Below, in pieces: positions 1 to 52,745 of a stretch of 52,745 bases of DNA. This DNA is from Promicromonosporaceae bacterium (GTDB taxonomy: Bacteria; Actinomycetota; Actinomycetes; Actinomycetales; Cellulomonadaceae): positions 1-52,745 of the forward strand of contig WRHK01000025.1 in assembly GCA_009783295.1 (NCBI GenBank), written 5' to 3'. The stretch's first letter is position 1; every line of letters begins with the position of its first letter. The position numbers and the translations under genes were made by a program. A model generated the notes under the pieces. It saw only the letters and a list, made by a program, of their open reading frames with translations. It was not told the DNA's origin and did not search any database.

Positions 1-330
1 GACGTCGCGGAACAGGAACCCGATGATGCCCACGGGGACCGACCCGACGATCACCACCCACGCCATGCGGTAGTCCTGCCCGCGCTCCCGGCCGTTCGCC
101 AGGCCCCGCACCCAGGCGGCGACGAGCCGGACGATGTCGTGCCAGAAGTACAGGAGCACCGCGGCGATGGCCCCGACCTGGATGATCGCCGTGAAGGCAG
201 TGACGCCGGCGTCGTCGATCCTCAGCCCGAGGAGCTTCTCGACGATGGTCAGGTGGCCGGTCGAGGAGACCGGGAGGAACTCGGTGACGCCCTCGACGAC
301 ACCGAGCAGCAGCGCGGACCACAGGTTCAT
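1..330 (-). CDS. uppP: Undecaprenyl-diphosphatase UppP/BacA, N-terminal part
   Basis: Membrane enzyme that dephosphorylates undecaprenyl diphosphate to recycle the lipid carrier for peptidoglycan and other wall polymers. The gene enters the window at its 3' side, so only the first 110 codons are visible; there is no stop before base 1. The reverse-strand translation begins [18 protein letters not shown] and continues with LPVSSTGHL, the conserved [12 protein letters not shown] block of the family, followed by hydrophobic segments and a second conserved stretch ending near [12 protein letters not shown]. The ATG at 328-330 fits the usual family start although no clear Shine-Dalgarno precedes it. 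Divergent from the response regulator at 429, with a 98-base gap. Confidence 0.93.
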
Positions 331-428
331 GACCGGAGGATGCCGGTGGGGCACGAAGAAACGTCCAAGATGCCGCCGCGGGCGCCGACCTTCATCGATT
401 CTTAGCCGAGACGGGCGATCCTGGGACG

Positions 429-1118
429 ATGCTCGACGAGGGTTCCCCGCCGCACCGGCCCCCGCTGCCCCGGCTGCTGCTGGTCGAGGACGACCCGCGC
501 CTGGGCCCCACGATCGCCGAGTACCTGTCCGACACGTACGACGTCACGCACCGCACCGACGGGGTGTCGGGCCTGGACAGCGCGACGCAGACGCTGTTCG
601 ACGTCATGGTCATCGACCGGCGGCTGCCCGGGCTCGACGGCGTCGACGTCGTGCGGGCCCTGCGGCGCGCGCGCATCGCGACGCCGATCCTGCTGCTCAC
701 CGCCCTGGGCTCGGTGGCCGACAAGGTCGGCGGCCTGGACGCCGGCGCCAACGACTACCTGACCAAGCCGTTCGAGTTCGACGAGCTGCTGGCCCGCCTG
801 CGCGCGCTGCGCCGCACGTTCGGCGCGGAACCCGGGTCGGTCGCCATCGGCACGTGGGAGTACTACCCGGAGACCCGGTTCCTCTACTCCCCCTACGACG
901 CGCCCGTCGTGCTCACGCCCAAGGAGAACGACCTGCTGCGCCTGCTGGCCACCGACCCGCGCCGCACCTTCCCGCGCGACGAGATCGCCACCACCGTGTT
1001 CGGGCCGGACGGCCAGCGTGGGGCCGTCGACGCGTACGTGCACTACGTGCGCCGCAAGACGGAGCCGGGCATCATCGTCACCGTGCGCGGCCAGGGCTAC
1101 CGGCTGGGGAGCCTGTGA
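429..1118 (+). CDS. OmpR/PhoB-family response regulator
   Basis: DNA-binding response regulator of 229 residues. The receiver domain covers about residues 14-130: acidic pocket E20-D21-D22, phosphoacceptor D63 in VIDRRLPG, conserved T91 and K113 in LTKPF. The C-terminal winged helix (about 135-226) has the typical [12 protein letters not shown] and [15 protein letters not shown] blocks. Its stop overlaps the histidine kinase ATG by one base (TGATG), so the two are translationally coupled and form a cognate two-component pair. The receiver is preceded by about 13 Pro-rich residues. The input signal and target genes cannot be told from the sequence; uppP lies divergently upstream. Confidence 0.93.
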
Positions 1119-2116
1119 TGCCGGGCCGCCTCGCGCACGAGGAGGTCGTGGACAGCGACGCCCAGGCCGTCCGGCGCGCCGCCCGGACCGTCACCTGGCA
1201 GATCTCGGCCGCCGCGACCCTGCTGGTGCTCGCGATCATCGCCGTCGCCGTGCTGGTGATCATCGCCCAGTCGCGCCCCAGCGAGCTGCTGGAGCCCACC
1301 AGCCCCGGCCAGCAGCGGATCTACGCCGACTCGCACGAGCTGATCGTCGCGCTCGTCGTCATCGGGGCCGGGGCCGTCGTGGTCGCCGCGGCGATCAGCT
1401 GGCTCGTGGCGCGGCGGGCCGTGCGGCCCCTCGGGGAGGCCCTGCGCATCCAGCGCACGTTCGTCGCCGACGCGAGCCACGAGCTGCGCACCCCCCTGGC
1501 CGCCCTCGACGCCCGCATCCAGCTGCTGCAGCGCCGCGCGACGCCGGGCAGCCCGCTCTCCGACGGCCTGCGCGAGCTGCGCACCGACTCCCGCGTGCTC
1601 ATCGGCCTGGTCAACGACCTGCTCCTGGCAGCAGAGGTCGCGCCGCCCGACCCCACCGCACCCACCGACGCCGTCTTCGCCGCCGGCGCGGCGATCGACG
1701 CGATGCGCGTGCTCGCGGCCGCCCGCGGGATCACCATCGGGTTCGACCACAGCCCCACGGTCACGGTGCTCATGCCCGACGTCGGCGTCCGCCGATGCGT
1801 CACCGCCCTGGTCGACAACGCCGTCAACCACTCGCCCGACGGCGCCGACGTGCTGGTACGGCTCACCGTCGAGGGCAAGACCGCGAGGCTCGCCGTCATC
1901 GACCACGCCGGCGGCATCCGCGGGGTCGAGCCGGAACGCATCTTTGACCGGTTCGCCCACGCCGAGCCACCCGCCTCCCGACCCGGGCAGCGGTCCGGGT
2001 TCGGCATCGGCCTGGCACTGGTGCGCGACCTCGCCGTCCGCAACGGAGGCACCGTCGCCGTCGCCGAGACGTCCGAGCACGGCACCACCATCGTCGTGAC
2101 CCTCCCCACCGCCTGA
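1118..2116 (+). CDS. Two-component sensor histidine kinase
   Basis: Membrane histidine kinase of 332 residues. Two transmembrane segments (about 29-50 and 75-97) flank a very short extracytoplasmic loop of roughly 25 residues, so it probably senses within or at the membrane. HisKA phosphoacceptor H121 lies in FVADASHELRTPL; the HATPase domain shows the N box (DNAVNHSPDGA), G1-like box (DHAGGI) and G2 box (GFGIGLAL). Only a short linker separates TM2 from HisKA, so a full HAMP domain is not evident. It starts on the stop codon of the response regulator at 429-1118, which should be its partner. Confidence 0.92.
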   Translation: MPGRLAHEEVVDSDAQAVRRAARTVTWQISAAATLLVLAIIAVAVLVIIAQSRPSELLEPTSPGQQRIYADSHELIVALVVIGAGAVVVAAAISWLVARRAVRPLGEALRIQRTFVADASHELRTPLAALDARIQLLQRRATPGSPLSDGLRELRTDSRVLIGLVNDLLLAAEVAPPDPTAPTDAVFAAGAAIDAMRVLAAARGITIGFDHSPTVTVLMPDVGVRRCVTALVDNAVNHSPDGADVLVRLTVEGKTARLAVIDHAGGIRGVEPERIFDRFAHAEPPASRPGQRSGFGIGLALVRDLAVRNGGTVAVAETSEHGTTIVVTLPTA

Positions 2117-2134
2117 CCCGGAGCACGGGCGACG

Positions 2135-2140
2135 TAGCAT
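2135..2140 (+). promoter_or_regulatory. Candidate -10 hexamer (TAGCAT), leaderless-type
   Basis: TAGCAT lies 7 nt before the ATG at 2148, placing a transcription start at or next to the start codon. The same spacing recurs at 7558, 32571 and 36803. Confidence 0.4.
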
Positions 2141-2147
2141 CCGAGGC

Positions 2148-2585
2148 ATGGCCATCAAGCTGGAGAACGTCGGCATCGCCGTGCGCGACCTCGAGGCGAC
2201 GATCGCCTTCTTCACCGACCTCGGCCTCACGGTCGTCGGCCGCGACGTCGTCCGCGGCGAGTGGACCGACACCGCCGTCGGGCTGGACGGCAACCACGCC
2301 AAGATCGCGATGCTCCGGACGCCCGACGGGCAGGGCTTCCTCGAGCTCTTCGAGTACATCCATCCCGACGCGATCGAGACCGAGCCCACCCTCCCGAACG
2401 AGATCGGCATGCACCGCGTCCTGTTCTCCGTCGACGACCTCGACGCGGCGCTCGAGGTCGCCGCCCGGCACGGGTGCGTCCCGCTGCGCGGCGTCGCCAC
2501 CTACCAGGACGTCTACAGGCTCACGTACCTGCGCGGGCCCAGCGGCATCCTCGTGATGCTCGCCGAGGACCTGCGGAAGGGCTGA
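2148..2585 (+). CDS. VOC/glyoxalase-fold protein
   Basis: A 145-residue protein with two beta-alpha-beta-beta-beta modules of the vicinal oxygen chelate superfamily: module 1 starts IKLENVGIAVRDLEATIAFF, module 2 starts IGMHRVLFSVDDLDAALE. Candidate metal ligands are the E in FLELFEY, the H of GMHRVLF and the E in GILVMLAED. The usual first-position His before VGI is Asn here (LENVGIAV), so metal coordination may differ from classic glyoxalase I or methylmalonyl-CoA epimerase. The substrate is unknown. It stands alone downstream of the two-component pair and converges with the DUF2252 gene 7 bases away. Confidence 0.85.
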   Translation: MAIKLENVGIAVRDLEATIAFFTDLGLTVVGRDVVRGEWTDTAVGLDGNHAKIAMLRTPDGQGFLELFEYIHPDAIETEPTLPNEIGMHRVLFSVDDLDAALEVAARHGCVPLRGVATYQDVYRLTYLRGPSGILVMLAEDLRKG

Positions 2586-2592
2586 GGCCGGG

Positions 2593-4038
2593 TCAGACGC
2601 CCGTCTCCGCGGGGACGCGCCCCGCGTCCACGGCCGCGGCGAGGCCGGCGTGGTCCTTCTCGTTCTGGTCGGCGTACGCCTCGGCGAACTCCGTGACGGC
2701 GCGCGAGAAGCGGTCGCTCTTGCCCACGTAGGCCGCGATCGCGATCCTGTCCCCGGCGCGCGCGTGGGCGCGAGCGAGTGTCCACCCGCACATCCGGGCG
2801 TAGAGGTCCATGCTCGCCGGCGCGATCCCGTCGATCTCGGCCGAGATCTTCCAGTCGCGCAGCTGGCGCAGGTAGTAGTCGTGCTCGAGTCCCTCCGGCC
2901 CGATGTCGCGCAGCCAGCCGAGGAACAGGTCGCTGCTCGCCTGCATCAGCCGCTGGCCCGTCACCACTCTCTCGCCCTCCTGCTGCCAGGCCGACGCCGG
3001 CTCCCCGCGCGGGCCCGGGACGTGGTCGGCGAGGACGGAACGCTGGGCCTGCTTGGCCTGGAGCACCAGGGTCTCGCCCTCGGCGCTGCCCTGGAAGAGC
3101 AGCACCCAGGCGCGCGTGCCGACGCTGCCCACCCCCACCACCTTGTGCGCGATGTCGACCAGCTCGAAGTTGTCGAACAGCCGGCGCCTCTCGGCGGCCA
3201 GGGTGTCCCGATAGTCGGCGACGAGCGTCGTCAGGCGCTGGAAGACGAGGTCGCGGTCGAGCTCGGTGATGTCGTCCAGGCGCATCATCAACGGCGGGTC
3301 GCTGACGAACCGCCGCTGCCCGTCGTCGACCTCGGTCAGCTTCCCGAGGGCCTGCAGGCTGTCGCGGGTGCGCGCCTTCGCCAGCGCCTTGTCGGCGCCG
3401 TCCAGGTCGCCCCGGTGCTCCTTGCGCTTCCGGTGGGACAACGACTCGGTGAACCGGGTGAGGGTCTCGGCGAGGTCGAGCCGCGCGTACCAGACGGCCA
3501 GGACGGGCTGGGCGGCGAAGTCGCGCATGGCGGTCCGGTAGGCCTCGACCGCCGTCATGGCCACGCGCCGGCACTGCTTCGCGCCGTACCCGTTGTCACG
3601 CCCGGCCACGACCAGGCTGGCCGCCAGCCGCTTGACGTCCCACTCGAACGGCCCGGGATGGGTCTCGTCGAAGTCGTTGATGTCGAACACGAGCGTGCGC
3701 TCGGCCGACGCGAACCCGCCGAAGTTCGACAGGTGCGCGTCGCCGCAGAGCTGGGCGTCGAGCCCGCAGACCGGCGTGTCGGCGAGGTCGGCGGCCATCA
3801 CCAGCGCCGCGCCCCGGTAGAAGGCGAACGGGGACGCCAGCATCCGGCCGTGCCGGATCGGCACCAGCTGCGGCACGCGCGTCGCGGCCTGGCCCAGCAG
3901 CAGGCCGACGGGGTCCACGTGGTCGCGCCGCCGGAACTCGGCGTGCGCCTCGAGCGGCGTCGTCGCACGGGCCGCCTTGCCGCGCGACGCGCGCTCGCGG
4001 ACGGTGAGAGACGTCGATGTCGAGGCCGTCGCGTTCAT
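2593..4038 (-). CDS. DUF2252 family protein
   Basis: A 481-residue soluble protein of the DUF2252 family, which is widespread in actinobacteria and has no firmly established function. Visible hallmarks are GRMLASPFAFYRGAA, the LCGDAHLSNFG block and FDINDFDETHPGPFEWDVKRL. The GD-x-H-x-x-N followed by D-x-N-D-F-D resembles the catalytic and metal-binding loops of aminoglycoside-phosphotransferase-type kinases, so a kinase-like fold is an inference. The ATG at 4036-4038 was preferred over one 15 bases upstream because GGAGCGGAG sits at good spacing before it. It converges with the VOC gene and is followed upstream on the same strand by the lipoprotein gene. Confidence 0.85.
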   Translation of the reverse strand: MNATASTSTSLTVRERASRGKAARATTPLEAHAEFRRRDHVDPVGLLLGQAATRVPQLVPIRHGRMLASPFAFYRGAALVMAADLADTPVCGLDAQLCGDAHLSNFGGFASAERTLVFDINDFDETHPGPFEWDVKRLAASLVVAGRDNGYGAKQCRRVAMTAVEAYRTAMRDFAAQPVLAVWYARLDLAETLTRFTESLSHRKRKEHRGDLDGADKALAKARTRDSLQALGKLTEVDDGQRRFVSDPPLMMRLDDITELDRDLVFQRLTTLVADYRDTLAAERRRLFDNFELVDIAHKVVGVGSVGTRAWVLLFQGSAEGETLVLQAKQAQRSVLADHVPGPRGEPASAWQQEGERVVTGQRLMQASSDLFLGWLRDIGPEGLEHDYYLRQLRDWKISAEIDGIAPASMDLYARMCGWTLARAHARAGDRIAIAAYVGKSDRFSRAVTEFAEAYADQNEKDHAGLAAAVDAGRVPAETGV

Positions 4039-4069
4039 GTGCTCCGCTCCCATCCCGTTCCGTGCTCGC

Positions 4070-5254
4070 CTACCAGGAGCCCGGCTTCGCCGTGCTCAGG
4101 CCCACCACGTCGGCGAACGAGTGTGGTGGCACCGGATCCAGCCCGTCCGGGGTGTTCAGGTATCCCGGCTGGGCACCCGCCTGACCCGTGTGCCCGTACT
4201 GCCAGACGATCTTGTTCCGGGCAGGGTCCAGCACGACCACCCGGTGGTTGTCGTCGTCGTTGAGCAGGATGTCGCCGTTCGGCAGCCCTTCCGCCAGGGA
4301 CGGGTGGTTCAGCCGGCCGTCGCCGCTGCTCGGGTCCCACCGCCACCTGACCGCACCGGACTGGTCGAACACCACGACCTGCCCCACGTCGGAGTAGTCG
4401 GCCGTGACATACAGGCCAGGTCTGTACTGGCTCGAGTCCGACGGGTAGGCGACGGCGGGCGGGTGCGTGGACCACAGCACGTGGCCCGCCCGGTCGATCT
4501 CGTCGACCCAGTCGCCGCGGATCTCCGTCACGAGGAAGTGCCCGTCCGGCAGCGGGAACACCCCGTTGGGGCTGCCGTAGTGCGTCGGCGGCTGGTGCCA
4601 GCACGCCCCGAGCGTGCCGAGCGTCCACAGCGGGGCCGAAGACGACGGCGAGAGGTCGACGATGCGGCAGTTCTTGATGTCGGGGGCGAGCACCGTCCGG
4701 TCGGGCAGCATCATGCCGTCGTCCGGGTTCCACAGCTGGTTCGGACCGGAGCCATGGGTGCCCGGCGTCCCGTACCGCCAGACGATCTTGCGCGTCGTGA
4801 CGTCGACCTCGGTGATGACGAAGTCGTCCTCCTCCGTCGCGATGACGTCCTTGCCGTCGGGCGTGACGAAGACGTCGTCGGGAATCACGAACGTCTGGCC
4901 GGGGGCCAGGTCACCGGGCTGCGGCCACTGCCAGAGCACCTGCCCCCGGGGGCTCACGACGACGAGCCGGTCGTTCTTCTTGTCGGCGATCAGCACGGGC
5001 CCGGGCAAAACGCTCGGGTCGGACCCGGCGGCGAGATAGCCGGGAGCGCCCGCCGGGGCGGCGGCCGGCCACGCCGTGGGCGAGGGCTTCGGCGTCAGTG
5101 ACGCGGGCCTCGTGGGCGTGGGTGCGGCAGAGGTGGGCGACGGCGCCGCGGCCGCCGACGTCGGACGTGACGGACCGGGCTGCGCCACGGTGCAGGCGGA
5201 CACGAGCAGCACGACCGACACCGACGTCGCGACTGCCGCACGAGACCGCACCAT
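4070..5254 (-). CDS. Secreted lipoprotein with PQQ/arylsulfotransferase-like beta-propeller
   Basis: A 394-residue lipoprotein. The N-terminus is a type II signal peptide with lipobox LVSAC, lipidated Cys at 21, then a Thr/Pro/Ala-rich linker to about residue 75. The rest holds repeated blade-like units such as GQVLWQWPQPGD, TRKIVWRYGTPG, GHVLWSTHPPA, GAVRWRWDPSSGDG and NKIVWQYGHTGQAG, each a W/Y-containing strand pair typical of PQQ-like or ASST-like propellers. The start was placed at the ATG at 5252-5254 (MVRSRAAV) rather than an upstream in-frame start because this gives a compact signal peptide. It probably acts on the outer face of the membrane; ligand or enzymatic role is unknown. Confidence 0.82.
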   Translation of the reverse strand: MVRSRAAVATSVSVVLLVSACTVAQPGPSRPTSAAAAPSPTSAAPTPTRPASLTPKPSPTAWPAAAPAGAPGYLAAGSDPSVLPGPVLIADKKNDRLVVVSPRGQVLWQWPQPGDLAPGQTFVIPDDVFVTPDGKDVIATEEDDFVITEVDVTTRKIVWRYGTPGTHGSGPNQLWNPDDGMMLPDRTVLAPDIKNCRIVDLSPSSSAPLWTLGTLGACWHQPPTHYGSPNGVFPLPDGHFLVTEIRGDWVDEIDRAGHVLWSTHPPAVAYPSDSSQYRPGLYVTADYSDVGQVVVFDQSGAVRWRWDPSSGDGRLNHPSLAEGLPNGDILLNDDDNHRVVVLDPARNKIVWQYGHTGQAGAQPGYLNTPDGLDPVPPHSFADVVGLSTAKPGSW

Positions 5255-5323
5255 GGCGGGAGTGTGCGTCCGCGCCGGTGGGCGCGCCATCGGAGACGGC
5301 GCGCCCACCGGCGGAGCGTCAGG

Positions 5324-6379
5324 TCACGCCGGCACCTTGGTCGCCACGCCCACCTGCTGCCAGGCGTCCGCGACGATGCCCGCGCCGTCGGCCCCGTACA
5401 GCCCGTGGGCCTTGGTGACGGTCAGCTGGGCGAAGTCGGCGAAGCTGTTGCTGCTGGGCCGGGTCGGGTCGATCAGCGCCTGGTACCAGACGGGGCCCGC
5501 CTTGGCCCACGCGTAGCCGCCGAACCCGACGGCCGCGAGATAGAACGCGCGGTTCGGGATGCCGGAGTTGATGTGGACGCCCCCGTTGTCCTGCGTCGTC
5601 TTGACGTAGTGGGCCATGTCCGCCGGCTGCGGGTCCTTGCCCAGCGTCGGGTCGTCGTACGCGGTGCCGGGCGCCTTCATGGAGCGCAGCGCGACGCCCT
5701 TGACCCCCGGGGCGAGCAGGCCCGCGCCGATCAGCCAGTCGGCGTCGGCGGCCTTGGTCCTCGGCGAGGCGTGATACTGCTTCACCATCGAGCCGAACAC
5801 GTCGGACATCGACTCGTTGAGCGCGCCCGCCTGCCCCTGGTAGTCCATGCCGCCGCTGTGCTGCGTGACGCCGTGGGTCAGCTCGTGGCCCATGATGTCG
5901 ATCGCGATGGTGAAGCGGTTGAACAGCGTGCCGTCGCCGTCGCCGAACACCATCTGCTCGCCGTTCCAGTACGCGTTGTCGTAGTCCTGGTCGAAGTGCA
6001 CGGTGCCGATCAGAGGCATGCCGGCGCCGTCGACGGAGTTGCGGTCGAACTTGTCGCCGTAGAGCTTCAGGGTCGCCTTGAGCCCGGTCCAGGCCTCGTT
6101 GACGGCGACGTCGCTGCTCTTCTTGCCGGTGTTGGTGCGCACGACGGTGCCGGGCAGCGTGGTGCCGTGGTTCGCCGTGTAGATGGCGGTGGTCGCCGTA
6201 GCAACGAGCGACTGGACCGGCCGGAACGGCTGGGCCTCGCGGTTCGAGCGCAGCGTGGCGGACAGCTCCAGGGTCCGCCGGGCCCGCTCCTTCTGGTCGG
6301 CGGTGCCGTGCTTCTTGATGGCGTCCAGGACGTGCGGCGGGAGGATGCATTCGATCGGGTGGTGGGTGTCAGACGACAT
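5324..6379 (-). CDS. Protealysin-like M4 (thermolysin family) zinc metalloprotease
   Basis: A 351-residue M4 peptidase. Zinc and catalytic residues are visible: HELTH at 165-169 with E166, third zinc ligand E189 in GALNESMSDVFG, and the catalytic His (H269) in NGGVHINSG. The N-terminus HHPIECILPPHVLD matches the short propeptide of protealysin-like enzymes (the PPHxL motif), and no signal peptide is present, unlike secreted thermolysins. The ATG at 6377-6379 is preceded by GAAGGGGG at suitable spacing. The first 11 bases overlap the upstream emfourin-like gene, so the two are co-translated, as protease and inhibitor are in known protealysin operons. Export route is not apparent. Confidence 0.93.
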   Translation of the reverse strand: MSSDTHHPIECILPPHVLDAIKKHGTADQKERARRTLELSATLRSNREAQPFRPVQSLVATATTAIYTANHGTTLPGTVVRTNTGKKSSDVAVNEAWTGLKATLKLYGDKFDRNSVDGAGMPLIGTVHFDQDYDNAYWNGEQMVFGDGDGTLFNRFTIAIDIMGHELTHGVTQHSGGMDYQGQAGALNESMSDVFGSMVKQYHASPRTKAADADWLIGAGLLAPGVKGVALRSMKAPGTAYDDPTLGKDPQPADMAHYVKTTQDNGGVHINSGIPNRAFYLAAVGFGGYAWAKAGPVWYQALIDPTRPSSNSFADFAQLTVTKAHGLYGADGAGIVADAWQQVGVATKVPA

Positions 6380-6722
6380 CGTGGTCGCCCCCTTCGGGCT
6401 CATGACCAGTCTTGGGTGCCCGCGTGCGGGCGAGGCGCTTGACCTCGGCGACGAGCTCGCGGAAGGCGGGGTCGGCGTCGAGCTCGGTGACCTCGACGAC
6501 GACGGTGCGGCGGTCGGTCACGGTGAGCGTGGAGGTCCGGTAGTCGGCGGCACCGGGCGGTGCGGCCGAGACGCGCGGACGCGTGTCGAGGTGCGCGGCG
6601 TCGACGAGCCCGGCGAGGTGCGCGGCGTCGGCGGGCTCAAGGTCGGCGGAGTCCACGGCGACGGTCGCGAGCGCCGGCGGGAGGGGCGCGAACCCGCCCG
6701 ACTGCGTCAGCGTGACCTTCAC
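6369..6722 (-). CDS. Emfourin-like protealysin inhibitor
   Basis: A 117-residue protein beginning MKVTLTQSGGFAPLPPALATV if read from the GTG at 6720-6722. Emfourins are small inhibitors of protealysin-like M4 proteases encoded next to the protease; the SGGFA start, the acidic middle (DSADLEPADAAHLAGLVDAA) and the DYRTSTLTVTDRR segment resemble that family. The gene overlaps the M4 protease start by 11 bases and is upstream of it, so inhibitor and protease would be made from one mRNA. GGGA lies about 6 bases before the GTG. An upstream in-frame ATG at 6831-6833 would add 37 Arg-rich residues lacking family similarity and is less likely. Confidence 0.8.
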   Translation of the reverse strand: MKVTLTQSGGFAPLPPALATVAVDSADLEPADAAHLAGLVDAAHLDTRPRVSAAPPGAADYRTSTLTVTDRRTVVVEVTELDADPAFRELVAEVKRLARTRAPKTGHEPEGGDHDVV

Positions 6723-6842
6723 CGTGAGTCCCGTCGGAGTGACGAACCTGGTACCCGAACAGATGCCCCGCCCGGGCCGTCTGATACACGCTGCACGGGG
6801 CCGTGCGTGCCGCCTTCCGGACACGCCCTCCATCCCGATCTT

Positions 6843-6859
6843 GTTCGCTCACAGCGAAC
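6843..6859. promoter_or_regulatory. Perfect 7+7 palindrome, operator-like
   Basis: GTTCGCT-CAC-AGCGAAC is a perfect inverted repeat with a 3-base spacer, in the 213-base gap between the divergent emfourin gene and the small ORF at 6936. Size and symmetry fit a dimeric repressor site. It lacks the GAAC-N4-GTTC pattern of the SOS boxes elsewhere in this window. Confidence 0.5.
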
Positions 6860-6869
6860 CGGACCCCAC

Positions 6870-6886
6870 CTCCGGATTAACCGGAG
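6870..6886. promoter_or_regulatory. Second inverted repeat upstream of the 54-residue ORF
   Basis: CTCCGG-ATTAA-CCGGAG is a 6-bp inverted repeat with an AT-only 5-base loop, 50 bases before the ATG at 6936. It could be an operator or a short 5'UTR hairpin. Confidence 0.35.
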
Positions 6887-6935
6887 GAAGCCTCGTGTTG
6901 TGCCGAGTACGACCGACGAGGAAGGAGCCCCCACG

Positions 6936-7100
6936 ATGAGTGTCTGGACCCCCGAGCTTCCCCTCCCCCGCTGGCTCGCCTTCGCGCAGCCGGCCCTGAC
7001 CTGGTACCAGGTCCGCCGTGACCTTGCGGACCTGACGGCTGAGCTCGAGCAGGAGCTCGAGACCTCCGCCGCCGACGCCGACCTCCCGTGCGCGGCGTGA
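6936..7100 (+). CDS. Small protein of 54 residues, unknown function
   Basis: I do not recognise this protein. The ATG at 6936 has a very strong ribosome binding site (GGAAGGAG, about 8 bases upstream), which argues for real translation. The product has a hydrophobic/aromatic N-terminal half (WTPELPLPRWLAFAQPALTWY) and an acidic, probably helical second half (DLADLTAELEQELET), ending with LPCAA. Two inverted repeats lie in its upstream region. It is divergent from the protease/inhibitor pair and converges with the YrdB-like gene, with a 19-base gap. A protein-interaction or membrane-surface role is possible but speculative. Confidence 0.55.
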   Translation: MSVWTPELPLPRWLAFAQPALTWYQVRRDLADLTAELEQELETSAADADLPCAA

Positions 7101-7119
7101 CCCGCTGACACACTGACCC

Positions 7120-7515
7120 CTACGCCGCCCGCGGCACGACCGCGAGCGCCGCTCGATCCACCACCCACGCCCAGGCGAGCAACCCGCCCGGCAGCGGGTG
7201 CCCCAGCGCCCAGAGCACGACCCCGGCCCCGCCGAACAGCACCGCCTCGATCAGCACCCGCACCACGGGGCTGGGCCTGTGCGCGGCGCGCGGCGACAGC
7301 CACATCCCCCACACGACGCCGACGACGATCGGCGCGAGCACCGCTGCCGGCCACCGCAACCCGGGGCCGGCAGCGGCGTACGCGCACCATGCCACCGCGA
7401 CGAGCAGGGCGATCTCGAGGGCGAAGCGCGTCAGCAGCGCGAGCCCGCGCACGACCGCTCCGGGACCCTCCGCCGTGGGGCCCAGGTCCGGGTCAGGCTG
7501 CCCCGTCGCAGTCAT
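7120..7515 (-). CDS. YrdB-like (DUF2568) small membrane protein
   Basis: A 131-residue protein with four predicted transmembrane helices (around ALLTRFALEIALLVAVAWCAY, WPAAVLAPIVVGVVWGMWL, VVRVLIEAVLFGGAGVVLWAL and the C-terminal LLAWAWVVDRAAL). This arrangement, with the ALEIALLVA and WGxWLSPRA motifs, fits the DUF2568/YrdB family, whose function is unknown. ATG at 7513-7515 gives MTATGQPD; an in-frame start 27 bases upstream is possible but less likely. It is divergent from the metal-dependent hydrolase gene at 7572. Confidence 0.75.
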   Translation of the reverse strand: MTATGQPDPDLGPTAEGPGAVVRGLALLTRFALEIALLVAVAWCAYAAAGPGLRWPAAVLAPIVVGVVWGMWLSPRAAHRPSPVVRVLIEAVLFGGAGVVLWALGHPLPGGLLAWAWVVDRAALAVVPRAA

Positions 7516-7557
7516 GGCGCGACGGTACCGCGTCCCCACCATGTCCGCAGGTCACGG

Positions 7558-7563
7558 TAGGGT
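7558..7563 (+). promoter_or_regulatory. Candidate -10 hexamer (TAGGGT), leaderless-type
   Basis: TAGGGT sits 8 nt before the ATG at 7572, so transcription would begin near the start codon. No Shine-Dalgarno is present. Confidence 0.4.
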
Positions 7564-7571
7564 CCGGGCTC

Positions 7572-8399
7572 ATGATGGGTGGACACCACGCCGCGTCCGG
7601 AGCGGCAGCCTGGGTCGCGGTCACCGCGACGACGCCGATCGCGTTCGGGTGGTACCCGGTGTCCGACGTCGGCATCATCACCGGCGCCCTCGTGTGCGCC
7701 GGCGCGGCGCTGCTCCCGGACGCCGACCACCACTCCGGGACGATCGCGCACTCGCTGCCGCCCGTCTCCGAGGGCGTGACGCGCGCGATCGCGGCGGTGT
7801 CCGGCGGGCACCGCGGGGGCACCCACTCGCTGCTGGGCGTCGCGGTGTTCACCGCGTTCGCGTGGGCGGCCGGCCGGGTCTACGTGCACACCCACACGTT
7901 CGGGGACGTGCTGATCGGCCCGGGCATCGTGGCGGTGCTGCTGATCTCGTTCGCCCTGCGCGCCCTGCGGCTCACCAAGACCAGCACGGCCTGGTCGTGG
8001 CTCGCTTCGCTGGTGCTCGCCGCGCTGGTCGCCGTGTTCGCGCCCGAGGAGTGGTACTGGATGCCGTTCTGCGTGGGCCTCGGCGGGCTGGTGCACCTGC
8101 TCGGCGACCTGCTGACCACCAACGGCATCCCGCTGCTCTGGCCGATCCGGTTCCGCTCGCCGCGCTGGGTGCGCAAGCACCGAGCCCTGCCGTTCGACGA
8201 CGTGTGGCGCGCGGGCGGCAACGTGTCCGTGCCGCTGCTGGGCGACGCCGGGTCGTGGCGGGAGTGGCTCGTGATGACGCCCGTGAGCATCTACGCCGTC
8301 GTCGGCGTCGCATGGGCGGCGCTCGACCTGGTGGGCGTCAACGTGCTCGGCGCGTGGGACGCGGCGGCGTCGTTCGCCGGGTCGCTGCTGGGGGCCTGA
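7572..8399 (+). CDS. YdjM-like (DUF457) membrane-bound metal-dependent hydrolase family protein
   Basis: A 275-residue polytopic membrane protein with the family signature of acidic and His residues at membrane edges: LLPDADHHSGTIAHSLPP, GGHRGGTHSLLG, and HLLGDLLTTNGIPLLWPIRFRS. These conserved D and H residues are thought to bind metal, hence the family name, but a defined substrate is not established. Two adjacent ATG codons (7572 and 7575) can start it; no Shine-Dalgarno is visible, and a -10-like TAGGGT just upstream suggests a leaderless mRNA. It converges with the FetB-like permease gene 4 bases away. Confidence 0.85.
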   Translation: MMGGHHAASGAAAWVAVTATTPIAFGWYPVSDVGIITGALVCAGAALLPDADHHSGTIAHSLPPVSEGVTRAIAAVSGGHRGGTHSLLGVAVFTAFAWAAGRVYVHTHTFGDVLIGPGIVAVLLISFALRALRLTKTSTAWSWLASLVLAALVAVFAPEEWYWMPFCVGLGGLVHLLGDLLTTNGIPLLWPIRFRSPRWVRKHRALPFDDVWRAGGNVSVPLLGDAGSWREWLVMTPVSIYAVVGVAWAALDLVGVNVLGAWDAAASFAGSLLGA

Positions 8400-8403
8400 C
8401 GGC

Positions 8404-9144
8404 CTAGGAGGGCCGCACCGGCTTGGTGCGGACCGGGCCCAGAGCCCGCAGCAGCAGCACCGCCGTGATCGAGCCGGCCGTGAGCACGCAGGCCAGCACC
8501 ACGATCTGGAACCGGCCCGCGTCCAGCGGCGACGCGCCGCCGAAGATCGAGCCGACGAACGCGCCCGGCAAGGTCACCAGTCCCGTGGTGCGCGTCTGGT
8601 CGATGGTGGGCACGAGCGCCTCGAAGGCGGCCTCCCGGCGGATCACCGCCGTGGCCGTCAGGGGCGTGGCGCCCAGCGCGAACCAGCCCTCGACCTCGTC
8701 CCAGCGGTCGTGCACGCCCAGGAACAGGCGCCGGCCGGCGAGCGTCGCGATCGACATCGAGTTGCCGACGATGATCCCGCCCAGCGCCAGCGCGTACCGC
8801 GGCGTGAACGCCAGGGCCCCCGTCACGAACGCGATCCCGACGGCCACCACCACGCCGACCACCATCGCGCCCGACACGACGGCGAGCCGGTGCCACGAGA
8901 AGCCCAGCCGCCGCGTCGAGGTCGACGCCGCGACCGTGAACATCACCGCGAGCGCCGCGGCCACCCACCAGCCGTTCGTGAGGACGCCGCGCAGCACCAG
9001 GGCGATGACGGCGAGCTGCACGGCGCCGCGCAGCACCGCCCACGGCGGCGCCCACCGGCGCGGGACACGGGCCACGCCGAGCACGGCGACAGTGACCGCC
9101 ATGAGCGCGACCAGCGCCACGACCAGCGGGAACAGCGACTCCAC
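8404..9144 (-). CDS. UPF0014/FetB-like ABC transporter permease
   Basis: A 246-residue integral membrane protein with about seven hydrophobic segments. It shows the UPF0014/FetB blocks: RGAVQLAVIALVLRGV, GGIIVGNSMSIATLAGRR, ATPLTATAVIRREAAFEALVPTIDQTRTTGLVTLPGAFVG. In E. coli FetB works with the ATPase FetA in an iron exporter. No ATPase gene is adjacent here, so the partner must be elsewhere, or this protein acts differently. The GTG at 9142-9144 (MESLFPLVV) was chosen because the sequence upstream is non-hydrophobic, Arg-rich and outside the family length. Confidence 0.85.
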   Translation of the reverse strand: MESLFPLVVALVALMAVTVAVLGVARVPRRWAPPWAVLRGAVQLAVIALVLRGVLTNGWWVAAALAVMFTVAASTSTRRLGFSWHRLAVVSGAMVVGVVVAVGIAFVTGALAFTPRYALALGGIIVGNSMSIATLAGRRLFLGVHDRWDEVEGWFALGATPLTATAVIRREAAFEALVPTIDQTRTTGLVTLPGAFVGSIFGGASPLDAGRFQIVVLACVLTAGSITAVLLLRALGPVRTKPVRPS

Positions 9145-9256
9145 GGGCCCACCGTACGGCCCGCGCCGTAAAACCGTGGACCGCGGCCCGCGCGGGGTGC
9201 AAGCATCGGCGCCGATGAGCCGCGCGAGCCGGCTCCCGCCGAGAGGAGGCAAGGAC

Positions 9257-9301
9257 ATGACCGTCGTCGTTCACCCCTGCCTCCCGGCGCTCGCTCGCTG
9301 A
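9257..9301 (+). CDS. 14-residue leader peptide upstream of the RIO-type kinase
   Basis: ATG at 9257 preceded by GAGAGGAGG encodes MTVVVHPCLPALAR and stops at 9299-9301, 58 bases before the kinase start. Codons for His-Pro-Cys-Leu-Pro form the left arm of a 13-bp hairpin, and the stop codon lies in its loop, so ribosome movement through the leader would control folding. The ribosome binding site is among the strongest in the window. It looks like a regulatory leader rather than a functional peptide. Confidence 0.6.
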   Translation: MTVVVHPCLPALAR

Positions 9302-9321
9302 CACGCACCCGGGAGGCAGGG
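9275..9321 (+). promoter_or_regulatory. 13-bp hairpin in the RIO-kinase 5' leader
   Basis: Left arm 9275-9287 (CCCTGCCTCCCGG) and right arm 9309-9321 (CCGGGAGGCAGGG) are perfectly complementary with a 21-nt loop. No U-run follows, so it is not a classic terminator. Part of the right arm (CGGGAGG, 9310-9316) is also complementary to CCTCCCG at 9341-9347, directly next to the kinase Shine-Dalgarno (AGGAG, 9348-9352). Two mutually exclusive structures are therefore possible. Confidence 0.6.
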
Positions 9322-9359
9322 CTGCAGCCCCGCATCGTTCCCTCCCGAGGAGACCACCC

Positions 9360-10181
9360 ATGTCCGTCCTGGACACGTTCGACCTGCCCGCGCCCGGCAC
9401 CCGCTGGTCCACCTGGACCTCCGTCGCCAAGGGCCAGCGCGGCCCCCAGCCCCACCCCTCCTGGATCGTCACCGCGGCCGCCGCGCTCGACACCGAGCTC
9501 GGCGTCCTCAAGACGGGCAAGGAGGCCGACGTCCACCTGATCGAGCGGGCCGTCCCCGCCGATCCCGACCAGTGGTCGCTGCTCGCCGCCAAGCGGTACC
9601 GCGGCCACGAGCACCGCCAGTTCACGCGCGACGACTCGTACTCCGAGGGCCGCAAGGTCAAGCGGTCGCGCGACCAGCGCGCGGCCGACGACCGCAAGTC
9701 CGAGTACGGGCGTGCCGTGCGGGCGGGCCACTGGGCGGCCGTCGAGTTCGACGCCCTGTGCGCCCTGTACGAGGCGGGCGCGCCCGTCCCCTACCCCGTC
9801 CAGATCGACGGCACCGAGATCCTCATGGAGTTCGTCGGCACGCAGTCCGACGACGGTGGCTGGGTCGCCGCGCCGCGCCTGGCCCAGGCGCGCCCGGAGC
9901 CCGGCGTGCTCGCCGGGTACTTCGAGCAGCTGCGCGACGCCATGGGCACCATCGCCCGGCTGGGCTGGGCGCACGGGGACCTGTCCCCGTACAACGTGCT
10001 GGCCCACGGCGAGCGGCTCGTCATCATCGACGTGCCGCAGGTGGTGGACCTCGCGGCGAGCCCGTTCGCGGTGGAGTTCCTGCACCGCGACTGCGTGAAC
10101 ATGTGCGCCTGGTTCACGGCGCGCGGCCTGGAGGTCGACCCCGACGAGCTGTTCGCAGAGGTGTACGCCCAGGCGTGGTGA
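9360..10181 (+). CDS. RIO-type atypical serine protein kinase
   Basis: A 273-residue RIO-family kinase/ATPase. The modified P-loop is GVLKTGKEADVHL (48-60), the nucleotide-binding Lys is K78 in AAKRYRG, the catalytic loop is HGDLSPYN with D207 and N212, and the metal-binding Asp is D224 in IIDVPQVVD. The segment EHRQFTRDDSYSEGRKVKRSRDQRA after K78 is the flexible loop found in RIO1-like proteins. Bacterial RIO kinases are poorly characterised; archaeal and eukaryotic relatives act in small-subunit ribosome maturation. The mRNA leader with a short ORF and alternative hairpins suggests translation-linked control. It converges with dnaE2, 12 bases away. Confidence 0.92.
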   Translation: MSVLDTFDLPAPGTRWSTWTSVAKGQRGPQPHPSWIVTAAAALDTELGVLKTGKEADVHLIERAVPADPDQWSLLAAKRYRGHEHRQFTRDDSYSEGRKVKRSRDQRAADDRKSEYGRAVRAGHWAAVEFDALCALYEAGAPVPYPVQIDGTEILMEFVGTQSDDGGWVAAPRLAQARPEPGVLAGYFEQLRDAMGTIARLGWAHGDLSPYNVLAHGERLVIIDVPQVVDLAASPFAVEFLHRDCVNMCAWFTARGLEVDPDELFAEVYAQAW

Positions 10182-10193
10182 CCGGCGTGGTGG

Positions 10194-13100
10194 TCAGCGG
10201 AAGTCCCTGCTGCGCGTCGTCACGGGGATGCGCAGCGGGGCCAGGTGCTCGGCCACCAGGTTGGTGGCGCCGTCGGCCTTCTCCACGCGGCCCCGCACCA
10301 CCATCGCCGAGGCGTTGCGGGCGACGGTGCGGAAACGTTGCCACAGCCCCGGCGAGCAGATGACGTTGAGCAGCCCCGTCTCGTCCTCGACGGACAGGAA
10401 GGTCACGCCTCCGGCGGTGCCCGGGCGCTGGCGGTGCGTGATCACGCCGCCGACGGCGATGCGGCGGCCCGCGGGCGTCGTCGTCGCCTCGAGGACGGTG
10501 ACGACGCCACCCCGGGTCAGGCCCTCGCGCACCAGCTCGACGGGCGAGAGGCCCGGGGTCACCCCGGTGGCCCACGCGTCGGCGACCGCCGTCTCGACGT
10601 CGGACATGCCCGGCAGCACCGGGGCCTCGACGCCCACGCTGACGCCCTCGAGCGTGTCCGGGCCCTCCTGGCCCAGCGCCCCGGCGGCCCAGAGTGCCTC
10701 GCGGCGGGTCACGCCCAGGCAGTCGGCGGCACCCGCCGTCGCGAGGGCCTCGAGCTGCGGCGTCGTGAGGTCTACCCGACGCACCAGGTCGCGCAGGTCG
10801 CGGAACGCCCCGTGGGCATCCCGCTCGGCGACGATCGTCTCGGCCAGGTCCTTGCCGATGCCGCGCACCTCCGCGAGGCCCTGCCGGACGGCGAGCGTGA
10901 GGTCCGGCGGCGGGCCGAGCTCCGGCGACGGCGTGCGCGGCAGCGGGATGCGCTCCGGCTCGAGCGCCGCGCCGTCGGGCAGCCGCTCCACGGACGCCAG
11001 CGCCGCCGACGCGTTGAGGTCGGGCCGCAGCACCGTCACCCCGTGGCGCCGCGCGTCGCCCACCAGCGACTGCGGGGAGTAGAAGCCCATCGGCTGCGCC
11101 GCGAGCAGGCCCGCGTAGAACGCGGCCGGGTGGTGCACCTTGAGCCAGCTCGACGCGTACACGAGGAACGCGAACGAGTACGCGTGCGACTCCGGGAAGC
11201 CGAAGTCGGCGAACGCCTTGAGCTTGTCGTAGACCTGCTCCTGGACGTCCCCGGGCACCCCGTTGGCCGTCATGCCCGCCAGCAGCCGCCCGCGCAGCGC
11301 CTCCATCTTCTCCAGCGACCGCTTGGAGCCCATGGCGCGGCGCAGCCGGTCCGACTCGGCGGGCGTGAACCCCGCGACGTCGATCGCCATCTGCATGAGC
11401 TGCTCCTGGAACAGCGGCACCCCGAGGGTGCGCGCCAGCGACTTCTCCAGCAGCGGGTGCAGGTAGGTGACGGGCTGGCGGCCGTTGCGCCGCTCGATGA
11501 AGGGGTGCACGCTGCCGCCCTGGATGGGCCCCGGCCGGATGAGCGCCACCTCGACCACGATGTCGTAGAAGTTCCGCGGCTTGAGGCGCGGCAGCGTCGC
11601 CATCTGCGCGCGCGACTCCACCTGGAACACGCCCACGGTGTCCGCGGCGCACAGCAGCTCGTAGACGGCGGGGTCGTCGTCGGGCAGGTGGTGCAGGTGC
11701 AGGCGCTCGCCCGTGCGCGCCTCGATGCCCTCGAAGGCGTACCGGATCGCCGTCAGCATGCCCAGGCCCAGCAGGTCGAACTTCACCAGGCCGGCGTCGG
11801 CGCAGTCCTCCTTGTCCCACTGGAGCACCGTGCGGCCCTCCATGCGGGCCCACTCGACGGGGCACACCTCGATGACCGGCCGGTCGCACATCACCATGCC
11901 GCCCGAGTGGATGCCCAGGTGCCGCGGCAGGCGCAGGAACCGCTCCGCCAGGTCGATGACGTGCTCGGGGATCTCGGCGGTGTCGGCGGCCGACGGCGGC
12001 GTGTACGCGGGCACGACGTCGTGCGTGTCGTCCGCCCGCCACAGGGCCTCGCGCGGCACGCCCTCCTCGCGCGCGAGCGGGTCCACCACGTGCCCCAGGC
12101 TGGGCGACCACTCGCGCGGGTGCCACATCGCGGCGACCTTGGCGTCCTTGAGCGCGGTCTTGCTCTCGACCGGATCCGTCCCGTGAGTCTTCGGCTTGTC
12201 CCGCAGCGAGCCCCAGCGCTCGATCGACTTGGACCACGCGTCCTGCTGCCCGACGTCGTACCCCAGCGCCCGCGCGGCGTCGCGCACGGCGGAGCGCGGC
12301 CGGTAAGAGATGACGTTGGCGACCTGCGCGGCGTGCGTGCGCCCGAACTTGGCGTAGACGTGCTGGATCACCTCCTCGCGGCGCACCGACTCGATGTCGA
12401 CGTCGATGTCGGGCGGGCCGTCGCGCTCGGGGGCGAGGAAACGCTCGAACAGCAGGCCGTGCTTGACGGCGTCGACGGCCGTGATGCCGAGCGCATAGCA
12501 GACCGCGGAGTTGGCCGCGCTGCCCCGGCCCTGCGCGAGGATCCCCTGGACGCGGCAGAACTCGACCAGGTCGTAGACCACCAGGAAGTAGCCCGGGAAG
12601 TGGAGCTGCTCGATGATCGCGAGCTCGTGGTCGAGCTGCGCCCACGCGCCCCGGACCCGCTCGGACTCGCGCGGCCCGTACCGTTCGACGGCGCCGCGGC
12701 GCACCAGCTCGCGCAGCCACGACGCCTCGTCGTGGCCGTCGGGCACCGGGTACGGCGGCAGGTCGGGGGCCACGAGGCTGAGCGGGAACGCGCACTCGGC
12801 GGCGAGGTCGGCCGCCGTCGGCACGGACTGCGGGTGGCGATGGTGCAGCCGGGCCATCTCCGCCGGCGAGCGCAGGTGGGCCGTGGGCGCGCCGGGCAGC
12901 CAGCCGTCCATCGCCTCCAGCGAGCTCGTGGCGCGCACGGCCGCGAGCGCCTGGGCCAGGTGGGCGTCGCGCGGGCGCGCGTAGTGCGCGTTGGTGGTGG
13001 CCACGAGCGGCAGGCGGGCGTCGCGGGCGAGCGCGGCGAGCGCGGCGTGGAGGTCGGCGTCGCGGGGGTCGCCCGTGGCGGTGATCTCGACGGCCACGTT

Positions 13101-13643
13101 GTCGCGGCCGAACAGCGCGGTGAGGCGGTCGAGCTCGCGGCGGGCCGCGGCCGGGCCGTGCGCGGCGAGCGCCCGGCGCACGGCCCCCTTGCGGCAGCCC
13201 GTGAGCACCAGCCACTCGCCGCCGGCCTGCTCCCCCAGCCGCTCCAGGTGGTAGGTGGCGCGCCCCTTGACGCCCGCCTCGAGGTGCCCGGTCGCGAGGG
13301 CGCTCGACAGGCGCGCGTACCCGTCGGCGCCGCGCGCGAGCACCAGCAGATGGTCGGCGCGCGGGTCGGGCACGCCGGTGACGTCGTCGAGCACGGGGCG
13401 CGCGCCGTGCACCCCGGCGGGCACGGGCAGGTGCAGCTCGGCGCCGAACACCGCGGGCAGCGCGGCGGCGGCGGCCGCCTGGGAGTGCCGCACGATGCCG
13501 TACAGCCCGTCGTGGTCGGTGATCGCGAGCCCGCTCAGCCCCAGGCGCGACGCCTCGGCGGCGAGCTCCTCGGGGTGCGAGGCGCCGTCCAGGAAGCTGA
13601 ACGACGAGTGCGCGTGCAGCTCGGCGTACCGGGGCTCAGTCAT
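10194..13643 (-). CDS. dnaE2: Error-prone DNA polymerase DnaE2
   Basis: A 1149-residue C-family polymerase alpha-type protein, the catalytic subunit of the actinobacterial SOS mutasome. The PHP domain begins YAELHAHSSFSFLDGAS; the polymerase catalytic acidic block is PDIDVDIE, with downstream KFGRTHAAQVANVISYR and GPIQGGSVHPFIERR. The C-terminus has helix-hairpin-helix segments (VRGIGKDLAETIVAERDAHG region) and an OB-fold domain. In mycobacteria DnaE2 performs damage-induced mutagenic bypass with ImuA' and ImuB. Its ATG at 13641-13643 overlaps the end of imuB by 8 bases, showing translational coupling in a LexA-controlled operon. Confidence 0.96.
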   Translation of the reverse strand: MTEPRYAELHAHSSFSFLDGASHPEELAAEASRLGLSGLAITDHDGLYGIVRHSQAAAAAALPAVFGAELHLPVPAGVHGARPVLDDVTGVPDPRADHLLVLARGADGYARLSSALATGHLEAGVKGRATYHLERLGEQAGGEWLVLTGCRKGAVRRALAAHGPAAARRELDRLTALFGRDNVAVEITATGDPRDADLHAALAALARDARLPLVATTNAHYARPRDAHLAQALAAVRATSSLEAMDGWLPGAPTAHLRSPAEMARLHHRHPQSVPTAADLAAECAFPLSLVAPDLPPYPVPDGHDEASWLRELVRRGAVERYGPRESERVRGAWAQLDHELAIIEQLHFPGYFLVVYDLVEFCRVQGILAQGRGSAANSAVCYALGITAVDAVKHGLLFERFLAPERDGPPDIDVDIESVRREEVIQHVYAKFGRTHAAQVANVISYRPRSAVRDAARALGYDVGQQDAWSKSIERWGSLRDKPKTHGTDPVESKTALKDAKVAAMWHPREWSPSLGHVVDPLAREEGVPREALWRADDTHDVVPAYTPPSAADTAEIPEHVIDLAERFLRLPRHLGIHSGGMVMCDRPVIEVCPVEWARMEGRTVLQWDKEDCADAGLVKFDLLGLGMLTAIRYAFEGIEARTGERLHLHHLPDDDPAVYELLCAADTVGVFQVESRAQMATLPRLKPRNFYDIVVEVALIRPGPIQGGSVHPFIERRNGRQPVTYLHPLLEKSLARTLGVPLFQEQLMQMAIDVAGFTPAESDRLRRAMGSKRSLEKMEALRGRLLAGMTANGVPGDVQEQVYDKLKAFADFGFPESHAYSFAFLVYASSWLKVHHPAAFYAGLLAAQPMGFYSPQSLVGDARRHGVTVLRPDLNASAALASVERLPDGAALEPERIPLPRTPSPELGPPPDLTLAVRQGLAEVRGIGKDLAETIVAERDAHGAFRDLRDLVRRVDLTTPQLEALATAGAADCLGVTRREALWAAGALGQEGPDTLEGVSVGVEAPVLPGMSDVETAVADAWATGVTPGLSPVELVREGLTRGGVVTVLEATTTPAGRRIAVGGVITHRQRPGTAGGVTFLSVEDETGLLNVICSPGLWQRFRTVARNASAMVVRGRVEKADGATNLVAEHLAPLRIPVTTRSRDFR

Positions 13644-15234
13644 AGACCGCCTCCACGTGCCAGACGCCCGCGTCCTGCGCGAGCAGCAGCCCGCGTCCGT
13701 CGTCGAGCACCACCTGCAGCAGCACGCGGCGCTGCCCGCCGCCCGGCTCCCACCACCGCTCGTCCAGCGGCCACGGCCCGGCCCACCCCACGACGGCGGA
13801 CCGGGTGGCCGAGCCCGTCCCGGACGGCTCGACCTCGGCGGGTTCCGTGGGCATCTGCAGGCGGGTGTCGACGACGACGTCGGCGCCATCCGCCGTGAGG
13901 AGCCGGACGCGCTCGCGCTCGGCCAGGACCGTCGCGGGCGCGGGCGAGGGCAGCGCCCCCGGCCACGGCAGAGTCGCGTCGCGCGCCGGGGCGGCCTGCT
14001 CGCCGAACGGGACCAGGTGGACGCGGTCGCGCGGGTCGCGGCCGCCCTGGACCTCCACGGTGAGCACCGCGTCGCCGCCCAGCAGGCCCTGCACGCGGCC
14101 CAGCGCGCGGCGGGCGCGCACGTCGCCACCCGCGTCCGCCCCCCACAGGCTGGGCTGGTGCGTGCCGGCGGGCGCCACCTCCTCCGCCGCGAGCGCCAGG
14201 TGCACGATCGGCGCGGGCGCCGCGTCGCCGTCGCGCCCGCGGCGCGCCGACGCCGACGTCAGCCAGCCCTCGAGCTGCCAGCGCACCCGGTCGGTGATGC
14301 GGGCGGCGCTCAGCCCGCCCGTCGCGGCGTCGTCCGTGCGCCAGACGCGCTCGAGCTCGGCCTCCTCGGTGCGCGCGGTGATGCGCAGGCGCCCGCACGC
14401 GAGCCCGCGGCGGGACAGCAGCTCGTGCAGCGCCTCGGCCAGGCGGCGGGCGGCGAACGTCGCGACGTCGACGCGCAGCGCCGGCGGGTCCAGGTCCTCC
14501 GCGACGGCGAGGTCCTCCTCGGGGCGGCGCCGGGCGGGCGGGCGCATGTCCTCCCCGCGGGCGAGCCGCTGCGCCCACGCCCCGAGGTCGCCGAACCGCC
14601 CGCTCACGCTCGCTGGCGGCAGCCCCGCCAGGTCGCCCAGCGTGCGCACGCCCAGCCGCCACCACAGGTCGACGGCGGCGCGCACCGCCGCGACGACGCC
14701 CGGGTCGGTCACCGCGTGCAGCAGGTCGGCGGTGGGGCGCTGCGCGAGGAACGCGGCCGACCCCCCGGGAGGCACGACGGCGTCCGCGCGCGCCGCGAGC
14801 ACCGCGCCCAGCAGACCGTCGGCCAGCCCCACCTGCGGCTCGAACCCTGCCGCTGCCACGGCCTCGACCAGGGCCCGCGCCAGCTCCCCCTCGGTGCCGT
14901 GGTAGCGCGCCGCGCCGTCGGAGGGCAGCAGCAGCAGGCCCGGCCGCGCCACCTCCACCCCCGCGACCACGGTCTCGGCCGCCACCGCGACCGGCTCGAA
15001 CTCACGGGCGTCGCGCGCGTCGTCGGCGGTCAGCAGCACCAGCTCGGGGCAGCGTTCCTGCGCGGCGCGGCGCCGCATGCCGCGACGCACCCCGGCCGAG
15101 CGCGCGACGGCCGACGCCGCGACCACCCCCTGGTGGGTGAGCACCGCGGCGGGCACGTGCGCGTCGACGCCGGCGACGCCCATCGCCGCGACGACGGGCC
15201 AGTCGGGCACCCACAGGACGGCGGTGCGCGTCAT
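13636..15234 (-). CDS. imuB: ImuB-like Y-family polymerase homologue (inactive adaptor)
   Basis: A 532-residue Y-family homologue. The start, TAVLWVPDWPVVAAMG, aligns with Y-family polymerases, but the catalytic acidic residues normally in the first strand and the SxDE motif are not apparent. This is typical of ImuB, which acts as a scaffold joining ImuA', DnaE2 and the beta clamp. HhH-like sequence occurs near GVRTLGDLAGLPPASVSGRFG, followed by a little-finger-like region. The C-terminal part carries GTHQPSLWG, a plausible clamp-binding motif. It overlaps imuA' by ATGA and dnaE2 by 8 bases. Confidence 0.92.
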   Translation of the reverse strand: MTRTAVLWVPDWPVVAAMGVAGVDAHVPAAVLTHQGVVAASAVARSAGVRRGMRRRAAQERCPELVLLTADDARDAREFEPVAVAAETVVAGVEVARPGLLLLPSDGAARYHGTEGELARALVEAVAAAGFEPQVGLADGLLGAVLAARADAVVPPGGSAAFLAQRPTADLLHAVTDPGVVAAVRAAVDLWWRLGVRTLGDLAGLPPASVSGRFGDLGAWAQRLARGEDMRPPARRRPEEDLAVAEDLDPPALRVDVATFAARRLAEALHELLSRRGLACGRLRITARTEEAELERVWRTDDAATGGLSAARITDRVRWQLEGWLTSASARRGRDGDAAPAPIVHLALAAEEVAPAGTHQPSLWGADAGGDVRARRALGRVQGLLGGDAVLTVEVQGGRDPRDRVHLVPFGEQAAPARDATLPWPGALPSPAPATVLAERERVRLLTADGADVVVDTRLQMPTEPAEVEPSGTGSATRSAVVGWAGPWPLDERWWEPGGGQRRVLLQVVLDDGRGLLLAQDAGVWHVEAVYD

Positions 15235-16067
15235 GCGACGACCCGCAGCGCGGGGGCCGGGGCCTCCCCGGCGGCCGAGCGGTCCCCGGCGGTCGAGCCT
15301 GTCGAGACCACCTCGTCCCCGGGGACGGCCGGCGCCACCGGCACCTCCACCTCGAGCTCCACGGGCCGGGCCGCCGCGCCGCGCCCCGTGCGCAGCACGC
15401 TCAGCGTGCGCCGCCGCAGCCAGCCCGCCCCTTGGTCCACGCCCCACCACGTGCCGCCGCGGGCGTCCAGGGTCACGTGCGCGCCCGGCCAGCGCACGGT
15501 CGAGACGAGCACCGCCCCCCGCTCGCGGGCGCGCGCGGCGAGGCGGCGCCGGTCGGCGTCGAGCAGCGTGGTGCCCGGGCCCACGACGACGACGTCGATG
15601 CCGTCGAGCAGCGCGGCGACCACGGTGGGGGCGTCCGCCCCCGGGTCAGGGACCAGGCCGACGCGCTCGAGCGCCATGCCGGCGTCGGCGGCGGCGAGCA
15701 TCCCGACCGCAGGCGCCCCGACGAACGCGACCCACGCGCCCTCGTGGGAGGCGGTGGCGAGCAGCCCGAGCAGCAGCGACGTCGACCCCTGGACCGCGAG
15801 CGTGCCCCCCACCGGCAGCACGCCGCCGTGCAGCAGCGCGGCGAGGTCGGGGTGGACGCGGACGCGGCCGGCGTCGAGGTGGGTGGTGCGGCGGGAGGAC
15901 TCGACCGGCGGAGAGGGCTCGACCACCGGGAGCGCCGCCGCGGGCGGCCGACGCACCCCGGTGCGCTGCTCCGCGGCCGCGAGCGCCGCCAGGGCGTACG
16001 CCATCCGCCCTGCGCCGCCCGCGGTCCCCACGGAGGGGGCACGCTCGTCGGTGACGACGACGGTCAT
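15231..16067 (-). CDS. imuA': ImuA'-like mutasome protein
   Basis: A 278-residue RecA-like protein. The core resembles RecA/SulA-type folds: GGVLPVGGTLAVQGSTSLLLGLLATAS is the P-loop-like region without a strict Walker A GKT, and GIDVVVVGPGTTLLDADRRRLAARARERG follows a Walker-B-like strand. ImuA' is needed for damage-induced mutagenesis with ImuB and DnaE2. It is the first gene of the operon, has AAGGGGGAT before ATG 16065-16067, and two overlapping LexA boxes lie just upstream. Its C-terminal tail VVSTGSTAGDR is encoded by a copy of the dispersed GTCGAGACCAC repeat. Confidence 0.9.
   Translation of the reverse strand: MTVVVTDERAPSVGTAGGAGRMAYALAALAAAEQRTGVRRPPAAALPVVEPSPPVESSRRTTHLDAGRVRVHPDLAALLHGGVLPVGGTLAVQGSTSLLLGLLATASHEGAWVAFVGAPAVGMLAAADAGMALERVGLVPDPGADAPTVVAALLDGIDVVVVGPGTTLLDADRRRLAARARERGAVLVSTVRWPGAHVTLDARGGTWWGVDQGAGWLRRRTLSVLRTGRGAAARPVELEVEVPVAPAVPGDEVVSTGSTAGDRSAAGEAPAPALRVVA
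15291..15312. repeat. Dispersed GTCGAGACCAC-type repeat inside the imuA' 3' end
   Basis: GGTCGAGCCTGTCGAGACCA matches the element also seen at 31155, 41045 and 42181. Here it is translated in frame as the end of ImuA'. Confidence 0.6.
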
Positions 16068-16110
16068 GGGGATCCCCCTTCCCCGCGGGCGGCGCTGGTG
16101 AACACTGCGC

Positions 16111-16138
16111 CCGAACCCCTGTTCGAACACTTGTTCTA
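16111..16138. promoter_or_regulatory. Two overlapping LexA (SOS) boxes upstream of imuA'
   Basis: Actinobacterial LexA binds TCGAAC-N4-GTTCGA. Box 1 is CCGAACCCCTGTTCGA (16111-16126) and box 2 is TCGAACACTTGTTCTA (16123-16138), each differing at one outer position. They share four bases and lie 44-71 bases upstream of the imuA' ATG, so the imuA'-imuB-dnaE2 operon should be repressed by LexA and induced by DNA damage. Confidence 0.9.
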
Positions 16139-16208
16139 GTGAACGCCCTGCCGCGCGCGGCTGTCAACCAGGGTGGCGTGGGCCCGTCGGCCGGAGCACG
16201 ATGCACTC

Positions 16209-16739
16209 ATGAGCCTCGATCGCCCCTATCCCCCTGACCCGTACTCGCTGCTGCCGCAGGTGCCGTCGTTCACCCTGACCAGCCCGGACGTCGTCGACGG
16301 GCAGCGGCTGGACGCCCGGTTCAGCGTCGACGGCGCGGGCGAGTCGCCCGCCCTGGAGTGGTCGGGCGCGCCGGAGGGCACCGCCTCGTTCGTGGTCAAC
16401 GTGTACGACCCGGACGCGCCGACGCCGTCGGGCTACTGGCACTGGAACGTGGTGGACGTGCCCGCGACGACGACGTCGCTGCCGCGCGGCGCGGGCGCCG
16501 TGGGCGGGGCGTCGCTGCCCGCCGGCGCCTACCACGTGCGCTCGGACGGCGGCGAGGACGGGTACGAGGGCTCCGGCCCGCCCGCCGGCGACCACGAGCA
16601 CCGGTACTTCATCGCGGTGCACGCCGTCGACGTGCCGCAGCTGGGCGTCGGGCCGGGCGCGTCGAACGCCGTCGTCGCCTTCAACCTGGCTTTCCACACG
16701 CTGGGACGCGCCGTGATCGTGGGGACCTACCAGCGCTGA
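16209..16739 (+). CDS. YbhB/YbcL-type PEBP (Raf kinase inhibitor-like) protein
   Basis: A 176-residue cytosolic protein of the phosphatidylethanolamine-binding fold. Family motifs are visible: SPALEWSGAPEGTASFVVNVYDPDAP, the ligand-site segment SGYWHWNVVDVPA, and HRYFIAVHAVDVPQL. Bacterial members have no agreed biochemical role. The ATG at 16209 gives MSLDRPYPPDPY; the Shine-Dalgarno is weak (GGAG about 14 bases upstream), and an in-frame start 36 bases earlier is possible. It shares the upstream region with the SOS operon but faces the other way. Confidence 0.88.
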   Translation: MSLDRPYPPDPYSLLPQVPSFTLTSPDVVDGQRLDARFSVDGAGESPALEWSGAPEGTASFVVNVYDPDAPTPSGYWHWNVVDVPATTTSLPRGAGAVGGASLPAGAYHVRSDGGEDGYEGSGPPAGDHEHRYFIAVHAVDVPQLGVGPGASNAVVAFNLAFHTLGRAVIVGTYQR

Positions 16740-16743
16740 CCCG

Positions 16744-18009
16744 TCAGAGCACCCCGACCAGCACGATCACCAGGGCCGGCATGAGGATGAAGAAGCCGAG
16801 CAGGTAGACGGCGATCACCCACTTGCGGTCCGTGGCGACGCGCGCGAGCCACTCGGAGCACCACAGCGGCACCGGCCGCAGCAGCGGGAACACGTACACC
16901 ACCACGAGCGAGCCGATGTTGTAGAGCAGGTGCACGAGCGCCGCCTGCAGGCCGATCCGGGCGTCCGCGCCGACGATCGCGAACGCCGCGAACACGGTGG
17001 TGAACGTGGTGCCCAGGTTGGCGCCGACGGTGATCGGGTAGAGCTGCTTGGTGCTCAGCAGCCCCGCTCCTGCGAACGGCACCAGCACGGACGTGGTGAT
17101 GGTCGAGGACTGGGTCACGACCGTCACCCCGAGGCCGGTCACCAGCGCGGCGGCGGGGTTGCGCCCTGCGGCGCGCGTCAGCATGTCGCGGGCGCGCCCC
17201 ACCATGAGCAGCTTGAGGAGCTTGCTGAGGTACTTGACCGCGACGAAGATCAGCCCGGCGCCCACCACGATGAGCACCAGCGGGCCGACGGCGCCGTCGA
17301 GCGGCGACGTCGCGCCGGCCGCGGCGTTGACCACCGGCCGGGTGAGGGTGCGCATGATGTTGAACTCGGCCGGGTCGGGCAGCCACGCGGTGCCGTACAG
17401 CGCGTCCGTCAGGGCCCCGCTGGCACGTTGCAGCGGCTGCCAGGCCAGCTCGATGGGGAAGAAGACCAGCAGCGCCAGCCAGTTGTAGAAGTCGTGGATC
17501 GACGACGCCTCGAGCGCTCGGCGGTACTCGACGCGGTTGCGGATGTAGCCCAGCGCGATGAGCGTCGTGGTCACCGTGGTGCCGACGTTCGCGCCGAACA
17601 GGATGGGGACCGCGCTGGTCAGGGGCAGTGCGCCCGCGCCCACGGCGGTCACGGTGATCGCCGTCGTCGTGGTCGACGACTGGATCAGCACCGTGGCGAG
17701 CACGCCCACCATGAGCCCGACCCACGGGTTCTGGGCGAAGTCGAACAGGCCGTGCGCGGCGTCGCCGCTCAGACCCGAGAAGCCGCGGCTGATGATGCTC
17801 ACGGCACAGATGAGCAGGTAGATGAGGCCGACGACGCCGCCCCATCCGAGGCCCCTGCCCCACGGCGGGACGGCGCTGGTGCCGATCCGCACGGTCTCCG
17901 ACGCGTGCGAGGCGACCGCTGGCGGCCCGTCCGTCGGCGGCGTCACCCCGGTGGCGTCGCCACGAACGGAGCTCTCTGTCGGTGCGGCTACCGCCGTCCC
18001 CTGAACCAT
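16744..18009 (-). CDS. Na/Pi cotransporter family protein
   Basis: A 421-residue membrane protein with the internal duplication typical of type II Na/phosphate cotransporters. Two QSST signature motifs are present (ATVLIQSSTTTTAITV and VTVVTQSSTITTSVL), each followed by a GAN-x-GTT motif (ILFGANVGTTVTTT and ITVGANLGTTFTTV). It likely couples phosphate movement to a sodium gradient; direction and affinity cannot be inferred. The N-terminal 50 residues are polar and Pro/Thr-rich, and probably cytoplasmic. ATG at 18007-18009 was chosen; a GTG nine bases upstream is in frame. It converges with the PEBP gene, 4 bases away. Confidence 0.9.
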   Translation of the reverse strand: MVQGTAVAAPTESSVRGDATGVTPPTDGPPAVASHASETVRIGTSAVPPWGRGLGWGGVVGLIYLLICAVSIISRGFSGLSGDAAHGLFDFAQNPWVGLMVGVLATVLIQSSTTTTAITVTAVGAGALPLTSAVPILFGANVGTTVTTTLIALGYIRNRVEYRRALEASSIHDFYNWLALLVFFPIELAWQPLQRASGALTDALYGTAWLPDPAEFNIMRTLTRPVVNAAAGATSPLDGAVGPLVLIVVGAGLIFVAVKYLSKLLKLLMVGRARDMLTRAAGRNPAAALVTGLGVTVVTQSSTITTSVLVPFAGAGLLSTKQLYPITVGANLGTTFTTVFAAFAIVGADARIGLQAALVHLLYNIGSLVVVYVFPLLRPVPLWCSEWLARVATDRKWVIAVYLLGFFILMPALVIVLVGVL

Positions 18010-18097
18010 GCGCCGCACGCTAGGGGCCGAAGGTTACGGCGAGAGGTTCAGCGGCGGTTCTTCCTTCGTCCTCTGTCCGCAAAAGTACGTACCAACA

Positions 18098-19051
18098 TCA
18101 GCCCTCGGCCTTGCCACGCCTCCAGTAGCCCATGAACGCGACAGCCTTGCGGTCGAGGCCGCGGTCGGCGACCAGGAAGCGGCGCAGCCCCTTGATCACG
18201 CCCGCCTCGCCCGCCAGCCAGGCGTAGAGGTGGGCGTCGCGGGCGAGGGCGCGGCCGTCGTCGTCGATCGGCACCTCCCACAGCAGGTCCCGGTCGACGT
18301 CGACGTCCTCCAGCGCGGAGCCCGCCGACCGGGGCACCGCGACCCTGCTCAGCAGCCGGTCGGTGGCGGCCTGGGCCGCCGGCGTCAGCAGGTCGCCGTG
18401 GGCGAGCCCGTCGCGGCCCAGCCACTGCACGCGCACCCCGGCGGGCGCCTTGAGGGTCCAGCGGTCCTCGCGGTGGGGCACCTCGAGCAGCACCTCGCCG
18501 ACGACGTCGTCCGGCAGCGACTCGCAGATCGCCGCGATCGCGGGCACGGCCGTCTCGTCGCCCGCGAGCAGCACGGCGCGCGTGCCGTCCGGCGGCGCGA
18601 ACCCGAGGCCGCCGTGCGGGCCGTCGTAGCGGGCGTCGGGGCCGAGGATCACCAGCGGCGTTCCGGGCCGGGCCCCGTTGGCCCAGCGCGTGGCCGGGCC
18701 GGTGTCGCCGTGGAGCACGACGTCGACGTCGACCTCGTTCATCGACTGCCGCACCGTGCGGACCGTGTAGGTGCGCAGCGGGTTGCGGCGCTCCTCCGGC
18801 AGCTCGCGCCATGCCGTGTACCAGTCGGGGTTCTGCCGGTCGAGGTACTCCCAGCCGCCGCACGGGGCGGGCAGCAGGAACTTCACGCGCTGGTCGCGGC
18901 CGTTGTCGGCGAGCTGGTGCAGGTCCGGGCCGGTGAACGTGATCCGCACGAACGAGGGGCACAGCCGTACCACGCGGGAGACCACGACGTCGAACATCCG
19001 CCACGGGTGCACCTGCTCGATGGCGGCGGGTGCGTCGAGGGCCTGGGTCAC
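18098..19051 (-). CDS. Siderophore-interacting protein (FAD-dependent ferric-siderophore reductase)
   Basis: A 317-residue SIP/ViuB-family flavoprotein that releases iron from imported ferric siderophores in the cytoplasm. The FAD-binding domain includes [10 protein letters not shown] and [25 protein letters not shown]; the C-terminal NAD(P)-binding-like domain has [20 protein letters not shown] and [20 protein letters not shown]. The GTG at 19049-19051 is immediately preceded by an IdeR/DtxR-like iron box, so the gene is probably repressed when iron is plentiful, and the transcript may have little or no leader. No siderophore transporter gene is adjacent. Confidence 0.93.
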
Positions 19052-19070
19052 GCAGGCAAGCCTAACCTCA
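19052..19070 (-). promoter_or_regulatory. IdeR/DtxR-type iron box
   Basis: On the minus strand the 19-mer TGAGGTTAGGCTTGCCTGC matches the iron-box consensus TTAGGTTAGGCTAACCTAA at 14 of 19 positions, best in the left half. It abuts the GTG of the siderophore-interacting gene and overlaps the last codon of the TetR gene. Confidence 0.75.
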
Positions 19071-19613
19071 CTCCGCGAGAGGTCGGGACCGCAGCCCTGC
19101 GAGCACCACGTCGAGGAAGAAGTCGCGGCCCTCCCCGCCGCCCACGCGGACGGCGTACTCGACCCCGCAGACGAGGTGCCGCAGCGCGTCCATCGTCAGG
19201 TCGTCGCGGACGACGCCGGCGCGCCGGGCGGCGTCGACCACCGCGGCCGTCACCTCGCCGAGCTCCCGCTTGAGGGCCTGGACCTCGGCGGACGCGTCCT
19301 CAGACGCCAGCAGCACCGCCTGCAGGCTGCCGTCGGAGAGCTGCAGCGCGAGGCCCTCGCGCACCAGCAGCTCCAGCGCCGCGGCAGGGTCAGGCTCGGC
19401 GGCCGCGCGGCGGGCCAGGTCACGGTAGCGCTCGAGGTCGCCTGTCGCGAGCGCCTCGGTGAGGGCGTGCACGGTCGGGAAGTGGCGGTACACGGTCCCC
19501 ACGCCCACCCCCGCCCGGCGTGCGACCTCGTTGAGGCGCAGCTCGCCGGGCTCGTTCCGGGCGGCGTCGAGGATGCGTTCGCGGCTGCGGACGGCGTCGG
19601 ATCGGGGGCTCAT
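19068..19613 (-). CDS. TetR-family regulator (divergent from SDR)
   Basis: A 181-residue TetR repressor. The N-terminal helix-turn-helix is [41 protein letters not shown], which is canonical; the C-terminal ligand-binding domain is alpha-helical. ATG 19611-19613 is used; an in-frame TTG nine bases upstream is possible, and no well-spaced Shine-Dalgarno is visible. A pair of 14-bp inverted sites lies between it and the divergent SDR gene at 19707, so autoregulation and control of the SDR gene are likely. The inducer is unknown. The gene end overlaps the iron box of the next gene. Confidence 0.9.
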
Positions 19614-19628
19614 GCTCCCCAAGGTACC

Positions 19629-19677
19629 GGATAGTCGATCCGTTTCCTGTGCTACGGTTCAAGCGGATCAACTATCC
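19629..19677. promoter_or_regulatory. Inverted pair of 14-bp TetR operator-like sites
   Basis: GGATAGTCGATCCG at 19629-19642 and CGGATCAACTATCC at 19664-19677 are inverted copies of one motif with a single mismatch, 21 bases apart, in the divergent TetR/SDR promoter region. Each copy could bind a repressor dimer. Confidence 0.65.
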
Positions 19678-19706
19678 ACTTTGCTCTCACCCCCTCGGAG
19701 CCCGTC

Positions 19707-20633
19707 ATGACCTGGAACCCCGCCCACGTGCCCGACCAGTCCGGCCGCACCCACGTCGTCACCGGGTCGACCGCGGGCATCGGCTACTTCGCCGCCGAAC
19801 AGCTCGCCGGCGCCGGCGCCCACGTGGTGCTGGCCGGCCGCTCCCCCGCCAGGCTCGGCGCGGCGCGCGACTCGATCCGTGAGCAGGTGCCCGGCGCCGC
19901 GGTGTCCACCGTGGTGCTCGACCTGGCGTCGCTGGCCTCGGTCCGCCACGCGGCCGAGGAGCTCGGGGACCTCGACGCGCTCGACGGCGTCTTCCTCAAC
20001 GGCGGGGCGATGCGCGGGCCGGGCGACACCACCGCCGACGGGCTGCCGGTGCTGCTGGGCACCCACGTCGTGGCGAACGTCGCCCTCACAGGCCTGCTGC
20101 TGCCGGCGCTCGCCGCGACCGGTCGTGCTACGGGGCGGCCGGCGCGTGTCGTGCACGCTTCGTCGGGTTTCGTGCGCCGGTTCCGCACCGACGTCGACGA
20201 CGTCACCACCCCGCAGCGCGGGTTCGTCCGCGCGTACACGCACGCCAAGACGGTGACCGAGCTCTACGCGTTCGAGCTCGACCGGCGCCTGCGCGCCGAC
20301 GGGGTCGCCGCCGCGTCGATCCTCAGCCACCCGGGCGTCGGCGTCGACGCCAAGACCCCCGCGCGCCACGGCGTCTACGACCCCCGCACGCAGCGCCGCC
20401 GCAACCCCTTCAGCCCGTGGGCCCAGGGCAAGGACGCCGCGGCCTGGCCCGCCGTGCGGGCCCTGACCGACCCGGAGGCCACCGGCGGCGACTTCTTCGG
20501 CCCCGCCGAGGGCCGGCGCGGCCTGCCCGTGCGCGTCCCGGTGAACCCGCACACCGCCGCGCCCGACGGCGACCGCGCCGCTCGCGTGTGGGCGCAGCTC
20601 GAGGCGCTGTCGGGGGTGCCCGCGCTGCGCTAG
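19707..20633 (+). CDS. Short-chain dehydrogenase/reductase (WWOX/retinol dehydrogenase-like)
   Basis: A 308-residue SDR. The N-terminal cofactor motif is VVTGSTAGIGYFAAEQLA (TGxxxGIG). The central segment FLNGGAMRGPGDTTADGLPVLLGTHVVANVALTGLLLPAL resembles the NNAG region, and the catalytic Ser is in VVHASSGFVRR. The expected YxxxK is probably YTHAK (in VRAYTHAKTVTELYAFEL), with Tyr and Lys four apart as required. Length and arrangement resemble light-dependent protochlorophyllide reductase/retinol dehydrogenase-type SDRs. The substrate is unknown; control by the divergent TetR is likely. Its stop TAG overlaps the convergent TrmH stop within a CTAG palindrome. Confidence 0.88.
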   Translation: MTWNPAHVPDQSGRTHVVTGSTAGIGYFAAEQLAGAGAHVVLAGRSPARLGAARDSIREQVPGAAVSTVVLDLASLASVRHAAEELGDLDALDGVFLNGGAMRGPGDTTADGLPVLLGTHVVANVALTGLLLPALAATGRATGRPARVVHASSGFVRRFRTDVDDVTTPQRGFVRAYTHAKTVTELYAFELDRRLRADGVAAASILSHPGVGVDAKTPARHGVYDPRTQRRRNPFSPWAQGKDAAAWPAVRALTDPEATGGDFFGPAEGRRGLPVRVPVNPHTAAPDGDRAARVWAQLEALSGVPALR

Positions 20634-21475
20634 CTCTCCACCCTTGTCGCCCAGAACGCGACGGCCGACGCCGCCGCCACGTTGAGCGAGTCCACGCCCC
20701 CGGCCATGGGGATCTTCACCACGACGTCGCACGCCGCGACCGCCGCGTCCGTCATGCCGTGCCCCTCCGTGCCGAGCACCAGGGCGAGGCGCTCGGGCGG
20801 GTCGGCGACCAGGTCGTCCAGGGAGACGGCGTCGTCGGTGAGGGCCAGCGCGGCGACCGTGAACCCCGACTCCTGGAGCTCGCGCAGGCCGCCCGGCCAC
20901 GTCTCCAACCGTGTCCACGGCACCTGGAACACGGTGCCCATGGACACGCGGACCGAGCGGCGGTAGAGCGGGTCGGCGCAGCGCGGGGTGACCAGCACGG
21001 CGTCGACTCCCAGGGCGGCGGCGCTCCGGAACGCGGCGCCCACGTTCGTGTGGTCGACGATGTCCTCGAGCACCGCCACGCGGCGGGCGCCCGCTCCCCC
21101 GCGCGCCCCCGCGACCAGGTCGTGCACCGGCAGCAGCGCGGGCCGGTGCATCGCCGCGAGCGCCCCGCGGTGCAGGTGGAACCCGGTGATCTGCTCGAGC
21201 ACCGCCCCGGTCCCCACGAACACGGGCACGCCGGGCCACTCGGCGACGACGTCGGCCATGGACTCGAGCCACTTGTCGGCCATGAGGAACGACCGCGGCC
21301 GGTGCCCGGCGGCGAGCGCCCGGCGGATCACGGTGCTCGACTCGGCCATGTAGAGCCCCTCGGCGGGCTCGCGCCGGGACCGCAGCGCGACGTCCTTGAG
21401 GTCGGTGTAGTCGACGAGGCGAGGGTCGGTGGGATCGTCGATGCGAACGAGGTCAGGGCTGGTCACGGCCCCCAT
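20630..21475 (-). CDS. TrmH/SpoU-family RNA 2'-O-methyltransferase
   Basis: A 281-residue SPOUT methyltransferase that would methylate a ribose in tRNA or rRNA using S-adenosylmethionine. Motif 1 is DIVDHTNVGAAFRSAAALGVD, motif 2 is LVLGTEGHGM, motif 3 is KIPMAGGVDSLNVAAASAVAFW. The N-terminal domain (about 1-120) resembles an L30e-like substrate-binding domain. The RNA target cannot be assigned. ATG at 21473-21475; a GTG nine bases later is an alternative. A large palindromic repeat occupies the region upstream. Confidence 0.9.
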   Translation of the reverse strand: MGAVTSPDLVRIDDPTDPRLVDYTDLKDVALRSRREPAEGLYMAESSTVIRRALAAGHRPRSFLMADKWLESMADVVAEWPGVPVFVGTGAVLEQITGFHLHRGALAAMHRPALLPVHDLVAGARGGAGARRVAVLEDIVDHTNVGAAFRSAAALGVDAVLVTPRCADPLYRRSVRVSMGTVFQVPWTRLETWPGGLRELQESGFTVAALALTDDAVSLDDLVADPPERLALVLGTEGHGMTDAAVAACDVVVKIPMAGGVDSLNVAAASAVAFWATRVES

Positions 21476-21512
21476 TCTCCCGCCCGCCGCGCCGCGCTCG
21501 GGCCGCCCGCTG

Positions 21513-21580
21513 AGCGTTGTGGGTCCCTGAGACTCCGGTGATCGGGGCCGATAACCGGAGTCTCAGGGACCCACAACGCT
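21513..21580. repeat. Intergenic 68-nt palindrome, copy 1
   Basis: Two 33-base arms with a 2-base loop and one mismatch. The left arm begins AGCGTTGTGGGTCCCTGAGA and continues through CTCCGGTGATCGG. A second copy at 34495-34560 shares most of the arm. At arm position 18 this copy has A paired with T, where copy 2 has G paired with C, a compensatory change. No U-run follows. It lies between two minus-strand genes, downstream of the xylanase. Confidence 0.85.
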
Positions 21581-21588
21581 GTCGCGCC

Positions 21589-22890
21589 TCATGCCAGCGT
21601 CAGCTCCGTCGTCGTGCCGTCCGGGGACGTCACCGCGTACGTGCCCTTGAAGCCCTCGACCGTCACCTGGCCCGTCGCGTCCGTGCGGACGGTGGTCGGC
21701 TTGACCCACCACTCGTCCTTGACCAGCCCGAGGAACCGGTCGTAGGCCGGCTTGGCCGACCCGTCGCGGCGCAGCAGGCCGCCTGGTGCGTTGAGCCACA
21801 TGCCGCGGTCGCCCAGGCCCCAGTAGGTGAACGCCTCGACCAGCGGGTGCGCCACCAGGGTGCGGACGAACTCCTCGAGCTCGTCGGCCTGGCGGGCCTC
21901 GCCCTCCGGCGTCGACGGCCACTGCTCCGCCGTGACCTGCCAGTCGTTGAGGTCGACGATGTGCTTGGGCATGACCTCGCCCGACATGAGCGTCGTCTCG
22001 GTGAAGTGGATCGGCAGGTTGTAGCGGCCGAACCGGTCCAGGATGCGCTGCGTCTTCTCCAGACCCCAGTACCCCTGGTGCTGGTGGGACTGCAGGCCCA
22101 GCACGTCGATGCTGATGCCCGCCTCGAGCACGGCCTCGATGAGGCACTCGTAGGCGGTCGACATGTCGAAGTCGTTGAGCAGCAGCTTCACGTTCGGGTT
22201 CGTCGCGCGCGCCTCCTCCATCGCGAGGCGGATCATCTCGACGCGGCCCTTGATGCGGGCGAGCGGCGTGATGCCGTTCTCCTCCGCCTCGAACACGGGC
22301 ATGATGACGACCTCGTTGATGGCGTCCCACGTGTCGACGACGCCGGCGAACGCGTTGACGTCGCGGCGGATGCGCTCGCGCTGCAGGCGCTCGACCTCGG
22401 CCGGCGTGTACTTGAGGAGCCACTGGGGCTGGACGGTGTGCCACACCAGCGGGTGGCCCTTGAGGGACACGCCGCGCTCCTTGAACCAGAGGGCGGCGCG
22501 CATGAACTCCTCGGTGCGCGGCTGGCCCTCCTGCGGCTCGAAGCGGCCCCAGTAGAACGGCAGCGTCGCCGAGTTGTGCAGCGCCAGCCACTTCTCGGCG
22601 AAGGCGGCGTCGTACTCGCGGTCGCCGCGCTCGCCCGGACGGCCGACGCGCTGCGTCGGCTGGTCGGTGGTGCCGTGCGCGTAGCCGTTGATGTAGTCGA
22701 TCAGCTCGAAGCCGATGTTGCCGAACTTGAACGCGTGGCCGGTCTGCTCGACGACGACGTCGGCGTGGGCGACGGGCGTGCCGTCCGCGCCGGTCACGGT
22801 GACGGTCTGGGACGCGCGGCGGTGGGCCATGCCCGGGTCGAGCGCGTAGTCGGAGGCGGGCGGGGTGAAGAGGGACGTCGTTGTGCTCAC
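21589..22890 (-). CDS. GH10 endo-1,4-beta-xylanase, apparently intracellular
   Basis: A 433-residue glycoside hydrolase family 10 protein that would cleave xylan or xylo-oligosaccharides with retention. The acid/base is E193 in WDAINEV and the nucleophile E298 in HFTETT; substrate-site blocks GHPLVWHTVQPQWL and GLQSHQHQGYW are present. No signal peptide follows the GTG at 22888-22890, unlike most secreted GH10 enzymes, suggesting hydrolysis of imported xylo-oligosaccharides. The first 50 residues (SQTVTVTGADGTPVAHADVVVEQT) form a short beta-rich domain, also seen at the C-terminus (TTVRTDATGQVTVEGFKGTY). A LacI-type palindrome lies just upstream. Confidence 0.92.
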   Translation of the reverse strand: MSTTTSLFTPPASDYALDPGMAHRRASQTVTVTGADGTPVAHADVVVEQTGHAFKFGNIGFELIDYINGYAHGTTDQPTQRVGRPGERGDREYDAAFAEKWLALHNSATLPFYWGRFEPQEGQPRTEEFMRAALWFKERGVSLKGHPLVWHTVQPQWLLKYTPAEVERLQRERIRRDVNAFAGVVDTWDAINEVVIMPVFEAEENGITPLARIKGRVEMIRLAMEEARATNPNVKLLLNDFDMSTAYECLIEAVLEAGISIDVLGLQSHQHQGYWGLEKTQRILDRFGRYNLPIHFTETTLMSGEVMPKHIVDLNDWQVTAEQWPSTPEGEARQADELEEFVRTLVAHPLVEAFTYWGLGDRGMWLNAPGGLLRRDGSAKPAYDRFLGLVKDEWWVKPTTVRTDATGQVTVEGFKGTYAVTSPDGTTTELTLA

Positions 22891-22923
22891 GGCGCCAGCA
22901 TGGCACGCCCGAGCAACCGGGGA

Positions 22924-22935
22924 CGAATCGATTCG
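22924..22935. promoter_or_regulatory. CGAATCGATTCG palindrome, LacI-type operator candidate
   Basis: A perfect 12-bp palindrome with a central CG, 34 bases upstream of the xylanase GTG. LacI-family sugar repressors commonly bind CG-centred palindromes of this kind. No LacI gene is in the window. Confidence 0.5.
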
Positions 22936-22971
22936 ACAGTGATGTCGGTCGCGGCGGCGCGCCACGCGCAA

Positions 22972-22987
22972 GGGCCCCGGCGGGCCC
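22972..22987 (-). terminator. Possible hairpin downstream of the ABC exporter operon
   Basis: GGGCCC-CGGC-GGGCCC forms a 6-bp stem with a 4-base loop about 45 bases after the exporter stop codon on the minus strand. There is no U-tract, so it is only a weak terminator candidate. Confidence 0.3.
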
Positions 22988-23029
22988 GACCGTCACGGTG
23001 CCGGGCGAGCCCGTCGAGGCCCCCGTCTG

Positions 23030-25027
23030 CTACGCCTCGACCTCGTCCACGACCGGGGCCGCGAACTGCGACTGGTACAGCCGCGCGTACGCGCCGCCGG
23101 CCTCGAGCAGCGTCTCGTGGTCGCCCGTCTCGACGATCTGCCCGTGCTCCATGACGACGATGACGTCGGCGTCGCGGATGGTGGACAGACGGTGCGCGAT
23201 GACGAACGACGTGCGCCCGCTGCGCAGCGCGTTCATCGCCTGCTGCACCAGCACCTCGGTGCGGGTGTCGACCGACGACGTCGCCTCGTCGAGCACGAGG
23301 ATCTCCGGGTCGGCGAGGAACGCCCGCGCGATGGTGAGCAGCTGCTTCTCGCCCGCCGAGAGCGAGGAGCCCTCGTCGTCGAGCTTGGTCGCGTAGCCGT
23401 CCGGGAGGGTGCGGACGAACGGGTCGACGTGCGTGGCGCGCGTGGCGGCGAGGAACTCGTCCTCGCTCACCTCGCGCTTGATGCCGTAGCGCAGGTTCTC
23501 CTCGATCGTGCCCTTGAACAGCCACGTGTCCTGCAGCACCATGCCGATGCTGGAGCGCAGCGCGTCCCGGGTGAGCGCACGCGTGTCGACGCCGTCGAGC
23601 GTGATGCGGCCCGAGTCCACCTCGTAGAACCGCATGAGCAGGTTGACGAGCGTCGTCTTGCCGGCGCCCGTGGGCCCCACGATGGCGACCGTCTGCCCCT
23701 GCTCGGCCACGAGGTCCAGGTGCTCGATGAGCGGCTTGGCCGGGTCGTAGGAGAACGAGACGTCCTCGAACGCGACCCGCCCGTGCACGGCCTCGATCAC
23801 CTCGGGCCGCTCCGGGTCCTCGATCTGCTCGGGGGCGTCGAGCAGCTCGTAGACCCGCTCCACCGACGCGACGCCGGACTGGAGCAGGTTCATCATCGAC
23901 GCGACCTGCGTGAGCGGCTGCGTGAACTGGCGCGAGTACTGGATGAACGCCTGCACGTCGCCGAGCGACAGCGACCCCGAGGCCACGCGCAGGCCGCCGA
24001 CGACGGCGACCACCACGTAGTTGAGGTTCGCCAGGAAGCCCATCGACGGCATGATCGTGCCGCTGATGGCCTGAGCCCGCTGGGACGCCTTGAACAGCGA
24101 CTCGTTCTCGGCGTCGAACTTCTCGGCCGCCGCCTGCTGCTGCCCGTACACCTTGACCAGCGAGTGGCCGGTGAACATCTCCTCGACGTGCGCGTTGAGG
24201 CGGCCCGTGGACGCCCACTGCTTGACGAACTGCGGCTGGCTGCGCTTGGCGATCCGCGTCGTCACGATGACGGAGAGCGGCACGGTCACGAGCGCGACCA
24301 GCGCGAGGATCCAGGAGATCCAGAACATCATCACGAGCACGCCGATCACGGTGAGCACCGACGTGATGAGCTGCGCGAGCGTCTGCGTGGTCGTCTGGGC
24401 GACGTTGTCGATGTCGTTGGTGACGCGCGACAGGATCTCGCCGCGCTGCTGCTTGTCGACGTAGCTGAGCGGCACGCGGTGCAGCTTGGCCTCGACCTCG
24501 TCGCGCAGGCGCCGCATGGTGTTCTGCACGGCGACCGTCATGATGCGCGCCTGCAGCCAGCCGAACAGGAACGCGCCCACGTAGATGGCGAGCACGCCGA
24601 CGAGGATCTCGCCGAGGCGCGTGAAGTCGATGCCGTGGCCGGCGACGGCGTTCGGCACCGCGGCGAGCATGTCGGCCGCACCGCCCTGGCCCTCCGAGCG
24701 CAGAGCCTCGGCGGCCTGGGCCGCGGTGGTGCCGTCGGGCACGTGGTTGGCCGAGAGGAGCTTGCCGACCACGCCCTCGAAGATGACGTTGGTGCCGTGG
24801 CCGAGGATCCTCGGCCCCGTCACGGACAGCGCGACGGACGCGATGCCGCACAGCACCAGCAGCACGACGCGGACGCGCTCCGGGCGCATCGACCGCGCGA
24901 AGCGCAGCAGCGAACCCTTGAAGTTCAGCGCCTTCTCCCCGGGCATGCCCATGCCCATGGGGCCGCCGCCGCCCGGGCCGAACCCGCGCCGGGGCGGACG
25001 CTTGACGGTGGACTGCTGCGTGCTCAT
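23030..25027 (-). CDS. Heterodimeric ABC exporter half-transporter, subunit B
   Basis: A 665-residue type IV ABC exporter half: six-helix transmembrane domain (about 45-390) followed by a nucleotide-binding domain. Walker A is GPTGAGKTT, the signature is LSAGEKQ instead of LSGGQ, and Walker B is ILVLDEATSSVD with an intact catalytic Glu. The partner upstream has the opposite pattern, so the pair should form one degenerate and one active ATP site, as in TM287/288-like exporters. A Gly/Pro/Met-rich N-terminal extension of about 30 residues is unusual. ATG overlaps the partner's stop (ATGA). Confidence 0.93.
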   Translation of the reverse strand: MSTQQSTVKRPPRRGFGPGGGGPMGMGMPGEKALNFKGSLLRFARSMRPERVRVVLLVLCGIASVALSVTGPRILGHGTNVIFEGVVGKLLSANHVPDGTTAAQAAEALRSEGQGGAADMLAAVPNAVAGHGIDFTRLGEILVGVLAIYVGAFLFGWLQARIMTVAVQNTMRRLRDEVEAKLHRVPLSYVDKQQRGEILSRVTNDIDNVAQTTTQTLAQLITSVLTVIGVLVMMFWISWILALVALVTVPLSVIVTTRIAKRSQPQFVKQWASTGRLNAHVEEMFTGHSLVKVYGQQQAAAEKFDAENESLFKASQRAQAISGTIMPSMGFLANLNYVVVAVVGGLRVASGSLSLGDVQAFIQYSRQFTQPLTQVASMMNLLQSGVASVERVYELLDAPEQIEDPERPEVIEAVHGRVAFEDVSFSYDPAKPLIEHLDLVAEQGQTVAIVGPTGAGKTTLVNLLMRFYEVDSGRITLDGVDTRALTRDALRSSIGMVLQDTWLFKGTIEENLRYGIKREVSEDEFLAATRATHVDPFVRTLPDGYATKLDDEGSSLSAGEKQLLTIARAFLADPEILVLDEATSSVDTRTEVLVQQAMNALRSGRTSFVIAHRLSTIRDADVIVVMEHGQIVETGDHETLLEAGGAYARLYQSQFAAPVVDEVEA

Positions 25028-26775
25028 GCCGCCTCCTCGAGGGACATCTGGGAGGTGACGATCTCCTGGTACGTCTCGTTGTCTGCCAGCAGCTCGGCGT
25101 GCGTGCCGCGGCCGACGATGCGCCCGTGCTCCAGCACGAGGATCTGGTCGGCGTCGCGGATCGTGGCCACGCGCTGGGCCACGATCAGCACCGTCGCGTC
25201 CTGCGTGCGCGGCGCGAGCGCGGCCCGCAGGCGCGCGTCCGTGGCGTAGTCCAGGGCCGAGAAGGAGTCGTCGAACAGGTAGATGCGGGGCCGGCGGATC
25301 ACGGCCCGGGCGATGGCCAGGCGCTGGCGCTGGCCACCGGAGAACGTGGTGCCGCCCTGCGCGACCGGTGCTTCGAGGCCCTCGGGGAGCGCCTCGACGA
25401 AGTCGCGCGCCTGCGCCACCTCGAGGGCCTCCCACATCTCCGCCTCGGTGGCGTCGGGCTTGCCGTAGCGCAGGTTCGAGGCGATCGTCCCGCTGAACAG
25501 GAAGGCCTTCTGCGGCACCAGGCCCAGCATCGACCCGAGGTCCTGCGTGGCGAGGTCGCGGACGTCGACGCCGTCGATCCGCACCGAGCCGCCGGTCGCG
25601 TCGAACAGGCGTGGCACCAGGTTGAGCAGCGTCGTCTTGCCGGCGCCGGTAGAGCCGATGACGGCGGTGACCGTGCCGGGCTCCGCGCGGAACGTGACGT
25701 CGTTGAGCACGGGCTCGGCCGCGCCCGGGTAGTGGAACTCGACGCCCTGGAGCTCGAGCAGGCCCTGGGGGCCGTCGCCGTCCGAGAGCGACGTCAGCGA
25801 GACCGGGTGCTCCGGCTCGGCGACCGTCGTCGTCGTGCCGAGGACGGCGCCCGCACGGTCCGCAGCGACGGACGCACGCGGCACCATCATGACCATCATC
25901 GTCGACATCATCACGGCCATGAGGATCTGCATCAGGTAGCTGAGGAACGCCGTCAGCGACCCGACCTGCATGGTGCCCGCGTCGATCTGCTTGGCGCCGA
26001 ACCACAGCACCGACACCGACGACAGGTTCATGATCAGCATGACGACCGGGAAGGCGAGCGCCATGAGCTTGCCGGCGCCGAGCTGGGTCCGGTACAGGTC
26101 CTCGTTCGCCTGGCCGAACCGCTCGATCTCCCGCTGCTCGCGGACGAACGCGCGCACCACGCGCAGGCCCGAGATCTGCTCGCGCAGCACACCGTTGATG
26201 GAGTCGATGCGCCCCTGCATCGCCCGGAAGTACGGGACCATCCGCGAGAGCAGGATGCCCATGACGATGCCGAGCACCGGCACGATCACCAGCAGCAGAC
26301 CGGACAGCGCGACGTCCTGCCGCAGCGCCATGATGACGCCGCCGACCATCATGATCGGGGCCATCACCATGATGGTGAAGCCCATGAGCAGCACCATCTG
26401 GATCTGCTGGACGTCGTTGGTGGTGCGGGTGATCAGCGACGGGGCGCCGAACTTGCCGACCTCGCGCGCGCTGAACGTCTGCACCGTGGTGAACAGGTCG
26501 TGACGCAGGTCGCGGCCGAAGGAGGTGGCCGCCTTGGCGCCGAGCACGACCGCGCCGATCGAGCACAGCACCTGCCCGAGGCTCACGCCGAGCATCCAGC
26601 CACCGGTGGACCAGATGTAGCCGATGTCCTGCTTGACGACGCCGTTGTCGATGATGTCGGCGTTGAGCGTGGGCAGGTACAGCGAGGCGAGCGTCTGCAG
26701 CAGCTGCAGCACCAGCAGCACGAGCACCGCCGGGAGGTATGGCCGCAGGTATCTGCGGCCCAGGGTCACGAGCAT
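25024..26775 (-). CDS. Heterodimeric ABC exporter half-transporter, subunit A
   Basis: A 583-residue ABC exporter half with six predicted transmembrane helices and a C-terminal ATPase. Walker A is GSTGAGKTT, the signature is FSGGQRQR (functional), and Walker B is IYLFDDSFSALD, where Asp replaces the catalytic Glu. This is the usual mark of the degenerate-site subunit in heterodimeric exporters. The likely job is export of drugs, lipids or peptides; the substrate is not readable from sequence. It starts on the stop codon of the TetR gene (TGATG) and is followed by subunit B with a 4-base overlap, so TetR and exporter form one operon. Confidence 0.93.
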   Translation of the reverse strand: MLVTLGRRYLRPYLPAVLVLLVLQLLQTLASLYLPTLNADIIDNGVVKQDIGYIWSTGGWMLGVSLGQVLCSIGAVVLGAKAATSFGRDLRHDLFTTVQTFSAREVGKFGAPSLITRTTNDVQQIQMVLLMGFTIMVMAPIMMVGGVIMALRQDVALSGLLLVIVPVLGIVMGILLSRMVPYFRAMQGRIDSINGVLREQISGLRVVRAFVREQREIERFGQANEDLYRTQLGAGKLMALAFPVVMLIMNLSSVSVLWFGAKQIDAGTMQVGSLTAFLSYLMQILMAVMMSTMMVMMVPRASVAADRAGAVLGTTTTVAEPEHPVSLTSLSDGDGPQGLLELQGVEFHYPGAAEPVLNDVTFRAEPGTVTAVIGSTGAGKTTLLNLVPRLFDATGGSVRIDGVDVRDLATQDLGSMLGLVPQKAFLFSGTIASNLRYGKPDATEAEMWEALEVAQARDFVEALPEGLEAPVAQGGTTFSGGQRQRLAIARAVIRRPRIYLFDDSFSALDYATDARLRAALAPRTQDATVLIVAQRVATIRDADQILVLEHGRIVGRGTHAELLADNETYQEIVTSQMSLEEAA

Positions 26776-27461
26776 CAGGGTTCCTTGCTCTGGGATGCGT
26801 AGGTGGTCACGATGCCGTTGACGACGGCATCGGCGAGGACGGAGGCCGGCAACGAGGGAGCCAGCCTTCCGGGGTCCGGGCGACGGTGCACGATGGCGGC
26901 CTCGATGAGGGCCGCGGCCACGTCGATGGGGACACGGAGCCGGTCCAGGTCGGGGGCGAGGGCCGCCGTGAGGCCCTCGGAGACGACGGCACGGTGCAGC
27001 TCGTGCTGCGTCATGAGGCGGGTGCGCAGCCCGCGGATGCGCTCCTCGTCGGCCGGGGAGCGCGTCGCGCCGTCGGACCGCTCGCGCAGGGAGCGCAGCA
27101 CGCCGAACCAGCGCGCCGACTGCTCCATGCGGCCCTGACCCTGGTCGATGATCGTGGCGACGCGCTCGACGAGCGGCAGCGACCTGTCGACGGACTCGAG
27201 GTCGGCGCGCGTGGCCGCGGGCTCGGAGGCGCGCAGCAGGGCGGTGATCGCCACCTCCGCCACGAGGGCGCTCTTGTCGGAGAACACGCGGAACAGGGTG
27301 CCCTCGGCGACGCCGGCGGCCGCGGCGAGCTCGCGCGTGGTCACGTCGGCGCCCTGCGACGCGACGAGCGGCATCACGGAGTCGATGATCGCGGCGCGTC
27401 GCTCCTCGGGAGCGAGCGGCGCCGCGCGCCGCCTGGTCTCCACCTGCTGGCTGCTCACCAT
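26775..27461 (-). CDS. TetR-family regulator of the ABC exporter operon
   Basis: A 228-residue TetR protein. The DNA-binding helices are RRAAIIDSVMPLVASQGADVTTRELAAAAGVAEGTLFRVFSDKSAL; the C-terminal half is an all-helical ligand domain. It is the first gene of the operon, its stop shares one base with the exporter subunit A ATG, and a perfect 16-bp palindrome lies 13 bases upstream of its start. This predicts autorepression and coregulation of the exporter, relieved by a ligand that is probably also a transport substrate. Confidence 0.92.
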   Translation of the reverse strand: MVSSQQVETRRRAAPLAPEERRAAIIDSVMPLVASQGADVTTRELAAAAGVAEGTLFRVFSDKSALVAEVAITALLRASEPAATRADLESVDRSLPLVERVATIIDQGQGRMEQSARWFGVLRSLRERSDGATRSPADEERIRGLRTRLMTQHELHRAVVSEGLTAALAPDLDRLRVPIDVAAALIEAAIVHRRPDPGRLAPSLPASVLADAVVNGIVTTYASQSKEP

Positions 27462-27473
27462 CGCACCCTAAAT

Positions 27474-27489
27474 GAGTGAGCGCTCACTC
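27474..27489. promoter_or_regulatory. GAGTGAGCGCTCACTC palindrome, TetR operator
   Basis: A perfect 16-bp palindrome 13 bases upstream of the TetR gene start. Sites of the form TGAGTGA-TCACTCA are common for TetR regulators of efflux operons. Confidence 0.75.
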
Positions 27490-27528
27490 CGCAAGCATCT
27501 TCGCGGGCCGAAACGGCCCGGAAGACCA

Positions 27529-27610
27529 CCCGCGAGATAGAACGCTAGCCCGCGCTCTAACTCGCGGGGCCGGGCTCTAACTCGCGGGGCTGGGTCCTAT
27601 CTCGCGGGAC
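27529..27610. repeat. Cluster of 20-bp direct repeats with an inverted copy
   Basis: Units GCTCTAACTCGCGGGGCCGG (27554-27573) and GCTCTAACTCGCGGGGCTGG (27574-27593) are followed by a divergent partial unit GTCCTATCTCGCGGGAC (27594-27610); an inverted copy CCCGCGAGATAGAAC lies at 27529-27543. They fill most of the gap between the SPFH gene end and the TetR operon promoter. Confidence 0.75.
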
Positions 27611-27638
27611 GTCGGCCGGGTGGCGGACGGCCCGGGTG

Positions 27639-28841
27639 TCAGGCCTCCGGGTCCGTGGTCGGCTCGACCGTCGGCTCCGTCGCGGGGGTCGGGGGCAGCG
27701 GCGCCGGGGGCTCGCCCGGGTGCTGGCCCGCCTCGTGCGACGGGTCGAACGGCAGGCCGGAGCGGGTGCCCGACGCCGTGGCGTCGGCCGTCGCCGCCTC
27801 GGACTGACGCTGCGCCTCGCGCAGCGCCTCGGCCGCGTTGGCGAGCGCAGCGCCGCCCATCTCCTTCATACGTTCCTTGCGCAGCGCCTTGGTCGCGTCG
27901 GACTCCTCCTCCTCGGGCCCGCTGACCGGGGCACCCGGCACGCCGGGGATGCCCGAGCCGCCGAAGCCCTTCGAGATCGCGCCCAGGGCAGCCGTGAACT
28001 CCGTGGGGACCACCCACAGCTTCGAGGCCGTGCCGTTGGCGACCTGCGGCAGCATCTGCAGGTACTGGTAGGCCAGCAGCTTGGGGTCGGCGTCGCCCGT
28101 GTGGATGGCGTCGAACACCTGGAGGATGGCTCGCGCCTCACCCTCGGCGCGGAGCACGCGGGACTGCGCGTCACCCTCGGCGCGGAGGATGGCCGACTGC
28201 TTCTCGCCCTCCGCCGTGAGGATCTGCGACTGCTTGACACCCTCGGCGGTGAGGATCGCGGCGCGGCGGTCACGCTCGGCGCGCATCTGCTGCTCCATCG
28301 AGCCCTGCACCGAGGCGGGCGGGTCGATCGACTTGAGCTCGACGCGGTTGACGCGCACGCCCCAGCGGCCGGTCGCCTCGTCGAGCACGCCGCGCAGCTG
28401 GCCGTTGATCTGGTCACGGCTGGTCAGCGTCTGCTCGAGGTCCATGGAGCCGACCACGTTACGCAGCGTGGTGACCGTGAGCTGCTCGATACCGGTGATG
28501 TAGTTCGCGATCTCGTAGACCGCCGACTTGGGGTCGGTGACCTGGAAGTAGATGACGGTGTCGATCGACACGACCAGGTTGTCGGACGTGATCACCGGCT
28601 GCGGCGGGAACGACACGACCTGCTCGCGCAGGTCGACGCCGGCGCGCACGCGGTCCACGAAAGGAACGAGCCAGTGCAGGCCCGGCTCGAACGTCTTCTG
28701 GTAGCGACCGAGGCGCTCGATGATGAGCGCGGTCGCCTGGGGAACGATCCGGATCGTCCTGAGCAGCGCGGTGATCAGGAAGATCACCACGACGATCAGG
28801 ACGATGTAGCCGACGATCGTGCCCGGGGAAGCATTGTCCAC
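27639..28841 (-). CDS. SPFH/Band 7 (stomatin/slipin-like) membrane protein
   Basis: A 400-residue SPFH-domain protein. One N-terminal transmembrane helix (about GTIVGYIVLIVVVIFLITAL) precedes the SPFH domain (VPQATALIIERLGRYQKTFEPGLHWLVPFVD to about residue 190), then a long coiled-coil with RRAAILTAEGVKQ and related AEG repeats, and a Pro/Thr-rich acidic C-terminal tail. Such proteins form membrane scaffolds or microdomains, usually with an NfeD partner, which lies directly upstream. The GTG at 28839-28841 was chosen because GAGGAG is 7 bases before it; an in-frame GTG 18 bases upstream lacks this. Confidence 0.92.
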   Translation of the reverse strand: MDNASPGTIVGYIVLIVVVIFLITALLRTIRIVPQATALIIERLGRYQKTFEPGLHWLVPFVDRVRAGVDLREQVVSFPPQPVITSDNLVVSIDTVIYFQVTDPKSAVYEIANYITGIEQLTVTTLRNVVGSMDLEQTLTSRDQINGQLRGVLDEATGRWGVRVNRVELKSIDPPASVQGSMEQQMRAERDRRAAILTAEGVKQSQILTAEGEKQSAILRAEGDAQSRVLRAEGEARAILQVFDAIHTGDADPKLLAYQYLQMLPQVANGTASKLWVVPTEFTAALGAISKGFGGSGIPGVPGAPVSGPEEEESDATKALRKERMKEMGGAALANAAEALREAQRQSEAATADATASGTRSGLPFDPSHEAGQHPGEPPAPLPPTPATEPTVEPTTDPEA

Positions 28842-28916
28842 GTCAGTTCTCCTCGTCACTCCGGGCCCGGTGGCCCGGAAGCTGTTGAGCCGGTGCGCGC
28901 GTGCGTCGACCGGCCG

Positions 28917-29411
28917 TCACGCCACGGTCGGGCTGGGTGTCCCCGTCGACGACCCGGCCCCGCCCTCGGCGGGGACCGGGGCCACGACGGCGGTCGCGCC
29001 GTCGATCCGCAGCACCTTGACCTCGAGACCGACCGGCAGGGTGGGTGACCCCGGGTGCCCGTCCTCCTCGAGGCGGGCCGTCCAGACCTCGCCCATCAGC
29101 TTGATGCGCCCGCCACCCTCGGTCACGGGTGCCACGACGACGGCGGTGCGGCCGACGTGCGCGGCCGCGTTCGTCTCGGCCAGCGGCCGCCGCTTGCGCA
29201 GGTTCTTCAGCAGCCAGGGCCGCAGGGTGCCGACGAGCAGGGCGGCCACGACGCACGCGATCACGACCTGGACCCAGAGGTCGGCGCCGAGCGCCGCCGC
29301 GAGCGCGCCGGCGAGCGCGCCTCCGATGAGCATCAGCACGACGACGTCGAGAACCCAGATCTCCACGATCGCCAGCGCGAACGCCACCGCGACCCACCAC
29401 AGCCAGTCCAT
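28917..29411 (-). CDS. NfeD-like membrane protein, partner of the SPFH protein
   Basis: A 164-residue NfeD1b-type protein without the serine-protease domain. It has four or so hydrophobic segments in the first 80 residues (WLWWVAVAFALAIVEIWVLD and following) and a C-terminal OB-like domain beginning around HVGRTAVVVAPVTEGGGRIKLMGEVW. NfeD and SPFH proteins commonly occur as an operon, here NfeD first with a 75-base gap. GAAGGGG precedes ATG 29409-29411 at good spacing. Together they are expected to organise membrane microdomains or protein quality control in the membrane. Confidence 0.9.
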   Translation of the reverse strand: MDWLWWVAVAFALAIVEIWVLDVVVLMLIGGALAGALAAALGADLWVQVVIACVVAALLVGTLRPWLLKNLRKRRPLAETNAAAHVGRTAVVVAPVTEGGGRIKLMGEVWTARLEEDGHPGSPTLPVGLEVKVLRIDGATAVVAPVPAEGGAGSSTGTPSPTVA

Positions 29412-29467
29412 CGTGACCCCTTCGACGAGCCGTTCCCACGGCTGGCCAACCACTGCCTTTTACCGGG

Positions 29468-29473
29468 ATTTTA
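29468..29473 (-). promoter_or_regulatory. Possible -10 element (TAAAAT) for the NfeD/SPFH operon
   Basis: On the minus strand TAAAAT stands out in GC-rich surroundings, 57 bases before the NfeD ATG. A convincing -35 is not seen. Confidence 0.3.
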
Positions 29474-29482
29474 CCCGGGGCG

Positions 29483-29528
29483 GGGGTGCGTGCCTAGAGG
29501 ACGCACTGACGCACCCCGCGTGTCAGTG
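29483..29528 (-). terminator. Hairpin region at the end of the ABC ATPase gene
   Basis: GGGGTGCGT (29483-29491) pairs with ACGCACCCC (29509-29517), and CACTGAC (29504-29510) can alternatively pair with GTCAGTG (29522-29528), which includes the stop codon. The structures compete and no U-tract follows. The location fits a terminator for the gene at 29523. Confidence 0.4.
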
Positions 29529-30338
29529 CCGCCCGGCGCCCGCCGTCGCGGGCCGCGCGGCACGGGCGAGCCAGCGCCCGCCACCGTGCGCCACCAGCAG
29601 GTTCACGCCGAACGCCGCCGACAGGTTCTCGGAGGTGAGCACGTCCTCCAGCTTGCCCGCGGCCTGCACCTTGCCGTGCGGGCCGAGCAGCAGCATGTGC
29701 GTGAACCCCGGCGGGATCTCCTCGACGTGGTGCGTCACGAGCACCAGCACCGGGGAGGCCGGGTCGTCCGCGAGCTCGCTCAGCGCGCCCACCAGCTCCT
29801 CGCGGCCGCCCAGGTCGAGGCCCGCGCCCGGCTCGTCGAGGATCAGCAGCTCCGGGTCGGTCATGAGCGCGCGGGCGATCTGCACGCGCTTGCGCTCGCC
29901 CTCCGACAGCGTGCCGTAGGTGCGCTCCGCCAGGGTGTCGACCTGGAACGCGCGCAGCAGCTGGGCGGCCCGCGCCACGTCGAGGTCCTCGTACTGCTCG
30001 TTCCAGCGGCCCGTCACGCCGTAGGCGGCGGTCACGACGACGTCGCGCACCAGCTCGCCGGCCGGGATCTGCTCCGCCAGCGCGGCGGACGCCAGGCCCA
30101 CGCGCGGCCGCAGCTCGAACACGTCGACCTTGCCGAGGGTCTCGCCGAGGATCTGCGCCGTGCCCGACGTCGGGTGCATGCGCGTCGACGCGATCTGCAT
30201 GAGGGTCGTCTTGCCGGCGCCGTTGGGGCCGAGCACGATCCAGCGCTCGCCCTCCTCCACCTGCCAGTCCAGCGCGTCGAGGATGGTCGTGGTGCCGCGT
30301 CGCACGGTGACGCCTTGCAGGTCGAGAACCCAGCTCAT
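29523..30338 (-). CDS. ABC transporter ATP-binding protein, YlmA/ModF-like
   Basis: A 271-residue cytosolic ABC ATPase. Walker A GPNGAGKTT, signature LSEGERKR, Walker B LLILDEPGAGLD and the switch His in LVLVTHHVEEIPPGFTHMLLLGPHG are all present; the signature has Glu instead of the first Gly of SGGQ. The HHVEEIP segment is typical of a stand-alone ATPase group (YlmA/ModF-like) often found without an adjacent permease, as here. Its transport or regulatory role is therefore undefined. It is divergent from the hypothetical gene at 30368. Confidence 0.88.
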   Translation of the reverse strand: MSWVLDLQGVTVRRGTTTILDALDWQVEEGERWIVLGPNGAGKTTLMQIASTRMHPTSGTAQILGETLGKVDVFELRPRVGLASAALAEQIPAGELVRDVVVTAAYGVTGRWNEQYEDLDVARAAQLLRAFQVDTLAERTYGTLSEGERKRVQIARALMTDPELLILDEPGAGLDLGGREELVGALSELADDPASPVLVLVTHHVEEIPPGFTHMLLLGPHGKVQAAGKLEDVLTSENLSAAFGVNLLVAHGGGRWLARAARPATAGAGRH

Positions 30339-30367
30339 GCGCCTGACCCTATAGGTACGCTGACGCG

Positions 30368-31156
30368 GTGCTGGTGAACCCCGCGTCCGACCCGGCCGGT
30401 CTGCCCCGTTCGGCGGTCCTGGCGCTCTGGTTGCAGGCCGAGACCGTCTCCCCCGGCGTCGTCGTCCGGTGCGTGCAGGGCGACGACGAGCCCCACACCG
30501 TCACGGGGCTGCCGGGCTTCGGGCCGGAGGCGGCGAGCCTCAAGGACCTCGTGGCCGCCTGGTCGCGCGGGCCGCGGGAGGTGGTGGCGCTCGCGCCCGC
30601 CCCGGGCGACCCGGCGGGCGTCCCGGCGGCGGCGTCCGCGGCCGCGACGGAGGCGGGCGAGTGCCTCGCCGTCGCGACGTCGGCCGGGTCGTGGGTGGTG
30701 GTGCCGCGCGTGACGCAGTTCGGCAGCGCGCTGGAACCGGGCCACCTGGTCGCATGGGAGGCGGTCGAGGTGCCGTCGTGGTCGACGGCGGTCGCGGGGG
30801 CGCTCGGCTCGCTCGCCGACGCCGAGCGCGAGCTGCGCACCTCCCTCATCACCGCCACGGAGGCGCTCGACCAGCTCGACGTGGCGCGCTGGCGCGACGA
30901 CGCCGCCGACGCCATCGAGAAGGTGCGCCGCACGTCGACCGACGCCTGGCCGGTGCCGCCCCTGGACGGGCGGCGAGCCCGCGTGCTCCAGCTCGCCACG
31001 CGGCTGCTGGCGATCGTCGACCTCGCCACGGACGACGACGGCGGCGCCGTCAACATCTGGCAGGTCGACCAGCGCTCGACGGCGCTGCGCGAGGTGGAGC
31101 GCACGGCCCGCCACGCCCTCGCCGCGGCGACGTACGGGCGGTCGCTCAGAGGCTGA
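30368..31156 (+). CDS. Conserved hypothetical actinobacterial protein
   Basis: A 262-residue protein I do not recognise by function. It is soluble, without signal peptide or membrane segment. The first half alternates short strands and loops (AVLALWLQAETVSPGVVVRCVQGDDEPHTVTGLPGF); the second half is strongly helical and acidic/basic (ALGSLADAERELRTSLITATEALDQLDVARWRDDAADAIEKVRRT, then RARVLQLATRLLAIVDLATDDD). The GTG at 30368 follows a TATAGGT element by about 11 bases and no Shine-Dalgarno is visible, suggesting a leaderless mRNA. It is transcribed away from the ABC ATPase and toward glgA. Confidence 0.75.
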   Translation: MLVNPASDPAGLPRSAVLALWLQAETVSPGVVVRCVQGDDEPHTVTGLPGFGPEAASLKDLVAAWSRGPREVVALAPAPGDPAGVPAAASAAATEAGECLAVATSAGSWVVVPRVTQFGSALEPGHLVAWEAVEVPSWSTAVAGALGSLADAERELRTSLITATEALDQLDVARWRDDAADAIEKVRRTSTDAWPVPPLDGRRARVLQLATRLLAIVDLATDDDGGAVNIWQVDQRSTALREVERTARHALAAATYGRSLRG

Positions 31157-31196
31157 GCCTGCCGAGACCACGGACCGGGGTGGTCTCGACAGGCTC
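31155..31196. repeat. GTCGAGACCAC-type inverted repeat between convergent genes
   Basis: GAGCCTGCCGAGACCAC (31155-31171) and GTGGTCTCGACAGGCTC (31180-31196) form a 17-bp stem with one mismatch and an 8-base loop. Position between a plus-strand gene end and the glgA end suggests use as a bidirectional terminator. Confidence 0.7.
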
Positions 31197-31211
31197 GACC
31201 GGCGAGGTCGC

Positions 31212-32489
31212 TCAGCCCGCCAGCACCTGGCGGTAGACCGCCATGGTCCGCTCGGCGATGGCCGACCACGCGAAGTGGTCCTCGGCGCGCTTGCGGCCCG
31301 CCGCGCCCATGTCGGCGGCACGCTGCGGGTCGGCGAGCACGCGCAGCATCGCGTCCGAGAGGTCGGAGACGTACTGCTGCGGGTCGAGAGGGGTGCCCGT
31401 GCCGTCCTGCACCTGCTCGATCGGCACCAGCACGCCGGTGACGTCGTCGGCCACGACCTCGGGGATGCCGCCCGTCGCGGAGGCGACCACGGGCAGGCCC
31501 ACGGCCATGGCCTCGAGGTTGACGATGCCCAGCGGCTCGTAGACCGACGGGCACACGAACAGCGTGCTGGCCGCGAGCACGGCGATGAGCTCCGGGCGGG
31601 GCAGCATCTCCTCGATCCAGATGACGCCGGCGTCGTCGTGCGGGCCGCCGCCGCGCAGCTCGCGCAGGTTCGCCACCAGCGACTTGACCTCGGCCATGAT
31701 CTCCGGGGTGTCGGGGGCGCCGGCGCACAGGACCAGCTGGACGTCGTGCGGCAGCGCCTCGGCCGCGCGCAGCAGGTACGGCAGGCCCTTCTGCCGCGTG
31801 ATGCGGCCGACGAACACGACCGACTGCTTCCGCGGGTCGATGCCCAGCCGCTCGACGGTCGCACGCGCGGCGTCGGCCTCGGGGCCCGTCTCGGCGGGGC
31901 GCACCCAGCCGGACAGGTCGATGCCGTTGTGCACCACGTGCACCTTTGCCGGGTCGAGCTCGGGGTAGCTGCGCAGGATGTCGGCGCGCATGCCGCCCGA
32001 GACGGCGATGATGCCCGCCGCGCCCAGGTAGGCGGTCTTCTCGGCCCAGGAGGAGATGGCGTAGCCGCCGCCGAGCTGCTCGGCCTTCCACGGGCGCATG
32101 GGCTCGAGCGAGTGCGCGGAGATGACGTGCGGGATGCCGTGCAGCAGGCCGCCGAGGTGGCCCGCCATGTTGGCGTACCAGGTGTGGGAGTGGACCAGGT
32201 CGGCGCCGGCGACGTCGTTCGCCATCTGCAGGTCGACGCCGAGCGTCGAGAGCGCCGGGTTGGCGGAGCGGAGCGTGTCGGGCACGTCGTAGCCGAAGAT
32301 CCCCTCGGCCTCGGCCTCGGGGCCGCGGGGCCCGTCGAAGGCGCGGACACGCACGTCCGCGTGGGGCTTCAGCACCGCGGAGAGCTCGGCGACGTGGACT
32401 CCCGCACCGCCGTAGACGTGCGGCGGGAACTCGCGGGTGAGCAGGTCGATGCGCGGGCGCGACGAAGCGGCGCCGTGGTTCTCGGTCAC
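31212..32489 (-). CDS. glgA: Glycogen synthase, actinobacterial GlgA/GlgM type (GT4)
   Basis: A 425-residue GT-B glycosyltransferase. The N-terminal motif is REFPPHVYGGAGVHVAELS, the actinobacterial form of the nucleotide-sugar-binding loop; the C-terminal domain has VFVGRITRQKGLPYLL and the E-x7-E motif in CPSVYEPLGIVNLEAMAVGLPVV. It transfers glucose from ADP-glucose; in mycobacteria the homologue (GlgM) makes maltose-1-phosphate, so either product is possible. It is divergent from glgC, which supplies ADP-glucose. GTG at 32487-32489 was selected; another GTG nine bases upstream is in frame. Confidence 0.93.
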   Translation of the reverse strand: MTENHGAASSRPRIDLLTREFPPHVYGGAGVHVAELSAVLKPHADVRVRAFDGPRGPEAEAEGIFGYDVPDTLRSANPALSTLGVDLQMANDVAGADLVHSHTWYANMAGHLGGLLHGIPHVISAHSLEPMRPWKAEQLGGGYAISSWAEKTAYLGAAGIIAVSGGMRADILRSYPELDPAKVHVVHNGIDLSGWVRPAETGPEADAARATVERLGIDPRKQSVVFVGRITRQKGLPYLLRAAEALPHDVQLVLCAGAPDTPEIMAEVKSLVANLRELRGGGPHDDAGVIWIEEMLPRPELIAVLAASTLFVCPSVYEPLGIVNLEAMAVGLPVVASATGGIPEVVADDVTGVLVPIEQVQDGTGTPLDPQQYVSDLSDAMLRVLADPQRAADMGAAGRKRAEDHFAWSAIAERTMAVYRQVLAG

Positions 32490-32570
32490 ACGGCACACCG
32501 TAGGCGACACGTCGGACGCCACGCTATGGAAACGTCGCGGCCTGACAGCGCATGAGACCGTCAACGGCCA

Positions 32571-32576
32571 TAGGGT
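32571..32576 (+). promoter_or_regulatory. Candidate -10 hexamer (TAGGGT) for glgC, leaderless-type
   Basis: TAGGGT ends 6 bases before the glgC ATG at 32583, with no Shine-Dalgarno in between. Confidence 0.45.
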
Positions 32577-32582
32577 CGGGCC

Positions 32583-33824
32583 ATGGCGTCCAACCCCCGC
32601 GTACTCGCAATCGTCCTGGCCGGTGGCGAGGGCAAGAGGCTGATGCCGCTGACGGCGCACCGGGCGAAGCCCGCGGTGCCGTTCGGCGGGATCTATCGCC
32701 TCATCGACTTCGCGCTCTCCAACATCATCAACTCCGGCTTCCTGCGCGTCGTCGTGCTGACTCAGTACAAGTCGCACTCGCTCGACAAGCACATCTCCAA
32801 GACCTGGCGGATGTCACCGCTGCTCGGCAACTACGTGTCGTCGGTGCCTGCCCAGCAGCGCGTCGGCAAGCACTGGTACCTCGGCAGCGCGGACGCCATC
32901 TACCAGTGCCTCAACATCATCGAGGACGACCGTCCGGACATCGTCGTCGTCGTCGGCGCCGACCACGTGTACCGCATGGACTTCTCGCAGATGGTCGCCG
33001 CGCACATCGAGTCCGGTGCCCGGGCCACCGTCGCGGCGATCCGCCAGCCGATCGCGCTCGCGAACGAGTTCGGCGTCATCGACGTCGACCCCAGCGACAC
33101 GACGCGCATCCGCGAGTTCCTGGAGAAGCCGACCAACCCCGTCGGCCTGCCGGACTCGCCGCAGGAGGTCCTGGCCTCCATGGGCAACTACGTGTTCGAC
33201 GCCGACGCGCTCGTCGAGGCCGTCACGCGTGACGCCGCCGACCCGACGTCGCGCCACGACATGGGCGGCGACATCATCCCGGCGTTCGTCGAGCAGGGCA
33301 CCGCGGGCGTGTACGACTTCATCCGCAACGACGTGCCGGGCAGCACGGACCGCGACCGCGACTACTGGCGCGACGTGGGCACCATGGACGCCTACTTCGA
33401 GGCGAACAAGGACCTCATCGCGGTGCAGCCCGTGTTCAACCTGTACAACGACGAGTGGCCCCTGTTCACCGGCTACATCGGCCTGCCGCCGGCCAAGTTC
33501 GTGCACGCCGGCCCGGGTCGACTGGGCCACGCGGCCGACTCGATCGTCTCGCCCGGCGTGCTCGTCTCGGGCGCGACCGTCGCGGGGTCGATCCTGTCCC
33601 CCGGCGTGTACCTGCACTCGTGGGCGACGGTCACCAACGCGGTGCTCATGGACGACGTCCAGGTGCACCGCCACGCGCAGGTCCACCGCGCCGTCATCGA
33701 CAAGAACGTCGTCGTGGGCGAGCGCGCGCGGATCGGCGTGGACCACGAGGAGGACCGCGCGCGCGGCTTCACCGTGACCGAGTCGGGCATCACGGTCGTG
33801 CCAAAGGGCACAATCGTCACGTGA
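32583..33824 (+). CDS. glgC: Glucose-1-phosphate adenylyltransferase
   Basis: A 413-residue ADP-glucose pyrophosphorylase that makes ADP-glucose from ATP and glucose-1-phosphate. The N-terminal nucleotide loop is [26 protein letters not shown]; substrate motifs include [33 protein letters not shown] and [13 protein letters not shown] left-handed beta-helix domain forms the C-terminal third ([22 protein letters not shown]). Divergent from glgA with a 93-base shared promoter region. Its stop overlaps the serB start by GTGA. Confidence 0.96.
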
Positions 33825-34480
33825 CCCACGCTCTCCCCCGACGCCTTGTCGTCACCGACGTCGACTCCACGTTCATCCAGCAGGAGGTGATCGAGCTCAT
33901 CGCCGAGCACGCCGGCACGCGCGACCTGGTCGCGGCCGTGACCGAGCGGGCCATGCGCGGCGAGCTCGACTTCGCCGAGTCCCTGCGCGAGCGGGTGGCC
34001 ACCCTGGCGGGGGTGCCGGCGTCGGCGCTCGACGCGGTGCGCGAGGCCGTGGAGCTGTCGCCGGGCGCAGCCGCGCTGGTGGCCGAGTGCCATCGGCGCG
34101 GCTGGGCCTTCGGGCTCGTCTCGGGCGGGTTCGAGGAGATCGTGGGGCCGATCGCGGAGTCGCTCGGCATCACGCACGTGCGGGCCAACCGCCTGGAGAT
34201 CGTCGACGGCGTGCTCACGGGCCGCACGGTCGGCACGGTGGTGGACCGCACGGTCAAGGCCCAGACGCTGCGCGCGTGGGCGGCCGAGGAGGGCGTGGAC
34301 CTGGCCGACACGGTGGCCGTCGGCGACGGCGCCAACGACCTGGACATGCTCGCGACGGCGGGCATCGGCGTCGCCTACCGGGCCAAGCCCGTGGTGCGCG
34401 ACCAGGCCGACCACGCGATCGAGAACGCCCTGACCGAGGTGCTGGACCTGCTGGACGCCCCGCTCCCCCAGCCCCGCTGA
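33821..34480 (+). CDS. serB: Phosphoserine phosphatase SerB
   Basis: A 219-residue HAD-family phosphatase catalysing the last step of serine synthesis. The nucleophile loop is VTDVDSTFI with D13 and D15, motif II lies in [16 protein letters not shown], and motif III/IV in [12 protein letters not shown]. The typical N-terminal ACT domains of longer SerB proteins are absent. The GTG start (33821) lies within the glgC stop context (GTGA), so the two genes are translationally coupled. No Shine-Dalgarno independent of glgC is evident. A large palindrome follows at 34495. Confidence 0.93.
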
Positions 34481-34494
34481 GCGCTCAGCACCCA

Positions 34495-34560
34495 ACGTTG
34501 TGGGTCCCTGGGACTCCGGTTATCAGGCCTGATGACCGGAGTCCCAGGGACCCACAACGT
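34495..34560. repeat. Intergenic 66-nt palindrome, copy 2
   Basis: Two 33-base arms meeting without a loop (central AGGCCT), with one mismatch near the centre. The left arm begins ACGTTGTGGGTCCCTGGGAC and continues CTCCGGTTATCAGG. It matches copy 1 at 21513-21580 in the outer 25 bases except for a compensated A-T to G-C change. It lies between the convergent serB and SixA-like genes and could terminate both. Confidence 0.85.
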
Positions 34561-34583
34561 CTTTTGTCTGCGAGGGCACGCGG

Positions 34584-35096
34584 CTACTTCGGGCGGGCCA
34601 CCGTGAGCAGGCGGGCCATTGAGCGGCCCCAGGCAGGCCAGTCGTCGTCGGACTCCAGGATCGAGTACGACGCCGTCGGCACGCCCACGCGCACCTGCGC
34701 GAGCGCCGACTCGTCCGACCCCGGTCCCGCGAGGTGCGCGGCCGTGGCCGCCATCGTGGGCTCGTGCCCGACCACCAGCACCGTGGACGCGCCGTCGCCG
34801 ACGGCCCGCACGAGCGCCAGGACGTCGGCCACCGACGCCTCGTACAGCTCCTCGTGCAGCTGGAGCTCCGTGACGGCCGGCTTGAGGCCCGCCGCCAGGA
34901 GCTCCCACGTCTGCCGGGTGCGCAGCGCCGTCGAGACGAGCGCCAGGTCGGGGACGAGGCCGGCCGACGCGAACGCCTTGCCGACCCCGCCCGCCTGCTT
35001 GCGACCGTTGGTCGCGAGGGGACGCAGCACGTCCGGGAGCTTGTCCCGGCCAGGCTCAGCCTTCGCGTGACGCAGGAGCACGAGCCTGCGGGTCAT
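34584..35096 (-). CDS. SixA-like phosphohistidine/phosphoglycerate-mutase-fold phosphatase
   Basis: A 170-residue histidine phosphatase superfamily protein. The catalytic RHG-type motif is LVLLRHAKAEPGRDK (H10), the second conserved His is in TVLVVGHEPTMAATA, and Arg in TALRTRQTWELL completes the phosphate pocket. SixA relatives dephosphorylate phosphohistidine in bacterial signalling proteins, but the partner here is unknown. GGAGGGG precedes ATG 35094-35096; an in-frame TTG four codons upstream is less likely. It converges with serB across the palindrome. Confidence 0.85.
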   Translation of the reverse strand: MTRRLVLLRHAKAEPGRDKLPDVLRPLATNGRKQAGGVGKAFASAGLVPDLALVSTALRTRQTWELLAAGLKPAVTELQLHEELYEASVADVLALVRAVGDGASTVLVVGHEPTMAATAAHLAGPGSDESALAQVRVGVPTASYSILESDDDWPAWGRSMARLLTVARPK

Positions 35097-35123
35097 CGTC
35101 CCCTCCAAGGTGCTCTGGGGGCC

Positions 35124-35894
35124 TTACTGCCCCATGACGTGCACGCCGCCGTCGACGTGCACGATCTCACCGGTCGTGGCAGGGAACCAGTCGGACAGCA
35201 GCGCGACCACGGCACGCGCCGCGGGCTCCGCCGTCGTGAGGTCCCAGCCGAGGGGCGCCCGGGTCGGCCACGCCTCCTCCATGGTCGCGAAGCCGGGGAT
35301 CGACTTCGCGGCGGTGGTACGGATCGGGCCGGCGGACACCAGGTTGGCGCGGATGCCGTCCGGGCCCAGGTCGCGGGCCAGGTAGCGGTTGACGGCCTCG
35401 AGGCCGGCCTTCGCCACGCCCATCCAGTCGTAGACCGGCCAGGCGAACTGCGCGTCGAAGGTCAGGCCGACGACGGCGCCGCCGTTCGACATGAGCGGCT
35501 TGGCCGCCACGGCGAGCGACTTGTACGAGAACGCGGAGACCTGCACGGCGGTGGCGACGTCGTCCCACCCGCCGGCGAGGAAGTTGCCGCCCATGACGGA
35601 CTGCGGGGCGAACCCGATCGAGTGCACCACGCCGTCGAGGCTGTCGAGGCCCGCGGCGCGCACGGCGTCGGCGAGCCCGTCGAGGTCCTCCTGCGACGTC
35701 ACGTCGAGCTGGACGACGGGGGCCTCGACGGGCAGGCGCTTGGAGAACGCGGCCGTGAGCTTGGCCTGGCGGCCGAACGAGGAGAGCACGACCTGCGCGC
35801 CCTCCTGCTGCGCGAGGCGCGCGGCGTGGAACGCGATCGAGGAGTCGGTCAGCACCCCGGTGATGAGGAGCTTCTTGCCGTCGAGCAGACCCAT
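35124..35894 (-). CDS. fabI: Enoyl-[acyl-carrier-protein] reductase FabI/InhA type
   Basis: A 256-residue NADH-dependent enoyl-ACP reductase for the last step of each fatty-acid elongation cycle. The N-terminal LLITGVLTDSSIAFHAARLA is the InhA-like variant of the cofactor motif; VVHSIGFAPQ and the catalytic region FDAQFAWPVYDWMGVAKAGLE (Tyr and Lys six apart) match InhA more closely than E. coli FabI. The C-terminal substrate loop ends with GEIVHVDGGVHVMG. It lies downstream of fabG on the same strand, 49 bases away, consistent with a fabG-fabI operon. Confidence 0.95.
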   Translation of the reverse strand: MGLLDGKKLLITGVLTDSSIAFHAARLAQQEGAQVVLSSFGRQAKLTAAFSKRLPVEAPVVQLDVTSQEDLDGLADAVRAAGLDSLDGVVHSIGFAPQSVMGGNFLAGGWDDVATAVQVSAFSYKSLAVAAKPLMSNGGAVVGLTFDAQFAWPVYDWMGVAKAGLEAVNRYLARDLGPDGIRANLVSAGPIRTTAAKSIPGFATMEEAWPTRAPLGWDLTTAEPAARAVVALLSDWFPATTGEIVHVDGGVHVMGQ

Positions 35895-35943
35895 GGTGAC
35901 CTTCCGGAAGTTCTGGTGGGAGACAGTACGCGAACGCGAGCGT

Positions 35944-36654
35944 TCAGTGGCCCATGCCGAGGCCGCCGTCGACCGGGATCACTGCCCCGGAGACGTACGC
36001 GGCGGCGTCGGACGCGAGGAATCGGACCACGCCGGCCACCTCCTCGACCTGGCCGAAGCGGGCGGCGGGGATGGCGGCCTTGTAGGCCTTCTGCGTGTCG
36101 TCGGGGAGCACGGCCGTCATCTGCGTCTCGATGAACCCCGGCGCGACGACGTTCGCGGTGATGCCGCGGCCGCCGAGCTCGCGCGTGATCGAGCGGGCCA
36201 TGCCCACGAGGGCGGCCTTGGACGCGGAGTAGTTGACCTGGCCCGAGCCGCCGTAGAGGCCGACGACGGAGCCGATCATCACGATGCGGCCGCGGCGCAG
36301 GCGGATCATGCCCTTGGAGGCGCGGCGCACGACGTGGAACGTGCCCTTGAGGTTGACGTCGACGACCGTGTCGAAGTCCTCGTCGGACATGCGCATGAGC
36401 AGCCCATCGCGCGTGAGGCCGGCGTTGGCCACGAGCACCTCGACCGGGCCGAGGTCCTTCTCGATGGCCGTGAAGGCGGCGTCGACGGCGGCCGCGTCGG
36501 CGACGTCGGCGGCGTAGCCCTGGACACCCTCGGGCGCCTCGCCGGTCCGGGAGAGCGCGGCGACGGTGTCGCCGTTCGCGACGAAGGCCTCGGCGATCGC
36601 CTGGCCGATGCCGCGGGACGCACCGGTCACGACGACGACGCGGGGGTTGCTCAC
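35944..36654 (-). CDS. fabG: 3-oxoacyl-[acyl-carrier-protein] reductase FabG
   Basis: A 236-residue SDR that reduces 3-oxoacyl-ACP with NADPH. Cofactor motif VVVTGASRGIGQAIAEAF, NAG motif VANAGLTRDGLLMRM, catalytic Ser in VMIGSVVGLYGG, and YSASK (Y-x3-K) are all intact, and the C-terminus ends VSGAVIPVDGGLGMGH as in FabG enzymes. The GTG at 36652-36654 is used because AAAGGA lies about 6 bases upstream. It is upstream of fabI, so the pair supplies two reduction steps of type II fatty acid synthesis. It is divergent from the DUF3099 gene. Confidence 0.95.
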   Translation of the reverse strand: MSNPRVVVVTGASRGIGQAIAEAFVANGDTVAALSRTGEAPEGVQGYAADVADAAAVDAAFTAIEKDLGPVEVLVANAGLTRDGLLMRMSDEDFDTVVDVNLKGTFHVVRRASKGMIRLRRGRIVMIGSVVGLYGGSGQVNYSASKAALVGMARSITRELGGRGITANVVAPGFIETQMTAVLPDDTQKAYKAAIPAARFGQVEEVAGVVRFLASDAAAYVSGAVIPVDGGLGMGH

Positions 36655-36802
36655 AAGGGTTCCTTTCGACGGATCGTGGGCCGTCCTCGAACTTATCCCG
36701 CGCGCCGCGGCGCCGATGCGCACGTCCGGGACCGCATCGGCGCCCGTGCTTGTCGGTTTTCTACAACGCGATGGCGGCGTCCGGACCATCAGCAGGCGCT
36801 CG

Positions 36803-36808
36803 TAGACT
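36803..36808 (+). promoter_or_regulatory. Candidate -10 hexamer (TAGACT) for the DUF3099 gene
   Basis: TAGACT ends 6 bases before the GTG at 36815, implying a leaderless transcript. Confidence 0.45.
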
Positions 36809-36814
36809 GACGAG

Positions 36815-37270
36815 GTGAGCACCTCCGCGGCGACGCCGCATCCCCCCGCCCGCCGGCGGGACGACCAGGTGCCCTCGATCACGAGCGCACCCGAGCCCCT
36901 GGCCGACGACCAGGCCCGCCGTCTGCACCGGTACTTCCTGCAGATGGGGTTCCGCGTCGTGTGCTTCTGGGGCGCCTACCTCGCCTCGGGCTGGCTGCGC
37001 TGGACGCTGGTCGCGATCGCCATCGTGCTCCCGTACATCGCTGTGATCCTGGTCAACGCGGGCCGCGACAAGGTCGAGTACGACACGTCGCCGATGGTGC
37101 CGCAGGCGCCACGCGAGCTGCCGCCGCTGGCCGAGGGTGCGACCGTCGTCGAGCAGGTCGACGACCCCGCCGACGACGAGACCGACGGCCCGGACCGCTC
37201 GCAGCACCAGGACCGCACGGATCACGACGCGGCGCCCCCGGAGCCGGGGCGTCCCGAGGAGGACCGATGA
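36815..37270 (+). CDS. DUF3099 family membrane protein
   Basis: A 151-residue actinobacterial protein with two predicted transmembrane helices (around FRVVCFWGAYLASGWLRWTLVA and VAIAIVLPYIAVILVNAG) between a basic/Pro-rich N-terminus and an acidic C-terminal tail rich in D, E and P. DUF3099 has no assigned function and is often found beside fabG and related genes. The GTG start follows a -10 element directly, and the end overlaps the next gene by ATGA, so three genes (36815-38432) appear translationally coupled. Confidence 0.85.
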   Translation: MSTSAATPHPPARRRDDQVPSITSAPEPLADDQARRLHRYFLQMGFRVVCFWGAYLASGWLRWTLVAIAIVLPYIAVILVNAGRDKVEYDTSPMVPQAPRELPPLAEGATVVEQVDDPADDETDGPDRSQHQDRTDHDAAPPEPGRPEEDR

Positions 37271-37521
37271 ACCCCCTGTCCACCGCCGACCCCGTCGCCG
37301 AGGGCGAGCTCGTCTGCTCCGGCAAGGGGTGCCGCGCGGAGGCCGTGTGGGGCCTGCTGTGGAACAACCCGAAGATCCACACCCCGGAGCGCCGCAAGGT
37401 GTGGCTCGCCTGCGACGACCACCGCGCCCACCTCGAGGAGTTCCTGGGTCTGCGCGGGTTCCTCCAGCAGGTGGTCCCCGTCGGCGAGCTCGAGCGCTTC
37501 GCCCCGGACGCGCAGCGGTGA
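37267..37521 (+). CDS. Small zinc-ribbon-like conserved actinobacterial protein
   Basis: An 84-residue protein. Cys and His residues are placed as possible metal ligands: VCSGKGCRAEA near residues 16-25 and WLACDDHRAHLEEFL near 45-60, with a conserved aromatic block VWGLLWNNPKIHTPERRK between. Homologues are common in Micrococcales next to SURF1 and DUF3099 genes, and are sometimes misnamed acetone carboxylase in annotations. The function is unknown. It overlaps both neighbours by ATGA and GTGA, so it is tightly coupled to DUF3099 and SURF1 production. Confidence 0.8.
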   Translation: MNPLSTADPVAEGELVCSGKGCRAEAVWGLLWNNPKIHTPERRKVWLACDDHRAHLEEFLGLRGFLQQVVPVGELERFAPDAQR

Positions 37522-38432
37522 CGGCCGCCACCACGCGGGGCGCCGCTCCCGGCACGACGGCGCCGCAGCGCACCACCCGCCAGTGGGTCACGCTCGGGCT
37601 GGGGGCCGTCCTGGTCGCGGCGCTGTGCGTCCTGGCGGCCGTCTGGCAGTGGCACCGGTACACGAGCCGCGAGGAGCAGATCACCCTCGTCAACACGAAC
37701 TTCGGCGCCGAGCCCGTGGCCGTCGGCGAGCTGCTGCCCGGCCCGGGCTCGGTGCTCGCGGCCCACGAGGAGTGGCGGCCCGTGACGATGACGGGCACCT
37801 ACCGCCCGGACGACACGGTGCTGCTGCGCAACCGTCCCGTGACGGGCGCCCCGGGCTGGCACGTGCTGGTGCCGTTCGTGACGGACGACGGCACCGTGGT
37901 CGTCGTGGACCGCGGGTTCATCGAGGTGGGCGACGGCAGCTCCGACCGGCCCGCCTCCATCCCCGCTCCCCCGGCCGGCGAGGTCACCGTCACGGTGACG
38001 CTGCGGGCCGACGAGCCGGCGTCGTCGGGCGGCGCTCCCCCCGGGCAGGTGCAGGCGATCTCCACCAGGCAGGTGCTCGCCGCCGGGCCCGACGGGGCCG
38101 CCTGGGCCCAGGGCAGGACGGTGGGCGCCTACGGGCAGCTGCGCACCGAGGTGCCCGCGCCCGCGCAGTCGCTCGAGCCGCTCGCGGCGCCGGACCTCGA
38201 CCCGGGCTCGCACCTGTCGTACACGTTCCAGTGGTGCGTGTTCGCCGCCGGCGCCATCGGCGGGTACATCGTGCTGTGGCGCCGCGAGACGCGCGGCACC
38301 GAGCCCACCGCGGGCGACCTGCTGCTCGCCTCGGGCGAGGACGGCACGCGCCGGGCGCGCACGCCGCGCAAGCGCCGCGAGACCGACGAAGAGGCCGAGG
38401 ACGCGCTGCTCGGCTACGACGACGAGGACTGA
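37518..38432 (+). CDS. SURF1 family cytochrome oxidase biogenesis protein
   Basis: A 304-residue SURF1 protein. One transmembrane helix near the N-terminus (TLGLGAVLVAALCVLAAVWQWHRY), the central SURF1 block (EWRPVTMTGTYRPDDTVLLRNRPVTGAPGWHVLVPFVTDDGTVVVVDRGFI) and a second helix near residue 240 (FQWCVFAAGAIGGYIVLWR) give the usual topology. SURF1 helps assemble the heme a3/CuB centre of aa3-type cytochrome oxidase. The acidic C-terminal tail after the last helix is extended. GTG start overlaps the previous gene by GTGA. Confidence 0.93.
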   Translation: MTAATTRGAAPGTTAPQRTTRQWVTLGLGAVLVAALCVLAAVWQWHRYTSREEQITLVNTNFGAEPVAVGELLPGPGSVLAAHEEWRPVTMTGTYRPDDTVLLRNRPVTGAPGWHVLVPFVTDDGTVVVVDRGFIEVGDGSSDRPASIPAPPAGEVTVTVTLRADEPASSGGAPPGQVQAISTRQVLAAGPDGAAWAQGRTVGAYGQLRTEVPAPAQSLEPLAAPDLDPGSHLSYTFQWCVFAAGAIGGYIVLWRRETRGTEPTAGDLLLASGEDGTRRARTPRKRRETDEEAEDALLGYDDED

Positions 38433-38437
38433 CCCGC

Positions 38438-39337
38438 TCAGAGCCGGGCGGCGTGCAGCACGTCGCACGAGCTGAGCGTGCCGCCGTCGTAGCCCACGGA
38501 GAACCAGCGCTCGCGCTGCGCGGACGTGCCGTGCGTGAACAGGTCGGGGTTGATCCGGCCCGTGGCCTGCTGCTGGATGTGGTCGTCGCCCACCGACTGC
38601 GCGGCCGACAGGGCGTCCTTGAGGTCCTGCTGCGTGAGCGGCTCGAGGAACGTCACGCCCGTGTCCGGGTCCTTGGTGGTGGCGGCGTGCGCCGCCCACA
38701 TGCCGGCGAAGCAGTCGGCCTCGAGCTCGATGCGCACGGAGTCCGACGTCGCGCCGCTGCCGCCCCGGTTCGCCTGGTCCATCGCGCCGACGAGGTTCTC
38801 GATGTGGTGCCCGTACTCGTGCGCGACGACGTACTCGCGGGCCAGCGGGCCGCCGGACGAGCCGAACTGCGTGACGAGCTGCTGGTAGAACGACACGTCG
38901 ATGTAGATGGTCTGGTCGGGCGGGCAGTAGAACGGGCCCGTGTCGGCGCTGGCCGGGCCGCAGCCGGTGTCGGTCTGGCCGTCGAAGCTGACCACCTCGG
39001 GCAGGGTGAGCTGGACGTTCGCCTGCTGCGGCAGGGCGTCCTGCCAGTACGCGTCGAGCGACTGCACCGTCGCCGACAGCCCGCACTGGAGGTCGGTGTT
39101 CGCCTGCTCCGCGGTGCACTCGCCGACGCTGCCGCCCGTGTTCTGGTCCGTGCCCGCGTCGCCGCCGGGCAGCGCGCCCGTGAGCTGGCCGAGGTCGCCG
39201 CCGTTGCCGAAGAACATCGCGAGCAGGGCCACGATCACGGCGCCGATACCGCCACCAGCGATGACGCCGGTGCGCGCGCCGCCCCCAGCCTTCTTGACGC
39301 GGCCGCCCTCGAACTTCCCACCCTCCGTGAAGGTCAT
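38438..39337 (-). CDS. YpfJ-like neutral zinc metallopeptidase
   Basis: A 299-residue membrane-anchored peptidase. A basic, Gly-rich N-terminus (1-22) precedes one transmembrane helix (about 23-44), then a Gly/Thr/Asp linker and an extracytoplasmic domain with the zinc motif HEYGHH (173-178) and downstream ELEADCFAGMWAAHA, which supplies a further ligand. Four Cys in the outer domain (ECTAEQ, LQCGL, TGCGPAS, YCPP) could form disulfides. The family is annotated as putative neutral zinc metallopeptidase without a defined substrate. It converges with SURF1, 5 bases away. Confidence 0.9.
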   Translation of the reverse strand: MTFTEGGKFEGGRVKKAGGGARTGVIAGGGIGAVIVALLAMFFGNGGDLGQLTGALPGGDAGTDQNTGGSVGECTAEQANTDLQCGLSATVQSLDAYWQDALPQQANVQLTLPEVVSFDGQTDTGCGPASADTGPFYCPPDQTIYIDVSFYQQLVTQFGSSGGPLAREYVVAHEYGHHIENLVGAMDQANRGGSGATSDSVRIELEADCFAGMWAAHAATTKDPDTGVTFLEPLTQQDLKDALSAAQSVGDDHIQQQATGRINPDLFTHGTSAQRERWFSVGYDGGTLSSCDVLHAARL

Positions 39338-39379
39338 GGATCCACGGTAGGCGCCGGACATCGCCCCCGCGCGCCCCGG

Positions 39380-39385
39380 TAGACT
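39380..39385 (+). promoter_or_regulatory. Candidate -10 hexamer (TAGACT) for the ABC-F gene
   Basis: TAGACT lies 57 bases before the GTG at 39443, in the 105-base gap after the YpfJ-like gene, and would give a leader of about 50 bases. Confidence 0.35.
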
Positions 39386-39442
39386 GCTCGGGCCGTCGCC
39401 GAGGCCGGCCATCCCTGCACCCCCGACCGAAGGTCCCCCATC

Positions 39443-41041
39443 GTGATCACCGCCCACGGCGTCGAGCTGCGCATCGGCGCCCGCGTCCTGCTGAACGCGG
39501 CGACCTTCCGCATCGCCCCCGGCGACCGCATCGGCCTGGTGGGCCGCAACGGCGCCGGCAAGACCACCCTCACCAAGACGCTCGCCGGGGAGACCCAGCC
39601 GACGGGCGGGCAGATCACCCGCTCCTCCGAGGTCGGCTACCTGCCGCAGGACCCGCGCACGGGCGACGTCGAGGTCGTCGCGATGGACCGCGTGCTCTCC
39701 GCCCGCGGGCTCGACTACCTGGTCAAGACGATGCGGGAGACGGAGACGAAGATGTCGTCGCCCGACCCCGACGTCATGGCGGCCGCCCTGGACCGCTACC
39801 CCAAGCTCGAGGCCCGGTTCCTCGCCGCCGGCGGGTACGCCGCCGAGTCCGAGGCGCACCGCATCACCAGCAACCTGGGCCTCGACGCGCGCATCCTCGG
39901 CCAGCCGCTGCGCACCCTCTCGGGCGGCCAGCGCCGCCGCGTGGAGCTGGCGCGCATCCTGTTCAGCGGCGTCGACACGCTGCTGCTCGACGAGCCGACC
40001 AACCACCTGGACGCCGACTCGATCATCTGGCTGCGCGACTACCTCAAGACGTACCCGGGCGGGTTCGTGGTGATCAGCCACTCGGTCGAGCTGCTCGCCG
40101 ACACCGTCAACAAGGTGTGGCACCTGGACGCCAACCGCGGCGAGCTGGACCAGTACAACCTGGGCTGGGACAAGTACCTGGAGCAGCGCGAGCAGGACGA
40201 GAAGCGCCGCCGCCGCGAGCGCGCCAACGCCGAGAAGAAGGCCTCCGCGCTCATGGCGCAGGCCGAGAAGATGCGCGCCAAGGCCACCAAGGCCGTGGCC
40301 GCCCAGAACATGATCCGTCGCGCGGAGACACTGGTGGGCGGCCTGGAGGGCGTGCGCCAGGCGGACCGCGTGGCCAAGCTGCGGTTCCCGAAGCCGGCGC
40401 CGTCGGGCAAGACGCCGCTCACGGGCAAGGACCTGTCGAAGTCGTACGGCTCGCTCGAGGTGTTCACGGGCGTGGACCTGGCGATCGACCGCGGGTCGCG
40501 CGTGGTGATCCTGGGCCTCAACGGCGCGGGCAAGACGACGATGCTACGCATCCTTGCGGGCGTCGAGCAGCCCGACACGGGCGAGGTCCAGCCCGGCCAC
40601 GGCCTCAAGCTGGGCTACTACGCCCAGGAGCACGACACGCTCGACATGAACGTGACCGTGGTCGAGAACCTGCGCCACGCGGCCCCCGACCTCAGCGACA
40701 CCGAGGTGCGGTCCGTGCTGGGCTCGTTCCTGTTCTCGGGTGACGACGCCGACAAGCCGACCAGCGTGCTCTCGGGCGGCGAGAAGACCCGCCTGGCCCT
40801 GGCGACGCTCGTGGTGTCGTCGGCCAACGTGCTGCTGCTCGACGAGCCGACCAACAACCTGGACCCGGCGTCGCGCGCCGAGATCCTGGGCGCCCTGCAC
40901 ACCTACGAGGGCGCGATCGTCATGGTCACGCACGACGACGGCGCCGTCGACGCGCTCAACCCGGAGCGCGTGCTGCTGCTCCCGGACGGCGACGAGGACC
41001 TCTGGAGCGAGACGTACCGCGACCTGGTGTCGCTGGCGTAG
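39443..41041 (+). CDS. ABC-F family ATPase
   Basis: A 532-residue protein with two nucleotide-binding domains and no membrane segments, as in ABC-F translation factors and ribosome-protection proteins. First domain: Walker A GRNGAGKTT, signature LSGGQRRR, Walker B LLLDEPTNHLD. Second: Walker A GLNGAGKTT, signature LSGGEKTR, Walker B LLLDEPTNNLD. The linker between them is a long charged coiled coil (YLEQREQDEKRRRRERANAE region), the P-site tRNA interaction motif in ABC-F proteins. Cellular role (housekeeping, like EttA, or antibiotic protection) is not resolved. GTG start with TAGACT upstream. Confidence 0.95.
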   Translation: MITAHGVELRIGARVLLNAATFRIAPGDRIGLVGRNGAGKTTLTKTLAGETQPTGGQITRSSEVGYLPQDPRTGDVEVVAMDRVLSARGLDYLVKTMRETETKMSSPDPDVMAAALDRYPKLEARFLAAGGYAAESEAHRITSNLGLDARILGQPLRTLSGGQRRRVELARILFSGVDTLLLDEPTNHLDADSIIWLRDYLKTYPGGFVVISHSVELLADTVNKVWHLDANRGELDQYNLGWDKYLEQREQDEKRRRRERANAEKKASALMAQAEKMRAKATKAVAAQNMIRRAETLVGGLEGVRQADRVAKLRFPKPAPSGKTPLTGKDLSKSYGSLEVFTGVDLAIDRGSRVVILGLNGAGKTTMLRILAGVEQPDTGEVQPGHGLKLGYYAQEHDTLDMNVTVVENLRHAAPDLSDTEVRSVLGSFLFSGDDADKPTSVLSGGEKTRLALATLVVSSANVLLLDEPTNNLDPASRAEILGALHTYEGAIVMVTHDDGAVDALNPERVLLLPDGDEDLWSETYRDLVSLA

Positions 41042-41044
41042 CGG

Positions 41045-41083
41045 GGTCTCGACGGGCTCTCGGTGGTCGAGCGCGTCGAGACC
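41045..41083. repeat. GTCGAGACC-type inverted repeat after the ABC-F gene
   Basis: GGTCTCGACGGGCTC (41045-41059) and GAGCGCGTCGAGACC (41069-41083) form a 15-bp stem with one mismatch. It belongs to the same dispersed family as 15291, 31155 and 42181. Confidence 0.65.
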
Positions 41084-41121
41084 AGCTTGTCGAAACGACC
41101 ACCCGTGCCAAGGTCGTCCCT

Positions 41122-42186
41122 GTGAAGGCCTCGCTCCTGCCGCTCCGGCTCGCCTCCCAGCGCCTCGCCGGCAACCCGCTCCCTGACGGCGCCGCCGTGG
41201 TCACCCACCTGGGGGCCGTGCAGGCGCAGCTGCCCGAGATGTCGCTGTGGGCGCTCTCGATGCGCAGCGGGCGCACGCGCGCGGAGCTGTCCGCCGAGCT
41301 CGACGCCGGCGCGTTCGTGCGCACGCACGTGCTGCGCCCCACCTGGCACTACGTGCTGGCCGACGACCTGCCCGACCTGCTCGCCGTGAGCGCCGACCGG
41401 GTGCGCCGGTCGCTCGACGCCGGCGAGCGCGTGTCCAGCCTCTCCCCCGCCGCGCGGCACGCGGCCGCCGACGTCGCCGTCGAGGCGGTGCGCACCCACG
41501 GCCCGCTGACCAGGGCCGACGTCGTCACACACCTGGAGGACGCCGGCCTGCACGGGCCCACCGGCGCGTGGCTGACGACCCCGCTGGCGTTCGTGCTCAT
41601 GGAGGCCGAGCTGCGGGGCGCGATCGGCTCCGGGCCCGCGCGCGGCCGGCAGGGCACCTACCGCGCGCTCGACCTGCCGGAGCCGGACCGCACGCCCGAC
41701 GAGAGGCTGGCGTGGCTCGCGCGCACGTACCTGCGCGGGCACGGCCCGGCCACGCCGCAGGACCTCGCATGGTGGGCGGGCACGACGCTCAGCACGGCCC
41801 GACGCGCGTTCCGGCTCGCCGACCCGCGGCCGGTCGAGGTCGCCGGCGTCGAGCTGTTCGCCGACGCGGACACCGCCCCCGAGCCGGCCGAGGTGCCCGC
41901 GGCCCTGCTGATCCCCAACTACGACGAGGTGCTGAGCTACCGCCGCGACCCCGGCGACTGGGGCCCGTACGGCACGGACGCCGTGCTGCGGGCGGCCGGG
42001 CTGCTGCTGGTGGACGGCGCGCTGGCCGGGTCGTGGAAGCGCACCGAGCGGGGCGGGCAGGTGACCGTCGAGGTGACGGCTCCGGAGCCGGTCACGCGGC
42101 GCGTCGGCGCGGCGCTGGAGGCCGAGGTCGAGCGGTTCGGGCGGTTCGCGGGGGTGCCGGCGGAGCTGACCGTCACCGGTGGTTGA
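41122..42186 (+). CDS. AlkZ-like DNA glycosylase (winged-helix, HTH_42 family)
   Basis: A 354-residue protein of the HTH_42/AlkZ family. The N-terminal half has HLGAVQAQLPEMSLWALSMR; the Q-x-Q in AVQAQ is the catalytic motif that AlkZ/AlkX uses to excise alkylated or crosslinked bases. RTHVLRPTWHYV and the winged-helix region around THGPLTRADVVTHLEDAGL follow, and LIPNYDEVLSYR matches the C-terminal DNA-binding part. The damage substrate is not known here. The last codon and stop overlap a GTCGAGACCAC-type repeat. It is preceded by another copy of that repeat. Confidence 0.88.
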   Translation: MKASLLPLRLASQRLAGNPLPDGAAVVTHLGAVQAQLPEMSLWALSMRSGRTRAELSAELDAGAFVRTHVLRPTWHYVLADDLPDLLAVSADRVRRSLDAGERVSSLSPAARHAAADVAVEAVRTHGPLTRADVVTHLEDAGLHGPTGAWLTTPLAFVLMEAELRGAIGSGPARGRQGTYRALDLPEPDRTPDERLAWLARTYLRGHGPATPQDLAWWAGTTLSTARRAFRLADPRPVEVAGVELFADADTAPEPAEVPAALLIPNYDEVLSYRRDPGDWGPYGTDAVLRAAGLLLVDGALAGSWKRTERGGQVTVEVTAPEPVTRRVGAALEAEVERFGRFAGVPAELTVTGG

Positions 42187-42200
42187 GCCCGTCGAGACCA
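42181..42200. repeat. GTCGAGACCAC-type repeat overlapping the AlkZ-like stop
   Basis: GGTTGAGCCCGTCGAGACCA spans the stop codon (42184-42186) of the AlkZ-like gene and lies 2 bases from the convergent permease gene end. It is another copy of the dispersed element. Confidence 0.55.
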
Positions 42201-42201
42201 C

Positions 42202-43548
42202 TCACGCGAAGTCGAACACCGGCGGGAACACCAGCACCACCACGGCCGCCCACACGGCGTAGACGGGCAGGTAGCGCGTCTGCCACCGCTCGACGGCGGC
42301 GAACGTGCCCCGCGCGCGCAGGAACCGGGACAGCAGCGCGCCGGTCCACACCAGGTGCACGAGCAGCGCCACGTTGAGCCCCAGCGCGGCGGTCTTGTTG
42401 GCCGTCCACCCGGCGTCGGCGATGCGCGTGACCATCGCGGTGAGCGCGACGACGTCGACCGCGAACGCCGCGACGACGAGCGCGAGCTGCAGCCAGTCGA
42501 ACGGCCTGCCCGGCGCGAGCGGGTCGCGGGCGCTGAACGAGTAGAGCAGCAGCGCGAGCACCAGCACCAGGATCGCGTCCATGAGGATCAGCAGGTTGCG
42601 GTCCACGGCGGCCAGCGGCCCGCCGGTCACCAGCGCGACGAACGCCGCGACGAGGAGTGCGAGCGTCAGGGGCGTGAAGACCCGCGTGAGCACGGGCGCC
42701 ATGTTCTCGACGACGTTCTTCTTCGCCTCGACCAGCCAGGCGGACACGAGGAACGCCCCGGGCACCGCGAACGGCATGACCCAGCCGTCGAACGCGCGTG
42801 ACACGTCGACCCCGACCAGGTTGAACGTCGAGTACGTCAGCCCCACCAGCACGGCGCCGCCCAGGGCGATGAGCACGAAGTAGATGAGCAGCTCGCCCGT
42901 GAACCGCACGAAGTCCATGCGGCGGGCGGCGTCGCGCCACGCCCCGCCGGTGTACGCGACGCCGAGCAGCAGCCACAGGACCACGGGGACGTGGGTGGCC
43001 GCGAGCAGCATGGTCGCGCCAGGGGCGCCGTGGGCGAGGGTCTCGAACGGGTAGAGGTTGAGGGCGAGCGCCAGCACCGCCGCGACCCCGACCAGCACGC
43101 CCGTGACCCGGCCGGGCAGGCGCCGCGACCACCCGAAGTAGGCGGCGAGGAACGGCAGCACCACGAGGGCCACGTTCCGCCCGATCACGCCGGTGTCGCC
43201 GCTGCCGAACAGCAGCTTGACCGCGACGCCCGCACCGGCAGCGAGGGCGAGCAGCACCCAGAGCTCGCGCCAGCGGCCGCCGTCGAGCGGACCCTCCGGC
43301 ACCAGGACGAGCTGCTTCCAGAGCCGCTCGGAGTGCTCGCGGGCGAACTCGCGCGAGACGTCGTCGAGGTTGCCCATGCGCTTGACCGCGACGAGGAACG
43401 CCTCGTCGTCGTCGAGTCCGCCGGACCGCAGGTCGGCGACCTGGCCGCGCAGGTTGTCCTCGAGCTCGTCGACGTCGTCGGACGTGATGGCCTCGCGGCC
43501 CGAGACCCAGCGGCGCCACTGGTCGATCTGCGTCTCGAGCGCGCTCAT
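42202..43548 (-). CDS. Permease-prefix-domain membrane protein, PadR partner
   Basis: A 448-residue membrane protein. The N-terminal 75 residues (IDQWRRWVSGREAITSDDVDELEDNLRGQVADL to RMGNLDDVSREFAREH) form the soluble permease prefix domain 1. About ten hydrophobic segments follow. Such proteins are typically encoded with a PadR regulator, as here, with an ATGA overlap. Function is unknown, though stress sensing or membrane-damage responses have been suggested for the family. It converges with the AlkZ-like gene. Confidence 0.88.
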   Translation of the reverse strand: MSALETQIDQWRRWVSGREAITSDDVDELEDNLRGQVADLRSGGLDDDEAFLVAVKRMGNLDDVSREFAREHSERLWKQLVLVPEGPLDGGRWRELWVLLALAAGAGVAVKLLFGSGDTGVIGRNVALVVLPFLAAYFGWSRRLPGRVTGVLVGVAAVLALALNLYPFETLAHGAPGATMLLAATHVPVVLWLLLGVAYTGGAWRDAARRMDFVRFTGELLIYFVLIALGGAVLVGLTYSTFNLVGVDVSRAFDGWVMPFAVPGAFLVSAWLVEAKKNVVENMAPVLTRVFTPLTLALLVAAFVALVTGGPLAAVDRNLLILMDAILVLVLALLLYSFSARDPLAPGRPFDWLQLALVVAAFAVDVVALTAMVTRIADAGWTANKTAALGLNVALLVHLVWTGALLSRFLRARGTFAAVERWQTRYLPVYAVWAAVVVLVFPPVFDFA

Positions 43549-43907
43549 GCCCAGGCCTCCGTCGCGGCGGCGGGGCCCTGGAGGGAGTCCCAGACCTGGC
43601 GCAGCGCGTCGGCGACCACCGACCACTGGGCCTGCCGCTCGCCGAGCGCCTGGCGCCCCGCGGCCGTCAGCGCGTAGTGCTTGCGCTTGCGGCCGGCGTC
43701 GGACACGCCCCACGCGGCCGACACCCAGCCGTTGCGCTCCAGGCGGTGCAGCAGCGGGTAGAGCATGCCGTCGGTCCACTGCATGCGGCCCCCGGACAGC
43801 TCCCCGACGCGCTTGAGGATGGCGTACCCGTGCAGGTCGCCGTCCGCGAGGATGCCGAGGACCAACGGGGTCGCGGAGGCCGCGACGAGGTCCTTGTCGA
43901 TGTGCAC
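43545..43907 (-). CDS. PadR-family transcriptional regulator
   Basis: A 120-residue winged-helix PadR repressor. The sequence from the GTG at 43905-43907 begins MHIDKDLVAASATPLVLGILADGDLHGYAILKRV, followed by LSGGRMQWTDGMLYPLLHRLERNGWVSAAWGVSDAGRKRKHYALTAAG, the family's recognition helix and wing. The short C-terminal helix (ALGERQAQWSVVADALRQVWDSL) mediates dimerisation. GGGAG is 7 bases before this GTG; an in-frame GTG two codons upstream is an alternative. A long inverted repeat just upstream is the probable operator for itself and the downstream permease-like gene. Confidence 0.92.
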   Translation of the reverse strand: MHIDKDLVAASATPLVLGILADGDLHGYAILKRVGELSGGRMQWTDGMLYPLLHRLERNGWVSAAWGVSDAGRKRKHYALTAAGRQALGERQAQWSVVADALRQVWDSLQGPAAATEAWA

Positions 43908-43918
43908 GAGCACGCTCC

Positions 43919-43965
43919 CATACCTTGTGGTTCTAGGGGTTTGAACCCTAGCACCACGAGGTATG
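43919..43965. promoter_or_regulatory. 20-bp inverted repeat, PadR operator candidate
   Basis: CATACCTTGTGGTTCTAGGG (43919-43938) and CCCTAGCACCACGAGGTATG (43946-43965) are inverted copies matching at 18 of 20 positions around a 7-base loop, between the PadR gene and the ChaB gene. The inner CTAGGG-CCCTAG part may be the core site. Confidence 0.65.
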
Positions 43966-43986
43966 CCGGCGTCAGGTGTCACCACC

Positions 43987-44199
43987 ATGCCGATCGTCGG
44001 CAAGAACGGAGAGGTCCGGACCAGCGAGCTCCCCTCGACGCTGCGGCGCTCCAGCCACAAGGCACAGGAGACGTTCGCCAAGGCGCACGACGCCGCCGCC
44101 GAGGAGTACCACAGCGAGGAGCGCGCCTACCGCGTGGCCTGGGCCGCCGTGAAGCACGAGTTCAAGAAGTCGGGCGACCACTGGACCCGGAAGTCCTGA
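43987..44199 (+). CDS. ChaB-like protein
   Basis: A 70-residue ChaB-family protein: ELPSTLRRSSHKAQETFAKAHDAAAEEYHSEERAYRVAWAAVKHEFKK matches the ChaB domain, a small helical protein named as a cation-transport regulator in enteric bacteria with no confirmed mechanism. A second ATG 24 bases earlier (43963), lying inside the right arm of the PadR operator repeat, is in frame and would add 8 residues. No strong Shine-Dalgarno precedes either. It is divergent from the PadR gene and may share its control. Confidence 0.82.
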   Translation: MPIVGKNGEVRTSELPSTLRRSSHKAQETFAKAHDAAAEEYHSEERAYRVAWAAVKHEFKKSGDHWTRKS

Positions 44200-44254
44200 G
44201 CCGCCCTGGCCGCGCCACCTGCGGGTCCCGCCCGGACGAGGGCAGGATGGCGGC

Positions 44255-44991
44255 ATGAGGATCGCCGTCGCCGGAGGTACCGGCACCGTGGGCAGGCCCA
44301 CCGCCGCGGCCGCCGCGGCCGCCGGGCACGACGTCGTGCTGCTGACCAGGTCTGCGGGCGTCGACCTGACGACCGGGTCGGGGCTCGCCGCCGCGCTCGA
44401 GGGCGTGGACGCCGTCATCGACCTGTCGAACGACATGAAGGCGCAGTCGGCCAAGGCCTCGACGGCGTTCTTCACGGCCGTCACCAGGAACCTGCTGGCG
44501 GCGGAGCGGGCCACGGGCGTCGGCCACCACGTGGCGATCTCGATCGTCGGGGCCGCCACCGTGGACGGCGGCTACTACGCCGGCAAGGCCGCCCAGGAGC
44601 GGCTGCTCCAGGCCCAGCCGGACGGCTGGTCGATCCTGCGGGCCACGCAGTTCCACGAGCTCGTGGCGCCGCTGCTCAAGCAGGGCCGGTTCGGACCCCT
44701 GCAGGTGGTGCCCAGGGCCGTGGCGCAGCCCGTGGCCGCGGCCGAGGCCGCCCCGGTGCTGGTGGCCGCCGCCGAGGCGGGGCCGTCCGGGCTGCTGCCC
44801 GAGCTCGCCGGGCCGCGCCCGGAGTCGCTCGCCACGCTGGCACGGCACTACCTGGCCGCCCACCACGACCACGCCCGGGTGGTCGAGGTGCCGTTCCCGG
44901 GACGGTTCGGCCGCGGTGCCCGCGACGGCACGCTGCTGCCCGGCCCGGGCGCGACGCTCGGCAGGCAGACCTTCGACGAGTGGCTGGCCGC

Positions 44992-45004
<13 letters not shown>
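44255..45004 (+). CDS. NmrA-like NAD(P)-binding protein (atypical SDR)
   Basis: A 249-residue Rossmann-fold protein with MRIAVAGGTGTVGRPTAAAAAAAGH, the GGTGxxG motif of NmrA/atypical SDRs; HHVAISIVGAATVDGGYYAGKAAQERLLQAQPDGWSILRATQFHEL is the family's substrate-region equivalent with Y-x3-K. It may act as a redox sensor or a reductase on an unknown ketone. It lacks membrane or signal sequences. Its last 13 bases overlap the convergent modC end. Confidence 0.85.
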
Positions 45005-46040
<1,036 letters not shown>

Positions 46041-46044
<4 letters not shown>

Positions 46045-46814
46045 GGCTCGCTCCGGTCGCGCCGGGCGAGCCCGATGACGGCGAGCGCCACCACCACGAG
46101 GAGCAGCGAGAGCGCGACGGCCGCATCGGGGTCGACCTCGCGCTGCAGGTAGATCTCCAGCGGCAGGGTCCGGGTGACGCCCTGGAGGGACCCGGCGAAC
46201 GTGATCGTCGCGCCGAACTCCCCCAGCGCGCGGGCGAACGCCAGCACCGTGCCGGAGCCCAGCGCGGGCGCCACGAGGGGCAGCGTCACGCGCAGCAGCA
46301 CGCGGGTGGGCCGGGCGCCGAGCGTCGCGGCGACCGCCTCGTACCGGTCCCCCGCCGTGCGCAGCGCCCCCTCGAGGCTCACCACGAGGAACGGCAGGGC
46401 GACGAACGTCTGGGCGAGCACCACCGCCGTCGTCGAGAAGGCCACCTGCACGCCCAGCACCTGGAGCGTGTGCCCGAGCAGCCCCCGGCGCCCGAACGTG
46501 TAGAGCAGCGCGATGCCGCCCACGACCGGCGGCAGCACCAGGGGCAGCAGCACCAGCGAGCGCAGCAGGCCCCGCCCAGGGAACCGGGCCCTGGCCAGCA
46601 CGAGCGCCATCGGCACGCCCAGCAGCACGCACGCCGCCGTGGCCACCGCGGACGTGCGCAGGCTCAGCAGCAGCGCGATGACGGACGACTGGCTGGTGAC
46701 CAGCGACCAGAACCGCCCCCACGGCACGCGGGCGGCCAGCGCGGCGAGCGGCAGCAGCACCAGCAGCCCGCCCAGCACGGCCGGGACCAGCGCCCAGCGG
46801 GGAACGCCTCTCAC
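46041..46814 (-). CDS. modB: Molybdate-type ABC transporter permease ModB
   Basis: A 257-residue permease with about six transmembrane helices. The EAA-type cytoplasmic loop is [50 protein letters not shown], a hallmark of ModB/CysT permeases. GTG at 46812-46814 follows GGAGAG. It is the first gene of a modBC pair; the substrate-binding protein ModA is not found in this window, although the mod genes normally encode A, B and C together. The gene is divergent from the MacA-like gene at 46957. Confidence 0.9.
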
Positions 46815-46956
46815 GGCCTCTCCGTCCGGGTTCCCATGGCGGCCACAGTAGCCGTCGTCGCAGGTGAGGGCACCGAAACCCGGCGCCCGGCAATACACAG
46901 GGCACTCACAGGGTCCTTCGGGGCGAAGGCCCAGCCTGCGGGGATACGTTCCGGCC

Positions 46957-48386
46957 GTGAGCAGGCAGCGCGCGCAGAAGCGCATCCGTGTGGCGTCGGG
47001 CGGGAGGGCGCGGGTCGGCGACGACGGCGCCCGTTCGGGACTGGGCCGGGCGTGGTCCCGCCCGTGGGGCAAGGTTCTCATCATCGTGGTCGCGCTGGCG
47101 ATCGTCGCCGCCCCGGCGTTCGGGGTGTGGCTGGTCATGCGGCCGACGTCGACGGCTGACGCGGCGACCCTCCAGATCAAGAGCACCAAGGCGACCGCCA
47201 CCGTCGGCACGGCGACGTTCCAGAAGTCGGTCAGCAGCACCGGCACGCTGGCGCCGACGGTCCAGGACGACGTGAGCTTCGCCGCGTCGGGCACGGTCAC
47301 GGCGGTGGACGTCGCGGCGGGCGACACGGTCACGAAGGGCCAGGTGCTCGCCACCATCGACACGCTCCAGCTGGACGCCGCCGCGGCCACCGCGAAGGCG
47401 AACCTCGCCACGGCGCAGGCCCAGCTCGCCTCGGCGCAGAGCGCCGACGACGGCTCCGCGGCCGCGGCGGCCCAGGTCTCCGCCCGTCAGGCGGCCGTCG
47501 CGGTGGCGCAGGCCGCCGAGGACACGGCCACGGCCAACCTCGCGGACTCCACGCTCACGGCGCCCGACGCGGGCCTGGTCACCGAGGTCAACCTCGCCGT
47601 GGGCGACACGGTCTCCTCGGGCGGCTCGGGCGGCAACGGCAGCAACGGCGGCGGGGCCTCGACAGGCGGGGCGAGCACGGGCGCCTCGACCGGCTCGACG
47701 GGCGGCGGGAGCACCAGCAGCTCCTCGGCCGACTTCGTGGTCGTCGGCACGAACGCCTGGCAGGTCTCGGTCGACGTGTCCGAGAACGACGTCGCGAACG
47801 TCAAGGTGGGCCAGCAGGTCGAGCTCACCGGCACCGACCTGAGCCAGACGGTGTTCGGCACGGTCTCCGCGATCGCGCTGCTCCCGTCCACCAGCAGCGG
47901 CACGGTCACCTACCCCGTCACGGTTGCCGTCACCGGCTCGCCCAAGGGCCTGCACGACGGCGTCTCGGTGACCGCGGCGATCATCTACGAGCGCCGCAGC
48001 AACGTCCTCTCCGTCCCCGCCGCCGCGGTCACCACGGCGGCGGACGGCACGACGACGGTCGACGTCGTCGGCACGGGCGGCAAGGCGACGCCCACCACGG
48101 TGACCGTCGGCGAGCGCAACGGCCAGGAGGTCGAGATCACGGCGGGCCTCACCCAGGGCGAGACGGTGCAGTACACGCAGACCACCGTGACCCGCACCGG
48201 CGGCACGGGCGGCACGGGCACCAACCCGTTCGGCGGCTTCGGCGGCGGCGCGGGCGGGGGCGCCGGCGGCGGTGGCTTCGGCGGCTTCGGCGGCCAGGGC
48301 GGCGGGCAGGGCGGCAACGGCCAGGGCGGCGCCCGCACCGGCGGTGCCGGGTTCCGCTCCTTCGGCGGCGGCGCGGGGGGCAACTG

Positions 48387-48387
<1 letters not shown>
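46957..48387 (+). CDS. MacA/HlyD-like periplasmic adaptor protein
   Basis: A 476-residue adaptor for the MacB-type transporter that follows. One N-terminal transmembrane helix (about [23 protein letters not shown]) precedes a lipoyl-like barrel ([28 protein letters not shown]), an Ala-rich coiled coil ([21 protein letters not shown] region), and beta-barrel domains. The C-terminal 60 residues are Gly-rich, with repeated GGFGG, an odd addition also present in the lipoprotein at 50392. GTG 46957-46959 is used. It overlaps the ATPase start by TGATG. Confidence 0.9.
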
Positions 48388-49126
<739 letters not shown>

Positions 49127-49130
<4 letters not shown>

Positions 49131-50359
49131 GCTGGCTCGAGACCCTCCACACCGGCTGGCAGGCCATCCGGTCGCACGCGACCCGCTCGCTGCTGACGGT
49201 GCTGGGCATCCTCATCGGCATCGCCGCCGTGATCCTCACGGTCGGCCTGGGCCTGGGCACGCAGAAGGACGTCAGCGCGCAGATCAGCTCGCTGGGCTCC
49301 AACCTGCTCATCGTCACGCCCGGCTCGACGACGTCGGCCGCGGGCCTGCGCGGCGGCTTCGGCTCGGCGACCACGCTCACGGTGTCCGACGCCGACGCGC
49401 TCGGTTCCAAGACCGTCGCGCCCGACGTCGCCGCCGTCGCCCCGCAGCGCAGCTCCTCGGAGAGCCTGACGGCGGGCACCAACAACTGGACCACCACCGT
49501 GGTGGGCACCACGCCGTCGTGGCGGGGCGTGCGCTCGCGCACCATGCTCCAGGGCCGGTTCCTCACGGACGCCGACGTCACGGGCCAGACGACCAACATC
49601 GTGCTGGGCACCCAGACCGCGAACGAGCTGTTCGGCACGACGTTCGCCGTCGGGCGCACGGTGACCATCTCCGGCACGGAGTACACCGTGGTGGGCGTGC
49701 TCGCCTCGGCCGGGTCGAGCACCAGCGACAACCTCGACGACACCGCCGTGATCCCGCTGTCGACCATGCAGAACCAGCTGGTCGGCGGGTCGGGCCGCAC
49801 GTCCGTGTCGACGATCTACGTCAAGGCGACCACCACCGACACGATCTCGGCGGCCGACCAGGAGGTCACCGCGCTGCTGCTCAACCTGCACGGCATCACG
49901 AGCGCGTCGAGCGCCGACTTCACCGTCAGCAGCCAGGACGCCCTGGTCAGCACCGCCACGAGCGTCTACCGCACCCTCACCGTGCTGCTCACGGGCATCG
50001 CGGCGCTGTCCCTGCTGGTCGGCGGCATCGGCGTCATGAACATCATGCTCGTGTCCGTCACCGAGCGGACCCGCGAGATCGGCCTGCGCAAGGCGCTCGG
50101 CGCCCCGCCCACGGCCATCCGGCGGCAGTTCCTCACGGAGGCGTCCGTGCTGGGGCTGGCGGGCGGCGTGATCGGCGCGGTGCTCGGCATCGTGGCGGCC
50201 AAGGTGCTGCCCAGGCTGCTGTCCACCTCGATCGTCGTGTCCCCGGCGGCCGTCGTCGGCTCGATCGCCGTCGCGCTCGCCATCGGCCTGGTCTTCGGCG
50301 TCTCCCCCGCCGTGCGAGCCGCGCGGCTCGCCCCCATCGACGCCCTGCGGTCCGAGTGA
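49127..50359 (+). CDS. MacB/FtsX-like ABC transporter permease
   Basis: A 410-residue permease with the MacB domain architecture: TM1 (about [24 protein letters not shown]), a large extracytoplasmic domain with the MacB_PCD pattern (about 50-280), and three C-terminal helices containing the FtsX signature ([41 protein letters not shown]). The LRKALGA loop is conserved in MacB permeases. The ATG overlaps the ATPase stop (ATGA). Together with the adaptor it should form a mechanotransmission-type exporter. Confidence 0.94.
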
Positions 50360-50391
50360 CCCGGGTCCGCACCCTCGGCAAGGAGCTTTCC

Positions 50392-51125
50392 ATGAACCAC
50401 ACCACCTCCCTCCGCACGGCCGGGGTCCTCGGCACGGTCCTGGCCGTCGCCCTCACGCTCGGCGCGTGCTCGGGCGGCGCGTCGGCGGGCGACGCGACCC
50501 CGAAGGCCACGGCCCCCAGCGCGGCCGCGCCCTCCGGCGCGCCGGCCCAGCGCCAGTTCCCCGGGGCGTCCGGCCAGGTCGCGGCCGTGACCGGGTCCAC
50601 GGCGCAGGTGCAGAGCACCGACTCGCAGACGGCCGTCACCTGGACGGGCACCACCAAGATCACCGACGAGGTCGCCGGCACGCTCGCCGACGTCAAGGTC
50701 GGCGCGTGCGTCACGGCCGTCGCCGCCCCGGCCGCGGACGGCGCCTCCTCCGGCGCGACGCCCAGCACGTCCACCCCGCTGGCCGCCACCACCGTGACGG
50801 TGCTGGCCGCATCCAGCGACGGCAGCTGCACCGGCGGGTTCGGCGGCGGGTTCGGTGGCGGGTTCGGTGGCGGCCAGGGTGGCGGCGCGGGTGGCGGCGG
50901 GTTCCGGTTCCGCGGCGGCGCGGGCGGCGGGACCGGCGGCACGGCCGGCACCGGCGGCGGCGGCCGGGCGCAGGGCGCGCGGCCGTCCGGGCGGCCCAGC
51001 GGCGCCCCGCGCGGCGGGTTCGGCGGCTTCGGCGGGGCGGCGTTCGGCAAGGTGACCGCGGTGACCTCGACGGGCTTCACCGTCGCGGAGACGCAGCTCA
51101 CCCGCCCCCCCGGCGGCCCCGCGAG
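50392..51125 (+). CDS. Gly-rich lipoprotein, C-terminus lost at the junction
   Basis: A lipoprotein of at least about 245 residues. The signal peptide [19 protein letters not shown] ends in lipobox LGAC at about Cys26; then comes a Ser/Ala/Pro linker, a small beta-domain ([19 protein letters not shown] to KVGACVTAV) resembling DUF5666-type repeats, and a Gly-rich tract ([18 protein letters not shown]). A second such domain begins [15 protein letters not shown] just before the sequence runs into the 11-C stretch, so its natural end is missing. AAGGAG precedes the ATG. It follows the MacAB operon by 32 bases and may work with it. Confidence 0.75.
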
Positions 51126-51136
51126 CCCCCCCCCCC
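51126..51136. other. 11-C run, probable chimeric junction
   Basis: Eleven consecutive C's separate two sequences with different gene content and codon style. On the left an actinobacterial lipoprotein stops being recognisable; on the right a reverse-strand GH43 protein starts abruptly at the run. Both partial genes end at the same point. Confidence 0.7.
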
Positions 51137-51137
51137 G

Positions 51138-51389
51138 CCGCAAGAAGGCGTCCGCCACGTCGTGGACGGCCAGGGCGATGCCGCCGTTCCGCCAGCGGCG
51201 GCCGTCGCCCGCCACGTAGACGGACACGCCCGTCATGGCGCGGTTGCCCTCGGTTCCGGCCACCTTGTGCTCGCCAAACCAGTACAGGCGCCCGTCGTGG
51301 CGCAGCAGGCCGCCGCCGTGGGCGTTGATGTGCGCCCCGTCCGCGTCCGGCCAGCGCTCGCCATTGACGAAGGGGGGGGGCATGGGCAT
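51138..51389 (-). CDS. GH43-like glycoside hydrolase, N-terminal fragment
   Basis: An N-terminal fragment of about 84 residues. The reverse translation reads FVNGERWPDADGAHINAHGG, then GLLRHDGRLYWFGEHKVAGTE, then GNRAMTGVSVYVAGDGRRWRNGGIALAV, which matches the start of GH43 subfamilies acting on galactans or arabinans (first blade with D-G-x-x-I-x-A-H and W-F-G-E-H). The reading frame is lost where it reaches the 11-C run, so the gene is truncated by the junction. Two ATG codons at 51389 and 51383 could start it. Its codon use differs from the actinobacterial part. Confidence 0.75.
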
Positions 51390-51460
51390 CCTTTGCGGTC
51401 CGGGGGCCCAGGGGGTCCGCGGATTATAGCGCAATCCACCCAAAGGGGACAGGGAGGACA

Positions 51461-52579
51461 ATGGACGGCAAGGAACTGGCCCTGGCCGCCATCGAGGGCC
51501 GGCCCGCGCGGGGGATACCCGCCTGGGAAGCCAACATCATGGAGCACCGGATGATCGACCGGCTGGCCGGCCTTCCGGAGGGCAGCTACGTCCGGGAGCC
51601 GGAGGCCGCCTACATGGCCATGCAGCGCGCGCTGTCGTGCTGAATGGTGGACCAGCAGCTGTGGGACAACCCCCTTTCCATGCGGCAGGACGGCTACGGC
51701 CCGGAGACGGCCCGCGGGGCCACCACGGGCGCGGCCGAGATCGTCCTGGACGGCATGCGGATAGGCTCGCCCGAGGCGGTGGCCGCGCACATCGAGGCCC
51801 ATCTGCTGCCCCAGCGCCAGGCCGAACTGGCGGCCTTCGACGCCGAGGCCTGGGCGGGCTGGGTGGCGGAGGGCGAGCGCGCGGCCCAGGAGCGCCTGGG
51901 CCAGGACATCCTGAAGGCGCCCTACGGCTGGGCGGGTTTTCCGGTGTTCCGGTACGGCCTGTACGGGTACGAGCACTACTTTTCGGCCTGGGCCCTGTAT
52001 CCGGAGGTCATCGAGCGGGAGATGTCCCTCACGGCCGACCTGTGCGCGCTGCGGAACGCCGCGACGGCGCGGGCCATCGTGGAAAACGGCTTGCCCCCGT
52101 ACATCCGCCTGGACTTCGACCTGGCGGACTCGCGGGGGACGCTGGCCAGCCCGGAAAGCCTGGACCGTATATGGCTGCCGCACTTCGCGCGCGCGGTGGC
52201 GCCCCTGGCCCGCAGCCCCGTCCGGATGGTCTGGCACTGCGACGGCAACCTGATGGCCCTGGCGCCGCGCCTGCTGGAGGCGGGGGTCAAGGGCTTCCAG
52301 GGCTTCCAGTACGAGGACGGCATGGACTACGAGGCCATCTGCCGCATGAAGGCCCGCGACGGGGACGACCTGCTGATCATCGGCGGGGTGTCGGTCACCC
52401 GCACGCTGCCCTTCGGCCGCCCGGCCGACGTGGCGCGGGAGCTGTCGTGGCTGGTCCGGCACGGGCCCAGGAACCGGCTCTTCCTGGGCGTGTCCAGCTC
52501 CGTGGCCCCGGGCGCCCCCTGGGAAAACCTGCAGGCCCTGGCCCAGGGGCTGCGGCACTACCGGGAGGGGGGGCGGTGA
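51461..52579 (+). CDS. Uroporphyrinogen decarboxylase-family (UroD-like) protein with in-frame TGA
   Basis: A 372-codon frame from ATG 51461 (after GGGAGGACA) to TGA 52577-52579, interrupted by one in-frame TGA at 51641-51643. Both sides look like one UroD/MtaA-type protein: MEHRMIDRLAGLPEGSYVREP before the stop, and LRLLEAGVKGFQGFQYEDGMDY-like and LLIIGGVSVTRTLPFGRP segments after it. The family includes corrinoid-linked methyltransferase proteins besides heme enzymes; no heme role is implied. The residue before TGA is Cys (LSC). The TGA may be a nonsense mutation, a base error, or a recoded codon. Codons such as ATA (cgt ata tgg) set it apart from the rest of the window. Confidence 0.7.
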
Positions 52580-52583
52580 CCGC

Positions 52584-52611
52584 AATGGACAATGGACAAT
52601 GGACAATGGAC
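52584..52611. repeat. AATGGAC tandem repeat, four units
   Basis: Four consecutive AATGGAC units start 5 bases after the UroD-like stop and end in AATTCC. Such intergenic heptamer tracts are not seen elsewhere in the window. Confidence 0.85.
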
Positions 52612-52622
52612 AATTCCGTGCC

Positions 52623-52745
52623 GTAGGGCGGCAACGCGTTGATGCGAGGTTGCGGCAACCTGCCGCCCCGCGCGGCTGGCGGCTGGCGGCTCGCGGATCC
52701 GCGTTTCCATCCGTAGGGGCGGCAACCTGCCGCCCCGGCGTTGAT
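52623..52745. repeat. GGCGGCAACCTGCCGCC-type hairpin repeats
   Basis: GTAGGGCGGCAACG at 52623, GCGGCA-ACC-TGCCGC at 52652-52666, and GGGGCGGCA-ACC-TGCCGCCCC at 52716-52736 (9-bp perfect stem, 3-base loop) share one core, and GCGTTGAT recurs at both ends. They appear to be dispersed REP-like elements of the second organism. No gene is seen after 52579. Confidence 0.7.

Follow-up and report, generated by a model that had tools for sequence, protein, structure and literature searches.

The window analysed here is a complete contig (C25) of 52,745 bp. It belongs to a draft genome of 119 contigs, with a total of 3,975,351 bp and quality tool figures of 99.98% for completeness and 2.11% for contamination. 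At its left end, positions 4-150 overlap the right end of contig C95 (in reverse orientation, 9718-9864 in L161) at 98% over 147 bases, and the two ends probably adjoin. The present study concerns the right end of the window, where the following features were delineated.

50392-51136, plus strand: lipoprotein gene, 5′ part only (intact homologues in two genomes, remainder on contig C100)
51043-51135, plus strand: stretch recurring as a noisy copy at C100:1-94 (alignment, ungapped shuffle test)
51126-51136, plus strand: run of 11 C, the likely join (homopolymer scan)
51137-52745, no strand: tail of 1,609 bp reaching the contig end, very probably foreign (single copy in the genome, relatives of its protein in MAGs with no actinobacterial title, composition)
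51138-51389, minus strand: GH43-like N-terminal fragment of 84 aa, cut by the join (three plasmid records)
51372-51380, plus strand: run of 9 G close to the start of the GH43-like fragment (homopolymer scan)
51461-52579, plus strand: UroD-superfamily (MtaA/CmuA-like) gene with one in-frame TGA (PF01208, E=1e-7)
51641-51643, plus strand: the in-frame TGA, at a Cys column (alignment of relatives)
52583-52745, no strand: short tandem repeats of CAATGGA type and of CGGCAACCTGCCGCC type (repeat inspection)

Left of the C run, a MacB/FtsX-type permease gene was identified by a Pfam match and an ABC ATPase gene by inspection. The lipoprotein reading frame starts with the ATG at 50392, carries a lipobox that was also recognised by inspection, and is broken at the C run. 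No homopolymer in the window is longer than this run, and only three others have 7 bases or more, C7 at 51105-51111, G9 at 51372-51380 and G7 at 52567-52573, so that all four lie right of 51100, that is in the final 1.65 kb. A preliminary description of this DNA had reported two genes truncated at the same 11-C run, with a shift in gene content and poly-G runs on its right side. We found the same. Both the lipoprotein frame and the minus-strand GH43-like fragment are cut there, the GH43-like and UroD-like genes are the sole genes recognised to the right, and both G runs are located in that part.

The 84-residue GH43-like fragment is 52-55% identical to three plasmid records, of which two are annotated GH43 and one is unannotated; no family model matched it in Pfam or NCBIfam. 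When the segment 50300-52745 was compared by blastn with plasmids, one record was retrieved, with a match of about 92 bases inside a GH43 gene. The neighbouring gene resembles the MtaA/CmuA family by its PF01208 match and by weak matches to TIGR01463, NF004889 and NF040654. It differs from that family in scoring far under the NCBIfam cut-offs (for TIGR01463, 28.7 bits where 235.4 are required, the query being the 311 residues after the TGA) and in bearing an in-frame TGA. Searching the genome with the tail gave no second copy. Apart from itself, the tail matched a single 24-base repeat, a 24-mer of the CGGCAACCTGCCGCC-type repeat that also occurs in a tail of contig C31.

The origin of the tail was examined through the relatives of the UroD-like gene. 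One genome per species was scanned, and the best 80 of 97 loci were kept. These relatives represent many phyla, with top segments at most 61% identical. No actinobacterium is named in the titles of the best 80 of the 97 loci, some of which say just "bacterium". The repeat strings of the tail were absent from the loci of all 80 relatives. Judging from the relatives of this one gene, the most likely source of the foreign piece would be a bacterium, as yet uncultured, of the PVC, Armatimonadota or Chloroflexota type.

Composition and codon use also distinguish the two sides. ATA and TTT codons, which the preliminary description had noticed on the right, indeed appear there, 3 times each in 457 codons, as compared to 0 and 0 in the 902 codons of three left-hand genes; the difference is mild. 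GC3 is 0.952 right of the run and 0.987 left of it. The comparison of composition across the junction that had been proposed was performed with windows of 804 bp, using models trained without C25 and 125 left-hand windows as reference. The two right-hand windows gave z scores of 7.0 and 7.9, equalled by none of the 125 left-hand windows. The window directly left of the join (50333-51136) is mildly atypical, with a z score of 2.4, above all 125 left-hand windows. By itself, composition sets the switch near 51360, about 220 bases right of the C run. The exact breakpoint, at the run, was placed by gene content. Relatives, composition and codon use all assign different origins to the two sides of the junction.

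The in-frame TGA of the UroD-like gene falls at a column that holds Cys in 65 of the 79 relatives covering it (80 examined); the others have S (6), G (3), and A, I, N, T and H (one each). Such a position would suit a corrinoid-methyltransferase-like selenoprotein of the UroD superfamily, in which selenocysteine encoded by TGA 51641-51643 replaces a conserved Cys. No stable hairpin was found in the 60 nucleotides from the TGA (-16 kcal/mol, z=+1.06, with equal or better folding in 177 of 200 shuffles), and the three matches from an Rfam search were all sub-threshold, none of them being SECIS. A TGA at the same column was not seen among the 83 homologue matches listed (43 + 7 + 31 + 2, with genomes partly shared; for the 7, 31 and 2 matches, scoring covered the top 4-6 candidates of each genome). 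Two of the 83 contain a stop: a TGA that lies elsewhere in G753, and a single TAG in G550. The words "uroporphyrinogen" and "UroD" are absent from the main text of a 2026 review of the prokaryotic selenoproteome (PMC13188914). The position of the TGA is thus the one observation that speaks for selenocysteine, which we regard as quite unlikely here. The tail is of doubtful quality, and a one-base error in a Cys codon would equally produce this TGA.

We then searched for the missing part of the lipoprotein gene. Eleven genomes of the genus, including the source genome, were searched, and two of them (G003 and G004) were taken further. Both contain the operon with an uninterrupted lipoprotein gene, and their lipoprotein homologues extend about 90 codons beyond the cut in C25. 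The missing C-terminal part was found in the source genome at C100:92-325 (E=9.9e-14), the sole match at E≤0.001. Moreover, the sequence downstream of the lipoprotein gene in G004 corresponds to C100:108-2372, in four ordered stretches of 68-75% identity. Beyond about 2.4 kb, the downstream sequence of G004 matches contig C18 most strongly, not C100, with 17 weak matches elsewhere.

The first 94 columns of C100 align with 51043-51135 of the window, 67 of them being identical. The differences are concentrated at the start, the first 70 columns holding 24 of the 27, and C is the new base in 15 of the 26 substitutions. After this noisy stretch the coding frame of C100 is clean. In an ungapped comparison within the lipoprotein gene, the C100 copy gave 59 matches, whereas 100 dinucleotide shuffles averaged 46.7 and reached 52 at most. 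With blastn against all contigs, 53 of 500 shuffles gave some match at least as good as the C100 overlap, the shuffles being allowed to match C100 itself; three shuffle matches reached 40 bits on the exact overlap site. When the flanks from C25 and C100 are fused at their common GCGAGCCCC, a single open reading frame results. We take the pair of stretches, from their alignment, as the failed overlap of two truly adjoining contigs. C100 crosses the breakpoint without foreign DNA, and C100:1-2372 supplies the continuation in the same assembly; therefore, the real adjacency is C25-C100. As the noisy, insert-free copy on C100 completes the gene, an uninterrupted copy exists in the same assembly.

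A similar situation was observed at the right end of contig C80. An SMC gene is broken near C80:14569-14613, and its N-terminal part sits at the left end of C75. Positions 5-114 of C75 are an 85% copy of C80:14478-14588 (an overlap of 111 columns), in which 14 of the 16 substitutions are to C. The tail at the right end of C80 (L146, 14569-15206) contains a TetR-type gene. With a gene cut at a G/C-rich stretch, an odd tail and a noisy overlap, the C80/C75 pair is an independent repeat of the C25/C100 defect. Contig C31 switches near 41.9 kb into a tail with autotransporter and YdjC-like genes (about 11885-15110 of L109, which is C31:30000-45109). A glycosyltransferase gene leads into this tail, and a C-terminal part of a glycosyltransferase was found at the right end of C55. 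An overlap between C31 and this likely partner end was sought and none was clear. C31 is a probable second chimera, with C55 as a partner that is only suggestive.

Further tails were found on C88 (L154, 1-3456), where an aminotransferase V gene adjoins a TusA-domain gene, and at the start of C105 (L170, 1-1469), which bears UvrD and AIRS genes. By composition, C61 (L127, 1-721), C56 (L227, 1-961) and C60 (L217, last 1059 bases) also have foreign-like tails. In total, 134 ends were scored, the 119 contigs having 238, and 14 of these 134 (11/117 + 3/17) exceeded a foreign-like tail score of 100. Six of the 14 (C25, C31, C61, C80, C88 and C105) were training data and eight are independent. Relatives of known title were compared for the C25 tail; composition and gene content suggest that the other tails are foreign as well.

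The distribution of long G/C runs was then considered. Thirty runs of at least 8 were counted in 117 terminal stretches of 200 bp, spread over 20 of the 117 ends (1.28/kb), as compared to six in 831,894 interior bases (0.0072/kb). The ends are thus about 180 times denser in such runs. All six interior runs lie within 1.7 kb of the end of a tail-bearing contig, and one of them is the C11 run of C25; the junction is thus of low complexity, of a kind that can produce a false overlap. In addition, 30 of the 117 ends overlap the end region of another contig over at least 90 columns, at least two of the 30 being G/C junk on G/C junk. The ends of C61 (L127, 718), C66 (L132, 111) and C115 (L179, 88) have GCTCTATCTCGCGGTC in common; in all three, this site is the boundary between G/C-rich junk and better sequence.

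Overall, the data indicate, with a probability of about 97%, that the right end of the window is an assembly chimera and that the chromosome continues from about 51125 into C100, within the same lipoprotein gene. The final 1.6 kb of C25 very probably come from an unrelated bacterium and were attached by the assembler at the C run. The preliminary description had proposed a misassembly or a library chimera, and the remainder of the gene on C100, the C80/C75 repeat and the other foreign-like tails all support this proposal.

Its two variants can be distinguished to some extent. In the second of them, a molecule made of two organisms, by ligation or by PCR, would have arisen during library preparation and been followed by the assembler. 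Such a molecule would give the same two-genome junction, and tails with various genes would be expected. However, junctions of this kind should be scattered at random. The G/C runs and the tails instead sit at contig ends, and the true partner ends are noisy as well. This grouping of runs and tails favours a false join made during assembly over a library chimera, which is an outside possibility.

A recent insertion had also been considered in the preliminary description; foreign DNA would then really have entered the lipoprotein gene by horizontal transfer. If taken alone, the location of the gene remainder on another contig would suit an insert with an unassembled far end. However, C100 crosses the breakpoint without the insert. 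Host sequence should resume after an insert and no uninterrupted copy should exist, but the tail takes up the rest of the contig and the C100 copy, though noisy, is uninterrupted. Foreign-like tails at other contig ends, the uninterrupted gene in both of the same-genus genomes examined, and a tail with GH43-like and UroD-like genes as its sole recognised genes also argue against an insertion. The remainder on C100, the matching downstream sequence and the insert-free overlap led us to reject this explanation, which is very unlikely. A mixture of strains, one carrying the insert and the other, represented by C100, lacking it, would account for the 27 differences in the first 94 columns but not for their concentration in the first 70, their bias to C, the clean frame that follows or the like signature of the C75/C80 overlap (14/16 to C), and is hardly credible.

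We therefore return to the false join made during assembly, for which the following sequence of events may be proposed. Reads across the C-rich stretch would have borne G/C-biased errors, and the same data would have contained a contig from an unrelated organism with a similarly C-rich end. True overlaps such as C25-C100 would then have failed, while C-rich ends from different organisms were falsely accepted as overlapping. In this way the assembler may have fused C25 to the foreign contig through the common C run, bypassing C100. Across the 30 overlapping ends, substitutions are to C in 51 of 93 cases at left ends and to G in 31 of 80 at right ends. This bias suggests a gain of G in outward reads. 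Dark cycles in two-colour sequencing would yield such a gain. For two-colour poly-G chemistry as the source of the noise, the evidence is mixed; the substitution bias agrees with it, but the long homopolymers at right ends consist of C in 8 cases and of G in 3, an orientation that disagrees.

The region 51126-52745 is to be trimmed before any biological reading, as an artefact of sequencing and software. Through contigs of this kind, a genome with acceptable standard quality figures comes to include foreign genes, and these genes may pass for horizontal transfer. A homopolymer join, a true remainder at the end of another contig and a noisy overlap copy are signs that can be used on other drafts.

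Chimeric contigs that join different species occur in assemblies of metagenomes or mixed samples. C25 is like them in combining two organisms, in having genes cut on both sides and in its low-complexity join near a contig end. There is no difference in principle between C25 and such contigs, and the noisy copies of the true overlaps make the present draft a clear example of them.
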